A DNA stretch of 64,000 nt from Asterias amurensis. Its lineage: Eukaryota > Echinodermata > Asteroidea > Forcipulatida > Asteriidae. A program made the translations under genes and the position numbers. Position 1 is the stretch's first letter. Every line of letters begins with the position of its first letter. The notes beneath the pieces were generated by a model, which saw only the letters and a program-made list of their open reading frames with translations, searched no databases and was not told where the DNA came from. Shown piece after piece: positions 1-64,000 of the stretch. The stretch spans positions 14,024,501 through 14,088,500 of the forward strand of contig NC_092666.1 in assembly GCF_032118995.1 (NCBI RefSeq). The letters are read 5' to 3'.

Positions 1-175
1 GGGCTCTGACATTATTTTGATGGTCGACATGTCGTCTGCTCCCGACTGCGAGGGTGGTGTGGGTTTGATTGCTGAACGAATCACCAATTGGACTCACGAA
101 AAAAAAAAAAAAAAGTCTGCTAGATTTTCATGTAATCATTACATGGTGTTTATTCTATTTATTTTCTTATGTCAG

Positions 176-320
176 GGGGCCATGGCATAGCATCTTTTAG
201 TAATGCCTTAATGGTGGCTGATATGAACGGATGTGTCCAGATCTACAACGAGGATTTCACAACAACCTCTCAGCTTTATCCAACCCTTGATGGAAAGATA
301 GACAAAAAGAGTAGGAAAAA
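176..320 (+). CDS. TRIM copy 1, penultimate coding exon
   Basis: 145 nt, entered in phase 1 and left in phase 2; encodes the start of the propeller (GIASFSNALMVADMNGCVQ). The in-frame taa just after the exon lies inside the donor site gtaaaa, so a transcript that skips this splice would end here. Confidence 0.8.
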
Positions 321-2964
321 GTAAAACATATATTGTATTCAATTAATTGCGTTCTTTCAATATAATATTTTCATCCCCCTTAAATACTGTTTTTTTCTTC
401 GAAATCATTTCGTTCCCTTAAACAAAAGTCCTTCCCCCAAAATGCTAATTAATTTTGTTTTCCTCGAAATAAACTTTGCTCATTTGATTTCAGCCACGGC
501 CAAACAAACAAAGGCTCAGTTTGTGACTTTCTGTCTTAATTTCCAATCATCGACCAAGATTTGACTTTCTTAAAAAGTAATTATGTCCCACCTCAGATTG
601 ACGCAAGTTTCCACTATCAGCGGCTCGATCAGACTGGTTCCGGTAAACTAGGCAACCTTGGCAAGCGCCAATACCAGGACGGAAAAGCATATCAATTTAA
701 GTCTTTTGATCTTCTGTCGTGTATTGAATTTAATTGAATTGAAATTACATAAAATAATTCGTTCCTCAAAATAACAATTCGAAGGAACGAATGTGTATTT
801 TAGCGACTACCGATGCCTTTTTAATTTTCAGTTAATATCACGGGATCGCCGTACACTGTAAACAAATTGGGTAAAAAAAATGCCCAGCTGTTTACCCAAT
901 TAAGGGCGAATAGTGAACTCCTCCAACTTTTGGGCAAAATATTACCCATCAAAGTTAGGCACTCTGATTGCCAAATATTTTGTGTAACCAACAGTTGGGT
1001 AATTTTTTGTTTACCCATTTTCTGGGTATTTAATACATTATCAATAACCCACTTATTGGGCGAAGATTTTATTAATGATTTAACCCTTTTCTTTGTTATC
1101 CAACAAATGGTGATTGTATTTAACCCTTTGATTTACAGTTTCTTGTGTGATACGTCATACAACCAGGCGTAGAAAATATCATTTCCACGATGGCAAACGG
1201 TGGTGAGCTGTGACCTTCCAAGGCCTTGGCATCTCTCTCAAAATCGAGAGGGTGCTCAGTGGTTTGTAGATGCTTTGGAAGGTTAGTTTTCAACTAAATA
1301 CTGTTTGTTTCCTGTTCAGTTGTTGTACACAGTCGTGACAGTTGCAGCGCAAGCACACGCATACATGCCACAACCAGCGTTGCACATAATGGCATGATAA
1401 AACTGAAACTAAAAACTGAAACTAGTTCAACAGTAGTGTCACTTTGTTGCTCCCTCTGCAACCAACACGACTATGTACGACTGAATAGAAAACACAACTT
1501 CATGTTTTGTTCAAAACTAACCTTCAAATTTGATCTACAGAACTAAAACAGCCTGCTAATGTGTCTTTTTCTTTTCTTTGTATTGTTGATTTTCGGTGGG
1601 GTGTCAGGGTCCATATTGTTGCTTTTTAATTAAGTTAAACTTTCATTGTATTGTTTCAAGCAGAGTGAGCAGGGAGACGTTGATATCGAAGCTAAGGAAA
1701 CATAATTTCGAGGGAATGAAAATAAATAATTATTTTTTAACCATCGTATAATTTCTTTTGCAATTGTCTCTTTAGAGGATATATCAGGATGTCGGACGAG
1801 ATGCCTTGGGCAATTTTCTATCAACACACGTGCATTTGTGTCGAATTATTTTAGCGACTACCGGTGCCGTTCTAATTTTCAAGTCACCTGGAAGTGGTAT
1901 TTTGTCAAAATAAAGCTTTTTTGTTTCAAAACGTACAAACTCACGACTAGGACTTGAATGTACTTGCACGTACGTGTGTTCGATGTTCGATCGAGGCAAA
2001 GTCTTCCTCGATTGACGTCACAAAAGGGGTAGGCGGAGTCACCCCCTACACAACTTTATTTAATTTTTTAAACATATAAATCGTGACAAACAATTACTCA
2101 AAAAATTATTTTATTGTTCAGGAACATACTCTAATTTTTGAAAGAAAAAATCTATTTCCAGGTGCCTTTCAATTAATATTACGAGATCGCCGTAAACTAA
2201 AACAGCCTGCTAATGTGTCTTTTTCTTTGCTTTGTATTGTTGATTTTCGGTGGGGGTGTCAGGGTCCACGCTGTTGCTTTTTAATTAAATTAAACTTTCA
2301 TTGTATTGTTTCAAGCAGAGTGAGATGAGAGACGTTAATATCGAAGCTAAGGAAACATAATTTCGACGGAATGAAATAATTAATTAATTTTCAACCATCG
2401 TATAATTTCTTTTGTAATTGTCTCTTTAGAGGAGATTCCAAGATGTTGGACGAGATGCCCCGGGCAATTTTCAATCAATACACGTGCATTTGTGTGAAGA
2501 AAGACGGTACTATTCTGGTAGGACATTCCAAGGAGAACGTGATAACCTTAATACACCGTCCTGCTGGTAAGCCAATACACACTACCCGGATATCACTGCC
2601 GAAGTCACCGTGGTTCTTGGCCACTGACTGCAATGACAGAGTGGTTGTCAGTGGCTTTGACGATAACCAAGTTATTGTTATCGATGACCAAGGTGCTACC
2701 CTAGTCACCATCAAACCCACCATGAATGGTCAGCCTGTCAAGTACTGTAGTGGCGTATGCTGCGACGGCTCCGATATCTACGTTGCAATTTTCAATGTTG
2801 CCACTGATTCTGGTCATATTCATCGTTATGATGGTGATGGGAAGTTCATCTCCTGTATTATTCAGGGTCTGTGCTTTCCAATGGGAATCACATTCACGGA
2901 AGATGGTCGACATCACTTGGCAGTAGCAGGCGTAAACGATTTGAACATTTACCAAAAGGTATAA
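176..2964 (+). CDS. TRIM-type RING/B-box/NHL gene, copy 1, 3' part only
   Basis: Last two coding exons of a gene whose RING, B-box and coiled-coil exon lies left of the window. Exons: 176-320 (after tttcttatgtcag; donor gtaaaa at 321) and 2430-2964 (after ttgtctctttag; stop TAA 2962-2964). The frame runs through the junction in phase 2, exactly as in copy 2. The visible part gives about 225 residues of an NHL-like beta-propeller tail with repeated motifs such as IVIDDQGATLVTIKP and HIHRYDGDGKFISC. TRIM proteins of this layout are usually ubiquitin ligases, with the propeller binding substrate or RNA; that role is inferred from the family. Both exons are open and about 90 percent identical to copy 2, so the copy looks functional. 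The intron between them (321-2429) is almost twice as long as in copy 2 because of a tandem duplication and at least two insertions. Confidence 0.85.
494..662 (+). pseudogene. Intronic copy of a coiled-coil exon fragment (TRIM copy 1)
   Basis: About 160 bp near-identical to 9776-9932 inside the large exon of copy 2 (the stretch encoding FPIIDQDLSFLKSN onward). It follows a good acceptor (catttgatttcag). Here the frame has a stop where copy 2's matching fragment reads SLFPII. The same fragment lies in the same intron of copy 2 (11227-11386), so it arose before the gene was duplicated. Either a decayed alternative exon or the remains of an earlier internal duplication. Confidence 0.7.
854..1142. 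repeat. MITE-like insertion with CACTGTAAA ends
   Basis: Present in TRIM copy 1 and absent at the matching point of copy 2 (near 11573). Starts cactgtaaac and has the inverse, tttacagt, near 1136. The interior is full of ttgggtaa and its inverse ttaccca, so it can fold on itself. The 101-codon frame across it is an accident of this repeat. Confidence 0.55.
1277..1527. repeat. Insertion bounded by inverted GAAGGTTAGTTTT
   Basis: gaaggttagtttt at 1277 is matched by its inverse aaaactaaccttc at 1514. The stretch is absent from copy 2. It lies next to the CACTGTAAA element, and the two together fill 854-1540. No target duplication is clear. Confidence 0.4.
1776..1854 (+). pseudogene. Truncated duplicate of the last TRIM exon (decoy exon)
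   Basis: The acceptor ctctttag and the first 19 or so codons of the last exon (MSDEMPWAIFYQHTCICV) are duplicated 654 bp upstream of the intact exon, then run into TAG at 1852-1854. It comes from a tandem duplication of about 0.4 kb of intron plus exon start (units about 800-1850 and 1851-2450, before insertions). If spliced, it would give a TRIM protein lacking most of the propeller. Confidence 0.65.
1883..2166. repeat. MITE with GTCACCTGGAA ends in TRIM copy 1
   Basis: Left end gtcacctggaagtgg, right end ctatttccaggtgcc (imperfect inverse). Flanked by tttcaa on both sides (1877-1882, 2167-2172), and the uninterrupted site ttttcaattaat exists in copy 2 near 11553. The interior holds a CG-rich stretch around 2010. 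Confidence 0.6.
2430..2964 (+). CDS. TRIM copy 1, last coding exon
   Basis: 535 nt including the stop; 177 residues of propeller blades (GDSKMLDEMP onward, ending NIYQKV). It lacks the RING and B-box cysteine pattern, as expected for the C-terminal domain. Nearly all differences from copy 2 keep the frame. Confidence 0.85.
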
Positions 2965-3332
2965 TTCTGTCCACTTCGTTACCTAACCAGTCGGCAGGCG
3001 TTGTTTTTGTTTTAAGCTGTTTCGGATATAAATATAGCAGGAACACACTTTTTTTCGTCGAGATTATTGAAAAAGGGGTTTTCGGCAACACTGTAGCCAT
3101 TTATTTATTGTTTTCATAGAGATAACCCTTTTACTAAGGGGGTTTCGGCCTTATTTTGTTGCCCAGGTTTTGTAGTTTATGTTTTAATGGACTTTGAAGT
3201 ATTTTTTACATTAATGTAACTATGTTCACACAACGGATTAAGCTCAAATGTTCACTTGTTTGTTTCAGTTTGTAAAATGCTTTTATAAGTACTTTATAGT
3301 TATTGCCTAGGTTTTGTAGTTTTTGTTTTTAA
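2965..3332 (+). other. 3' flank of TRIM copy 1
   Basis: Matches 12344-13329 downstream of copy 2 except for about 500 bp found only there. No clear polyadenylation signal was picked out and no gene seen. Confidence 0.5.
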
Positions 3333-3700
3333 AGGCAGTTGACACTATTGGTAATTTGTTACTCAAAATAATTTTTAGCATAAAACCTTACTTGGTAACG
3401 ATTAAAGGAAAGAAGTTGATATTATAAAACATTGTGAGAAACGGCTTCCTCTGAAGTGACATAGTTTTCAAGAAAGAAGATATTTCGCGAATTTGATTTC
3501 GAGACCTCAGATTTAGAATTTGAGGTCCCGAAATCAACCATCAGGAGCACACAACTTCGTGTGACAAGGTTTTTTTTTCTTCATTACAATCTCGCAATTT
3601 TGACGACCAACATTGAGCTCAAATTTTCACAGGTTTGTTATTTTATGCATAGCGATACACTAAGTGAGAAGACTGGCTTTACCAATAGTGTCCAGTGTCT
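3333..3700 (+). repeat. MITE-A copy (in TRIM copy 1 flank)
   Basis: TTAA at 3329-3332, left end aggcagttgacactattgg, centre with the gagacctcag/ctcaaattct palindrome, right end ccaatagtgtccagtgtct followed by TTAC. The matching copy at 13330 shows that it inserted before the 10.3-kb duplication. Confidence 0.85.
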
Positions 3701-3704
3701 TTAC

Positions 3705-4961
3705 ACGATTGTTATTAAAACACAACAGATTAAGCTAATGTTCACTTGTTTGTTACTTCATGCATTATTGTTGATCAATCAAAACATGACTGGAAAGCTC
3801 CAAGACAAACGGGCCAACAATACATCCTTTTCGCTTTTATACAACTCACACCTGTTATCTTCATGTAACTCCTTGTACAAATGGTGTACCCTCTTGTAAC
3901 AGCAGTTCTGCCGACTACCCCCGCCATATTAACTTACCCATGTGATGACCTATGTGATGACAATGAGAATACTTTAGAAAAGGATGTATACTTTCCAAGA
4001 TTTGGTGGCCCAACTCGGAAATTCTTTAATGGAGATTTCCCGCAATGAAACATGAATACTCACCGTGACTGTTATATAGTTCTACAAATCGTTGATGGCA
4101 GCCATAGTTACTGTTAATTTAACCCGAAAAGCAATGCATAGTCTTTAATAATTTGTTGTTAAAAAAATCATTGATCAGGTTTGTGCTTAAATGCAGTGCA
4201 AGTGGTGCGCGATTTTCGTTTGTGACTCGCCCTTCAAATAAGCAATTCTAAAATTCGATCGGATCGATATTTGTTTTCACCTAAATTGCCTTTTTGTGAT
4301 GCTTTTCAAAGGCATTTTGTTTTCTCTAAATCGTTTATAAAAAGGAAATCCTTACCAGAAAAATCTGGAAATGTTTGAGGGTGGTAATCATGTACAGAAA
4401 AAAGAAATTGCATCCGGGTCAGCCTAATATCAGTCAATGTAGCGCCCTCTGCTGTTGACTTTTATTTACAGAACGTCGCCAATAAGGCAAGTGTTCCTAG
4501 ATAGCCAAGTACTGTACGACGCAATGATACATTATGAACAAGTTTAACTTTAACAATTATGTTGTGTTTATCTGTTTACTTTTTAATGACATACATGCAG
4601 TTACTTGAGTTATAAGCTGATGACATTGCACATCTTTTAACAATTCTCGTCTGCAGATTAAACAATTTAACATTAAAATATAATATTTACATTTATTGTA
4701 TAACTATGTCACTTTGTAATTCGGTTTCACTTCATTATTTCAACAATGTTGTTTCAGGAAAATTGACTTAAATTGGATCTCAACAACAAAAACTAGCTCT
4801 ATAAAACAATTTTTAATTGAAATGGGAACTGCTGTACATGGTACATATGGCATGTATTCAAACCCCTAAAATGGCACAACCGTTACCCCCCCCCCCACCC
4901 CCCTAACACCCTTCAACAATTATTCACTGGAGAGCAGTAATCCACCTGGACTCCTTCTTAC
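3705..4961. other. Duplicated 3' flank, left copy
   Basis: Aligns with 13714-15235. No coding frame of note. Part of it (about 3800-4030) also resembles 26520-26770, so it includes a dispersed repeat. The sequence ttttaatgac at 4581-4590 is the empty site of the MITE-B insertion at 14540. Confidence 0.6.
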
Positions 4962-5036
4962 TGCGCCTTGAACACCCATCAGGGTGGATACGTGCGCATT
5001 ACAAATCTTATTATTATTGTTATTATTATAATTTCG
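4962..5036 (+). mobile_element. 3' tail of a non-LTR retroelement
   Basis: tgcgccttgaacaccc ... gtgcgcattacaaat followed by (tta)n. The gcgc-ttgaacacc / gtgcgc / (att)n ending recurs in the window (12730, 40540, 59510) and looks like a LINE or SINE 3' end. It is absent from the matching site in the second copy. Confidence 0.55.
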
Positions 5037-5727
5037 CAACCCACCCCAGCCCAGATCCTATGGAATTCCTTCTATATTAACATTATTACTAATAGATATG
5101 CCTGTCCATTGCTATGCCTGTCCATTGCTGTACATAATGTCACAAAAAGTTCCTACACTTTCAGAAATGTCTTTTCATTTGCCTTTCTAGATCGGTACTA
5201 AAACCACATCATTTCAGAGACTTTGTAAAAGTGTTTTACATTTTATACTAATACAGTGTTCGTACACTTTCAGCTGGCATTGTTAATATTGACATGATAT
5301 GTTATTCATTTGAGTGCATTTTTTAATATTCACGAGATGAAATCAAGCAATTAGTATTTTGAAAGAAAAATATCCTCATGTACATTCTAGTAATGGTACT
5401 AACATCAAAATAGTCCAGAAACTTGATTGAAGTGTTTTACCTTTTTATGCACCCATCATACAGTGAGCAGCACTGGACACTAAGCAAAATTGCAAACTTT
5501 GCACGGTGGGGGTACAATCAAGTGAGGTGTGGGGTGACACCATGTACATAAATCTCTTAAGTGGTCTGATATTAATCTTTTATGAGAATGTAGCCCGTAA
5601 CAATTAATTTAGTTAGCTTCCGTGTGTATTTGGCTGTTGTCTGTACACTTTCAGTAACTTGTAAACTTGTGTTTATAAAGTGTATTTATTGCCTAATTTG
5701 TAGTTTTTGTTTAGTATTTAGGGGCTA
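5037..5727. other. Intergenic; PSENEN-3'UTR-like scrap then nothing
   Basis: 5040-5072 resembles the minisatellite derived from the PSENEN end (cccagatcctatggaattcc), suggesting that the duplication reached into PSENEN 3' sequence. The rest shows nothing I recognise. Confidence 0.4.
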
Positions 5728-6033
5728 AGGGCACTGGACACCTTAGGAATTTGTCAATATTGGTCGTCGAAGTTGCGAGAGAATAATGGAAGAATAAACA
5801 CCCTTGTCACACAGAATGTGTGCTTTCAGATGCCTTGAATTCGAGACCTCAGCTGAGGTCTCGAAATCAATTCAATTTCTTTTAGTGAGAAATTACTTCT
5901 TTCTCAAAAACTTCATTACTTCAGAGGGAGCCACCATTTCTCACAATGTTTTATACTATCAACAGCTCTCCATTACTCGTTACCAAGTAGGTTTTTATGC
6001 TAACAATTACTTCAAGTATAGCGCTTGGTGCCT
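5728..6033 (-). repeat. MITE-A copy
   Basis: Reverse orientation; starts ggcactggacacc after taag, ends gcttggtgcc + TTAA at 6034. Somewhat short (about 306 bp); the central palindrome gagacctcagctgaggtctc is present. Confidence 0.75.
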
Positions 6034-6151
6034 TTAACATTATAAACAATTTTGTTTACATTATTATGACTACTCAAATATCGGATGAATTGAAATGTTG
6101 GCTGTAAATTATGTTGTCATTACACTCTCAATGACTCCGGTCAGAATAGAC

Positions 6152-6297
6152 CTGCCGTCGATTTCACCAAACTCTTCCTAACTTAGGATTAATCTATACG
6201 TAGGACGCACTGAACCCATCCTAAGTTAGGACGGGTTACTCGTCCTAACTCGAGTTAGGATTAATCCTAGCGTTTCGTGAAATCGGCTGCTTGATCC
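6152..6297. repeat. Short inverted-repeat element (gatttcacgaaa type)
   Basis: Left gatttcaccaaac and right gtttcgtgaaatc are inverse. The inside carries several taggattaatcc/cctaactt palindromes. About 146 bp; transposon class not identified. Confidence 0.55.
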
Positions 6298-7950
6298 GGA
6301 TCCCGTGATGGGGACTGACCCATTTTTGTGTCAGCTATGACCCGGAACACGTGCCAAGTGATCCTTGAATGGGTGAAACTAACGCAGAATCCGAGTTGTA
6401 AACATGTTCCGGATTAACCTGACATGTAAATGTGTCCGTACACACATAATCCGGGTAAATCCTAATCCGGGTGATTAGAGTTTCTGTAAACGAGTATCAA
6501 ATGTGTATAACGTTTAGCAAAGTAATAAAATGTGTACTCTATGTATCCTGTCAATCGATGGTGCTTACTTAAAGACATCTCTATATATTGTTAACGCCCT
6601 TAAAAAAAAACTTTAAAAAAAACTTGACTGTTCCAGGTATAAAACAAAAATTGAGTGAGATCTCAACAAATACCCACCAAGTGGCATTATTTATTAGCAG
6701 AAATATTTATTTGGGGTCAAGCGCAAGCTAAGACATTACTAATTAGGGAGACTACTTAATTATCGAACCATTAATTTGAGTGTTTTCTATCCAATGAGGG
6801 TAAAAGACTGGAGCGAGGCATCTGGGAGGTGGGGGGGGGGGTTGCCAAACTTTAATCACTGATCACGCATAAAAATATGTTCCCCTTAGCGCCAACGAAT
6901 ACAAGCGGTCAGTCTCTACCAAGCTCGCCATTCTGGGAGTCAAAGGCCGAAACCAGATATCTTAACATGCGTGCTTAATTTACATACATTGTAAAGAATT
7001 GATTCCCATCACAACCAAGAGTTGATGTGGTGATCACGTGAGGTGAACCGGGTCAATGCAGTCCTACTGTTTGATACTCGTCTGCTCATTACAGACGACC
7101 TGTAACGACTATTACCCCAGAAATATCGGCTAGTGGCCATAACTTACCAAACAAATTGAAGCCATTTCCACAACCATTTATTAGGGAGGGACCAGTTGAG
7201 ATGATGGGTGTTCCTTTTTTTCAATTGGGGTTGGGGGCACCTTTGATCTACATGGATGCACTACCTTTAGTACTGCATAGAAAGCACAAACATCAAATGC
7301 GTACTGAGTGAAGCCAATTTTCAAAAGCAGCATATGTTTCAGTAACCTATAATGTATACATAGGGTAAAGACCTCCATTTCTAAATAGCACTGTCAAGGG
7401 CAATTATTAAGAGTAACATCAGCAGAATCACCAAGACAACTTTGAACAGGTACGTTGGTAATGTTGCGATTGCAATATTATGAGAACACTTTGAACCTGG
7501 GAGTGACTTCAACGGCGATATCAGCTCTATAGCTAACAATGCATTAACGTTTACACTACAAATCCACAAGCAAATTGGTAAACAACTGTGGCTGATTTTG
7601 TCAGAACAAAACCAGTCCGTTGAACATTCTCAAGTAGACTGCCTTATCAGTCACAGTTAATACAGTTAATATTAAACCATGGAGGTAGACTAACCTAAGT
7701 CGTTAATGTTTGCCGTAATAAGCATCTCACATGCAACTTTCGTGATGCTGCTTTTGTCTCAGGGAGACGACATTCTCGCGGGGGAAATTGCTCTCGCACG
7801 AGACTGCTGGAGGCGAGTCGAAACAGCAGTAGTCTCACGGCCAAGTAGTCACGATATTACCATCACGTCACGAAATTCGCCGGGAGAGTAGGTACGCGAC
7901 AAACTTTACGACTTGTCCACAAGTCTATTTTTCAAAAAGAGCTACGTGCA
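6298..7950. other. Intergenic, no gene seen
   Basis: Contains a repeat-like patch with aatccgggt motifs (6340-6480) and a poly-G run (6832-6841). No frame with support on either strand. The small hydrophobic minus-strand frame at 7381-7569 has no recognisable family. Confidence 0.5.
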
Positions 7951-8084
7951 GATAGTGTTCTCACCTCTCACCTCTACACAACGGCTACGCCCACTGGATG
8001 GGACCTTCTACCAGACTCTTTACACTAACCGTTGTAGGGTTGCAGCCATTTTCCCTCCTAAAGACTATTGCTCGCTCTGGTATG
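7951..8084 (+). promoter_or_regulatory. Possible promoter and 5'UTR exon of TRIM copy 2
   Basis: The coding exon of copy 2 begins right after an acceptor (8848), so a noncoding first exon must lie upstream. The best donor nearby is tatg|gtaagt at 8085. Upstream of it is CpG-bearing unique sequence. The exon start is not visible; this is inference. Confidence 0.35.
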
Positions 8085-8485
8085 GTAAGTCTTTGGCTTG
8101 AAATTTATAATATATTGATACCGTGGTAATAATAGTTGGGGACGTTAGAAGATGCTTATTTGCGTCAAGACTGCAATTTTTACAAAAAAAAAAAATCGTT
8201 CATCGTAGCCGACTGACGCTCTTGGCCCCGGGTGGGCCATGGCAACAGCTGTCGACTAACTGACCCTAAAACAATTCCGTTAAGCCCATTTCTAGCGATG
8301 GATGGTGACTTACTGGCCTGTTTAAGTGTACTCTGTATAGATCATGTGATTTTTGCGTTCTTTGTCTTATTATGGAGACGCGTTTCATTATTTACAACTT
8401 TGACTCCATTGTTATTGTTTACTCAACGGATATAGACGTTGAAGATGAAAATATTATGGCAGTTGAACTTCCAAACTGTGCAGTC

Positions 8486-8486
<1 letters not shown>

Positions 8487-8518
<32 letters not shown>
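8487..8518. repeat. Poly-T tract
   Basis: About 32 consecutive T in the first intron of TRIM copy 2. Confidence 0.9.
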
Positions 8519-8521
<3 letters not shown>

Positions 8522-8848
8522 TTTGGGTGTATGCCTAACTACATGTATAGTTTCATCTATAGCGCGAAAAGGACACTCCCGGGTCAGTAGACCCACTGAC
8601 CCTAATTCTGGATCTTAGGGGGTTCGACCCGTTCCAGGTCAGTCTAACATGGAGAGTGGTTTTAAGTGTAAGCTTAACTGTGATTCTGTCATTTGGACAC
8701 ATCCATAATCATGTTGACACAGACTATTTGTGAAAACTGACCCGGGATGAGTCGGCCACCACGAGATCAAAATCGGGGTCAAATGTTCATCTTTTTCTTT
8801 GGTTGCTAAATCTAATTTCTAATTTGTTTTATTTGTATTTTCTACTAG

Positions 8849-10126
8849 GTAAAATGGCGAGTGCATCTGCGGTACTCAAGGAAATTGGTCAAGACTTTTT
8901 GGAATGTGGTATTTGTTTTGAACGGTACACAAATCCCAAAATCCTCAGTTGCGTTCACAGCTTCTGTGAAAAATGTTTGGTTCAATACTATGGCAACGAT
9001 GTTGTAAAAACTTGTCCAGTGTGTCGGCAAGAGACACGACTACCAGTGCCAGGGGGCATCAGTGGCCTCAAGACCAATGGGTTCATAATAACATTGAGGG
9101 AAAAAGTCGAGCTCCAGGAGAAGGTTGCCAAACTATCAGACAAAGCACGACGAACATGTGAATTATGTACTGAGAACGAGTTTACACATCATTGTTTAAA
9201 CTGCTCTCAGAATATCTGCCAGGGCTGCATGAACATTCACAAGCGAAGCAAATTTTCTGCTGATCACAAAGTTGGAACCTTGGAAGATATTCGCGAGGGA
9301 AAGGTTACCCTACCAGAGGTACAGAAGGAGTATACATGTAACACGCACAAGGGTGAGATCAATCGATTCTACTGTGAGACATGTCATGTCTTGATTTGTC
9401 ACGTTTGCGCTGTTTATAACCATTGCAAACCCGAGCATCAGTACATTGATTGCGCATCAGCTTCTTCCAAATATAAGAGGGGTTTTAAAGTACTATTTCC
9501 CACCATTACCAATGAAATCAAACATGTTAAAGAATGTTTAGATCTTGCATGCAAAGCTCAGCAACAATTTGAAAGGAAAGTTACACAAACAGTGCAAGAG
9601 GTGAAGAAGGGAGCAGATTGGGCGAGGGACAAAGTGAAAGCCGAAGAAGACCGAATTCTTAAAGAGATCCGGGTCCTAAAGGAGGATCGCAGCACAGCAT
9701 TTGACGAACAAATAAAAACAATAAAATCTTTGCTTCACAGGAAGCAAGATACACTGACCATCGCAAGAGATGTCACAAACAAAGGCTCAGATAGTGACTT
9801 TCTGTCTTTATTTCCAATCATCGACCAAGATTTGTCTTTCTTAAAAAGTAATAAAGTCCCACCTCAGATTGACGCATGTTTCCACTATCAGCGGCTCGAT
9901 CAGACTGGTTCCATTAAACTAGGCAACCTGGAGATCGGAACTAAGTGGGAGCTGCATCGTGAAGTCAGTCGGCATTGGACGAAGAGGGAGTTGTTTTGTG
10001 ATATAGCAACTCTGCCAGGTGACAGACTTGCAGTAACTACCGCCATCACCCCACTTTCACATTATGGAAAATTGTTTATCTGCAGGACTGATGGTGAACA
10101 TGAGAAAACTATTCCAATGAAGGGAT
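8849..10126 (+). CDS. TRIM copy 2, large exon (RING, B-boxes, coiled coil)
   Basis: Acceptor ttttctactag at 8848, donor gtaagt at 10127; leaves in phase 1. Encodes residues 1-424. The 3' third (9776-9932) is the source of, or sister to, the intronic fragments at 494 and 11227. Confidence 0.9.
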
Positions 10127-12343
10127 GTAAGTGTTCCGATGAAAACATGTTATTTCACTTTCTCAACAGGAGGGCTCTGTCTTGTAAGCTTCGAATATCT
10201 TGTGTGAAACAAAGATGCAGTGACGTTTGTAATTACAATCGTTGCGCTAAAGACGTGACTTGGGGGGGGGGGGGGTGTGAGACAAACCAGCATAAAAGAA
10301 AAAATGACTCTTCGATAAATGGGCTCTGACATTTTGATGGTCGACATGTCGTCTGCTCCCGACTGCGAGGGCGGTGTGGGTTTGATTGCTGAACGAATCA
10401 CCAATTGGACTCACGAATTAAAATAGAAAGTCTGCTATATTTTCAAGTAATCACTACAGGGTGTTTATTCTATTTATTTTCTTATGTCAGGTTGTCAAAA
10501 TGGCATAGCATCTGTTCGCAATGGCTTAATGGCGGCTGATGAGAACGGATGTGTCCATATCTACAGTGAGGATTTCACAACCTCTCAGCTTCATCCAACC
10601 CTTGATGGAAAGATAGACGAAAAGAGTAGGAAAAAGTAAAACATAATATTATATTCAATTAATTGCGTTCTCTCAATATAATATAGGTTTTCTCGGTCAA
10701 ATTCAGAAAATGAGCAGCCAATTTCATTTTCATGCGTTCGAATTAAAGCTGTTTTGCCTCTCCAGTTGTTACTGCGTTTCAAATTCAGAATTCGGCCATT
10801 CAATTTCGTTTTGAGTCGGGTCAAATTCCTTTAGCACTCTGTTCAATTTAGCGTATCGTCATTCTTTTTCGTGACACACACGCCTCAAGATGCACCTGTG
10901 AATTTGAATGCTGCTTTGATGAATTGTTAAATTGAATGATTATTTTGTTAAATCGAATGACACAACATTACATTTGACTAATCAAAAAACGAAATCAAAT
11001 AACCATTTTCAGTAGCATTCGATTTCGCGCGAAATAGAATAGCTTGGTGGTTTAATTGGCTGCTCATTTGCCGAAATTGACCGAGAAAACCTATATTATC
11101 TTCTTCCCCCTCAAATACTGTTTTTTCCCCTCGAAATCATTTCGTTCCCTTAAAAAAAGTCCTTCCCCCAAAATGCTAATTTGTTTTCCTCGAAATAAAC
11201 TTTGCTCATTTGATTTCAGCCACGCCCAAACAAACAAACGCTCAGATTGTGGCTTTCTGTCTTTATTTCCAATCATCGACCAAGATTTGACTTTCTTAAA
11301 AAGTAATTATGTCCCACCTCAGATTGACGCAAGTGTCCACTATCAGCGGCTCGATCAGACTGGTTCCGGTAAACTAGGCAACCTTGGCAAGCGCCAATAC
11401 CAGGACGGAAAAGCACATCAATTTAAGTCTGTTTATCTTCTGTCGTGTATTGAATTTAATTGAATTGAAATTACATAAAATAATTCGTTCCTCAAAATAA
11501 CAATTCGAAGGAACGAATTATTTTTCCGGCTACCGATGCCTTTTTAATTTTCAATTAATATTACGAGATCGCCGTAAAACTAAAACAGCCTGCTAATGTG
11601 TCTTTTTGTTTACTTTGTATTGTTTATTTTCGGTGGGGTGTCAGGTTCCATATTGTTGCTTTTTAATTGAATTAAACTTTCATTGTATTGTTTCAAGCAG
11701 AGTGAGCAGGGAGACGTTGATATCGAAGCTAAGGAAACATAATTTCGAGGGAATGAAATAAATAATTATTGTTTAACCATCGTATAATTTCTTTTGTAAT
11801 TGTCTTTTTAGAGGATATCTGAGGATGTTTCACGAGAAGCCTTGGGCAGTTTTCAATGAATACACATGCATTTGTATGAAGAAAGATGGTACTATTCTGG
11901 TAGGATATTCCACGGAGAACGTGATAACCTCAATACACCGTCCTGGCGGTAAGCCAATATACACTACCCGTATACCACTGCCGAAGACACCGCGGTTCTT
12001 GGCCACTGACTGCAATGACAGAATAGTTGTCAGTTGCGGTATTGACCACCAAGTTATTGTTATCGATGACCAAGGTGCTACCCTAGTCACCATCAAACCC
12101 ACCATGAATGGTCAGCCTGTTGACTACTGCAGGGGCGTATGCTGCAACGGCTCCGATATCTACGTGGCAGTTACCAACCGTGACCCTGTTTCTGGTCATA
12201 TCCATCGTTATGATAGTGATGGGAAGTTCATCTCCTGTATTATTCAGGGTCTGAGTTATCCAATGGGAATCACATTCACGGAAGATGGTCGACATCACTT
12301 GGCAGTAGCAGGCGTAAAAGATGTGAAAATTTACCAACAATAA
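8854..12343 (+). CDS. TRIM-type protein with RING, two B-boxes, coiled coil and NHL-like propeller, copy 2
   Basis: Complete gene. Exons: 8854-10126 (UTR from 8849), 10491-10635, 11812-12343; sum 1950 nt = 649 codons plus stop. RING C3HC4: C18, C21, C33, H35, C38, C41, C54, C57. B-box 1 about residues 100-145 (CELC...C..C...C..C), B-box 2 about 162-203 (CNTHKGE...CETC..LIC). Long charged coiled coil about 205-310, then propeller blades to the end. The start MASASAVLK is preferred over the upstream in-frame ATG (8803) because the latter lies in the intron before the acceptor tctactag. Family members are ubiquitin ligases; the TRIM2/3/45/56-like layout is clear but I cannot name an orthologue. 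A read-through of the first donor would add a spurious tail ending near 10329. Confidence 0.9.
10491..10635 (+). CDS. TRIM copy 2, second coding exon
   Basis: Acceptor tttcttatgtcag, donor gtaaaa at 10636. The junction codon is TGT, giving CCQNGIASVRNGLMAADE. 145 nt, the same length as in copy 1. Confidence 0.88.
10685..11093. repeat. MITE with AGGTTTTCTCGGTCAA ends
   Basis: About 409 bp with long inverted ends: aggttttctcggtcaaattc at the left, gaccgagaaaacct at the right, with gagcagccaatt / aattggctgctc just inside. Flanked by atat on both sides. TRIM copy 1 has the uninterrupted site near 360 (aatataatattttcatc), so it inserted after the gene duplication. A TA-rich target, Tc1/mariner-like, is possible. 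Confidence 0.75.
11227..11386 (+). pseudogene. Intronic copy of a coiled-coil exon fragment (TRIM copy 2)
   Basis: Same fragment as 494-662, here still open (FLSLFPIIDQDLTFLKSN), after the acceptor catttgatttcag at 11219. It has no obvious donor in a useful frame, so it is probably a relic rather than a used exon. Confidence 0.65.
11812..12343 (+). CDS. TRIM copy 2, last coding exon
   Basis: Acceptor attgtctttttag; 532 nt with the stop TAA 12341-12343. Encodes residues 473-649 of the propeller, ending VKIYQQ. Confidence 0.9.
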
Positions 12344-13329
12344 TTATGTACACTTCGATACCTAACCAGTCGGCAGGCGTTGTTTTTGTTTTAAGCGGTT
12401 TCGGAAAAAATTATAGCAGAAACACACTTTTTTTCGTCGAGATTATTAAAAAAGGGGTTTTCGGCAACACTGCAGCCATTTATTTATAGGCCTAATGTTT
12501 TCATCCAGATCACCCTTTTAATTGGGGGGTTTCGGCCTTAGCCAAAAAGATATTGTTTCGTCAATATTTTCGTTCTCATTGTTTGAAATTAATATCATCA
12601 ACCCCAAATAGTAATTAGCCCAAGTTAAAACAAAATGCAAATCATTTGAATTGCAATAAACAAATTAATGTTCTCATTACTTTTAACCACTTCAGCTAAA
12701 AAACCTTTTGTTACACAACAGTTTACAATAATAATAAACGGTACTTAATACAGCGCCTCACACAAAGGTCCCGAAGCGCTTTACAAAGAAATAAAAGTCA
12801 ATGATTAAACAGGTGAGTATTCAGCAGGTGTCCTGGTGAAGACTATAGTAAACCAGGGCAACAGCACCAAAACAAAGAACAATATACATGTACCAAAAGC
12901 AGAAATAAACATGAGAAATAAACACAATTAACAGAAAATAACAAGATGCAGAATGTGGTAACTACAAAGATTTTAGCATGTAAAACGTATTTTCGTGACA
13001 TTGTTATACTCATTTGTCAAAAACTACTACTTGCGCCTGATAGTTTAGCTTGCTTCCATGTTTATTTCGTACACTTTCAGTTTGTAAAATTTATTGTAAG
13101 TATTTTGTTGCCTAGGTTTACGGTTTTTGTTTTAAGGGGCTTTGAAGTATTTTTACATTTATAGTAACTATACTCACATAAGCTCATGATGTTCACTTGT
13201 TTGTTTGCTTCAGTTTGTAAAATGTTTTTATATAAGTACTTTATTGCCTAGGTTTTGTAGTTTTGTTTTAAGGGACTTTGAAGTATTTGTACATTTTTTT
13301 ATTGTAACTATACTCACACAACGGATTAA
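12344..13329. other. 3' flank of TRIM copy 2
   Basis: 12344-12540 and 13060-13329 match the flank of copy 1. About 12541-13050 has no counterpart there and includes a retroelement tail on the minus strand (12724-12790: aataataataaacggtac ... gcgcctcacacaaagg ... gaagcgctttac). Confidence 0.55.
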
Positions 13330-13713
13330 AGGCAGTGGACAATATTTATTAGCATAAAATCTTACTTGGTAACGAGTAATGGGGAGAGGTTGATAGTATA
13401 AAACATTGTGAGAAACGGCTCCTTCTGAAGTAACGTAGTTTTCGAGAACGAAGTAATTTTCAACGAATTTGATTTCGAGACTTCAGATTTAGAATTTGAG
13501 GTCGCGAAATCAAGCATCTGAAAGCACACAACTTCGTGTGACAATGGTGTTTTTTCTTTCATTTATCTCGCAACTTCGATGACCGATTGAGCTCAAATTT
13601 TCACAGGTTTGTTATGTTATGCATGTTGAGATACACCTAGTGAGAAGACTGTTGAGATACACCAAGTCAGAAGACTGGTCTTTGACAATATTACCAATAG
13701 TGTCCAGTGTCTC
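13330..13713 (+). repeat. MITE-A copy (in TRIM copy 2 flank)
   Basis: TTAA at 13326-13329; left end ggcagtggac followed by a small gap, right end tgtccagtgtct. Carries a roughly 30-bp internal duplication of gagatacacc...gagaagactg (13626-13680) not seen in the copy at 3333. Confidence 0.85.
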
Positions 13714-14535
13714 TAAGCTAAAATGTTCACTTGTTTGTTATTTCATGCATTATGGTTGATCATACAACACATGGCTGGAAAGCTCCATGACAAACGGGCC
13801 AGAACAATACATCCGTTTCGCCTTTATATAACTCACATCTGTTATCTTCATGTAACTCCTTGTACAATTTTTGACGTACCCTCATACGGTAGTTCTGCCG
13901 ACTGCCCCCGTCAGATTAACTGACTATGTGATGACAATGAGAACACTTTCACTCACTGAGAAAACGATGTATACTTTCCGATATTTGGTGGCCCAACTCG
14001 GAAATTCTTTAATGGAGATTTCCCGCAATGAAACATGAACACTCTCTGTGACTATTACTATTAGTTCTACAAATCCTTGATGATAGCCATAGGGCCTAGT
14101 GATTGTTCATGTAGCCCGAAAAGCGGTGCATATTATTTGTTAGTCTTAATAAAATCATTGATCGACTTTGTGTTTAAATGCTGTGCAAATAATGCGCGAT
14201 TTTGAGCGTTTGTGACTCGCCCTAAAAATAGGCAATTATGTTATTTCTGAAATTCCACCTAAATTGCCTTTTTGTGGTGCTTTTCAAAGGCATTTTTGTT
14301 TCTCTAAATCGTTTAACAAAAAGGAATCCTCAAAAAAATTTTTTTTTTTTTAATGTACAGTAAAAAAAAATGGCCTCCGGGTGTCAACCTCCAAAAACCG
14401 TAGCGCCCTCTATCTTTGACTAAATACTCCAACATCGCCAATTAAGGCACGTGTTTTAGCCAAGTATCACACGCAATAATACATTAGCCTACAAGTTTAA
14501 CGTTAATAATTATGTTGCGTTTATTTGTTTACTTT
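13714..14535. other. Duplicated 3' flank, right copy
   Basis: Aligns with 3705-4582. No gene seen. Confidence 0.55.
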
Positions 14536-14539
14536 TTAA

Positions 14540-14919
14540 AGGAACACGTTGCCTTGGATCGGACGAGTTGGTCTATACAAAGCTTTTGTAACCGTTTTTT
14601 TTAAATGCATATGGTTGGAAAGATGTTTTAAAAGTAGAATACAATGATCCACACAAATTTGACTCGAAATTGCGTGGTTTTCCTTTTAATGTGCGAACTA
14701 ACACAGTCGGCCATTTATGGGAGTCAGAAATTTGACTCCCATAAATGGCCGACCGTGTTAGTCGACGAGGTAAAAGGAAAACCGTGCATTGTCAAGGCAT
14801 GTTTGTGTGGATCATTGTATTCTACTTTTAAAACATCTTCCAACCATATGCATTTTATAAAAAACGATTACAAACGCTTTTCAAAGACCAACTCGACCGA
14901 TCCAAGGCAACGTGTTCCT
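14540..14919. repeat. MITE-B copy 1 (full-length foldback)
   Basis: 380 bp, TTAA on each side (14536-14539, 14920-14923). Begins aggaacacgttgcc and ends ggcaacgtgttcct. The two halves are inverse over nearly the whole length, meeting at ...gggagtcagaaatttgactccc.... The matching position in the other duplicate (4583-4586) has a single TTAA and no element. Confidence 0.92.
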
Positions 14920-15179
14920 TTAATGACATACATGCAGTTACTTGAGTTATACGCTGATGACATTGCACATCTTAACAATTCTTGTCTAATATCAACAAAT
15001 TAAGCATTACAAAATACATATTTACATTTTATTGTCTAACTGTGTGCAATTGTTATTTGGTTTCACTTCATTTTTTTCAACCATGTTGTTTCAGGAAAAG
15101 TGACTTAAGTGGGATCTCAACAACAAAAACTAGCTCTATGAAATGGGAACTGCTGTATATGGTACATATGGCATGTATC

Positions 15180-15864
15180 CAAACCCCTAAACATGAGACA
15201 ACCGGTACCCCTACCCTACCCCCTTTCAACAATTCACTGGAGAGCAACAAACCTGGACTCCCTCTCTCCAACCCACCAAAGCCCAGATCCTTGTGGGACA
15301 ATGAAGAATATGCTATCCGCTGTGGGATGCACCAAACTCCTCACACAACCCGTCCCACCCGCATCTTTACACACCCCAACCCACCCAACTCCTTAGACAA
15401 CCCACCCAAACCCAGATCTTAAGGAATTCCTTGAGGGATGGATGATGAAGGGTTTGCTATCTGCTGTGGCACCCTAACCCGTCCCACCCAAATCCTTACA
15501 CAAACCATCACACCCACTTCTATTCACACCCCAACCCGCCCAACTCCTTAGACGACCCACCATAACCCTGATCCTAGGGAATTCCTTGAGGGACGATGAA
15601 GAATATATGCTATCCGCTGTGACACCCCAACCCCACCCAACTCCTTAGACAACCCACCCAAACCCAGATCCTAAGGAATACCTTGACGGACGATGAAGAA
15701 TATATGCTATCCGCTGTGACACCCCAACCCCACCCAACTCCTTAGACAACCCACCCAAACCCAGATCCTAAGGAACACCTTGACGGACGATGAAGAATAT
15801 ATGCTATCCGCTGTGACACCCCAACCCCACCCAACTCCTTAGACAACCCACCCAAACCCAGACC
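15180..15864 (-). repeat. Minisatellite derived from the PSENEN terminal exon and 3'UTR
   Basis: Units of 98 bp at the right (ccgctgtgac at 15613, 15711, 15809) and longer, more decayed units at the left (anchors near 15299, 15446, 15595). On the minus strand each unit carries the end of the PEN-2 coding region: the unit near 15590 reads ATCGTCCCTCAAGG... then TAG, i.e. IVPQGIP-stop, and the unit near 15780 reads IVRQGVP-stop. This is followed by about 40 bp of 3'UTR-like GGGTTTGGGTGGG. Five extra copies beyond the genic one. Confidence 0.85.
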
Positions 15865-16004
15865 CTAGGGAATTCCTTGAGGGACGATGAAGGAAATGCT
15901 ATCTGCTGTAGCACCCCACCTGGATCGATTGAGCTGGAACAACGTTATCCAAGTGATCAGAGCGGCCGTCCATATCACGGACCCAATGCACGATCTGATT
16001 AAAT
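15865..16004 (-). CDS. PSENEN: PSENEN coding exon 3
   Basis: Acceptor (minus) cttatcttctctag; 140 nt, residues 56-101, stop at 15865-15867. Holds the second main hydrophobic segment and the functional C-terminal DSISF motif. Its last 57 or so nt are the seed of the adjoining minisatellite. Confidence 0.96.
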
Positions 16005-16337
16005 CTAGAGAAGATAAGGAACGAATGAGATTCATTAAAGAGAAGGTAAACATTTCGTATACACTTTTAAAGTTAATGGCAATACAAACTACTTGTAAGA
16101 AAGTATTGTTTGAAGCATTGCAATGCATGGTGTGGAGAAATAGGAACTAGCAATAAATTATAAATTTGCAGGTACACGTACTTGTAAAAAGCCTATGGCA
16201 GACTGCAACTATCTAAGAGGTAAATATACTCTTAATCCTAAACAGTGACTGAAGCCTATTCATATGTCACTGTACTGTATAAAAATTGTGCTTTTTAAAA
16301 CACTATTAAAACTTTACATAATAAACATGCATAACAC

Positions 16338-16385
<48 letters not shown>

Positions 16386-18515
16386 CATTTATAATGTGCC
16401 ATTTATCTAGTGTACAAGACCCTCTTCTGAGGCACAGAACAAAAAAAAAAAACATATACAACAAAATGGAAATATAGTGTACAATAAAAAATTATATAAT
16501 GAATAATCTAAGTCAAGACATGTAACAAGCTAAGTGTATGAGGATGTAAATAAATGAGTTTTCAGCAAGTTTTTAAACAATGGAAGAGAACTACAGCGAT
16601 GTAATTAGGTAAGGCATTCCAAATCCAAAGTTTAGGAGCACAAGCGGAAAAGCCACATATCAGTCGGATAAAAGTAATGGTAAACCATTGCAATAAACAA
16701 AGTCAATAACAATTCAAAAACCAGAAAAGAGTAAACATCAATCAAAATGGGTGGAAATAAACAAATGAAATAATAATACATCAAGAAATAATGCAGTGTG
16801 TAACAATGACAAATAAATGCAAAGACAAGTAAAATAGTAATATTAAAAACAAATGTGCAATTAAAAATGAAATATTTATATACATGTAGTATGCAGAATA
16901 GAAGGCAATAAAAAGCAGTAAAAAAGTTACTTTATGTAATTCATGTAAAGGACTGATACTTCAACAGAGGACATTAAAGGCAGTGGACACTATTAGTAAT
17001 TACTCAAAATAATTGTTAGCATAAAACCTTTCTTTGTGACGAGTAATGGGGAGAGGTTGATGGTATAAAACATTGTGAGAAACGGCTCCCTCTGTAGTGC
17101 CAAAGTTTTCGAGAAAGAAGTCATTTTCAACGAATTTGATTTCGAGACCTCAGATTTAGAACTTGAGGTCTCGAAATTAACCATCTAAACGCGCACAACT
17201 TCGTGTGACTAAAAGGTTTCTTTTTTCATTATTATCTCGCAACTTTGATGACCAATTGAGCTTAAATTTTCACAGGTTAGTTTTTTATGCTTATTTTGAA
17301 ATACACCAACTGTGACGGCTAGTCTTTGACAATTACCAATAGTGTCCACTGCCTTTAATCATTGCTATGGTGCCCTTTGAAAAGGTCATTTGGTGCATGC
17401 CCTCTGAAAATATCCAAGGTGCTCTTCACAAAATGTCAATGTGCAAATTTCAATTTGGAAAGCCCCTTCATAAAAGACAACACTTTCCTAGCCCTCACAA
17501 GAATATAGTTTCAGGCCTTAATGTAAACGCATGTCACCGAGGAAGAGCCCTTGGTGTAAAGACTCAAGTTTTGGTAGGTGAGTCGTCAAGAGTATGGGGT
17601 GGAATCCCTGTCCTGACACTGTTTGTCCTTGAGCCAGACACCTTACCAGGGGTACATTGGTACCTGCAATAATGAGAGGGTTCATATGACTGGTTTTCCT
17701 TGGTGCACTACATACGTATATATGTACAGTACTTGGCAGCACAGATTGTATGTAGTTTAAGGAATTTATGTCTCAGTGACAAGAAGTAATAACGTTCAAA
17801 GCCCAATGCTCAAACATCATTACAGGAAAAAGATTCATTAATAAAAATATTAATAAATAGAGATTTGTATAGCGCAAATTTCACCCATAAATCAATAAGT
17901 GCATTACAACACGTATTCTAAACTTTTATAAAAAACTTTTTAGATAACAAGTACTGAAAAATTACAACCTACATGTACATGTACTTAAAAATGTACATAC
18001 ACGCACAATGACATAAAAGAAAAATTAAAAAAGAAAAGTCTTCACTTAAAATTATCAATAAAATGGCTTACATTTTTTCATTTGTTTCTGCTCATCGAAT
18101 GCTGGTCTTATAAACGCTTCCTTGAAGAACCAGACAAAGTTGATGAACCACAAGAAAGGCAGCAAGAAGAAACCACCTGAAGAATAAAGAAAGGATGTCA
18201 CAGTCAAGCTGATGTTTATTTAACTGAAACTGTAAAATTGTCGGGGGGGGGGGGGGGGGGGGCAGAGGAGGGGTACACAATTTTTTTCTAGGGGGCCCAG
18301 GCTTCTTTAAGTACAATTCTTCATTCATTAAAACAGAAACCAAATACAAAGTTCCTTGTTCATGTTGTTAATCTAAATTTGATTTGTGTTCTTTTGTCAT
18401 GATGACTGGGCCCTTCCCTTGTCGATTTTCAACTAACACAATTTCAGCATTTACCGATGTAATATTTGCGACACAACCCCAACTTGTCGACATCTGAAAG
18501 CTTCTCCAGATTCAT
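15865..18515 (-). CDS. PSENEN: Gamma-secretase subunit PEN-2
   Basis: Minus-strand exons 18515-18455, 18176-18072, 16004-15865; sum 306 nt = 101 codons plus stop, the same length as human PEN-2. N-terminus MNLEKLSDVDKLGLCRKYY matches the family; middle GGFFLLPFLWFINFVWFFKE; C-terminus ADSISFIVPQGIP with the conserved D90, F94, P97 and G99. PEN-2 is a small membrane protein of the gamma-secretase complex that triggers presenilin endoproteolysis, so it acts in Notch cleavage (known of the family). It is convergent with TRIM copy 2 and divergent from U2AF1. Intron 2 (16005-18071) carries MITE-A and a (taa)n tract. The plus-strand frame across the last exon is a shadow. Confidence 0.97.
16005..16977. 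other. PSENEN intron 2, left part
   Basis: 16339-16385 is a (taa)n microsatellite. With 16386-16440 it looks like the minus-strand 3' tail of a retroelement (inverse of gtgcc...gtacactagataaatggc + (att)n). 16441-16900 is A-rich with no gene. Confidence 0.5.
16978..17354 (+). repeat. MITE-A copy (PSENEN intron 2)
   Basis: TTAA at 16974 and 17355. Left ggcagtggacactattagtaatt, right aattaccaatagtgtccact: near-perfect ends. Central palindrome gagacctcag...ttgaggtctc intact. Among the best-preserved copies. Confidence 0.92.
17355..18071. other. PSENEN intron 2, right part
   Basis: 17370-17520 is a decayed repeat rich in ggtgccctt, related to 24695-24880 and 25217-25400. 17850-17910 resembles a retroelement tail (tagagatttgtatagcgc). 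No gene. Confidence 0.4.
18072..18176 (-). CDS. PSENEN: PSENEN coding exon 2
   Basis: Acceptor (minus) ctttattcttcag, donor gtaagcc; 105 nt, residues 21-55, ending at KQMKK with a phase-1 junction to Y56. Confidence 0.96.
18241..18261. repeat. Poly-G tract
   Basis: Run of about 20 G in PSENEN intron 1, a possible G-quadruplex former. A second run is at 18781-18793. Confidence 0.85.
18455..18515 (-). CDS. PSENEN: PSENEN coding exon 1
   Basis: Start codon (minus) at 18515-18513; 61 coding nt, donor gtaaatgc. The exon continues as 5'UTR to about 18566, where an acceptor (tttcccatcag on the minus strand) implies another upstream noncoding exon. Confidence 0.95.
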
Positions 18516-18923
18516 TGCTGACTTGTTGTATATAAAGATGAAGCCACGAAACACAGTCTCGAGGACCTGATGGGAAATGGGGAAAAAAAATTAAAATTAC
18601 CAAATTACATCATTCATTGTGTGGTGTGATTTCATTTATTAAATCATTATAATAATAATTTAAATTATTTCCCAAACAAAAATGATATAATTATTCCTTT
18701 TTCTTTTTGTGAAAATTGGTGAAAAGGTGGTGGTCGTGGATTTTATTTCTTATTTTTGTCCGGATTCTCTTTTTTTGGCGGGGGGGGGGGGGGCTAAGTT
18801 TTTTACACACACACTGTAGGCGCTATAATAGTGTATATCATCAGTGGGAATTCCATCAGTGTTCATTGATTTGAGTGAAGATTGAACATGTTGAAATTGA
18901 AATGAATAATTGTAAAAACTCAC

Positions 18924-19603
18924 CAAAACAAATACTGAGGAAACTTGTGTTTATTTGCGGATTTCTAGCTAACCCCGAGTATTATTCGTAGAGCTCATTT
19001 ACTACACTACAGTCTCATTGCTATCACAATAATAAGGAAAGAACTAGAAACAAATAACCGACACTAGTTCAGAAACCGGAACTGGAAATAAATTTTGTCA
19101 TCACAACTTTGTTATCTTTTATAACAATTTAATTATAATTTAGTAATTTAAAAGAAGAATTATCTTTTTAAAAACCATATTAGTGTTAAAATATTTATTT
19201 CAGTAATGAATAAGTCAAATTATTAATAAAACTATATCACAATATAAAACAAAGTTTACAGTATAATGAACGTGGATATTACTGTCAATTCGCCCCCACT
19301 GCGTTAGAGATTTACGCCCCCATCGCACGTTTTACAAAACTTTTTTATTTATCAAATCCTTCAAAAGTTACACAATCATACTGTTTTAAAAGAATGCTGT
19401 TTTCAGCTCATACTTAAAAGCTATTACTTAGTTTTGTCTTAAATTTTAATTGATGTTAAAAATATATGCTGTAATTTATTTAGAAATTTTACCGACGCAT
19501 TAATCGAAGTGGGGCGAAAAGGTTTTGGGGCGAGAAACGTTTTCTCACAAAAACGATAATCCAACGCGAGAGTTCGTCGTGAGTTTACCAACAAAAAAGC
19601 AAC
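18924..19603. promoter_or_regulatory. Likely shared promoter between PSENEN and U2AF1
   Basis: The two genes point away from each other with 1,088 bp between start codons. A minus-strand donor (gtgagt, 18923-18918) could end PSENEN's noncoding first exon, placing its start only a few hundred bp from U2AF1. CpG-bearing sequence with the palindrome gagaaacgttttctc sits at about 19528, just upstream of the U2AF1 start. No TATA box is evident. Inference. Confidence 0.5.
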
Positions 19604-19647
19604 ATGGCGGAGTATTTAGCGTCGATTTTTGGAACAGAGAAAGACAA
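19604..19647 (+). CDS. U2AF1: U2AF1 coding exon 1
   Basis: Context acaaaaaagcaacATGG; residues 1-14 plus two bases of K15; donor gtaagttt. Confidence 0.97.
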
Positions 19648-22600
19648 GTAAGTTTGAGTGTTTTCCTCAGTTGATGTTCTGATTTGTATTTTAACGAGTG
19701 TCCTACATAGATATACGATTGGAGAATTTGCTTGGTAATTTCTGCTTTCGTTTTTGTTTCTTATTTCAATTGGTTGATGTAATTTTGACAAAAAACCACG
19801 GCGTCCACGCTCATGCGCTGGCCTGCGTCGTCGCGGGACCAGTCGCTGAGTCGTCAGCATGCCCAGTTCTTCACCCGTTTCCCGAAACGTGTGTGATTGT
19901 TTAAAATTATAAATTAAAATACTCTTTGATGTGGTTTTGGTGTTAGCATTGAGGAAGGTGGAATCGAGTTATTTTGAGAATGCGGGTTCAGATTGCTGAA
20001 CTGAACAATCATGACAATTGCATTTGCAAATTAAATTGGTATTTTTTGTCCCTTTTTGCTGATTAGTGATTGTTTTTTTTTTTTTTTTTTTTTTAATATA
20101 TATTATTTTTCAAATTTTGATTTAATCTTTTAAAATAATTTGTATGTTTGTTAATTATTTTGAAATTTGGATAACTTTCCGTATGGCGCCACCACTTTTT
20201 CACTCATTTTTACAAAAAGGGATATATCAATCAGGTAAATTAGATACTATATTATTCTATTTCGAATGAAAAAGTGGTGGCGCCATACGGAAACTTTTCC
20301 TGAAATATTTATAATATTATTATTATTGATAATGATAGACCATGCTATTCAATCACATTATTTGTACCGTTTTAAGTGTTTTCTTGCTTGTGTTTAAGTT
20401 TCGTTAGAATTGCACTTGGCAGTTGTTACATCCATCTCGGCCCCATGGATGGGTAGATGTACAACAATACAATTAACATAATACCTAAACATGACACACA
20501 TTTTATGTTATGGATCAGGATAGGCCCCTATTTCAATTTATAAATTAAGTTTTTAAGAGAAATGAATTTAACACTTCCAGCAGAGAAGGAGTTTCTTCAC
20601 AAAGTTTCATCTTGATCAAGGGAAGACACTACTTACTGCCTAGCCTGGACTTGACGCTAGTGTTTGAGTATTTTACACAAGTATATAAATGCCAAAAGAA
20701 AAAAAACTCAGTTGATCAGCCGGATTTTTCAAAAAGAGGAGGATGAGGGCCTTACTATTTACTATTTGTTTTTTGTTTTCTCAAGATGGCCGCTTAGTAT
20801 TTCAAATCAAACAGGCCACCAATTCTTCAGTTTGAACCCATTCAAACTTATTTTATACCTATTTGTTGCATGAGGACCTGTGTTAACACTATTACTGTAT
20901 TAGTATTAACAGTGTCGGATTTTTAAAAAGATTTGCTGGTAGGCATTCACTATTATTGTTTTATGAAACAGACGGTTACACGTGTTCGAGAGCATCACTT
21001 TAAATTCGGAAAAAAGCTCCTACGCCAGTCCTTTTGAAAAGATGGAGGTGTTTTTTTTTTTTTCACAAAAATAACAAAGGATGCAGCCCCCAAAAAGGAT
21101 GCGGGCAGGGACGATCAGCTGTTTTTGTTTTAGTTTTTTTTGCCTAACTCTAAGGTGTGCAAACGATCGCCACGTCGCAGACTTTGACGCACCAGGTTGA
21201 ACAATTGTATTTTTTATTTGTGTTTTTTTTTCAGAGTCAACTGTTCCTTCTACTTCAAGATTGGTGCATGTCGCCATGGGGACCGTTGCTCTCGACTTCA
21301 CAACAAGCCAACGTTCAGTCAGACGATTGTTCTGTCCAACATTTACCAGAATCCACAGAACACTGCACAAAGTGCAGATGGAGGAAACAGTAAGAAAGAA
21401 ACTTCAATTATTATTATTTTTTTAAAGTTATTTGTTATCCCGCTTACTTCGTCAAGGCACTGGACACATTTGGTAAAATTTCAAAGACCAGTATACTCAC
21501 TTGGTGTACCCCAACATAAGCATAACAGAACAAGTCTTTGAAATTTTTGACTCAGTTGGTCATCACAAAAGTAAGAAAATAGTGAAAGAAAAAAAAATCC
21601 TTTTTGCACAAATTTTTCTGATTTCTTTAATGAGAAACATAATTTCAAATAAAATTTTGCTAACAATAACGTTTGTTTTGTTTTCTTGACAGTTTCCAAT
21701 GTATCAGATGTAGAAATGCAGCAACATTTTGACGATTTCTTTGAGGAGGTTTTCACAGAACTGGAGGAGAAGTATGGAGAAATTGAGGAAATGAACGTCT
21801 GCGACAATTTAGGAGACCATCTTGTGGGCAATGTCTACGTGAAGGTACTTTAGCTGTTTGGTTATAAACTAACGTCCGCTTTTATTAAAACAAATTGTAT
21901 TTGAATTAAAGGAACACATTGCCTTGGATCGGTCGAGTTGGTCTTTGAAAAGCGTATGTAACCGTTTGTTATAGAATGCATATGATTAGAAAGATATTTT
22001 AAAAGGAGAGTAGAATGATCCACACAAGTATCACTCGAAATTGCGTGGTTTTCCTTTTACCTCGTTGGCCAACACGGTCGGCCATTTATGGGAGTCAACC
22101 ATAAATGGCTGACCGTGTTAGTTCGCAAAGTAAAAGGAAAACCACGCAATTTTGAGGCAAATGTGTGTAGATCATTGCATTCTACTTTTTAAACATCTTT
22201 CTAACCATATGCATTTTATAACAAACGGTTACAAACACTTTTCAAAGACTAAATCGACTGATCCAAGGCAACGTGTTCCTTTAATAGTGATGTAAGAACT
22301 TAACTTCCAAAGTGGTCAGGCGTTGTGCTCGCTAAAGTGTTCCTACTTTTTTCAAGGACCAACGACCAAATATCATGGCTGCATAAAATGCTTCTTGAAT
22401 TTTTTTTTGTTAGTATCGCCGTGAGGAGGACGCGGAGTCAGCAGTCACCAATTTGAACAATCGATGGTTCAACGGTCAGCCAATCAGAGCCGAGCTCTCT
22501 CCAGTGACAGACTTCAGAGAGGCCTGCTGTCGCCAGTATGAAATGGGGTGAGTGGAAAAAGGAAATGTTCTTAACCTTTGACCTGGCTCTAATCTGTCAT

Positions 22601-25123
22601 GAAGTCAATCCCTTTTTAGATTTTTTACAACCAGGGTTTTTTGTTTAAAGGCAGTGGACACTATTGGTAATTACTCATAATAATTTTTGGAATAAAACCT
22701 TACTTGGTAAAGAGTAATGGGGAGAGGTTGATAGTATAAAGCATTGTGAGAAACAGCTCCATCTGAAGTGATGTAGTTTTGGAGAAAGAAGTAATGTTCC
22801 AAGAATTTGATTTTGAGACCTCAGATTTAGAACTTGAGGTCTCAAAATCAACCATCTAAACGCACACAACTTCGTGTGACAAGGTTGTTTTTTTCTTTCA
22901 TTATTATCTCGCAAGTTCGAAGACGGATTGAGGTCAAATTTTCACAGGTTTGTTATTTCATGCATATGTTGACATACACCATATGAGAAGTAGTGCTGGG
23001 CGAATAGTGAAATTTTGTTATGCGGATACCCCTGGCCAACTATCCGAAATTATCGGATATTCAAATAGTTTTTTTGTCGCTAGAGGGCGCTGTTCGTTTG
23101 TGAATGAGATCTTCTGGGCGGATTGATATTAGTTTTAGACAGTGTCACTCGGTTCATTCATAAAAATGACCGGATCTAATTTAAAGATGGCGATTTGCTT
23201 TTTCTTTTGATCGTGGATGACTCTACGTGAAGGAAAACTTTTGTAATCTTTGAACAAATTACGTCAGAAATGTCATTGTTTTAACTCTTCACGGAGGTGA
23301 GCATAGTTAAATACTTAATTTATGCTGTCTTAATAGAAGTTTCATTAGGATTCAGACAAAACACTCATGTCAGTTGTCGCCCGACGTCCGCGGATATTCG
23401 GATATTAAAGAATATCCGGTTACTTGGTTGTAATTACAGAACTATCCGGTTTATAAATAGCTATTCGCGCCCTATGCGGATATCCGGTTAAGAAAAAAAA
23501 GGCATTCGCGGTTACGGATAGGAAAACCTATTCGCCATTAACCGGATATTCAAATAATTCGCCCAGGCCTGGTCTATGACAATTACCAATAGTGTCCACT
23601 GTCTTTAAAGCCATTGGACCCTTTCGGTAAACAGTATTGTCCAAGGCCCACACTTCGTGTATCACAACTTCTATATCAAATAACAAACCTGTGGAAATCT
23701 AGGCTCAATCGGACATCGGAGTCGGGAGAAAATAACGGGAAAACCTACTCCTGTTTTCGCGCGTTTCGCCGTTTCATGACATGTGTTTATAACAAATCCG
23801 TAATTCTCGTTAACGAGAATTTATATTGTTTTACCGTTTTCTCAAAAAGTAAAGCATTTCATGGACTAATATTTCAAGAGAAGTCTTTCACCATTACCTT
23901 CTGTAAACCCTGTAAATTATTTGTAAATCTGTGAACTTTTTTTTTTTTCTGTACCGAAAGGGTCCAATGGCTTTAAGGGCTTAATTTTCGTGTTTTTTTT
24001 TTTGTTTTTTTTTTTTTTTCGATTTGAAAATTGTGTGTATTAATACATGCGGGCTAGTGAAAAAACCTGCGGGCGATCGAGAATTGTGGTTGACGCGACC
24101 GGCGGGCGATTGAAAAAAAAAGTTAAGGGAAACCCTTGTGCACAAACCAGGCATTTTTGTTTAAGTACCAGCTGTACAAACAGAAGAAACCCATGCATCC
24201 AATGCTGGCTGAAATGGTGTCCGCCTAACTGAAACTCTCATAACGTGGCCATGACCGCAAGACATAATAAATATCACAACAATAACTGATGCACCCGGAC
24301 ACACTCAAGGTTAAATTAACAACTATTACTATTTCCAAAATTGTATTTACAAGTTTCATTTAGGCGCATTTCTTAATCGTATAAATCTTGATAAACTACT
24401 TGTAGTTTGTGGAAGATGTTTGGTCCCACAGTATGGTAGCAGGATTATTCTAAGCCAGATTATGAGTAAGAGGGAAGCGAAGTACTGGTAAGCAGTGGAG
24501 GAGTGCCTTGCTGCATTGGCTTTCCAGAGAGTCATGTTATAAATCAATCCTTTTTAGGTAATTTTTTTACAGTCCTGTTCCAGCTTTTGCCAAGACTTGG
24601 ACTAATAATGCTTGCTGATATGCTTAAAGTTAACTTCATCTCTCCTTACGCTGGCTTTGCTTTTCTTAATCCATCACATATCAACGTCATTATTGATGCA
24701 GGCCTGATACTTCACAGAGGCAACGGAAGCGATTGCCTCCGTTGCCCCTTGTCATTGCCTTGGTGCCCTTGAAATGCTCCAGTAGAAATTTACAATTTCC
24801 TCATAGGGTGCCCTTTGCCAAAGAGAAAATGCCTTGGTGCCCTTGCCCTTTCAAAAACGAAGCATACAGCCCTGTTGATGAAATAGATGTCTGATACTGT
24901 TTTGTTTTTTTGTAGGGAATGCACCCGAGGTGGTTTCTGTAACTTCATGCATCTGAAGCCGATCTCTCGTCAGCTTCGGCGAAAGCTGTATGGGCTCCGG
25001 AAGAAGAGACGATCCCGCTCGCGCTCTCCAAGCAGAGAGAGAAAGAGGTCGCGCTCCCGGAGCCGAGACCGCTCCCGTCGACGAGGCAGGTCTGGGGAAC
25101 AGGAGCGCTCCGGTCGGTTTTAA
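19604..25123 (+). CDS. U2AF1: Splicing factor U2AF small subunit (U2AF35)
   Basis: Exons 19604-19647, 21235-21389, 21693-21844, 22414-22547, 24916-25123; sum 693 nt = 230 codons plus stop. Starts [15 protein letters not shown], identical to the family. Zinc finger 1 ([20 protein letters not shown]) and zinc finger 2 ([20 protein letters not shown]) are intact. Between them lies the UHM/RRM domain ([19 protein letters not shown]), and the C-terminal RS domain is an Arg/Ser run. U2AF35 reads the AG of the 3' splice site and pairs with U2AF65 through the UHM (known). Serine in RCSRLH and glutamine in CRQYEMG, the human S34 and Q157 positions, are conserved. Introns carry MITE-A, -B, -C and hAT-like insertions but all splice sites are clean. 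Confidence 0.98.
19648..21234. other. U2AF1 intron 1
   Basis: Holds the 20175-20294 hairpin, poly-T (20068-20094) and AT-rich sequence. No second gene seen. Confidence 0.6.
20175..20294. repeat. 120-bp hairpin element
   Basis: ttccgtatggcgccaccact... at 20177 is inverse to ...gtggtggcgccatacggaa ending 20292, arms about 26 bp without mismatch. The loop is AT-rich. It looks like a small MITE; class unknown. Confidence 0.75.
21235..21389 (+). CDS. U2AF1: U2AF1 coding exon 2
   Basis: Acceptor tgtttttttttcag; residues 15 (part) to 66; zinc finger 1 and the linker [15 protein letters not shown]. Donor gtaaga. No duplicate alternative exon like the vertebrate Ab/3 pair is seen nearby. Confidence 0.97.
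21452..21640 (-). repeat. Truncated MITE-A (A' subfamily), U2AF1 intron 2
   Basis: Starts aaggcactggacacatttgg, then ttcaaagaccagtatactcacttggtgtacc; the far half is missing. It fills much of the 303-bp intron and ends about 50 bp before the next acceptor. Confidence 0.65.
21693..21844 (+). CDS. U2AF1: U2AF1 coding exon 3
   Basis: Acceptor gttttcttgacag; first half of the UHM ([18 protein letters not shown] onward to NVYVK), phase 0 exit. Confidence 0.97.
21910..22280. repeat. MITE-B copy 2 (U2AF1 intron 3)
   Basis: TTAA at 21906 and 22281; ends aggaacacattgcctt / aaggcaacgtgttcct. Full foldback except for a shortened centre. Lies in a transcribed intron of 569 bp, of which it makes up two thirds. 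Confidence 0.92.
22414..22547 (+). CDS. U2AF1: U2AF1 coding exon 4
   Basis: Acceptor tttttttttgttag; second half of the UHM ([20 protein letters not shown]) and the start of zinc finger 2; donor gtgagt splits a glycine codon. Confidence 0.97.
22649..23604 (+). repeat. MITE-A copy split by a hAT-like element (U2AF1 intron 4)
   Basis: TTAA at 22645; left end ggcagtggacactattgg; right end ccaatagtgtccactgtc at 23586-23603, with the closing TTAA (23605-23608) shared with the next element. The two parts, 22649-22990 and 23574-23604, are separated by the element below. Confidence 0.88.
22991..23573. repeat. hAT-like non-autonomous element nested in MITE-A
   Basis: Left tagtgctgggcgaatagtg, right ataattcgcccaggcctg: the gctgggcgaa / ttcgcccag type of end seen in hAT elements. 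Interior with many atccgg/ccggat repeats. A clean 8-bp target duplication is not visible. Confidence 0.6.
23609..23972. repeat. MITE-C copy 1 (U2AF1 intron 4)
   Basis: TTAA at 23605 and 23973. Left agccattggaccctttcgg, right ccgaaagggtccaatggct, exact inverse ends of about 22 bp. Abuts MITE-A through a single TTAA. Inside is the palindrome attctcgttaacgagaat. Confidence 0.88.
24695..24880. repeat. Dispersed ggtgcccttg-rich repeat (U2AF1 intron 4)
   Basis: Starts aggcctgatacttcacag, rich in ttgccttggtgcccttg. Related patches lie at 25217-25400 (U2AF1 3'UTR or flank) and 17370-17520. Class unknown. Confidence 0.45.
24916..25123 (+). CDS. U2AF1: U2AF1 coding exon 5 (zinc finger 2 and RS domain)
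   Basis: Acceptor ttttttgtag; [12 protein letters not shown] completes zinc finger 2, then an Arg/Ser-rich tail to the stop at 25121-25123. The tail is shorter than in human and lacks the glycine run. Confidence 0.97.
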
Positions 25124-26749
25124 GGATAAAAAACTTCATCACTGCTGGTGGTCAGCCCAGCAGAAAATAACAGAAGTTTGTACAAAAAAAACATTTCAAC
25201 TGGTATACATGTAGCGGTTAATCCAGTCCTGGAATTACAAGATGGCCCCGGCCTCTGTCGTGGCCTTGGTGCCCCTTCAGATGTTTCCAAAAGTAATTTA
25301 AGATTTCCCAATAAAAGTGCTCTTTGCAAGATTTCCTTAAGAAAGTGCTCTTGCAAAATAAAAATGGCTTTGCCTTCTCAAACATGAAATTCCAGGCCTG
25401 TTTATCACCTCGAGAAGAAAGGCATGACGAAGAAAAGAAGATGAAAAGATGAGTGTTGTTGCAGAAAACTCCAGCACTGTGATTTTTAATCTTAACCCCC
25501 TAGTTCCTAGTGATGCCCTGTAAATAAAAATCCAATGTTACTGGTCGCATCAAACAAGTTTGACTACAGGAATATTATTCTTACCTTTGACCAAGATATA
25601 CACTTGCTAAAAGACTTCTCGTTACGCTTTTTTTACTTGTCTGCTTTTAGATTATAGCACCTTATGCTTCAGAAATGTTTTTATTTTGTGTTGGGGTTAT
25701 TTTTGTGTGTAATTTTTGCTGAACAAATTTTTGTGCTAAGCAAAAATTTTCAGGGAACCGGCCATGCGTAATCTAATTTACACTTTACTTTCACTGGTAA
25801 CCCATTGCTGCTAAGCACTACTTTTCTGTGCTAAGCAGAAGTTTGAGCTGAACAGCTTTGTGAAATTTGGCTCAGGTCATATTTGTTAGAGGGGATTGCA
25901 CAAAAAGTTGTACATGTATACCATATAAGAACATTCATACACCGAGGAAATTTGTTTTGTTGTTTAAAAAGAATTCAAGTTGTTCATTGTGTCATTTATT
26001 TCAAATTTTTAAAGATATTCTGGTGTTTATGGCGGCCACTATTTAACTTTAAGGTGTGTTACAAAAATGTTAAAACCACAACACATAATACTCTAGAGTG
26101 GAGTTCGTCCATTGATTAAACCGTAAAATTTACAGCACATTTTTAAGCAACTTAAAACCTAAAAATTGTCTGTGTCTTCTCTGTTTCCATTCAAAAATAT
26201 TAGATAACTTTTAAGGTTGGGCTCTCGCTGTATGGGTCAATAGAGGGCGGTATTTATTCCCACAGTGGTTGATTTTTGGTTAGATTCCCTTTTTTCCTAT
26301 AAATTGTTTGTAAACGATTTTATTTAAACTATCTTATTACAGTACAGTTTTGTGTTCCCATAAACATTTAACTTGATTAATTCTTAGTTTTGTTTTGTTG
26401 TGATAATGTTTTGTCAGTTGTCATATTAATTTGCCTTTTTGGTTGACGAGATTTAAACAGCCCTAAACTATCTTCGAGATGTGCCAACACATTACGTGTG
26501 CTCCATTAAAGAAAGTCACTATAAAAACATCCTTCCGTCTAGCAACTTACACCTGTTACCTCCATGTATTTCCTTTTCCAAACAGTGGACTTTGGATCAA
26601 GAACTAACCAGTAGTTCTGCTGACTGCCCCAGGCAGATTAACTGTTCCTCTCATTAAAAAGTCAAATGAATAAAGCAATTCAATGTAAAAACATTCACTC
26701 ATTGAAAAGGATGTGTACTTTCCGAGGTTTTGTGGCCATCTCACAGATT
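25124..26749 (+). other. U2AF1 3'UTR and downstream flank
   Basis: Candidate polyadenylation signals aataaa at about 25309, 25363 and 25521; which is used cannot be told. 25700-25870 is a repeat with gctaagca/tgcttagc motifs. 26520-26749 is a dispersed repeat also found at 3800-4030 and 13800-14030. Confidence 0.5.
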
Positions 26750-27125
26750 CCTTTAAAAAGGGTCTATGTACTTTGTGTAGGGCAAAAAACACAATGTCCA
26801 CAGATGTCCACTCAACTTACACAGTTCGAAGATAATGATAGTAGAAAGCTTCCCTGAAAATATTACTTGCTGAGGTGCTGTAGTTTTTGAGAAATGAGTA
26901 AAACAATGTCATGAAAATAATTTTCGTCTAACTGAAAATTATTTTAACAACTTTTTTTTCATGACGTTGTTTTACTCATTACCCAAAAACTACAGCACCT
27001 CAGCATCCAGTATTTTAACGTACGCTTTCTACTATCATTATCTTCAAACGGTGTAAGTTTAATGTAAATCTGTGGACATTGTGTTTTTGTGTTACAAATC
27101 CTTCAAATGGATCTACCCCTAGTGA
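26750..27125. repeat. MITE-E, long inverted repeat
   Basis: Arms of about 180 bp: aatgtccacagat...tgaggtgctgtagtttttgag on the left is inverse to ccaaaaactacagcacctca...atctgtggacatt on the right, meeting near 26935. The outer part resembles MITE-D (ttacacag...gtagaaa). Confidence 0.75.
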
Positions 27126-27284
27126 CCTATATTGTCACTTTTAGTGTGCCGAGAATAAACAAAACATACCCCACGTTGGATATATATAATTATGCATAAC
27201 TTGGGTTTCACTGTTTCAGCGTGGGGGTTTCCTTCATGGTTTCAGCTGCATGGGGTATTTTTTATTTAACTTAATCCGAAACAA

Positions 27285-27376
27285 TACACGTTTAAGATTT
27301 AATGAGGAAGTCATGATACACGTTTAAGATTTAATGAGGAAGTCATGATACACGTTTAAGATTTAATGAGGAAATC
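27285..27376. repeat. 32-bp tandem repeat, three units
   Basis: cacgtttaagatttaatgag starts at 27287, 27319 and 27351; the units are identical except at the ends. Confidence 0.9.
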
Positions 27377-27455
27377 AAAAATCTGAGCCATTTTAAGATT
27401 GTATTTAGCTTATTGTTTTGTTTACTTGACTGTGTTGTACTTTTTTGGCCTGTAT

Positions 27456-27580
27456 TAAATCAATTTGTCTTGGGATATTATTCCATGCAGCAGTTTGTTA
27501 TAAATTCCAGTGTCGGTTTACTTCATTAATTATTTGTAAATTCGTGACTTTCTGAAAACAAAACAAAAAAACGTATTCAT
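27456..27580. repeat. Direct repeat flanking a MITE, left copy
   Basis: About 120 bp (aatcaatttgtcttggg ... cgtattcat) repeated at 28330-28440 with about 85 percent identity, on either side of the MITE-A at 27584. Confidence 0.75.
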
Positions 27581-27583
27581 TAA

Positions 27584-28325
27584 AAGGCACTAGACACCTT
27601 TGGTAATCGTCAAAGACCAATATTTTCACTTGGTGTATCCCAACATATGCATGACATAGCAAGCCTGTGAAAGTTTGAACTCAATTGGTCTTCGAAATTG
27701 CATGAGAATTATGAAAGAACAACGCCCTTCTTGCATTACTTTGTGTGCTTTCAGATGCATAATCAAAGGCTTAATCTGAAGTCTTTTATTATTTGAGTAA
27801 GAAAGTACCTCTATCTTAATAGCCTTGATCAAGGCTGTTGACGTGCTGTTTCCCGGCCCGGTTCGCTGCACACGCATGCAGTGCATACACGATGTACATT
27901 ACCATACATTGTACAGCGAGAACAGTATAGCGTAGTCGTGAGTACGGTCGTGTCTTTCTACTTTCAACCTCGCACACGTGGCTCAAACAACTTAGGAAGT
28001 ACCCATGTACCGTAAGTGTACCGAACATGTACATGTACATGTACAGTATGTATGTGTACATACGCTGTACACGTATTATATGCACTGTGTTATGTATGGG
28101 GTGCGCTGGCGGAAATCAGTGATGGGGACTGGGATTTTGCAGATCGCGGCTGGTTGTAGCGCCTTGATCAAGGCTACTATCTTAAACAAAAACTACGATA
28201 CTTCAGAGGGAGCCGTTCTCACAATGTTTTATACTATAACAGCTTTCTATCGCTCGTTACCATACCGAGTAATTTTTTATGCTTACAATTATTTCGAGTA
28301 ATTACCAATAGTGTCCGGAGTGCTT
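27584..28325 (-). repeat. MITE-A (A' subfamily) split by a 357-bp element
   Basis: TTAA at 27580 and 28326. Left aggcactagacacctttgg, right ccaatagtgtccggagtgct. Interrupted at 27820-28176; the remaining halves join cleanly to the family consensus. Confidence 0.8.
27820..28176. mobile_element. MITE with palindromic ends and 9-bp target duplication
   Basis: Ends TAGCCTTGATCAAGGC / GCCTTGATCAAGGCTA, exact inverse over 16 bp, each end itself a palindrome. Flanked by CTATCTTAA on both sides (27811-27819, 28177-28185). Interior has tgtacatgtacatg runs. A 9-bp duplication suggests a Mutator-like or Merlin-like source. Confidence 0.8.
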
Positions 28326-29318
28326 TTAAATCAATTTGTCTAGGGATATTATTCAATTCAGCAGTTTGTTATAAATTCCTTGTCAGTTCACGTCATTATT
28401 TAGAAGTTCGTGACTGTCTGCAAAACATCCGTATTCATTTAAAAGGCCGTAGTGCGATAAGAGGCCGAGAGTTGAGCGGTCACTGCATGTAGACTCAGCC
28501 GCGCTCAGAAGCAATCAGACGGCATGGCAGGGTCCACCCGGGCACGTACGAGTGAAATCCAATAAACCGTGCATGGTGTTTACAAGTCCGTGTTGCGCGT
28601 ACGTGTCTAGCGCGGCAAAGCCAATCTGCGCGGGAAGGAAAAACACAAAATAAATTCGAGTTCGGCTTGAGGAGAGTGTGAGCCTCTCCAGTGTATTTGC
28701 TCACGGAATCTAATAATAACCATGGGATGGTGAAAGCTGGATGCCTCATCCTCTGAGGGAATAGACAAAATGAATTGTCACTCTTTAAACATGGATTCGA
28801 AGAGAAAGGGGAAAAATTCGACCATTGACTTTGGCTTTTTTGTTCAAAGTGCGGCGACGAACGCCCCAAAACTGCTGTATATCGAGTTAGTGTGGATGTT
28901 GGTTTCTTCTATGGTTTGACAAGCCGCCGATGATGTTTCATTTATAGTCTACTCTCTACAGTTGGATGTTATTACCATCCTTTCCTCGGTGTCATGCTCT
29001 TGCTATAGTTGTAGAGTTTGTGGAATTATGAGATTTGGAATACCGTTGGGACGTTATTAACTGTACTTTTTCTCAATGACGTTCAGAATACTGCCTTGAC
29101 GTCTTGACTTTACGTATGGTCCGTACGGGTTGGGAAGTAAACATGTAACGCTAGGTTTACAATTCAAGAGACTCGTCGATGTACTGGACACAAGTCGTAG
29201 GCCTACAAGTTATTCTGTACAAAGTGATTTTTTTTACCGATTGTTGGGTACATGAAAGGATTCAGCGTTAACATTAAGTAAGTACAAGTTTGTTATAATT
29301 ATTGTCTAAACATTTTAA
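28326..29318. other. Intergenic, CpG-bearing unique stretch
   Basis: 28330-28440 is the right copy of the direct repeat. 28445-28900 has more CpG than its surroundings (gcgcgtacgtgtctagcgcggc), which would fit a promoter or first noncoding exon, but no coding frame or clear splice pair supports a gene. Confidence 0.3.
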
Positions 29319-29702
29319 AACACTGGGCACTAATTAGTAATTGTCAAAGACCAGTCTTCTCAATTGGTGTATCTCAACATATATGCATAAAAATAACAAA
29401 CCTGTGAAAATTTGAGCTCAATATTGGTCGTCGAAGTTGCGAGATTATAATGAAAGAAATAACACCCTGGTCACACGAAGCTGTGCGCTTTCAAGAGCTT
29501 TCGAGACCTCAAATTCTTATTCTAAGGTCTCGAAATCAAAATACGTGAACAATTACTTCCTTGAAAAGTACGTAACTTCAGATGGATCCGTTTCTCACAA
29601 TGGTTTATACTATCAATCAGCAGCTGCTCCTTATACATAGTTACCAAGTAAGGTTTTATGAACACAGTTATTTTGAGTAATTACCAATAGTGTCCACTGC
29701 CT
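29319..29702 (-). repeat. MITE-A copy
   Basis: TTAA at 29315 and 29703; right end aattaccaatagtgtccact. Central gagacctcaa...aaggtctcga palindrome, slightly decayed. Confidence 0.85.
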
Positions 29703-29836
29703 TTAACTCAGGTTTGATCCTCGTCTAAAGCAGCAAGTGCCAGTCATGAAACTTTGGGATACCGTTTCCGTGCACAGCAACAACGGTTTACCATAGATTT
29801 TATGCCCCATGTTCTTGTTTTGATTGCGGCAATTAA

Positions 29837-30195
29837 GGCAGTGGACACTATTGGTAATTGTAAAAGACTAGCCTTCATAGTTGGTGTATCTCAACATATA
29901 CATAAAATAACAAACCTGTGAAAATTTGAGCTCAATCGGTCATCGAACTTGTGAGATATGAATGAAAGAAAAAACACCCTTGTCACACGAAGGTGTGTGC
30001 GTTTAGATGGTTGATTTCGAGACCTCAAGTTCTAAATCTGAGGTCTCGAAATCAAATTCGTGGACAACTATGGCACTTCAGAGGGTGCTGTTTCTCGCAA
30101 TGTTTTATACCACCATCCTCTCCCCATTACTCGTCACCAAGAAAGGTTTTATGCTAATAATTATTTTGAGTAATTACCAATAGTGTCCACTGCCT
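29837..30195 (-). repeat. MITE-A copy
   Basis: TTAA at 29833 and 30196; ends ggcagtggacactattggtaatt / aattaccaatagtgtccactgcc near perfect; central palindrome intact. Only 130 bp from the previous copy, same orientation. Confidence 0.92.
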
Positions 30196-32078
30196 TTAAA
30201 ATACGCAATGATTTCAAGTCATGTCAGGTAACGTTTCCCCTTTACTCTGAGAGTATTATTTTTTAGAGTAAGATACATTTGTGGGTGAATTTGTACTGCT
30301 ATAAAAAATTAATGTTAGTCAGTATTAAATAATGTTTTCCCTCGAGAATTACTCGCAGTGGTCATTCATCATTTCTAATAAGATTTAAATCTAAAAAAAT
30401 CCAAAAATAATTTTCAAAGACATCGATCCATGATGGTTCTAACCTTAATCAACTCAATTACTGCCAGTGTAATTGCCGGCCTCCATTAGGTAAATTGCCA
30501 TTACAAGGGTGAATGTACTTGAACATTATATCTCGCTTACTCGTGTTGATGATGTTGCATCAAAGTTCTGTTGTTGTTGCCGTGGTAGTATTTTGTGTTG
30601 TTAATCGTTGTTGCTAATTGTTGCGTCAGTTTATGTGGTGCTGTTGTTGGTGATGATAATTTTTGCTGTCGTTCTTGTTTTTGTTGTTGACGGTTAGGGA
30701 TTAGGGTGGTTCTTATGCTAATTGGAATTGTTCTTATGTGATGTTTCTGTTGTTGGTCATGGATTTTTGCCCATATCATGTTGTTTTATTTCAGATTGAC
30801 TGAAATTGTGAATGTATGACAATGTTTGCTGTATACGACAAACATAGTTACCTGTTTATGTTTGCTTTTAATTGTGTTATCATTCGAGAAAGACTCTGCA
30901 AGGGTCGAAGCGTCAGGCCATCTTGGCATTTTATCGGTCCTTTGGGTTGGTAAGTTGTTTGCAACAGCTAATTCTGGTTTCTCACAAATTATGCTGTATG
31001 ACAAAATTATGCTGTAACAAAGTTCGCTGTCGCTCTGGTTTTCGTAACTCATTTACTTACACACTATATGCATTCATCAAAAATGAGACACACACTTCAG
31101 ATCTTCGAGCAGACTGGACCGACTCTGAGTCACGACACATCAGGCCACACTTAAGCTATAAAATTATAAATTAACTCACACGCTGGCTCAACCACCAAAA
31201 CAACAAACACCAGGGCCCCTATAATTTAGTAAAATAATGTTTCCACTTGATGTCATTCACCCAACGGGTGTCACAAAACGGAGCGATATTTTCATATAGA
31301 AAACTATGCAGAAACTTTAAATCACAACTTCTACACAAATCAGCACATTACTTTCCAGCATAAAAAAAAACTGTTTGATAACATTATTTCCTCTCGTTTA
31401 ACATTTCATATCAAAAATTAACTTGAACATCTGCACAACCCGCATAATTGTAGGCTACATCTACTCCCGGCAGTGCACAATGTATTGAGCAGTTTACGTA
31501 AACAACATGTCACGATTCAGTGTTAACACAGATCTTCCTATTTACAGAAACAAAATTTCACGTTCTAAAAAATAAGGATAACCCTCTTTTTACGGAGTCA
31601 ATATTGAGCACAGATCTTTCTGGTTTCAGAAAAAAATAATAAATGTCCCTATAATTCTAAGTACACCCTTTACATACACGAGTTATCGTTTAACACACGT
31701 CTTCCCTTTTTTCAGAAGATAATTTAGTAGACCTACCCCCCCCCCCCACGTTACTATACTCGTTCCACTATGTCTACCTCCATGGTTTTACCACAATCCA
31801 CCGAGCATTCTCTGCCCCCCCCCCCCCAAGTCCACATCAACAATTCCTTTCTAAAGAAGACGCTCCCTTATTTCTCGAATTTTAAAATACAATCATGTTT
31901 TCTGAATGGATGGGAATTCACAGCAGACGATACGCAGCCACATCTATCAATGCTGATCTTCACGGGTTTTTTTCGCCTTGCCATTGTACTAGCGGGGTCC
32001 ACGTGGACGCTCAATTTCCCCACGTAATTGACGCTCGCCATTTTGTTTTGTCGAGAACCGGGAGTGAATAATAAATAA
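30196..32078. other. Intergenic, no gene seen
   Basis: 30540-30680 is low-complexity gtt-rich; poly-C runs at 31737-31748 and 31816-31826. Frames here are short and unsupported. Confidence 0.5.
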
Positions 32079-32577
32079 AGGCACTGGACACTATATTGGT
32101 AATTACTCAAAATGGTATCAAGAAATGGAAACTGCTCCCTCTGATGTCACGTGTTTTTTTTTAGGAAGAGGTAATTTCTCACTTAAAATTATTAAAAGAC
32201 GAATTCAGGCCTGAAGCCTTTTAATGCATTTGAAAGCACCCTAATTTTTGGAACAAGGGGTGTTTTTTGTTCAACATTTTTCTCTTTAAACTTTGATGAC
32301 CAATTGAGTCCAAATTCTCACAATTTGATATAAAGTAAGTGAGAAGACTGGTCTTTGACAATTACCAAACTATTATATGTCTTTTAAGCCTTTTATTATG
32401 CACTAAAAGCACGAACATCTTTGTAAAAAGGGTGTTTTTTCTTTCATTTTTCCCCTTGTAACTTCGATGACCAATTTGGGTTCAAAATATTAGGTTTGTT
32501 ATTATATATGCATATATTGGGATAAACCAAGTAAAAATACTGTTCTTTGGCAATTACCAAACGTGTCCAGCGCCTTT
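32079..32577 (+). repeat. MITE-A' copy plus adjoining partial copy
   Basis: aggcactggacactatattgg start; centre ttcaggcctgaagcc; ends gacaattaccaaac near 32370. A second, headless piece (32390-32577) ends accaaacgtgtccagcgcc + TTAA. Confidence 0.7.
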
Positions 32578-34430
32578 AACTGCCGGAGAGTCCAATTGGA
32601 AGATGGAATCATTTTCCAGCGTTGTGAATATGTACAGAGCAGACAACATAAGTGAGAAGTGATTAATGGCGTGTCGGGCTGTAGAGAGAAATGAGCCATG
32701 CTGCGTGTAATGGAATAACTAGGCTTTTTTTACAGAGATGGCAAAATAGGATGCTCGTTGCCCGTGGCAACATAACAAACAGTAAACTAATATTCCATTT
32801 AAAAAACACCTAGCAGCCGGCAGGGATTATCGGCACTGCATAATAATGTGATTACTTCACTAATTAAGTTGTACAATAAGCAACAAACATATTGAATAAA
32901 AAATAAACAGGTCTTAATGTAAATTGCCAATTATCAGTCTGCTGAGATGGACTGCTTTTCTCTCATCAAAACAGGGATATGGGGAAGGGGGTGGCTGAAT
33001 CGTAATAAGCCAATTACAAAATGCTAACTACTTTAAGTCATGCGTGATGTAAATGACGTATTACCAACAGTCAACTCAATTAAATTAAATTCAAATCAAC
33101 AATGGTTTATTAAACACATCAAACATGAATGTGTTTTTAACACGTGATACACAATATAATTGAAAGCCTACACAATATTTGAGTCTATAAAACAGCCAGT
33201 TTAAAATTAAAGTCTTATTTAATAGGTCAAATCTAAACCGGACCCGCCAGCTTTTTTTTTTTTTAAGTTAATGTATTAATGCTTACTGCTGATGAGTCAG
33301 GCAAACTCAACGATTGGTTTATTAAGAACATGGCAGTTGTAAAGAACTGAATTACACAATGTTAAAACACAACACCATATTAAATTGAAAGCAAATACCC
33401 CTTTTCAAGTCTATAAAAACATCTAGTCTTTAAATGGAATTAAGATCTTAATTTACAGGTCAGATTGACAAAAAGAGTTGTGCTAAAAGGAAAACATCCT
33501 TCGATTTATAGCGACAGGGAAGCTAAGCGGGATATGGTATCTGAATTGTACTGTCATTGATGCGGGTAAATAGTGCCATGAAGAGCAAGCGGTAATTATA
33601 TTGCTAGGTTACGGATGAATGGCGGGAAAATTGATAAATGCGGTTGCTATGTGTTGTCCATTTATGCGCATGCGTTCAAGAACGACTATTTTATTCATCA
33701 TCATCATTCACCATCGTTTTGGCTGTGTTCATCCAGTGCAAGATGTAGCCCTCATGTAAACGCCATTCATTTCTATATCTTGCATATCTTGTCCCTCCAT
33801 AATACCCTTATGTCATCTTTCCATCTTCTTCTCTGTCTACCTCTTTTCCTTTTCCAGTGTAAGATGTAGCCCTCCTCATTTAAACGTCATTCGTTACTAT
33901 TTCTTGCAGGTTTGGTCCATGCTTTTCCTTCATATACCCTGATGTCATCTCTCCATCTTCTTCAATCTCTTTCTACCTCTTTTCCTTTTCCCTGTCCTTG
34001 GTTGTCAATCCATTATTCTTGTTGTCCATCTGTTGTCAATTCTTCATTGTCCAGCCCATCTCCATTTAGCTTGTTTTATTGTCCTTATGATGCCTTCTAC
34101 TCAAGTTTTTCTCTCGTATTTCTGTGCTTTTAATCCCGTCTCTAAAATGAGACAATTTGATTTGTAGTAATGGTCTAAACTGAAAGGTATCTGTTTTGGG
34201 GAAAGAGTGCATCTCAGCCCTTGCACAAGGACAAAACAACACAATTTGGTTTCTTATCAGATAAATTCTGGGTTGTTGAGTCATGCACGACGGAATGATG
34301 ACGTCATGGCCATAGTCAAATCATCGGCATGTGAATATCAGACTCGGCCTCTGTTTGCACTTTCATCTCGGGTTATCTCTGTACTTTTGCTTTTCTCGAA
34401 ATGAAATATCTCGAGTGGGGCTGTTTTGCC
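32578..34430. other. Intergenic; degenerate tandem repeats
   Basis: 33095-33240 and 33310-33470 are diverged copies of one stretch (tggtttatta ... tctataaaa). 33735-33995 is two units of about 120 bp (agatgtagccctc ... ctacctcttttccttttcc), pyrimidine-rich. No gene. Confidence 0.45.
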
Positions 34431-34440
34431 ATGGAAGGGC

Positions 34441-34642
34441 TAGACTTGATTCAAGTCCCATTCTCGTGAGAGGTGGGTCCCTAAGCATCACGCCAACTTA
34501 CTCTGAAACAACCCGTAGCATACAGTACAATGCGCCGTCAAAGTGTGGCCCCGAGAATGCGGACAGGTTTTGGAAACAGAGCATCACAAAACAGTAGCTT
34601 CCTAGCGGGATTGCACAGGATTTGGGACTTGAGTCACGTCTA
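34441..34642. mobile_element. MITE with TAGACTTGA ends and 9-bp target duplication
   Basis: Ends TAGACTTGATTCAAGTCCCA / TGGGACTTGAGTCACGTCTA, about 18 of 20 bases inverse. Flanked by TGGAAGGGC on both sides (34432-34440, 34643-34651), an exact 9-bp duplication. The ends resemble those of the element at 27820. Confidence 0.8.
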
Positions 34643-34651
34643 TGGAAGGGC

Positions 34652-35496
34652 CGCCGAGCTATAAACACATCATCTGAATACTGCAAGTACACTTAAATTA
34701 TGCCTGATGTCGGAAAGTACAATGGCGAAAGGTCAGGTCGTGTATGAGCTAGCGGCTACCTACGGCTACGGCTATAGACTTCCACGTAATCATGCGTTGA
34801 AGTATAGGACGTCGTTAGCAACACCCTTAGCAACATCCGTAGCCGATCAGGCTGTAGCTGCCAATTCGGATACGGCTTTACCCACCCATGAGTCTATGAT
34901 TATATTATATACTTCGGGATAGGGAAGGCGCAAGTTATCGTTGCTATTAATGTCAGGTACTTCAAAGCACGACGTTCAGTTATTTCAGTGCCCATATTAC
35001 GGATTCCAACTTCGTCAAAGAATTTCGTCGCTAGGGTAAAAGTATATGTTGACGCGTGTATTCTGATTTCGTGTTTATTAGCATTTTTGGTATGGCTCAC
35101 ATTGTCTTATAAAACTGCAACTAGCTGTAAACACAACGATTCAGCTGGCCATGTTAGTTATGTAAAGTGCCCAACCTACTCTAATGAGTGCTCAAACATC
35201 TTCGTTTACAGATGTTAAAAACATTTTTAAAATGCGTCTATATTTGTTTGGGAGTGGTGAAAATAACATTATTTTACCATTTAAGTTGCGATCGTTATTA
35301 TACCTTTACTACGTCTTTTTCTTCCCTCCACGATTGTCATAAAGTTACTGACAAAGTGGGTAATTTCTTGTAAAATTACACACAAGGGTATTTCAGCTTT
35401 GGAGCTGGTAACGAAAGCTTTGGGTGTACAGTAATGTGACGCTAAAAGGCTTTTGGCAGAAAATTAAAATGTCCTCACATGCTGCTAAGGTGACCG
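34652..35496. other. Intergenic, no gene seen
   Basis: 34750-34890 has short ctacggctacgg-type repeats. No supported frame. Confidence 0.4.
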
Positions 35497-35500
35497 TCAA

Positions 35501-35873
35501 AGGAACACGTTGCTTTGGATCGGACGAGTTGGTCTATAAAAAGCGTTTTGTAACCGTTTTCTATAAAATGCATATGGTTAGAAAGATGATGTAAAAGTAG
35601 AATACAATGATCCACACAAATTTGCCTCGAAATTGCGTGGTTTTCCTTTTACTGTGCGAACTAACACGGTCGGCCATTTATGGGAGTCAAAAGTTTGACT
35701 CCCATAAACGGCCGACCGTGTTAGTCGACGAGGTAAAAGGAAAACCGTGCAATTTCGAGGCATGTTTGTGTGGATCATTGTATTCTACTTTTACAACATC
35801 TTTCTACCCATGTGCATTTTATAACAAACGCTTTTCAAAGACCAACTCGACCGATCCAAGGCAACGTGTTCCT
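35501..35873. repeat. MITE-B copy 3
   Basis: Left flank TCAA, a changed TTAA; right TTAA at 35874. The two arms meet at gggagtcaaaagtttgactccc and are inverse almost throughout. Confidence 0.9.
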
Positions 35874-37962
35874 TTAATAGCTAGTACCATGTATGCCATC
35901 AAAATAATCTCAGCAAAAAAAAATTATGAATTTTACTACATGACAGCAAACAGTCGGGGCGAAATTATATTAAAGCTAGTAGTAGCTATAAATGACAGTT
36001 CATTTCAAGACTGAGAAGTCTCCTGAATTCCGAAAATGGCTCCGCATTAGAATAGCAGGACAAGTTCTCAAAATACATAGTCTACCTAAAGTATAGATAC
36101 ACACATGGTGTTCCCCAAACAACATATTTATTGATACCTCACTATACAATGCCTCATAAATTAAAGATATTACCCTGTTTCACCCCATAACAAAGCTATA
36201 ACAAACCAAAACTTCTGCGTGCTCTTATCCAGTGATGAAAATTGATAATTATTTATACAAAATGCTATTTGGCACAATTAAGAATCTGACTCTCTATATT
36301 GCGTTTTGACAAAGACCTCCGGGGCGAATTCAACGCAAGGCGTGAATGAAGCAGAATCGCCCCGGGCTTGTAAGTCAAAAGGCAGGGAAGAGCTAGGCCA
36401 CCAGGCCTTCGGTGTTTCGTTGGCAATTATGACACGAAGTGGAAATACAATATTTTAGGCTGCCTTTCTCGTACCACTTATCAGTCACTGAATATCCGCT
36501 GTCCTGTCAGGTACCGCCTCCGGGGTGTGCAACTCGTATTTCCAGCCAAATTAATGTCAAATCTTCCTCAAGTAAAAGATCTACCCCCACCCCCGCAATT
36601 TTGTTTTTTCTGTACATCAAAAGTGCCATCCTGAAGAAGAAAAAATTGTCATTGAAACGCACTATGACAGTTGCATTTCTGAGGTACAGACAAACAAATT
36701 GTCTCCGGGGGAGGGGGGGGGGGCGGGTTGGGGTTGTCTCAGTCCCCCGCCAAAAGTGTCAAATTAGCCACTATAAAAAAATTGTGTAACTTGTGTTTAA
36801 ATGAACAGAATTTCTGCTCTATGGCAGGCGAGGTTGTCATAGCTTACTTTTTGTGTCATAAAGTTCCACATAAACTCAAGAGTTATAAAACACAGCTGAG
36901 CAAGTTTTACAAGGTGTCTCTATTTTTTATAAAAGTTGACAAATATCAGGCCAAAAAAGGAGTTGTTTTCCCCTTGAAGACCATGCTTCGTGGATAAAAC
37001 ATCGACAACAGTGAAGCACACATGGATATCATATGTATATTATTTGTTTACGCCAGTTCAAATAATGTTCAGTGTTTAGAAAATAAACTATATATTTAGG
37101 TTTGCGGTAAAAAACTAAAAAACAAAATGTGTGTGTATCTACTTGCCAGGAAGGGTTATGTTCTTGCACTATTTGTTGTGCTTGTCCTCAAAAAAAAACA
37201 CATTCATATGATGCACATGGTTTTTTTTCCATCAAAAAGGTTTTTGTGTGGTCATAAATGTTCTCATATCCGGGTCTGTTTAATTACACAGGGCTACATG
37301 TATGATTTCACTTTTCCCCTTACACACGAGTGGATTTTTGTTACATTGGTATATCGCAAAATTGGTACCTCACCACACGATACCTCAAATCCCACTGTAG
37401 AACCATAATTTGTTCCACATCTCAACAAAGCAAGAGTGTATGAGTGAGAAGAAGCAAAATATGACGGTAAAGCCTTATGACCCAATTAAACGGCCCTGGG
37501 AATTAGACCCACGTTTCTAATCTTGCTGGTCAGTTTACACTCGTACCAACTCAGCTCTTACGTGACCCCGCAGTGACGTCATGATGACCTATGACCTGAT
37601 GCGGGTACCCGTTTGGGCAAAGAGATATTGTAACAAGAATATATTTATGTTTGACTTGTGTAACAATGTGGATATAAATCTGTATGGGTAATTTGACTGA
37701 TCAGGTGGAATGATTGAGGACTTACGTCTAAAAATTGTTGAATATTATATTCAACATCTATGGTTTTTGTGTACGTTAGTCATAGCGAAGGTTTATCTGT
37801 GAAAGCTACAAACAGGTAAGATCAGGAACATTTTAGTTTGGAAACAAAGTAAAGATTTAAAAAAATAACATTTTCCTAAACGTGTTATGGAGCAGAAGGT
37901 AACTGAATGGAAGTTGAAAGCCTTTTTGTCTTTAATTCCCCCCTCACATTCAATCATTGAAA
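35874..37962. other. Intergenic, no gene seen
   Basis: Poly-G at 36714-36723 and scattered AT-rich sequence. Short frames (for example 36439-36789) have no recognisable domain. Confidence 0.45.
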
Positions 37963-38066
37963 GACACTGGGGACACTATTGGTGTTTACTACACAAACTG
38001 TTAGCATAAAACCCTATACTTCGGTATACGACGAGCAATGGGAGCTGTTGATAGGATAAAACATTC
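37963..38066 (+). repeat. MITE-A, left fragment of a nested block
   Basis: gacactggggacactattgg ... gataggataaaacat, then cut by MITE-C. The right remainder is at 38831-39103. Confidence 0.7.
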
Positions 38067-38068
38067 AA

Positions 38069-38440
38069 GCCATTGGACACTTTCGGTAAACATTGTTGTC
38101 CAAAGGCCCACACTTCGTGTATCACATCTTATACATAAAATAACAAACCTGTGAAAATTTAGGCTCAATCGGTCATCGGAGTCTGGAGAAAATAACGGGA
38201 AAACCCACCCGTGTATCCGCGCGTTTCGCCGTGTCATGACATGAGTTTTAAACAAATCCGTAATTCTCGCTATCGAGAATTGATAATTGTTTTAATGTTT
38301 TCTAAAAAAGTAAAGCATTTCATGGAATAATATTTCAAGAGAAGTCTTTCACGATTACCTTCTGTAAACCCTGTACGTTATTTGTAAATCTGTGTGAACC
38401 TTTTTTTTTTCGTTTTCTGTTCCGAAAGTGTATAATGGCT
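38069..38440. repeat. MITE-C copy 2 (nested)
   Basis: Left aagccattggacactttcgg after TTCA, right ccgaaagtgtataatggct + TTAA (38441-38444). About 90 percent like the copy at 23609. Confidence 0.82.
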
Positions 38441-38444
38441 TTAA

Positions 38445-38826
38445 AGGAACACGTTGCCTTGGATCGGTCGAGTTGGTCTTTGAAAAGCGTTTGTAACCGT
38501 TTTTTATAAAATGCATATGGGTAGAAAGATGTTGTAGAAGTAGAATACAATGATCCACACAAACATGCCTCGAAATTGCGTGGTTTTCCTTTTACCTCGT
38601 CGACTAACACGTCGGCCATTTATGGGGGTCAAAATTTTGTCTCCCATAAATGGCCGACCATTTTAGTTCGCACAGTAGAAGGAAAACCACGCAATTTCGA
38701 GGCAAACTTGTGTGGATCATTGTATTCTACTTTTAAAACATCTTTCCAACCATATGCATTTTATAACAAACGGTTACAAACGCTTTTGTTTTGACCAACT
38801 CGTCCGATCCAAGGCAACGTGTTCCT
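38445..38826. repeat. MITE-B copy 4 (nested, abuts MITE-C)
   Basis: TTAA at 38441 is shared with MITE-C; right TTAA at 38827. Arms meet at ggtcaaaattttgtctccc. Near full-length foldback. Confidence 0.92.
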
Positions 38827-38830
38827 TTAA

Positions 38831-39103
38831 GGGGAAGTAAGGCTTCCTCTGAAGTAACGTAGTTTTTGAAAAAGAGGTTAGTTCTCTCACGCAAGACTTC
38901 AGCTGAAGCCTTTTATATTGTGCATCTGATCTGAAAGCACACAAAGTAATGCAACAAGGGTGATATTTGTTTCATTATTCTCTTGCAAAAATACAATGAG
39001 CCCAAATTTTCACAGTTTTTTATTTTATGTATGTTGGTATACACCAAGTGAGACGACTCGTCTTTGACAAATAAATTAAAACAAAACGTGTCCACTGCTT
39101 TAA
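38831..39103 (+). repeat. MITE-A', right remainder of the nested block
   Basis: ggcttcctctgaagtaacgtag onward, centre gacttcagctgaagcc, end aaaacgtgtccactgc + TTTAA. Confidence 0.7.
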
Positions 39104-39640
39104 ATAAAATAATCACAAACAACTTCTTTTTCTCTCTATTTAGTTTGCGCCGCGAGGTTTTTCTCACTTCAGCCTCTATCGTAAACAGCAAAGGATTGAA
39201 AACCTATTCGAGCCGACAGGGAATTCAAGCAACACGTGGAACAAAATATCAATGACTTGTTTTTCTCTTCTATAGAGAGATATTCACCCGAAGGCGGACA
39301 AGTGAAGTACAAAACACATGCACCAGGTGGTTTTCTGTTGCAAGAAAGGACTGAAGAAGGTCGGAGACGTGTAGGCCTGATAAGTATCAAGCTGTTGGCT
39401 GGCACACGGTTCGAGAAGCTACTTAAGTACATTTTCGACTTTCACCTCAGTCTTCCAGACGCTGGATCGACTCTTAATTCAAGGTTTATATTAAATTCCT
39501 TTTAGTCACACTCATTTTGATATTGATAAAAAGATTTGTTTCTAATTGGCTTTCTGAGATAGCATGATTGGCTGTCTTGAGATAGCATGATTTGCACAAA
39601 GCTCATCAATGTAAGATTGCATCATGACAGACCTTACATT
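39104..39640. other. Intergenic with an unassigned frame
   Basis: The plus frame 39236-39505 (89 codons) has ordinary composition but no family I recognise and no splice support. Possibly a decayed element. Confidence 0.3.
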
Positions 39641-40067
39641 TTTATGGACATTGCGCAGACCGATTTCTGTATCTTTTGATATCAAGAAAGGGGCACATCT
39701 TCAAACTTGGTCAGCCTTTTTTTTTTCTTTTTTTTTGTGTGATTTTTCTTGGAATTGTATGTAGCTATTGTCTGTTTTTTTTTAATGTGTCAATGTTTTT
39801 ACTGTATGCGAGCATCTGAATTACACCTTTTGGGATCTAATAAAGATTATTGTATTGTATTGTATTGTATTGCATTGCATTGCATTGCATTGCGTTGCGT
39901 TGCGTTGCGTTGCGTTGCGTTGCGTTGCGTTGCGTTGCGTTGCGTTGCGTTGTGTTGCGTTGCGTTGTGTTGTGTTGTGTTGTGTTGTGTTGTGTTGTGT
40001 TGTGTTGTGTTGTGTTGTGTTGTGTTGTGTTGTGTTGTATTGTATTATATTGTATTGTATTGTATTG
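39641..40067 (+). repeat. Retroelement 3' end with a pentamer (TTGYR)n tail
   Basis: tctaataaagattattg at 39836 carries aataaa, followed by about 44 pentamers from 39847 in ordered blocks: ttgta, ttgca, ttgcg, ttgtg, ttgta. The aataaa plus short tandem tail fits a non-LTR element. Long frames across it on both strands are artefacts of a 5-bp repeat with no stop. Confidence 0.8.
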
Positions 40068-40284
40068 CCTTCAATGTTAAATATGTTGTTGTGGAAGTTA
40101 TATGACACAAAGGCCTGCCACCAATGCAATGTAATGCACAGAGTCAATATCTTTAATTTGCAAACAAAATGTGTATTTTTATCTCAAAAATATTTCTATA
40201 CCCATTAATTGGTCCCTTGATGATTTAAAGAACGACCTTTCATCAAAATGTTCACTTGTAGATTGTGTCTTATTACTTAAGCAA

Positions 40285-40560
40285 GACAATACCATTGCTT
40301 CATTCTTCGGATGGGACGTAAAGCCGTCGGTCGCATGTGTTGTGTAACGCATGTAAACGAACCCAGTGCACTTATCGAAAAGAGAAATGGTTCGCCTCGG
40401 TGCTCCCGGCTGCGGCTGTTAAATGCGCCATAGCACCTTATAAACACTTTAAAGTGCTACATAAATTGGGTCTCAGAATTCATAACTTCAAAACCCATCT
40501 TTCTGTACTAAGCGCCTTACGAACCTTGTTGGTAGATACGTGCGCTACATAAGACTTCGA
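40285..40560 (+). repeat. Dispersed retroelement 3' region
   Basis: ttcggatgggacgtaaagcc ... gaacccagtgcacttatcg ... gtgcgctacataa: a motif set that I recall as recurring in echinoderm and hemichordate repeats. No coding. Confidence 0.5.
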
Positions 40561-40692
40561 TTTAAGGTCCTGACCTCCGACACAATTTAGCAATGTTTGA
40601 GAAGGTTTCACTAAGGACCTTTGACAAAAACATTTCCTTGAAATATTTTTAATAGTTATATCATCACATCATGCTCTTTACCGCAGCCGAAG

Positions 40693-40905
40693 ATGGAACC
40701 AATACCAACGATCGACACAACCCACCTTCAACCCCTCCCACCTTATCTTCAGAATTCTTCAATTAATTTGACTGTGCTAGAGGAGCACCACCCACCTACC
40801 AGATGGGATGACGCAACATGGATTCTAACCAGCGCTTTTATCATCTTCACAATGCAGTCTGGTTTCGGACTCCTTGAATCTGGTAGCGTCTCGCAGAAGA
40901 ACGAG
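40693..40905 (+). CDS. amt: AMT coding exon 1
   Basis: Residues 1-71: extracellular N-terminus with N-linked sites (NSSINLT) and the first membrane segment; donor gtagag, phase 0. Confidence 0.94.
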
Positions 40906-43900
40906 GTAGAGATAACATGCGTCCTTGATATCCTAGACTGGACCGTTCCACATGTAAAGAGGGGTCAGTTTCAGAGTTGTTGGTTTTTAACGGGATGAGA
41001 GAACTTTTTACCGTATCCAACAAAATCTGCCACATGGCTTAGTGTGAGTGTCAACACAGTCCACACAATGATCACATCCAACCCTAAGTGGAACCATTCA
41101 AGTCACCTTTTGATTGGTACCACAGGCGGTGCCGTAGACCTTTTATCATGGTGCGGCCATCTTGGTTTTGTCTCCCATCAGATCAGTGTAATTAAACCGA
41201 GGCTGGAAGGAAAAATAGTCTGGTTCCTTTTTGTTCAAAGAATAGTAGCATCTGATGTTACTGTTAATGGATAAACGGAACTTGACCATGATAGTGATGG
41301 CATTTGATAAAGTGTATTAACGTCTGGCAAACAGACTCGGTTTTTTTAAGGGGTGGGATTTCTGAAGGCGCTGCCCGAGATTGTGGTGTCATGGGTCTAG
41401 ACTTCTCATTTTGTTTTCTTCTCAAAACAGGTTAACATTATGGTGAAGAATGCAATCGACGTGTTATTCGGGGGGATCTCCTACTGGATGTTCGGCTACG
41501 GTCTCAGCTTCGGTATGGACGTAGCGGGAGGTTCGAATTTCTTCGTGGGCGTGGGTGATTTCTTCGTCGACGCCAGTAACACAACCTCCGATGACCTCGG
41601 TAACCTCTTCGCGCATTTCTTCTTCCACGCTTCCTTCGCGACCACCGCTACAACAATCGTGAGTGGAGCGATGGCAGAACGAACCAAACTTGAGATCTAC
41701 ATCATCTTCTCATTTCTGAACACCGTGGTTTATTGTATCCCAGCCCATTGGATGTGGGGTGAGAATGGGTGGCTGAAGACCATGGGCGTGGTCGACATTG
41801 CTGGGGCGGGGTCGGTACATATGGTGGGCGGGGTCACTGGACTTGTTGCTACGTTACTTTTGAAGCCGAGAACGGGTCGTTTTATAGATGGAGCAGAAGC
41901 CCCACCCATGGGGTCGGCTACCAACGCCATATTTGGATTGTTCATGTTATGGTAAGTATATATATTCCCACTGTTATAAATTCACCTTACATTTTACCGA
42001 AGGTCAAAGATTTGCGAGAGAGTCGTATCCTATCATAGCGAAAGACATTGAACGACTTGACCAAAAGTCTAGGCTTACTGCAGTAAAGCTGTAACACCCA
42101 GTCTCCTCGCTGTGTAATTGCGTTGTGCCCTTTATTAAAGACAGACACTCAAAATAATTGTTAGCATAAAAACTTACTTGGTAACGAGCAATGGATAGCT
42201 GTTGTGTGAAAGCATTGTGAGAAAAGGCTCCTTTTGAAGTAACGTAGTTTTTCAGAAAGAGGTATATCTTCTCACTAAAATAATAAAAGACTTCTTTTAA
42301 TGGGTTTTTGAAAGCACACAAAGTAATAACGCAATAATGGTGTTTTCTTTCATTATTCTCTTGCAAATTCGAAGACTAATTGAGCAAAAAATTTCACAGG
42401 TCTGTGGTTGAAAGCATATTATGTTGGGATACACCCAGTGAGAATACTGGCCTTTAACAATATTACAAAACGGTTCCAGCGCCTTTAAACAAACAAATAA
42501 TGCTTGTACTTCCATCCTTGGAGTGCATCGATGTGTATCATCAATTATTCCTCAGTACGCTTCCATTCCCTTGGACACAATTATCTCTTAATTACTCCCC
42601 GTAAATTTCTGTCTTCATTTCCCTGCATGACTGTCGTATCCCCTGACCCTCATTAATTATGAGGTGATTGTCTCTAGGGAGGGAGAAGGGGGGGGGGGGA
42701 GTCAGAACGGAACATGTATCCGCTTAGTAAATTGGCTTCCAGAGCCAAAGTAATAGAATAAAAACACCACTCTCTTTCACCAGGTCAGCCATTTTGTCTT
42801 ATTCGCTTTGTATTGCAGACTTTTATCGTATCCCCTGACTCTAATTAATTATGAGGTGATTAAATCCAGGGAGGAAGGAGGGGGGAGCAGAACAGAAAAT
42901 GTATTCGTTTATAAAATTGTCCTCGAGCGCCAAAGGTAATAGAATTAAAACATCACTCTCTTTGAGTAGACGTCAGCCATTTTGTCCTATTCCATACACA
43001 TAATGAATTTGTATGGTACACTTGGCTATAAATTATAGTTTTGAAAGTGAGTTTTTTTTAAAGGCAGTGGACACTATTGGTATTAACTCAAAATAATTAT
43101 AAGCATAAAACCTTAATTGGTTACTAGCAATAGGGAGAGGTTGATAGTATATAACCTTGTGAGAAACGGTTCCCTCTGAAGTGATGTAGTTTTCGAGAAA
43201 GAAGTAATTTCCCACGAATTTGATTTCGAGACCTCAAGTTTAGAACTTGAGGTCTCGAAATCAAGCATTGAAAGTACACAACTTCGTGTGACAAGGGTGA
43301 TTTTTTCTTTCATAGTTATCTCGCAACTCCGACGACCAATCGAGCTCAAATTTTCACAAGTTTGTTATTTTATGCACATGTTGAGATACACAAAGTGAGA
43401 AGACTGGATTTTGACAATTACCTATAGTGTCCAGTGTCTTTAAAAGACGCATCTTGCTTATCATTTAAGCTGATTTAAGGCCAAGACATTGTTAGTTGCT
43501 CAAAATAAGTGCTATCATAAACGTACTTGGTAACAAGCAATGGAGAGCTGTTGAAAGTATAATAAAACAATGTGAGAAATGGCTCTCTCTGAAGTAACGT
43601 AGTTTTCGAGAAAGAGGAAATTATTTATCACTCAAAAAATAAAAGACGTCAGGCATAAAGCCTTTTAATAAGGCATCATAAAAGCACACAAATTTGTGCA
43701 ACAATGGTGTTTTTTCTTTCAATATTCTTTTGCAACTTTGATGACTTGTTGGGTCTAAATTTCCACAGTTTTTTTTTATTACACCAAGTGAGAATACTGC
43801 ATGTCTTTGACATCTACCAAACGTGTCCAGTACCTTTAAACAGTGATTACTTTTTAACTACAAAACTGGGTCATTCGTTCCAATGCGTGAATAGTAAGTA

Positions 43901-46900
43901 ATTTTTCAGAAATGGGAGTTTGCATATTGGAAATTGTACCTTAAAGGAAGTCACACTATTACACATTTTGCTTGTTTCGGGTTAGTCTTACATTACACAA
44001 ATGCTGGGAAGACCATAGGCAGTACGTATGTTAAGGTCGGTCGTGCTCTACGTGCGCAAGTCGCTTTTATTCCAGGCGTTTTCAAGAGGAAGTATTGTCC
44101 ACATCAGTCGGTAATATTGACTTATATGCACCTAAAGAAAATTACACCCCACTGATTCAGTCCTTCCCTTCTTCACAATTGGCCCTTTTCCCAACCCTTT
44201 TCCCTTGAGCAATCTTCTTCCTCCACTTGTCCCCCTCCCAAATCCATATGTTTCCACTGCTTACCCCTTTCTCATATCCCTTACAGCCCCCTTCATCTTT
44301 TTCTACACCTTCGCTCCCCTCCTTACCCCCTCCCCTCTGTCTTCTACTCCTGCATGCCTCCACCTTTTCCTGCTGCTCATCCACTTTCCTTTCGACATCC
44401 CTTCCCCTTCACTTTTATTCCTACCCATCCTTCCTCACCCATCCTTCTTTTCCACCCATAGTCCCAAACCTCTTCACCTCTCCTCCCAACCCAACCCTCC
44501 CCTATATACCCCACCCCTCCCCCACACACTCATCTCCCCCATTCCTGACCCTTCCCTATTCCTATCATTCCTTCCCCACCCGTCCTTCTTTTCCACCCAT
44601 AGTCCTAAAACCTCCTCACCTCTCCTCCCAACCCAACCCTCCCCTATATACCCCACCCCTCCCCCACACACTCATCTCCCCCATTCCTGACCCTTCCCTA
44701 TTCATACCATTCCTTCCCCACCCATCCTTTTCCTTTTCCACCCATCCTTATTCTCAACCCTCCTCTCCTCCCAACACAACCCTCCCCTGACCCCACCCCT
44801 CCCCCACACACTCATCTCCCCCATTCCTGACCCTTCCCTATTCCTATCATTCCTTCCCCACCCGTCCTTTTCCACCCATAGTCCTAAAACCTCCTCACCT
44901 CTCCTCCTAACCCAACCCTCCCCTATATACCCCACCCCTCCCCCACACGCTCATCTCCCCCATTCCTGACCCTTCCCTATTCATACCATTCCTTCCCCAC
45001 CCATCCTTTTCCTTTTCCACCCATCCTTATTCTCAACCCTCCTCTCCTCTCAACCCAACCCTCCCCTGACCCCACCCTTCCCCACATATCTCTCCAATTC
45101 CTGCCTCTTCCTACCCATCCCTCCCCCTGCTAACCCCTCCCCTCATTCACCACTCGAGACTCATAATGACCCACGCTATAACTCGATGCTTTTAGACTGT
45201 AAACATACAATACTTGATGCATCATGCGCGATGATTATTTGGTGTAATAATTGGAGGAGCAATTTACAGTGACCAATACTATAGGACATTGGGTGTAGTA
45301 GTATTGCACAGGCATTTCTGTAGCAAAATAAATATTTGACTGTAAATATAATTTTTGTAACACGTGATGCACTTCAATTTTTGTTTGGTTTAATATTTGA
45401 GGAGCCATTTGTAGTAACCAGTATGTATATAGGACATTGGAATTGCATGGGTTTTTCGGTAGCGAACATCTGACTGTAAAATATAAAGTTCCTGCCCCTT
45501 CCTACCCATTCCTTCCCCGCCCTATCTCCCAGAACCCCTCGTCCACTACCCTAGATATCTATATAATGACCCACGCTATACCCGGGTGCTTTTAGTACAT
45601 AATCGATGGACACAATTGCCTCAGCCAGATAGAGGACCCAGATACAGATAAATAACAGTGCTACATAAAGCCACTCACTCAAGCGACCCTTTGCCTCTCC
45701 CGCTCAATTTCCAACATCGCTGAATTCTTTACAGTTTCTCGTCCTTTTTGTCAGTTTCTATGGCGACCGATATGAGTTCAACCGCGAAGCCATGGTCGAA
45801 GGAAATACAAAACCGAGACGCCAAAGCTATTATGTGACCGCTTTTGAAAACTCGTCATGAATTTTGAATACATTCAAAATTTGGTTTAATATTGGAGGAG
45901 CCATTTATATCGTAACCAATTTATAGGACATTCGTGTGTAGTTGTATTATGCACCACGATGGTAATAAAAACAGAGGAAATAGGATATAAAACAGAGGTC
46001 GTAGCGTATATGTTTTTATCCCCCTAGTAGTTCGAGCTTCCGATTGGTGGATTAGCGCGTACTGGAAGATAAGGTATAATTATACCATCGATACCATCGA
46101 TGGCAAAATGTATAATATCCGACTGCATTTTGTGCACCACGAAAACGAAAACCACATATTATTTGCTTTAATATTGAAGGAGCCATTTGTAGTAACATAA
46201 TATAATAAGACGTTGGAGTAGTATTGGCATGTGTATGTCGGTAGCAAAACTAATATCTGACTGCGACTAAATGCATTTTGATTTATTGGTTTAATATTGG
46301 ATGAGTCATTTTATAGTAACAAACATTGGATAGTATTAGTATTGAAAGAGTATTTCGGCAGCAAAACTATATTATCTGGCTGTAAATAATATCATAACTA
46401 TTTTATGCAACATAATGGTATATATTCATATATGTTTACTTGCTTGAATCAAAATAAGATTACCAGCGTAGTGTTTTGTCTCAAACTTGTACTATAGAAA
46501 TACTGGTACATGGTGGCCCTGAAAGAATAATATAACATCGCAAAATAGATATCTTTGCACATATCATCGTAAGCATTAGTTTGCGATAATAATAATTGCG
46601 ACATCGCAAATATCTTTGTACAAAATACGCGACAAAGTTACGACATCGCGAATTGTAACAGAAGTATAATCTCTTTTCATTCTTATGATTATAAATTTAT
46701 TTTAAAACAAATATTTGTTGAATATTGTTTTTATCAGGCAATTCAAAACAAGCCTTCCTGGCTTTTATAAATGCCCCCATATAAGTATCCTACGTTCCAT
46801 TACATTATATTCGTTTCATTTCATTTTCATTAATTGTTTTTTTGACATGTTTTTGACTGTCTTTGACTTTAAAGGAACGTTACTGAATTGGTAAGAAAAC

Positions 46901-49900
46901 AAAATGGTAAAGATCACAGATTTACATAAAACTTACACAGTCTAAAGCTGAAGACAGTAGAAAACATCCCTTAAAATATTTCTGACTGAAATTTCATATT
47001 TTGATGAGAAATAAATAATTTAACTTTGCGTTTGGATATTATCGCTCAGTGAGCGTTTTACCCATTTTTTTTGCATCAATTTCACTATTTTCTCGTGACC
47101 CAGATGGCCGATCGATCTCAAACTTCTACAAGTTTGTCAATTTATGTATATGGTGGATTACATAAAGTGCTTCCCTGCCAGCAACTGTTTTGTTAGCAAA
47201 ACCAATTCTGCAATGTTCCTTTAAATAATTGTACTTAACTTTTTTATTATTATTTTTTCTTTTAACAATATAAAAATAAATATTAATTTGATTGCATTGA
47301 GTTGAATCAACCGCTATAAGCAATCGCTCATAAATATGGTTCTAGAAAATCATAATTCAACGTTGTTTTCCTCGGGGAAAACAAAAGAAAAGGAACACCC
47401 TTCGAACTCGAGAAATACTATTCGCGAACCTTGACAACCAAACGGCCATAAAGAGAATTTCTATGCCCAGTGGGCACGAGCATTCCTTCTACTTAAAAAT
47501 ACATTCACCGAAACCATGGTAACGACAACAAACAACTTGAAAATTAATGGCAAGTAATGCATAAATTATTGACACTTTAGTTTCACGATAATTTTTTTGT
47601 TCGCGTAACCCGATAGGTGCAACCATGATAGGCAGTGTCTAGATAAAATAAAAACCAATATTGCAACGGTTGTTTCGAAGTCTGAACTCCGTTAAAGGCA
47701 CAATACACTCTTGATAATTACTCAAAATATTTGTTAGCGTACAAACTTACTTGGTAACGAGCAATGGAGAGCTGTTGATAGTAGTACAACACATTGTGAG
47801 AAACGGCTCCCTATGAAGTTACGTAAGGTAATTTCTCACTGAAATAATAAAACACTTCAGCTGAAGCATATTATTGTACATCTGAAGGCACACATGTTTT
47901 TCTTCCATTACTCTCCTGCAAATTCGATAACTTATTGAGCAAAAAATGTTCACAGGTTTTATACACGTTGGGATAATCAAGTGAGAAGACTGGTGTTTGA
48001 CAATATTAATACAACACGTGACCAGTGCCTTTAAAGGGAAGGTTTATTTTTGACGACTCTATCGAATATTTGTGATGGTGAGCATAACAATAATGTACGT
48101 GTATATCAGCACTTTGAAACTACACTCGCTAGAAGTGGCTAGTTCGATAGTGACAAATGGCCACTTAATTTAAACAACGACACCGTCTCTGCACGTGTAA
48201 CCACTCAAGTTGATGACGTTTTATCACTGCATAATCTCCCCTTGAACATGTCTTTGCCCCCCCCCCCCACCCCTCCTCCCCCCTTCAATTTTATTTCTTC
48301 CGAAACCGGAATTAGGACTAACATCTCGAATGCTTTGTTAGCTATCTATGGCTCTTTTCTGGTCCAGATTCGGCTCAGGCTAGCTTGGCCCCGCGGTTGT
48401 GTTGATATTGCGCGTGCTTTGCGTACGCGCTCATCAGGGCTTCAGACGAGAGAACAGAGCCTGAAGCCGAATCCAAAGCCGAAGCCGTGGTTTCTAAAAG
48501 GGCCTATGTACACATCAATGCAATGTGAACTCCAGCCACATGTACCTAAAGGTAAACCTGGCAGTGTCAACAGTGTAGCATATTGCCTGCCAGAGCACCA
48601 CCTGACCACGGTGACACCCAGGGCTCTCAATTTTGTGACATCGTCCATCGAGAGACTTTGTTTCTGTCCGTCTATGCAGAGTATTAATACATTAACATCT
48701 CAGGGAATTATTATTAGACGAACCTTGAAGTTTCTCGTAAGCCAAACAAAGGGGAGATTGGATCGATGTCACCACCGAGAACGAGGTGAAGATAGAGGCT
48801 AAAAGTAAGCCACATCACACCACGGTAGTAATTAGATGGAAGTTGTATGGTTCCTGACCTCATTGAGGGGATACAGACCCTAGAATGAGGACGCAAAGAA
48901 CCCTGACTATCAAATTAGCCTATTGTTAATAACTGTGTGGGATTTGTAGCGATTTGGTGCGTAAGCGTAGCCAAATTTGTGCGCAAAAGCCTCCAAGTCT
49001 AGGGCAATTTGTGCTTTCTGTTGTTTATTATTTAGTTATAAACCACATGGGAACCAAGACGGGTTGTATGTTTAAAGGGACACACCGGCTCACCGTTTAC
49101 GCAATTTAAGGGTGTAGAATCATAAATAATGTTTTTAAAGATGGTTGCTGTAATAAAAAATCATCAAAATGTCACGTATTTAGCGAAAAATTATTTTAAA
49201 AAAACCGAAGCGGTAAAAGGCCAGCGTATACATGTTTCCAGCCGTTGCAACTGTCAATTAATTTTCGTGACATTGTCGCACAATGTTGTAAGTAGACTGG
49301 TGCTTTGTTTATAGCAACGTTTTACTACGACGCAGCATAAGGAGCCAGTCTATCCATACAACCAGCATAAACGGATCAGGCAAATCCTTCGACGATGGAG
49401 GTAGACCTTCGTGCTATATGATGGGACAGGGACAAGTAAATAAAGCATTCCTGGCCCCAATATAAATATTACAAGAGATGGGGTTTGAACCAACGTGTCG
49501 AAAGATACGGGGAAAGCCTACGTCACATCACGTTTTATCCAATGAAATCATTGGATCTCTAAGACCAGTGGCTGTCTTTGTCCTTGCGCCATTACAATAC
49601 CCATTGAGCTATAAAACGATGTCCACGAAACATAAATAGAAATTGTGTAATTTGTCTGTAATTTACAAATCTCGACTTCGTGGCGGCTTCAGCATTGCCG
49701 CTCGTAGCACCATGCACCACCTGCTTTCCGCAAAAGACACATGGTTCATGATTAAAGGCACTGGACACCGGCCCTTGGTAATGTCAAAGAGTTTGGCCTA
49801 ATTTCAATGAGCTGCTTAAGCATAAGATATTGATTCAAAATTGTCTGCTTAGCCGAAATGAGCAGGATACCAGTCACAATTTATACTTGTGAAATGACAG

Positions 49901-52900
49901 TATACTTGTGAAATGACAGTTTGGCTGGTAACCATAATTCAGGTAAGCGTAATGCACACGTTTGGTAAGACAAACTAGTGTTCTCACCTGGGTATCACAA
50001 CATGCAAATAAAATAACAAATTTGTGAAAATTGAGACACAATGAAAGGTCATCGAAGTTGCAAGAAAATATGAAAGACAAAACACCATATTTCCCAAAGT
50101 ATTTACTTTTAGAAGCCTGGAAATGCTTTAGGCCTGAAGTTTTTCTCAGATTTTTTTTTTTTTTTAAAGATGTAAATTGCCTATTTTTAAAAAAAAAACC
50201 GTAATTTTAGAGCGAGCCATTTCTCACAATGATTAAAATACTAGTTATCAATAGCTCTACGTTGCTCGTTATATCGAGTAGGTTTTCATGCTAGGATACT
50301 TCTTCTTTTTTAGTAGTTACCGTACGTGCCCGGTGCCTTTAAGCCACAAATACTCCCTATGGCCTCGGTTGTGGAATGACTCGCATTTCTTGATAATAAC
50401 CAGCAGGCAAAAGAAGGGCAACAAAAACATAAATTGAGTCAGAACAGAATTATGATATGAAAGGAATACATTTTCTGTTGTTGGTGAAGAATGGATTTTT
50501 GTAGAAATCGATCGAGCATCAGCTGATAGGAGCCATGTTGGCTGTTCATGTTTTCAATGCTCTATTTTATTAGTCTATTCACGATTTCCATCCATTCATA
50601 TTTATTAGGGCACGTTTCAGCCAGAAGCTGGATTGCAAAATACATGATTTGAAGCAAAATACGGAGACAAGACTAAAAGTACAATTAAAAACCACAGAAA
50701 TTGCGGAAATACAGTGAACATATTATAACTATAAACACTTTTTTTTTGCTGTTAATTTTGTCTAAAAACTGAAACTTGTGCAGCAAAACCATGATATCTA
50801 CTTTACTGTGTATGTTGTTCTTGAGTCCATCCAAATGCACACACAACTAAAAATACATTTTGATACACGTAAGATGACATAGAAACAGTTATAAGGAACA
50901 TACATCTGGGCAAGATCTGTTATAAGAAGGAGAAAGGTGTTTCGGCGAAAGGCCGAATTCGAGATAAAGAATAATCCAATTGAGTCACACAGTGGTCGGC
51001 ATGGTCGGCACCAAATTGGATTACAGGTCAGATAAATTGGATTAATCTGCTAGGAAATCCAAGCCAGTAAAGTATATTAAGAACGAAGTGTTGAATTATG
51101 GATTAAGAAAAGTCATGCCCTGGTTTTATTTTCATTTTTGCACGATTTGCTACGGAGGACTTTTCTGTGGGTGCTTAATTATGTAACCCCCCCCCCCCCG
51201 CACACTTCCTTGTGCACTTAAAGACAGAGGACACTATTGGTAATTGTCAAAGACTAGTCTTCTCACTTGGTGTATCTCAACATGCATAACGTAACAAACC
51301 TGTGGAAATTTGAGCTCAATTGGTCGTTAAGTTGCGAAATAATAATGAAAGAAAACACACCATTGTCACACGAAGTTGTGTGCTTTCAGATGATTGATTT
51401 CGAGACCTAAATCTAAATCAAATTCGTGGAAAATTACTTCTTTCTCGATAACTATAGACGTTAATTCAGAGGGAGCCGCTTCTCACAATGTTTTATACTC
51501 TCAACAGCTCCCCATTACTCGTTACCAAGTAAGGTTTTATGCTAATAATGTTTGTGAGTAGTTACCAATAGTGTCCACTGCCTTTAAAGTTATCGGTATT
51601 AACCGGTAGCCAGGATCTTCCAATCTCAACCCTTAACCCCACCCTACCCCCTTATTAAATACTTCTTACAACACCGACTTTAACATCATTGCAGGAATAA
51701 ATAATGGTCTACCAATTTATGTTTGCATTTGTTTTCAGGTGGGGCTGGCTGGGTTTTAATTGCGGAAGCACCTACGGCGTCACAAACTTCAAATGGATCT
51801 TAGCTGCGAGGTGAGTACCAGTGAACGATTGGGTACCAGTTTATCAGAACTTGTCACACAAGGCACATTTAACAAGCAACTTTGAGGCAACAAACTGAAC
51901 TGCATGCTCCAAGACCATTATTTTATGAAGCACATTTCAAAACAGTTTTCAAAATAATGTCTTACGATCCCCAAGAACATGCAAATGTTAATGCATTTCG
52001 TCTCGGAATTTGCATGCAACCAATTACATACTATTAATTAACTCTAGTGACAAGACCATAAACTGAGCCAGTTTGCTTGGCAAAGTTGTCTTTAAAATAA
52101 CTTGTTTTATCCGTGATTTTTTTTCTTCAGATCAGCTGTTGCGACCATCACTGCATCTATGGGCGGTGGTATCGCTGCTATATTTCTGAGGTGAGTCGTC
52201 TTTAAAATAGAGTGATTCAGATTGACTTTCACTCTCAAAAGAACGAAAATGTCGCCACTCGGACAAAAGGGTGAACTTTGTATTCTTTTACATGTAAGAG
52301 AGTAGGCTACTGGTACCCCATTTTAAAACACTTTGGTCCCAGCACTTTTCTTTTTTTAATATTTTTAATATTTATTTATTGACATCCAACAGCGGAAAGC
52401 CGCCACTTACAGGAATCGTTAAAAACTATGTATAAATATAAATATAAATATGAATATAAATATGACTATTTTCTTTCTTTTTTTAATGCGGGAAGGTGCA
52501 CAAAAAAACATCGCGCTTTATCGGTTTCAATGTTCAAATTATCGCGCGATTTGCATCGTTCAGATCGTGATAATTTTTCAGACTATGCAAACTATACAAT
52601 AAATAATATAAGTAAACAGTCAGCCACCTCAGGTTAGCCCAGCAATACCAATAAATAAGCTCAAAGGCACTGGACACTATTGGTGTAATTCCTCAAAATA
52701 ATTATTAGCATAAAATCTTAATGGTCGAGTAATGGAGATCGCTGTTGACAGTATAAAACTTTGTGAGAAATGACTCCCCTCTGAAGAAACGTAGTTTTTG
52801 ACAAAGAGGTAATTTGAAATAAAGATGAATCTGAAAGCACACTATTTTGTACAACAAGGATGTTTTTTTTTTCCATCATTTTCTTGCAACTGACCAATTG

Positions 52901-55900
52901 AGTCCAAACTTTCACAGGCCTGTTATTGTCTGCATATTATGGGATATACATCATGTGGGAATACTGGTCTTTGACATCTACCAAACATGTAGCCTACAGT
53001 ATCTATTAGTTTTTAGTAACAATTTGGGACAGAAACAAACAAACAAACAAACAAACAAACATGACGTCACGGACATGTCATTAAAAAAATCCAATCCATC
53101 CTAAAAGGCAGTTAGATGTACTTTTATTATTTAACCCAACAAGAAGTGCCTAAGCGTATACGTTTGAACGAACAGTTTTAATAGTATCCAGTGAATCTGT
53201 ATCGTCTATTGTGATAGTAATAACAAAAACAAGTATTGTCTCTTTTATTGCCGACAAGTCCTCCCTTCCAATTTGAAATCAAGTTGACCTACTCTCTGAT
53301 GCTTATTAACTTATAGCTGGAAGACCTTATTTTTCCCTTATTGTTTGATTTGACACAATGGACATAATATCTTCGCTTTTATTGATGCATAGTGCTTTTT
53401 GTATTGTGTCCTTGTTTAAATACTAAGATAGTGCACGTAAACGGTTAAATAAGGTAACTCAATTTGAACACAAGAACATCTCAAATATTTAAGATCTTAT
53501 AATTGTTTTATTTTTTTTTTGACCTGACATATCATTATACCCAATTGTTCTTATTATAGTAACAGCACTCATGATGCACAATGCCTTTTGTTATGACGCC
53601 CTTGGATGAATTAGAAGACAATACACACTCTAGTGCACGTAACGACCATGAGGTTCCCAATCAACCAACTGGAATATAACAAATGGAGGACCCTGTTTTG
53701 TTCTCTTTGTTTGACCTGGCACAATGACCCAATTGTTCTTGGCAGTGACATTCATGGTGCACAATTTGCCATTTGTTTTGATGCCCTCGGTTGAACAGGA
53801 AGACAATAAACACACACTCATATAGTGCACGTATCGACCATAAGGTATACCCAATCAACCACCTGGAATATAACAAATGGAGGACCATGTTTTGTTATCT
53901 TTGTTTAACCTGCCACAATGACCCAATTGTTCTTATTAATAATCACTCATGATACACAATTTGCCATTTGTTTTGATGTCCTCGGTTGATCAGGAAGACA
54001 ATAAACACACACTCTAGTGCACGTATCGACCATAAGGTACTCAATCAACCAACTGGAATATAATAAATGGAGGAGCCTGTTTTGTTCTCTTTGTGTGACC
54101 TGGCACAATGGCCCAATTGTTCTTGTCAGTGACATCACACATGATGCACAATTTGCCATTTGTTTTTATGTCCTCGGTTGATCAGGAAGACAATAAACAC
54201 ACACTCATAGTGCATGTATCAACCATAGAAATGTACCCGATGAAACCAACAGGAATATAACAAATGGAGGACCCTGTTTTGTTCTCTTTGTTTGACCTGG
54301 CACAATGACCCAATTGTTCTTGTCAGTGACATCACTCATGATGCACAATTTGCCATTTGTTTTGATGTCCTCGGTTGAACAGGAAGACAACAAGCACACT
54401 CATAGTGCACGTACCGACCATAAGGTATACCCAATCAACCAACTGGAATATAATAAATGGAGGACCATGTTTTTGTTCTCTTTGTTTGACCTGGCACAAT
54501 GACCCAATTGTTCTTATTAATGATCACTCATGATACACAATTTGCCATTTGTTTTGATGTCCTCGGTTGATCAGGAAGACAATAAACACACACTCTAGTG
54601 CACGTAACGACCATGAGGTATACTCAATCAACCAACTGGAATATAATAAATGGAGGAGCCTGTTTTGTTCTCTTTGTGTGACCTGGCACAATGGCCCAAT
54701 TGTTCTTGTCAGTGACATCACTCATGATGCACAATTTGCCATTTGTTTTTATGTCCTCGGTTGATCAGGAAGACAATAAACACACACTCATAGTGCATGT
54801 ATCAACCATAGAAATGTACCCGATGAAACCAACAGGAATATAACAAATGGAGGACCCTGTTTTGTTCTTTTTGTTTGACCTGGCACAATGACCCAATTGT
54901 TCTTGTCAGTGACATCACTCATGATGCACAATTTGCCATTTGTTTTGATGTCCTCGGTTGAACAGGAAGACAACAAGCACACTCATAGTGCACGTACCGA
55001 CCATAAGGTATACCCAATCAACCAACTGGAATATAATAAATGGAGGACCATGTTTTTGTTCTCTTTGTTTGACCTGGCACAATGACCCAATTGTTCTTAT
55101 TAATGATCACTCATGATACACAATTTGCCATTTGTTTTGATGTCCTCGGTTGAACAGGAAGACAACAAACACACACTCATAGAGCACGTATCGACCATAA
55201 GGTACCCAATCAACCAACTGGAATATAACAAATGGAGGAGCCTGTTTTGTTCTCTTTGTTTGACCTAACACAATGACCCAATTGTTCTTATTGGTAACAA
55301 CGCTCATGATGCACAATGCCTTTCGTTATGACGTCCTTGGTTGAATTAGAAGACAATACCACACACTCAAAAGCAATATCTTGATAACTTATATTAAAGT
55401 GCACGTATAAGGTACTCAAGCGACACGGAAAAAACATCATTGATGCACAATGCCTTTTGTTAGAAGTCCTTATAAAGGCAGTGGACACTATTGGTAATTA
55501 CTCAAAATAATTATTAGCACAAAACTTTTCTTGGTTACGAGTACTGGGGAGAGGCTGATGGTATAAAACATTGTGAGAAACGGCTCCTTCTGAAATAATG
55601 TAGTTTTCGAGAAAAGGGTAATTTTCCACGAACTTGATTTCGAGATCTCGAAATCAAGCATAGCTGAAAGCGCACAACTTCGTGTGACAAGGGTGTTTTT
55701 TCTTTCATTATTATCTCGCAACTTCGGCGACCGATTGAGACCGATTTAATGCATAAATGTTGAGATACACCAACTGTAAAGGCTAGTATTACCAGAAGTG
55801 TCCACTGTCTTGGAAAAAAACCTGCCCAAAATATGCAAACAAGCAGAACAGCATTCACATAAAAACTTTAAATCTAATTCTGAGGTCTCACAATCAAATT

Positions 55901-58348
55901 CGTGGAAAATCCTTTTTCGAAAACTACGTTATAACTTCAGAGGGAGCCGTTTCTCACAATGCTTTATAAAATCAACAGCTCTCCATTACTCGTTACCAAG
56001 TAAGATTTTATGCTAACAATCATTTTGAGTAATTACCAATAGTGTCCACTGCCTTTAAAGCAGCTCTATTATGTAAATAGGTCAAGATTTATCATATATT
56101 ATCCGGTGAGAAAAAAATACACAATAACACTAAAGTGTCCACAGCTCAATGTCGGCCTTTTATAAATGAAGGACTCTCCTTGCCATTCACTCTTCTGTAA
56201 AACACTCACAACCTTCAATTAGTCGAGTACCATAAGCCATCTACCCTTCATTGCCCGAAACCTCGATGAAATAGCAACGCCTCCAATATTCGATGACATT
56301 TTTAGGTCGCTAGAAAACCTTGACTCAATCTTCAGCGCTAAATCGCTGCGACTGTAGAAAACAAAATCAGGCCATAAAAATGTTGACATCGAAAGTCACT
56401 ATTTTGTATTCGATTTAGATTCAACTGCTCGACCTATTTTTTTTATTATTTTTTTTTAATGGAGCGGCATTTCGTATTGATTTGCCTGGTAAATATTGAA
56501 GCACAGGCCTTTTTATCTGCCAGTGTCAATTGTGATTTATGATAAAATCATAACATACTATCATCCCTTGCACCGGGAAAGCTTGCTACGTTTATTTGAT
56601 GCTACGCACACAGGTTTTAGGTCTAAAAGCGATTTCGTTCCGTTATGTTATTGCACAAAACGGGGTTTGGTTTGTAAGAGACAGTGTTCAAATACTTGTT
56701 GTGACAGTGTGGCTGGTAGGCCTGTACACTGCAAGCACCGTGGTGTTGAAATTAACACCATGGTTTTGATCACATACAGATACCAAAAGAGAATTAAAAT
56801 TAACAAAATAGGGTGCTAAAATAACACCAGTGTAGCTGTTTTGGTAGATAATTAGTCTTTTTTTAACACCCAAAAACATGGTGTGAATATAAACACCCAG
56901 ATTACACAGTGTAGTTTGTATAGGCCTAAATAAAAAATATACTCGTCAATGTTTATTATTACAACCAACGGTCATACACTGCAAAACGAGGGTTGTTAAA
57001 ATTGACACTATACCATGATCAAATTTTAAATAACACTAAATTTTGCCAACACAATTGCATGTGGTGTTACTTTAACACCTCGTGGGTTAAATGTGATTCT
57101 ATATTTGGTATATAGCACCACGCCCTTAATCTAGCCCATAGCCCCAACGTCCTATTAAACCCTAAACCTAAGCCTAACCCGTAAACAACTCACCCATTAA
57201 CCCTAATTGAAAAACTGTTAATTGTAGAAAAGAAAATCCCTTTTCATTTTTGTTTCAGTTACGTGACGAAGAGGAAGAAATTTGAGGTGAACTACATTAT
57301 CAACGGTGTTCTAGGTGCATTAGTAGCTATATCAGGTACGTCATAGGCTACAATTAACAAGGGACCCTTGTTAATTTGCTATCGTGTGAAAGGTGCTTAA
57401 AGGCCATATTATCGTACAGGCCTCGATAACGAGAATGAAAACGAGAACGATAAAAATGCACGCCCTCGATTGGTTGAATTAGCGTGGGCGTCTTCCGGAT
57501 GGAGCATCAAATAGAATCCGTTCTCTTTGCGTCGTTATCGTTATCGTTTTCGTGACCCGGAAACTGGTTTTTAAATGAGATTTTAACTAAAGTTTTACGT
57601 CAGTTTGACCCATTTCTGGAGTAATATAACAGGCACATTATTGTTTTAGAATCGGCTTTGCTAGCAAAAAGGTTGCTGGCAGTGTAAGCACTTGATGTAA
57701 TCCACCATATACATACATACACTGACAAAACATAGAAGTTATTTGAGATCGATCGGCCATCTGGGTCACGAGAGAGTAGTGAAAAACCGATATTAAATTT
57801 TGCATTACATCGATGCCAAGAAAAAATGAACAAAACGTTTCCTGGGCGATAAAACTCCAAACGCGACATAAATAATTTATAACATTATTTATTTCTCATC
57901 AATATTCTCTATAAGAAAATACTTCACATTTCACTTTCCTCGTTAAAGGAACACGTTGCCTTGGATCGGACGAGTTGGTCTATAACAAGCGTTTGAAACC
58001 GTTTGTTATGAAATGTATATGGTTAGAAAGATGTTTTAAAAGTAGAATATAATGATCCACACAAGTATCTCTCAAAATTGCACGGTTTTCTTTTTACGTC
58101 GCGAACTATCACGGTCGGCCATTTATGGGGGTCAAAATTTTGACTCCCATAAATGGCCGACCGTGTTATTGGACGAGGTAAAAAGAAAACCACGCAATTT
58201 CGAGGCATATTTGTGTGGATCATTGTGTTCTACTTTTACATCATCTTTCTAACCATATGCATTTTATAATAAACGGTCAAAAAACGCTTTTCAAAGACCA
58301 ACTCGACCGATCCAAGGCAACGTGTTCCTTTAAGTACATCTGGAATCA

Positions 58349-58379
<31 letters not shown>

Positions 58380-60696
58380 CCATTAGGAATGTACACACAA
58401 AAGCGGAATCTTGAATTAATTGATCTTTGATTACCCAGTACTTCCTTTCGACTATCCTAACCTCCTCCCGGCAGAAGTGTTTTTCTCTCCCCACCCTTCC
58501 CTAGACCATTCATGAGCAACACAAATTTTTCCAATCAAATATTACATAGAGGTTTGATACCTAGTTAGTACTCAATGTGATAATATTATGTATGGTATCC
58601 CCCTCCCAGCTTTGTGTGCATTGGCGAAACCATGGCAAGGCCTCGTAATTGGTATGGTTGGAGCAGTGATAGCGTGCGTTGGCTGTATGGTGACCGAGAA
58701 ACTCTGCATAGATGACCCGGTAGGTGTGGTCCCAGTGCACGCTCTGTCTGCCGTCTGGGGTCTACTAGCCGTTGGTGTCTTCGGTGAGGAAGATACACTG
58801 GATGATCTTAATGGAATGAAAGGTAACTTTATGTCTAGCCTCACTTTTTTAGTAGCTTCTTCCATACACTCTTAAACCTGTAGGTTAAGAATTGAAACCT
58901 TGCCGGTCCCAGGGAATTCTGTCCGCCGTAGATTCAGTTCCCCGTATGGGAAATTAACACTGGCTTCAAAAGAGGGCGCTATCTGAGGAAGTTTTTACAC
59001 AGTTTAGCAGAGGCCTAAGGGGGGACCGAGTCTCCGGGGGACAACTTCTCCTGCCAAACCAACTACTTCTGACAGCGCACTCTTTTTAATCCTCCTCTTC
59101 AAGCCATGAAACACACTCACATTACACCGGTTCTGAAGTCACTACACTGGCTACCAGTCGAATCTCGTATTACTTTCAAACTTCTGTTGCTTATCTTTCA
59201 TTGCATTAATGGTTCTGCTCCTATACATAACATTTCTTTGGTTAAAGCTTATACTCCTTTGCGATCTCTCCGATCTTCCAATACATGCATGCTTCAAAAG
59301 AGTAGCAAGTCATGGGGCGATAGGTCTTTTTCCCATGCTTGACCCACACTCTGGAATGACTTGCCTCTACAAATCTGCAATATTTCTAACATCAATACTT
59401 TCAAGGTTAAGTTGAAAACCACTTTGTTTAATCTCGCCTATTGTGTAACTGGTCTATTTGTCTTATATCCTTGCTGTGTGTGGTTCCCCCCTCCTGTGCG
59501 CCTTGAGCACCGCTTTTTGGAGCCCTATAAATTCTTTATTATTTGTTATTATTATGTTAATTTCCCTTTTATGGGACAGAATCTCTGACGGACGAAATGC
59601 TGGGACACCTGCACGAAATCTATAATAAAAAAATAAAAAATAAAAACGCGGGAAGGCACACCCTTCAAGTGAGGGCGCACTTGAGTTCACCACATTATTC
59701 ATCAAAATAAGTCACCATTCAAAAGTGCAAGGGTTCAATTCAACCAGACCATACATACTACAACAGTAAAAGGGTATAAACGTCAGTTTCATCTCGACAA
59801 AAACTTGTAAAAAAATGTTAAGCTGAACAGTATACTTCACGCTTTAAGGGAACTAACCTGCATCAGATAAAGACATCATGAACAAGAATCACACTATGAC
59901 TTGGTCGACTGCGTAGATGAAGAAACTGTGGCTTGGGCACTTGTTGGAAGAACTACAGGTCAACCAAGACCTCCAAATTTTAGTGATTTTTCCAGTGTTT
60001 CTGGTTGAAATATTTTTGTTTTACTTTCCCGTATTAGGTTTGATGGCTGGAGGTGGGTTCGAGCTACTAGGTGTCCAAGCTTTAGCCTGCGTAGCTATCA
60101 TTGCATGGAGTGCAGTAACCTCATTCATAATCCTCTATGCTCTCGATGTTACAGTAGGCTTACGCGTGCCACTACACGAAGAATTACTTGGTGCTGACAT
60201 TGTGGAGCACTCCCTCAACGGCTCATACGACAAGACAACTGGTAAATGGTGCGATCACCATGGTAACTTACTAACAATCATAAAGGAGGGTCTGAGCGTT
60301 GAGGAGTACATGAAGACAATACGCGAGGTACATGAGGGACTACGGAGGAGTGATGACTCGACCGCCAGCCCCGGTAAAAGATCCGCCTTTGGATTCAGAA
60401 GGAGCGACGTCAGTGAGACTGATGTGAGGTCAATGCAGAAGACTAATCACTCGCCACTGCGGAACACCTCAATCGACCGCGTTGATGACGAGTCAACTCC
60501 CGTTCATGTTAACAGGGACAGACCGAAGCTGAAATGTCGAAGGGTAGCTTCGAATGGGAACAACAGAGGGCGCAGGGATAGGAGCTGGACTGAGAAGGAA
60601 CCGGGTACCAATGAAGACAGCGAAGCAAGGAGGAGGGCGGGCAAAGGGCTGGAAAGAACCTCGTCACGTGATCACACAATCATTGGACACATTTGA
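40693..60696 (+). CDS. amt: Ammonium transporter, AMT family (animal AMT type)
   Basis: Exons 40693-40905, 41431-41951, 51739-51810, 52131-52190, 57259-57335, 58610-58822, 60038-60696; sum 1815 nt = 604 codons plus stop. Strong AMT motifs: WDDATWILTSAFIIFTMQSG, FGLLESGSVSQKNEVNIMVK, TTIVSGAMAERTK, AGAGSVHMVGGVTGLVATL, LWWGWLGFNCGSTYGV, GVVPVHALSAVWGLLAVGVF. The two pore histidines of the family are H201 and H358. The family moves ammonium or ammonia across plasma membranes, usually as trimers with about 11 membrane segments. The last exon adds a cytoplasmic tail of about 170 residues rich in Arg, Ser and Asp. An acceptor (tttaccgcag) just before the start codon implies a noncoding exon upstream. 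Intron 2 is 9.8 kb and repeat-packed. Confidence 0.96.
41431..41951 (+). CDS. amt: AMT coding exon 2
   Basis: Acceptor tcaaaacag, donor gtaagt; residues 72-245. Includes the ammonium-vestibule region, AMAERTK and the first pore histidine H201. Higher GC than the flanking introns. Confidence 0.96.
42139..42484 (+). repeat. MITE-A' copy (AMT intron 2)
   Basis: TTAA at 42135 and 42485; left end shortened (agacagacactcaaaataatt), right cggttccagcgcc. Confidence 0.75.
42628..43003. repeat. Two-unit tandem duplication (about 195 bp each)
   Basis: tatcccctgaccctcattaa at about 42639 recurs as tatcccctgactctaattaa at about 42831. Both units end cagccattttgtc(c/t)tattc. AMT intron 2. Confidence 0.8.
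43062..43439 (+). repeat. MITE-A copy (AMT intron 2)
   Basis: TTAA at 43058 and 43440; left ggcagtggacactattgg, centre gagacctcaag...cttgaggtctc, right tatagtgtccagtgtc. Confidence 0.9.
43479..43835 (+). repeat. MITE-A' copy (AMT intron 2)
   Basis: TTAA at 43475 and 43836; right accaaacgtgtccagtacc. Left end decayed. Separated by 39 bp from the previous copy. Confidence 0.78.
44160..45150 (+). repeat. Pyrimidine-rich minisatellite, about 140-bp unit
   Basis: catctcccccattcctgacc starts at 44531, 44673, 44813 and about 44952. Two unit types alternate (one with cctatcatt ... agtcctaaaacctcc, one with cataccatt ... ttattctcaaccc), so the true period is about 280 bp. The plus strand is almost free of G for 1 kb. 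The long proline/serine frames here are composition artefacts. Confidence 0.92.
45200..46420 (+). repeat. Degenerate repeat array next to the minisatellite
   Basis: ggtttaatattggaggagcc-like cores at about 45236, 45386, 45880, 46165 and 46283, each followed by agtaacca, gacattgg and gtagcaaaac motifs. 45487-45600 also repeats the 45097-45200 join between minisatellite and array (taatgacccacgctata), so a larger block was duplicated. Confidence 0.7.
46873..47220 (+). repeat. MITE-D copy (AMT intron 2)
   Basis: TTAA at 46869 and 47221. Ends aggaacgttactgaattgg / ccaattctgcaatgttcct, imperfect inverse. Part of the same family seems to lie reversed at about 57605-57900. Confidence 0.8.
47696..48030 (+). 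repeat. MITE-A' copy (AMT intron 2)
   Basis: TTAA at 47692 and 48031; left aggcacaatacactcttg, centre acttcagctgaagc, right cgtgaccagtgcc. Confidence 0.82.
48336..48510 (+). repeat. Element with gaagccgaa ends, copy 1
   Basis: tccagattcggctcaggctagc ... gagcctgaagccgaatcc; about 75 percent like 62240-62412 in the opposite orientation. Inside: gcgcgtgctttgcgtacgcgc. Confidence 0.6.
48511..49755. other. AMT intron 2, no recognised element
   Basis: The plus frame 48242-48802 runs across the previous repeat and has no domain. Nothing else seen. Confidence 0.4.
49756..50338 (-). repeat. MITE-A' copy with nested gctaagca-type repeat
   Basis: TTAA at 49752 and 50339; left aggcactggacaccgg, right ccgtacgtgcccggtgcc. 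About 49795-49955 is an inserted stretch with ctgcttaagca/gcttagcc motifs and a 20-bp duplicate tatacttgtgaaatgacagt. Confidence 0.72.
50342..51217. other. AMT intron 2, no recognised element
   Basis: Poly-C at 51187-51199. No frame or repeat of note apart from a small aattggatta inverted motif near 51000-51050. Confidence 0.35.
51222..51583 (-). repeat. MITE-A copy (AMT intron 2)
   Basis: TTAA at 51218 and 51584; left agacagaggacactattgg, right agttaccaatagtgtccact; ends about 150 bp before exon 3. One arm of the central palindrome is lost. Confidence 0.85.
51739..51810 (+). CDS. amt: AMT coding exon 3
   Basis: Acceptor ttgttttcag, donor gtgagt; 72 nt, WGWLGFNCGSTYGVTNFKW. Confidence 0.96.
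52131..52190 (+). CDS. amt: AMT coding exon 4
   Basis: Acceptor tttttcttcag, donor gtgagt; 60 nt, SAVATITASMGGGIAAIFL. Confidence 0.95.
52665..53005 (+). repeat. MITE-A' copy (AMT intron 4)
   Basis: TCAA then aggcactggacactattgg; right end decayed (accaaacatgtagcctacag). Followed by an (aaca)n tract at 53033-53060. Confidence 0.7.
53390..55440. repeat. 193-bp satellite with trimer higher-order repeat (AMT intron 4)
   Basis: About ten units, anchored by acccaattgttctt at about 53542, 53727, 53922, 54111, 54308, 54504, 54695, 54891, 55087 and 55276 (spacing 184-197). 54173-54590 and 54756-55173 are almost identical with an offset of 583 bp, i.e. three units. The outer units are more diverged. 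Paired frames with the same translation at 54205/54788 and 54305/54888 are a by-product. Confidence 0.95.
55476..55810 (+). repeat. MITE-A copy (AMT intron 4)
   Basis: Left flank TATA rather than TTAA; ggcagtggacactattgg ... aagtgtccactgtc, no TTAA at the right. The central palindrome is shortened (tttcgagatctcgaaa). Confidence 0.8.
55859..56054 (-). repeat. Half MITE-A in opposite orientation
   Basis: Starts at the centre (taattctgaggtctcac) and runs to aattaccaatagtgtccact + TTAA at 56055. With the previous copy it makes an inverted pair about 50 bp apart. Confidence 0.8.
56055..56720. other. AMT intron 4, unassigned
   Basis: The plus frame 56496-56819 contains a cysteine cluster (LCYCTKRGLVCKRQC...CC) of unknown meaning; no start or splice support. 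Confidence 0.3.
56724..57130. repeat. Elements with tacactgcaa/acagtgta ends
   Basis: tacactgcaagcaccgtgg at 56726 pairs with ttacacagtgtag at 56913; internal ggtgtt...aacacc repeats. A second, similar one starts catacactgcaaaacg at 56982. Resembles the CACTGTAAA element at 854. Confidence 0.6.
57259..57335 (+). CDS. amt: AMT coding exon 5
   Basis: Acceptor tttttgtttcag, donor gtacgt; YVTKRKKFEVNYIINGVLG; 77 nt, exit phase 1. Confidence 0.95.
57947..58329. repeat. MITE-B copy 5 (AMT intron 5)
   Basis: TTAA at 57943 and 58330; arms meet at ggtcaaaattttgactccc. Full foldback; makes up about 30 percent of intron 5. Confidence 0.93.
58351..58377. repeat. Poly-A tract
   Basis: About 27 A right after MITE-B in AMT intron 5. 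Confidence 0.85.
58610..58822 (+). CDS. amt: AMT coding exon 6
   Basis: Acceptor ccccctcccag, donor gtaact; 213 nt with the second pore histidine H358 in VVPVHALSAVWG. Confidence 0.96.
59030..59640 (+). mobile_element. LINE fragment (3' end of a reverse-transcriptase ORF)
   Basis: Frame 59106-59460 reads HITPVLKSLHWLPVESRI ... RSSNTCMLQKSSKSWGDRSF ... PTLWNDLPLQI ... FKVKLKTTLF, the C-terminal pattern of CR1/L2/Jockey-type LINEs. One in-frame TGA (59340-59342) interrupts it. Then gcgccttgagcaccgc and a (tta)-like tail. 5'-truncated, in AMT intron 6 on the same strand as the gene. Confidence 0.85.
60038..60696 (+). CDS. amt: AMT coding exon 7 (last membrane segments and tail)
   Basis: Acceptor cttcccgtattag; GLMAGGGFELLGVQ, ACVAIIAWSAVTSFIILYAL, then LRVPLHEELLGADIVEHS, the conserved AMT C-terminal region, and a long polar tail ending HTIIGHI; stop 60694-60696. 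Confidence 0.96.
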
Positions 60697-61260
60697 TGTA
60701 TTTAGTCGATGTAAAATTTGCAAACTAACAACAAGGTGTGTTTTGTACTAATAATTATGCCTGCGACCCTTTTCACGGAACTCGGGCAAGTAAAGCTGAG
60801 TATACAGTGTACTAACACACATCGGTGTAAAGAGTAAAAACCACAAATTAATATTGTAGTTTATACTTTGATTAAAGGAATATTATCGGTAATTAAGGAT
60901 CGATCAGGTTTTTTTTCTTTTCTCAATATTAATGTTTACTTTCACAGCATGTGCAGTAACATCACAACACTATCAGCCCAATACATGGCACACATACAGT
61001 TAATAGCAGAAGTATACCTTTGGCATTTAGAGCAGTCCGATGTCATAATAGAAGAAAAAACACGCAGTCATTTGATCAAACTATGGGATTAGAAAGGTAG
61101 CCTAAAGCATAACAAAAATTGTACCCCTTTAATAATCCACAAAAACCAAAGAAACAGTCTTGTCTTTATATAAGATAGACAGCGTCATGCTAATGTATAG
61201 GCAATGTTTTATACAGAAATATACAACACAAGTCACATGTAAAAGCCTTCAACTGGAGTA
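60697..61260 (+). other. AMT 3'UTR and flank
   Basis: No strong polyadenylation signal chosen; AT-rich; no second gene. Confidence 0.4.
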
Positions 61261-61264
61261 TTAA

Positions 61265-61645
61265 AGGCAGTGGACACTATTGGTAATTGTCAAAGACTAG
61301 CCTTCACAGTTGGTGTATCTCAACATATATGCATAAAATAACTAACCTGTGAAAATTTGAGCTCAATCGGTCATCGCACGTGCAAGATAATAATGAAAGA
61401 AAAAAACACCCTTGTCACACGAAGTTGTGTGCGTTTAGATGGTTGATTTCGAGACCTCAAGTTCTAAATCTGAGGTCTCAAAATCAAATTAGTGGAAAAT
61501 TACTTCTTTCACTGAAACTATGGCACTTCAGAGGGAGCCGTTTATTACAATGTTTTATACCATCAACATCTCCCCATTACTCGTCACCAAGAAAGGTTTT
61601 ATGCTAATAATTATTTTGAGTAATTACCAATAGTGTCCACTGCCT
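61265..61645 (-). repeat. MITE-A copy
   Basis: TTAA at 61261 and 61646; ends ggcagtggacactattgg / ccaatagtgtccactgcc perfect; central palindrome nearly intact. Confidence 0.92.
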
Positions 61646-61649
61646 TTAA

Positions 61650-62239
61650 CAGTTCCTATTCGAGTGTTGAGATAAACACAGCAACAAGTTTTTAAGGAGA
61701 CATTTTATGTCCACGCAATCAATAAGAGGACAATCAGCGCTACACCCCACAGGAGAAATAACTTAATACTTTAGTTTTGTGTTCATATCTGATCCATGCA
61801 CATCCACCATAAAAAGCATTGAAAACCACTAACATCACTAACTAAAACAATGACTTATGATTTACCATCCCTTTTACGACACTTAACATTTTCAAATGTT
61901 TATTTTGTCAAAATTTGTGGGTACACCAAGTAAGAATACTTGTCTTTTATATTAACAAACGTGTCAAGTGTTTTTAAACCAAGGTTGATTGGGGTGCGTT
62001 GTCACGCACGTATGGCCTATATACCATGTACTGAATAATGTTTTGAGTGGGCTTTTTTATTAATGTTAAATAAAACAATTCAAAGAAAAGCAAACAAATA
62101 AACTCTGCAACTGTTCTTTGTGTGTCTTGGGTTTCTAGGTGTCTGCCAAACCGCTTTTGTGTTTTCGACGCTATTTCTCATTTCGGGATTTCCCGTTCCT
62201 TCGCCCGGTGAGAAATCTTCGTGGCCGAAAGTGGGTTCG
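61650..62239. other. Intergenic; decayed MITE-A' tail
   Basis: 61890-61976 matches the right end of A' (ggtacaccaag ... aaacgtgtcaagtg). Otherwise nothing. Confidence 0.4.
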
Positions 62240-62412
62240 GTGGCCCTTTTCGAAACATCGGTTTAGGCTTTGAGTTCGGCTTCAGGCTCCGTCCTCTAGT
62301 CTGAAGCCCTGAGCACTTACGCAACGCACGCGCAATAATTGTCGAAACAACTGCGGGGCCAAGCTAACATGAGCCGAATCCCAAGCCGAAGCCGTGATTT
62401 CGAAAAGTATAT
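62240..62412 (-). repeat. Element with gaagccgaa ends, copy 2
   Basis: Opposite orientation to 48336-48510; tttgagttcggcttcaggctc ... aagccgaagccgtg. Confidence 0.6.
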
Positions 62413-62559
62413 TATGAACGCACGCTGAACCAACATTGACCTTATACACTCTGGACTACACTGTGTAAAAAAAGGAGACTCTCAAATGACTACAGTGTAC
62501 TGAGATAGTTGTATAAGGTGCACTTTAAAATAAGTAATGATAGATTCGATAGTTAGTGT

Positions 62560-63026
62560 TTTATACTATCAACAGCTCTCCATTGCTCGTTACCAAGTAA
62601 GTTTTTATGCTATCAATTATTTTGAGTAACATAGTGTCCAGTGCCTTTGAGATTCGAAGATGGACACTATTGGTAATTACTCAACATAATTATTAACATA
62701 AAACCTTTCTTGGTAACGAGTAACGGGGAGAGGTTGTTAGTATAACACATTGTGAGAAACAGCTCCCTCAGTTTTCGATAAGGAAGTAATTTTCCACGAA
62801 TTTGATTTCGAGACCACAGATTTAGAATTTGAGGTCTCGAAATTAAGCATCTGAAAGCACACAACTTTGTGTGACAAGGGTGTTTTTTCTTTCATTATTA
62901 TCTCGCAACTTCGACGACCGATTGAGCTATAACTTTCACATGTTTGTTATTTTGTGCATAATTATGTTGAGATACACCAACTGTGAAGGCTAGTATTGAC
63001 AATTACCAATAGTGTTCAGTGTCTTT
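62560..63026. repeat. Two MITE-A pieces, inverted to each other
   Basis: 62560-62650 is the end piece in minus orientation (ttttatactatcaacagc ... gtgtccagtgcc). 62658-63026 is a nearly whole plus copy (gatggacactattggtaatt ... aattaccaatagtgttcag). Confidence 0.8.
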
Positions 63027-63845
63027 TAATAATGTTTGCAAGAGCAACATGTTAACATTCCAAGTTCAATGTAATTTCCACCTTTGGAACTAAGTCCCCA
63101 CGTACCGGATATTGTTATACAAATATTTCACATTAAGTGGCTTGCATTTACACAGAAAACCCCAGAAATTTCCATTTATAAGGTTCAAATGTCTTGCGCA
63201 CTAGGGCTCAACCAATTCATTGAGATGTTAAGCAGACTAGCTGGCTGACAAGCAAAAAGGCCGGGCACCAGTTACAATCATGTTAATTTATACACGGTAT
63301 TTTGGTTGGTTTGTGCCCTCAACTAGGGAATAATGTACTAAGTAAATACTATAAGACGTGCTTACAAGCTTTTGGAACTCTGGCTGAGGGTATAAAAACC
63401 GAGCTGTGCGGCATTTTTGCGCCACACCTTAAGAGCAGACACTGGAAGCCTATACACCGACCAGGACAGAGACTGAAAATAAGTTTACTGAACTTTTTTC
63501 GTTTCTCAGAGAACTTTAGAAGGTAAGATCAAAGCAAAATTCCATGACACTTTTACCGCAGATATCTGCGCTTAAGGTCGAAAGACCCATTGGCTAAACG
63601 GGATGCCGTTAAAAGGGGTACCGTTAAACGGTGAATACTGTCGGCGTCAAAGTTGTGCTTAATTGGACATCATTTTCTTTCTGGGCGGAGGGGGCCTGTT
63701 CTGGAGTTATGTGCTGAATTTAACCGTAACATTTCTCGCAATCGTTGTTTTTTCTCCGAAGATTTGCTTTATCAAGAAAAAACAGGTTTGACAATGAATG
63801 GGGGTGGGGTGGGGGATTAGATATGTTAAAACTTTTTTTTTTTGA
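63027..63845. other. Intergenic
   Basis: 63195-63300 resembles the gcttagca-type repeat of 25700 and 49795. 63580-63630 has small aaacgg/accgtt inverted motifs. No gene. Confidence 0.4.
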
Positions 63846-64000
63846 AACCATGGTTTATTATTCATGTTAACGATATATGTAACTTATCTGACAAATTATC
63901 ATACTGCCTTTTCGCAGATGATACAAATATTATTATATAACCACCCAAATGTAGACACTGCTGTAAATACTTTAAATACTGAACTAGTTAAGATAAATAA
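63846..64000 (+). mobile_element. Decayed LINE reverse transcriptase, cut by the window edge
   Basis: Translates FIIHVNDICNLSDKLSYCLF then ADDTNI: the FADD catalytic motif of reverse transcriptase in the non-LTR context. The frame then shifts by one, continuing HPNVDTAVNTLNTELVKIN. A broken LINE of CR1/L2-like type running off the right edge. Confidence 0.8.

Follow-up and report, generated by a model that had tools for sequence, protein, structure and literature searches.

In the starfish Asterias amurensis, PSENEN, the gene of a Notch-protease subunit (minus strand, 101 aa), and U2AF1, which encodes a splicing factor that reads the 3' splice site (plus strand, 230 aa), are intact, divergent neighbours on chromosome 19 (C19), and the best explanation, from one starfish genome and the human literature, is that this pair is homologous to human PSENEN-U2AF1L4. 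The initial annotation placed the two genes head to head with about 1.1 kb between their start codons, and this is confirmed by an ATG-to-ATG distance of 1,089 bp. The interval 15865-25123 spans exactly the PSENEN stop codon to the U2AF1 stop codon. No gene was recognised in the gap, where none of 10 open reading frames scanned, out of 11 of at least 40 aa, gave a Pfam match. The possibility that the pair represents chance open reading frames was ruled out, since the family matches cover nearly the full proteins and the splice sites are clean. An Rfam scan of the window, the whole 64-kb stretch of DNA analysed, gave no matches. Pfam scanning of 18 more open reading frames in the window (8, then 10 more, none of these 10 matching) recognised a RING/B-box (TRIM-like) gene and an ammonium transporter.

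The PSENEN coding sequence (306 nt) is carried by three exons separated by GT/AG introns, and its product matched PF10251 (PEN-2) at 131.3 bits (cut-off 25) over profile positions 2-93 of 93; its gapless alignment with human PEN-2 (PDB 5a63_D) shows identity at 56 of 101 residues. Both matches in a PEN-2 search of the 491.5-Mb genome fell at this locus and none elsewhere. The coding introns at c.61/62 and c.166/167 occupy the same positions as in human NM_172341.4, for which the splice variants c.62-1, c.166+2 and c.167-2 mark the exon boundaries (PMC8986338, in excerpt). A near full-length PF10251 match in a protein of 101 aa and the human exon structure both identify the gene as the PSENEN orthologue. 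Alternative 3' acceptors giving products of 67-68 aa were dropped, as about one third of the protein would be lost. Human PSENEN coding starts in exon 2 (PMC8986338; PMC11476843, both in excerpt), and splice signals predict that the starfish gene likewise has a non-coding first exon: a 3' splice site, spotted by eye and unscored, lies 51 nt upstream of the ATG, before 18566, and the donor at 18923 scored 4.5 bits with a weight matrix, against 1.8 bits for the next best of 59 GT dinucleotides in 18567-19700. Given this predicted exon, the starfish PSENEN and U2AF1 transcription starts are likely at most 680 bp apart.

The U2AF1 gene comprises five exons within 19604-25123 (693 nt) joined by GT/AG introns. 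Its product was identified as the U2AF1 (U2AF35) orthologue by two CCCH fingers (zf-CCCH in two stretches, Pfam) flanking a U2AF-homology RRM (RRM_1), plus an RS tail visible in the translation. The match to S. pombe U2AF23 covers residues 1-205, and that to 1jmt, a fragment of human U2AF35, residues 43-147. Four of five matches in a genome search were at this locus, the fifth, on C12 with 36% identity over 58 residues, being probably another gene with the motif, such as ZRSR2. Searches of a viral contig collection gave 11 pattern matches for U2AF1 and 17 for PEN-2, and a search of a genome contig collection with U2AF1 gave 163, with no relatives in any of the three.

Table 1. Features of the PSENEN-U2AF1 locus, in window coordinates.
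Feature	Position	Strand	Comment
PSENEN exon 4, coding part, TAG end	15865..16004	-	140 nt (16004-15865); PF10251 positions 51-93
PSENEN exon 3, c.62-166	18072..18176	-	105 nt (18176-18072); boundaries as in human NM_172341.4 (PMC8986338, in excerpt)
PSENEN exon 2, 51 nt 5' UTR, ATG at 18515, coding to c.61	18455..18566	-	61 nt coding (18515-18455); 5' UTR splice site predicted
PSENEN non-coding exon 1, predicted	18924..19100	-	donor 18923 (GTGAGT); upper limit 19100 arbitrary
Candidate shared promoter, 680 bp	18924..19603	.	CpG o/e peak; four GGGCG boxes
TATAAAAG, possible TATA box	19116..19123	- (PSENEN strand)	1 against 0.90 expected, chance level
Two GGGGGCG (Sp/KLF-like) boxes	19291-19297, 19315-19321	- (PSENEN strand)	
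Two TGGGGCGA (Sp/KLF-like) boxes	19510-19517, 19526-19533	+ (U2AF1 strand)	
YY1-like AACATGGCG overlapping U2AF1 start codon	19601..19609	+	motif scan
U2AF1 coding exon 1	19604..19647	+	
U2AF1 exon 2	21235..21389	+	
U2AF1 exon 3	21693..21844	+	
U2AF1 exon 4	22414..22547	+	
U2AF1 exon 5, RS-rich tail and stop	24916..25123	+	

The candidate shared promoter stretch between the genes matched nothing but itself in the whole genome. The CpG o/e peak (19001-20250) lies on the U2AF1 side, with a value of 1.53 at 19251-19750 that ranked second of 254 windows, and values of 0.66 and 0.70 were obtained in two windows over 18501-19250, which includes the predicted PSENEN exon 1. The CpG signal is not specific, because the top window (1.56) is at 23001, inside a U2AF1 intron. 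When 18924-19700 was scanned with 19 motif patterns, only GGGCG was clearly in excess, with four boxes against 0.15 expected, a number reached in none of 200 shuffles. Two of these read on each gene's strand, as the GGGGGCG and TGGGGCGA boxes, which are Sp/KLF-like. The single YY1-like AACATGGCG, against 0.01 expected, was marginal (P 0.015 before any correction for the 19 patterns). There were no matches to strong ETS, NRF1, GC-box GGGGCGG, CCAAT or E-box patterns in 18924-19700, and counts of Inr, weak ETS, TCT and DPE-like patterns there were at chance level. A promoter common to PSENEN and U2AF1 in starfish is likely, as a prediction from sequence.

Promoter function is published for the human pair only, PSENEN-U2AF1L4 being described as having a genuine, validated bidirectional promoter with citation of Didych et al. 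2013 (PMC6121907, in excerpt). This agrees with the statement in the initial annotation that human PSENEN lies head to head with U2AF1L4. The two pairs share partner families, divergent layout and PSENEN coding-intron positions, and in both, by prediction in starfish, PSENEN coding begins in exon 2. They differ in that the human partner is U2AF1L4 and the starfish partner U2AF1, and in that the human promoter has been tested and is said to be small (PMC6121907, in excerpt) whereas the starfish promoter is a candidate. Given the same partner and orientation, the occurrence of each gene once in starfish and the identical PSENEN coding-intron positions, chance is a far less likely explanation than common ancestry, which supports the earlier proposal of an inherited linkage. 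The pairing, and perhaps the control switch too, probably dates to the common ancestor of starfish and people. Among the literature matches listed, a search whose scope stopped short of most subscription journals, no account of the pair outside mammals or of its evolution was found.

To place both human loci on the starfish genome, single-gene markers were used, with TMEM147 and HAUS5 taken to be neighbours of the human PSENEN/U2AF1L4 locus (19q13) and CBS and RRP1 neighbours of human U2AF1 (21q22). Ten of 11 markers were located, and four of the ten (TMEM147, HAUS5, CBS and RRP1) lie on C19, which makes up 3.2% of the genome (binomial P 1.9e-4, human locations being presumed); the other six are on other chromosomes. 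C19 thus carries two of six 19q13 markers and two of four located 21q22 markers, a small sample with presumed human locations. The fifth 21q22 marker, NDUFV3, was not found, and its query matched no control genome either. LIN37, presumably the other neighbour of PSENEN in human, is on C2, away from the starfish pair, and a PDXK match on C14 was below the family cut-off exon by exon. HSP20 genes, whose members CRYAA and HSPB6 we assume to lie near the two human loci, were found at four loci (C8, C3, C3 and C9), none on C19, and, being a multi-copy family, were not counted among the markers. Markers of both human loci on one starfish chromosome are expected if both derive from one duplicated region, and this suggests that U2AF1 and U2AF1L4 are whole-genome-duplication paralogues, of which U2AF1L4 kept PSENEN and U2AF1 kept the sequence. 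The initial annotation assigned the ancestral locus to U2AF1L4 and not U2AF1; U2AF1L4 did keep the PSENEN partner, but the exclusion of U2AF1 was too strong, weakened by the shared location of both marker sets on C19.

We consider probable, as a whole, an account comprising an ancestral divergent pair, a shared promoter, selection against breaks and a split by vertebrate duplication. One divergent pair in the last echinoderm-vertebrate common ancestor would have given rise to starfish PSENEN-U2AF1 and human PSENEN-U2AF1L4. Both genes probably start from one short open promoter region of about 0.5-0.7 kb, at which transcription would initiate in both directions and PSENEN and U2AF1 would share activators of Sp/KLF-like and possibly YY1-like type. 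A break between the two would cost one of them some of its promoter sequence and would therefore be selected against. The region would then have been copied in the vertebrate whole-genome duplications, PSENEN staying with the future U2AF1L4 in one copy, whilst in another U2AF1 would have stayed near CBS and its PSENEN been lost. More tentatively, an unsplittable two-way core promoter may have tied PSENEN to U2AF1 since the first deuterostomes or earlier and, after duplication, fixed which U2AF1 copy stayed, so that place (U2AF1L4) and sequence (U2AF1) parted; this is possible but doubtful.

That U2AF1L4 alone marks the ancestral locus, with U2AF1 a later copy that moved off, would fit its retention of the PSENEN partner that starfish U2AF1 has, but is quite unlikely given that CBS and RRP1, the presumed human U2AF1 neighbours, share the chromosome of the starfish pair. 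Moreover, at 28 sites taken to differ between the human paralogues, the starfish protein matches U2AF1 at 14, U2AF1L4 at five and neither at nine. Passive inertia, in which the adjacency is ancestral and a short gap is seldom hit with no need for promoter sharing, is consistent with the 1.1-kb spacing and with the lopsided CpG peak toward U2AF1. We nevertheless judge it unlikely: nearby gene order seems turned over, the window neighbours being the TRIM-like gene and ammonium transporter and LIN37 lying on another chromosome, the corresponding human interval works as a two-way promoter (PMC6121907, in excerpt), and in human, head-to-head genes within 1 kb of each other are retained more than tail-to-tail pairs (PMC2423431, in excerpt). 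One paper describes U2AF1L4 as a paralogue of mammals (PMC13326754, in excerpt), with which a genome-duplication origin fits poorly unless there were many losses, and which would favour independent pairing in the echinoderm and vertebrate lineages. Independent pairing is nonetheless very improbable, as it needs the same two families joined twice in the same orientation, a given neighbour for a given gene having a chance of about 1 in 8,000 (from 16,531 genes; PMC10625585), and the shared chromosome-level markers point to common descent.

An ancestral pair held by a shared promoter is of a kind already known, to which PSENEN-U2AF1 would add a new example. The head-to-head genes SERPINI1-PDCD10 have an 851-bp human two-way promoter, the sharing of which is offered as the reason for their linkage (PMC2556349; PMC1796892, both in excerpt). 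That case involves other genes and was examined in vertebrates, in lancelet and in sea urchin (within 20 kb in the last), whereas the present one draws on the human literature and a single starfish genome. Ancient metazoan microsynteny through cis-regulatory constraint, the subject of Irimia et al. 2012 by its title (as cited in PMC13317027), is similar in that neighbours stay together, according to that title for reasons of regulation. Splice variants of PSENEN have been reported to be pathogenic in hidradenitis suppurativa (PMC8986338, in excerpt), and promoter variants acting on both PSENEN and its partner may therefore have some medical relevance. The present data link an echinoderm gene arrangement to a two-way promoter tested in human and predict that U2AF1L4 would be much older than mammals and in its original place, in contrast to its description as mammalian (PMC13326754, in excerpt). 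The PSENEN-U2AF1 pair offers a clean test case for the question of whether a shared promoter keeps chromosomes from breaking.

Starfish PSENEN and U2AF1 were confirmed as the divergent pair described in the initial annotation, where 1.1 kb was given between start codons; the measured ATG-to-ATG distance is 1,089 bp. The 101-residue PSENEN protein scored 131 bits to PEN-2 in a Pfam profile scan and shares 56/101 residues with human PEN-2 in a gapless alignment. The U2AF1 protein carries CCCH fingers and an RRM (Pfam scan), with residues 1-205 matching S. pombe U2AF23 and residues 43-147 matching human U2AF35. The window occupies C19:14024501-14088500. A search of the starfish genome (491.5 Mb, 23 contigs) revealed no second PEN-2, no second close U2AF1 and, since U2AF1 residues 15-69 match a single place, no trace of an exon Ab/3 duplication of the kind reported in vertebrate U2AF1 (PMC5224494). 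No Pfam family was matched in the gap between the genes (10 scanned of 11 ORFs of at least 40 aa). Behind PSENEN lies a tandem array whose sequence derives in part from the end of the gene itself; four of the five extra copies include the portion with the stop codon. By eye, one repeat (GGCAGTGGACACTATT...) is copied in introns of both genes, the U2AF1 copy seemingly broken up by a CpG-rich stretch.

The 1,089 bp probably overstates the real gap. At 18566, 51 bases upstream of the PSENEN ATG, inspection by eye predicts a 3' splice site whose pyrimidine tract is long, and among 59 possible donors at 18567-19700 the best, at 18923, scores 4.5 bits (runner-up 1.8). Human PSENEN coding also begins in exon 2, and the two starfish coding introns occupy the positions marked by the human splice variants c.62-1, c.166+2 and c.167-2 (PMC8986338; PMC11476843). 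All three introns, the first of them predicted in starfish, are thus probably common to both species, and the PSENEN start is predicted to lie no more than 680 bp from the U2AF1 ATG.

The candidate promoter region (18924-19603) matched the genome only at its own position. A peak of CpG observed/expected spans 19001-20250, as expected of an unmethylated promoter, and its value of 1.53 at 19251-19750 ranks second among 254 windows; it leans toward U2AF1, with 0.66-0.70 on the PSENEN side, and the highest window falls within a U2AF1 intron. Four GGGCG boxes were seen vs 0.15 expected, two on each gene's strand, a count reached in 0/200 shuffles. Among 19 patterns scanned in the gap, a YY1-like site overlapping the U2AF1 start was marginal, a TATAAAAG on the PSENEN strand at position 19123 could be genuine despite a chance-level count, and the other patterns were absent or at chance.

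The human arrangement given in the initial annotation proved right and is already known: PSENEN and U2AF1L4 on chromosome 19 are described as having a validated bidirectional promoter (PMC6121907, citing Didych et al. 2013), with co-expression in multiple cell types and promoter mutations affecting both genes (PMC6121907). A shared promoter has been shown by others for human, and we infer one for starfish. Most likely both genes would start from one open region and share activators, in which case separating them would damage one gene or the other, both of them important; the main rival is that a short gap simply survived passively. For 60/821 human bidirectional pairs, orthologous pairs are reported in each of the seven further vertebrates compared (PMC2423431). 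Persistence as far as echinoderms is therefore probably uncommon, although cases of this kind are known. With 16,531 genes reported for A. amurensis (PMC10625585), a given gene lies beside a given partner by chance about once in 8,000, and less often in a given orientation. Coincidence of the starfish and human pairings is unlikely even once the handful of genes in the window is taken into account, and the long-lasting linkage first proposed is supported. Nearby gene order seems to have changed relative to human, since the only other genes recognised (18 further ORFs scanned, part of the window) were TRIM-like and ammonium transporter genes, and LIN37, presumably the other human neighbour of PSENEN, lies on C2, not on C19 with the pair.

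Positions of features in the window and, where prefixed C, on contigs of the A. amurensis genome; marker locations in human are those we assume
Feature	Position	Strand	Remarks
PSENEN coding exons	18515-18455, 18176-18072, 16004-15865	-	
U2AF1	19604-25123	+	five coding exons, 230 residues
97-bp tandem array	15288-15918		
Extra PSENEN-end copies	15288, 15420, 15574, 15671, 15768		diverged, ~36-56 bases of last coding stretch
MITE-like element	20169-20300		U2AF1 intron 1; 37-nt inverted ends, 92% complementary
GGCAGTGGACACTATT... repeat	22650-23610; 16974-17358		U2AF1 intron; PSENEN intron 3
RING/B-box (TRIM-like) gene	8734-10326, C-terminal piece 11777-12340 (overall 8734-12343)	+	Pfam scan; C-terminal piece sub-cut-off
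Second copy of C-terminal piece	2380-2961 (2380-2964)	+	Pfam match sub-cut-off
Ammonium transporter (PF00909)	40642-60696	+	at least 4 pieces across ~20 kb
TMEM147 (19q13.12)	C19		
HAUS5 (19q13.12)	C19		
LIN37 (19q13.12)	C2		
COX6B1 (19q13.12)	C11		
POLR2I (19q13.12)	C1		
TBCB (19q13.12)	C1		
CBS (21q22.3), two CBS-like genes	C19:12208821-12213382, 12263823-12272027		12.21 and 12.27 Mb; ~50 kb between; opposite orientation
RRP1 (21q22.3)	C19		
TRAPPC10 (21q22.3)	C14		
PDXK (21q22.3)	C14		below family cut-off exon by exon

We took TMEM147, HAUS5, LIN37, COX6B1, POLR2I and TBCB to be neighbours of human PSENEN-U2AF1L4 (19q13.12), and CBS, RRP1, TRAPPC10, PDXK and NDUFV3 of U2AF1 (21q22.3); NDUFV3 was not found in the starfish genome search. 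On these assumed locations, 2/6 markers from 19q13.12 and 2/4 located from 21q22.3 lie on C19 (15,767,093 bases, 3.2% of the genome), giving a binomial P of 1.9e-4 for 4/10, or 0.014 and 0.006 for the respective sets apart. This suggests that parts of a single ancestral chromosome survive in each of the two human regions, a picture consistent with U2AF1 and U2AF1L4 being whole-genome-duplication paralogues. TRAPPC10 and PDXK both lie on C14, so 21q22.3 may combine material from two ancestral chromosomes. Counting against duplication, U2AF1L4 is termed a mammalian paralogue (PMC13326754) and is spoken of for mammals only in passages of PMC7392665; a salamander study, however, lists it among candidate genes (PMC8867708), a name presumably taken from annotation. 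The proposal that U2AF1L4, not U2AF1, occupies the ancestral locus holds in that U2AF1L4 kept PSENEN, but is too strong, CBS and RRP1 also being on C19: under duplication neither human locus alone is ancestral, the U2AF1 copy having kept CBS and RRP1. Against the human sequences assumed here, the first 185 residues of starfish U2AF1 are identical to U2AF1 at 163/184 positions and to U2AF1L4 at 154/184. Of the 28 sites that distinguish these two human paralogues, starfish shares 14 with U2AF1 and 5 with U2AF1L4, the remaining 9 matching neither. By this comparison more change fell on U2AF1L4, the copy that retained its place. The pairing seen in starfish is itself an argument for a U2AF1-type gene having adjoined PSENEN long before mammals.
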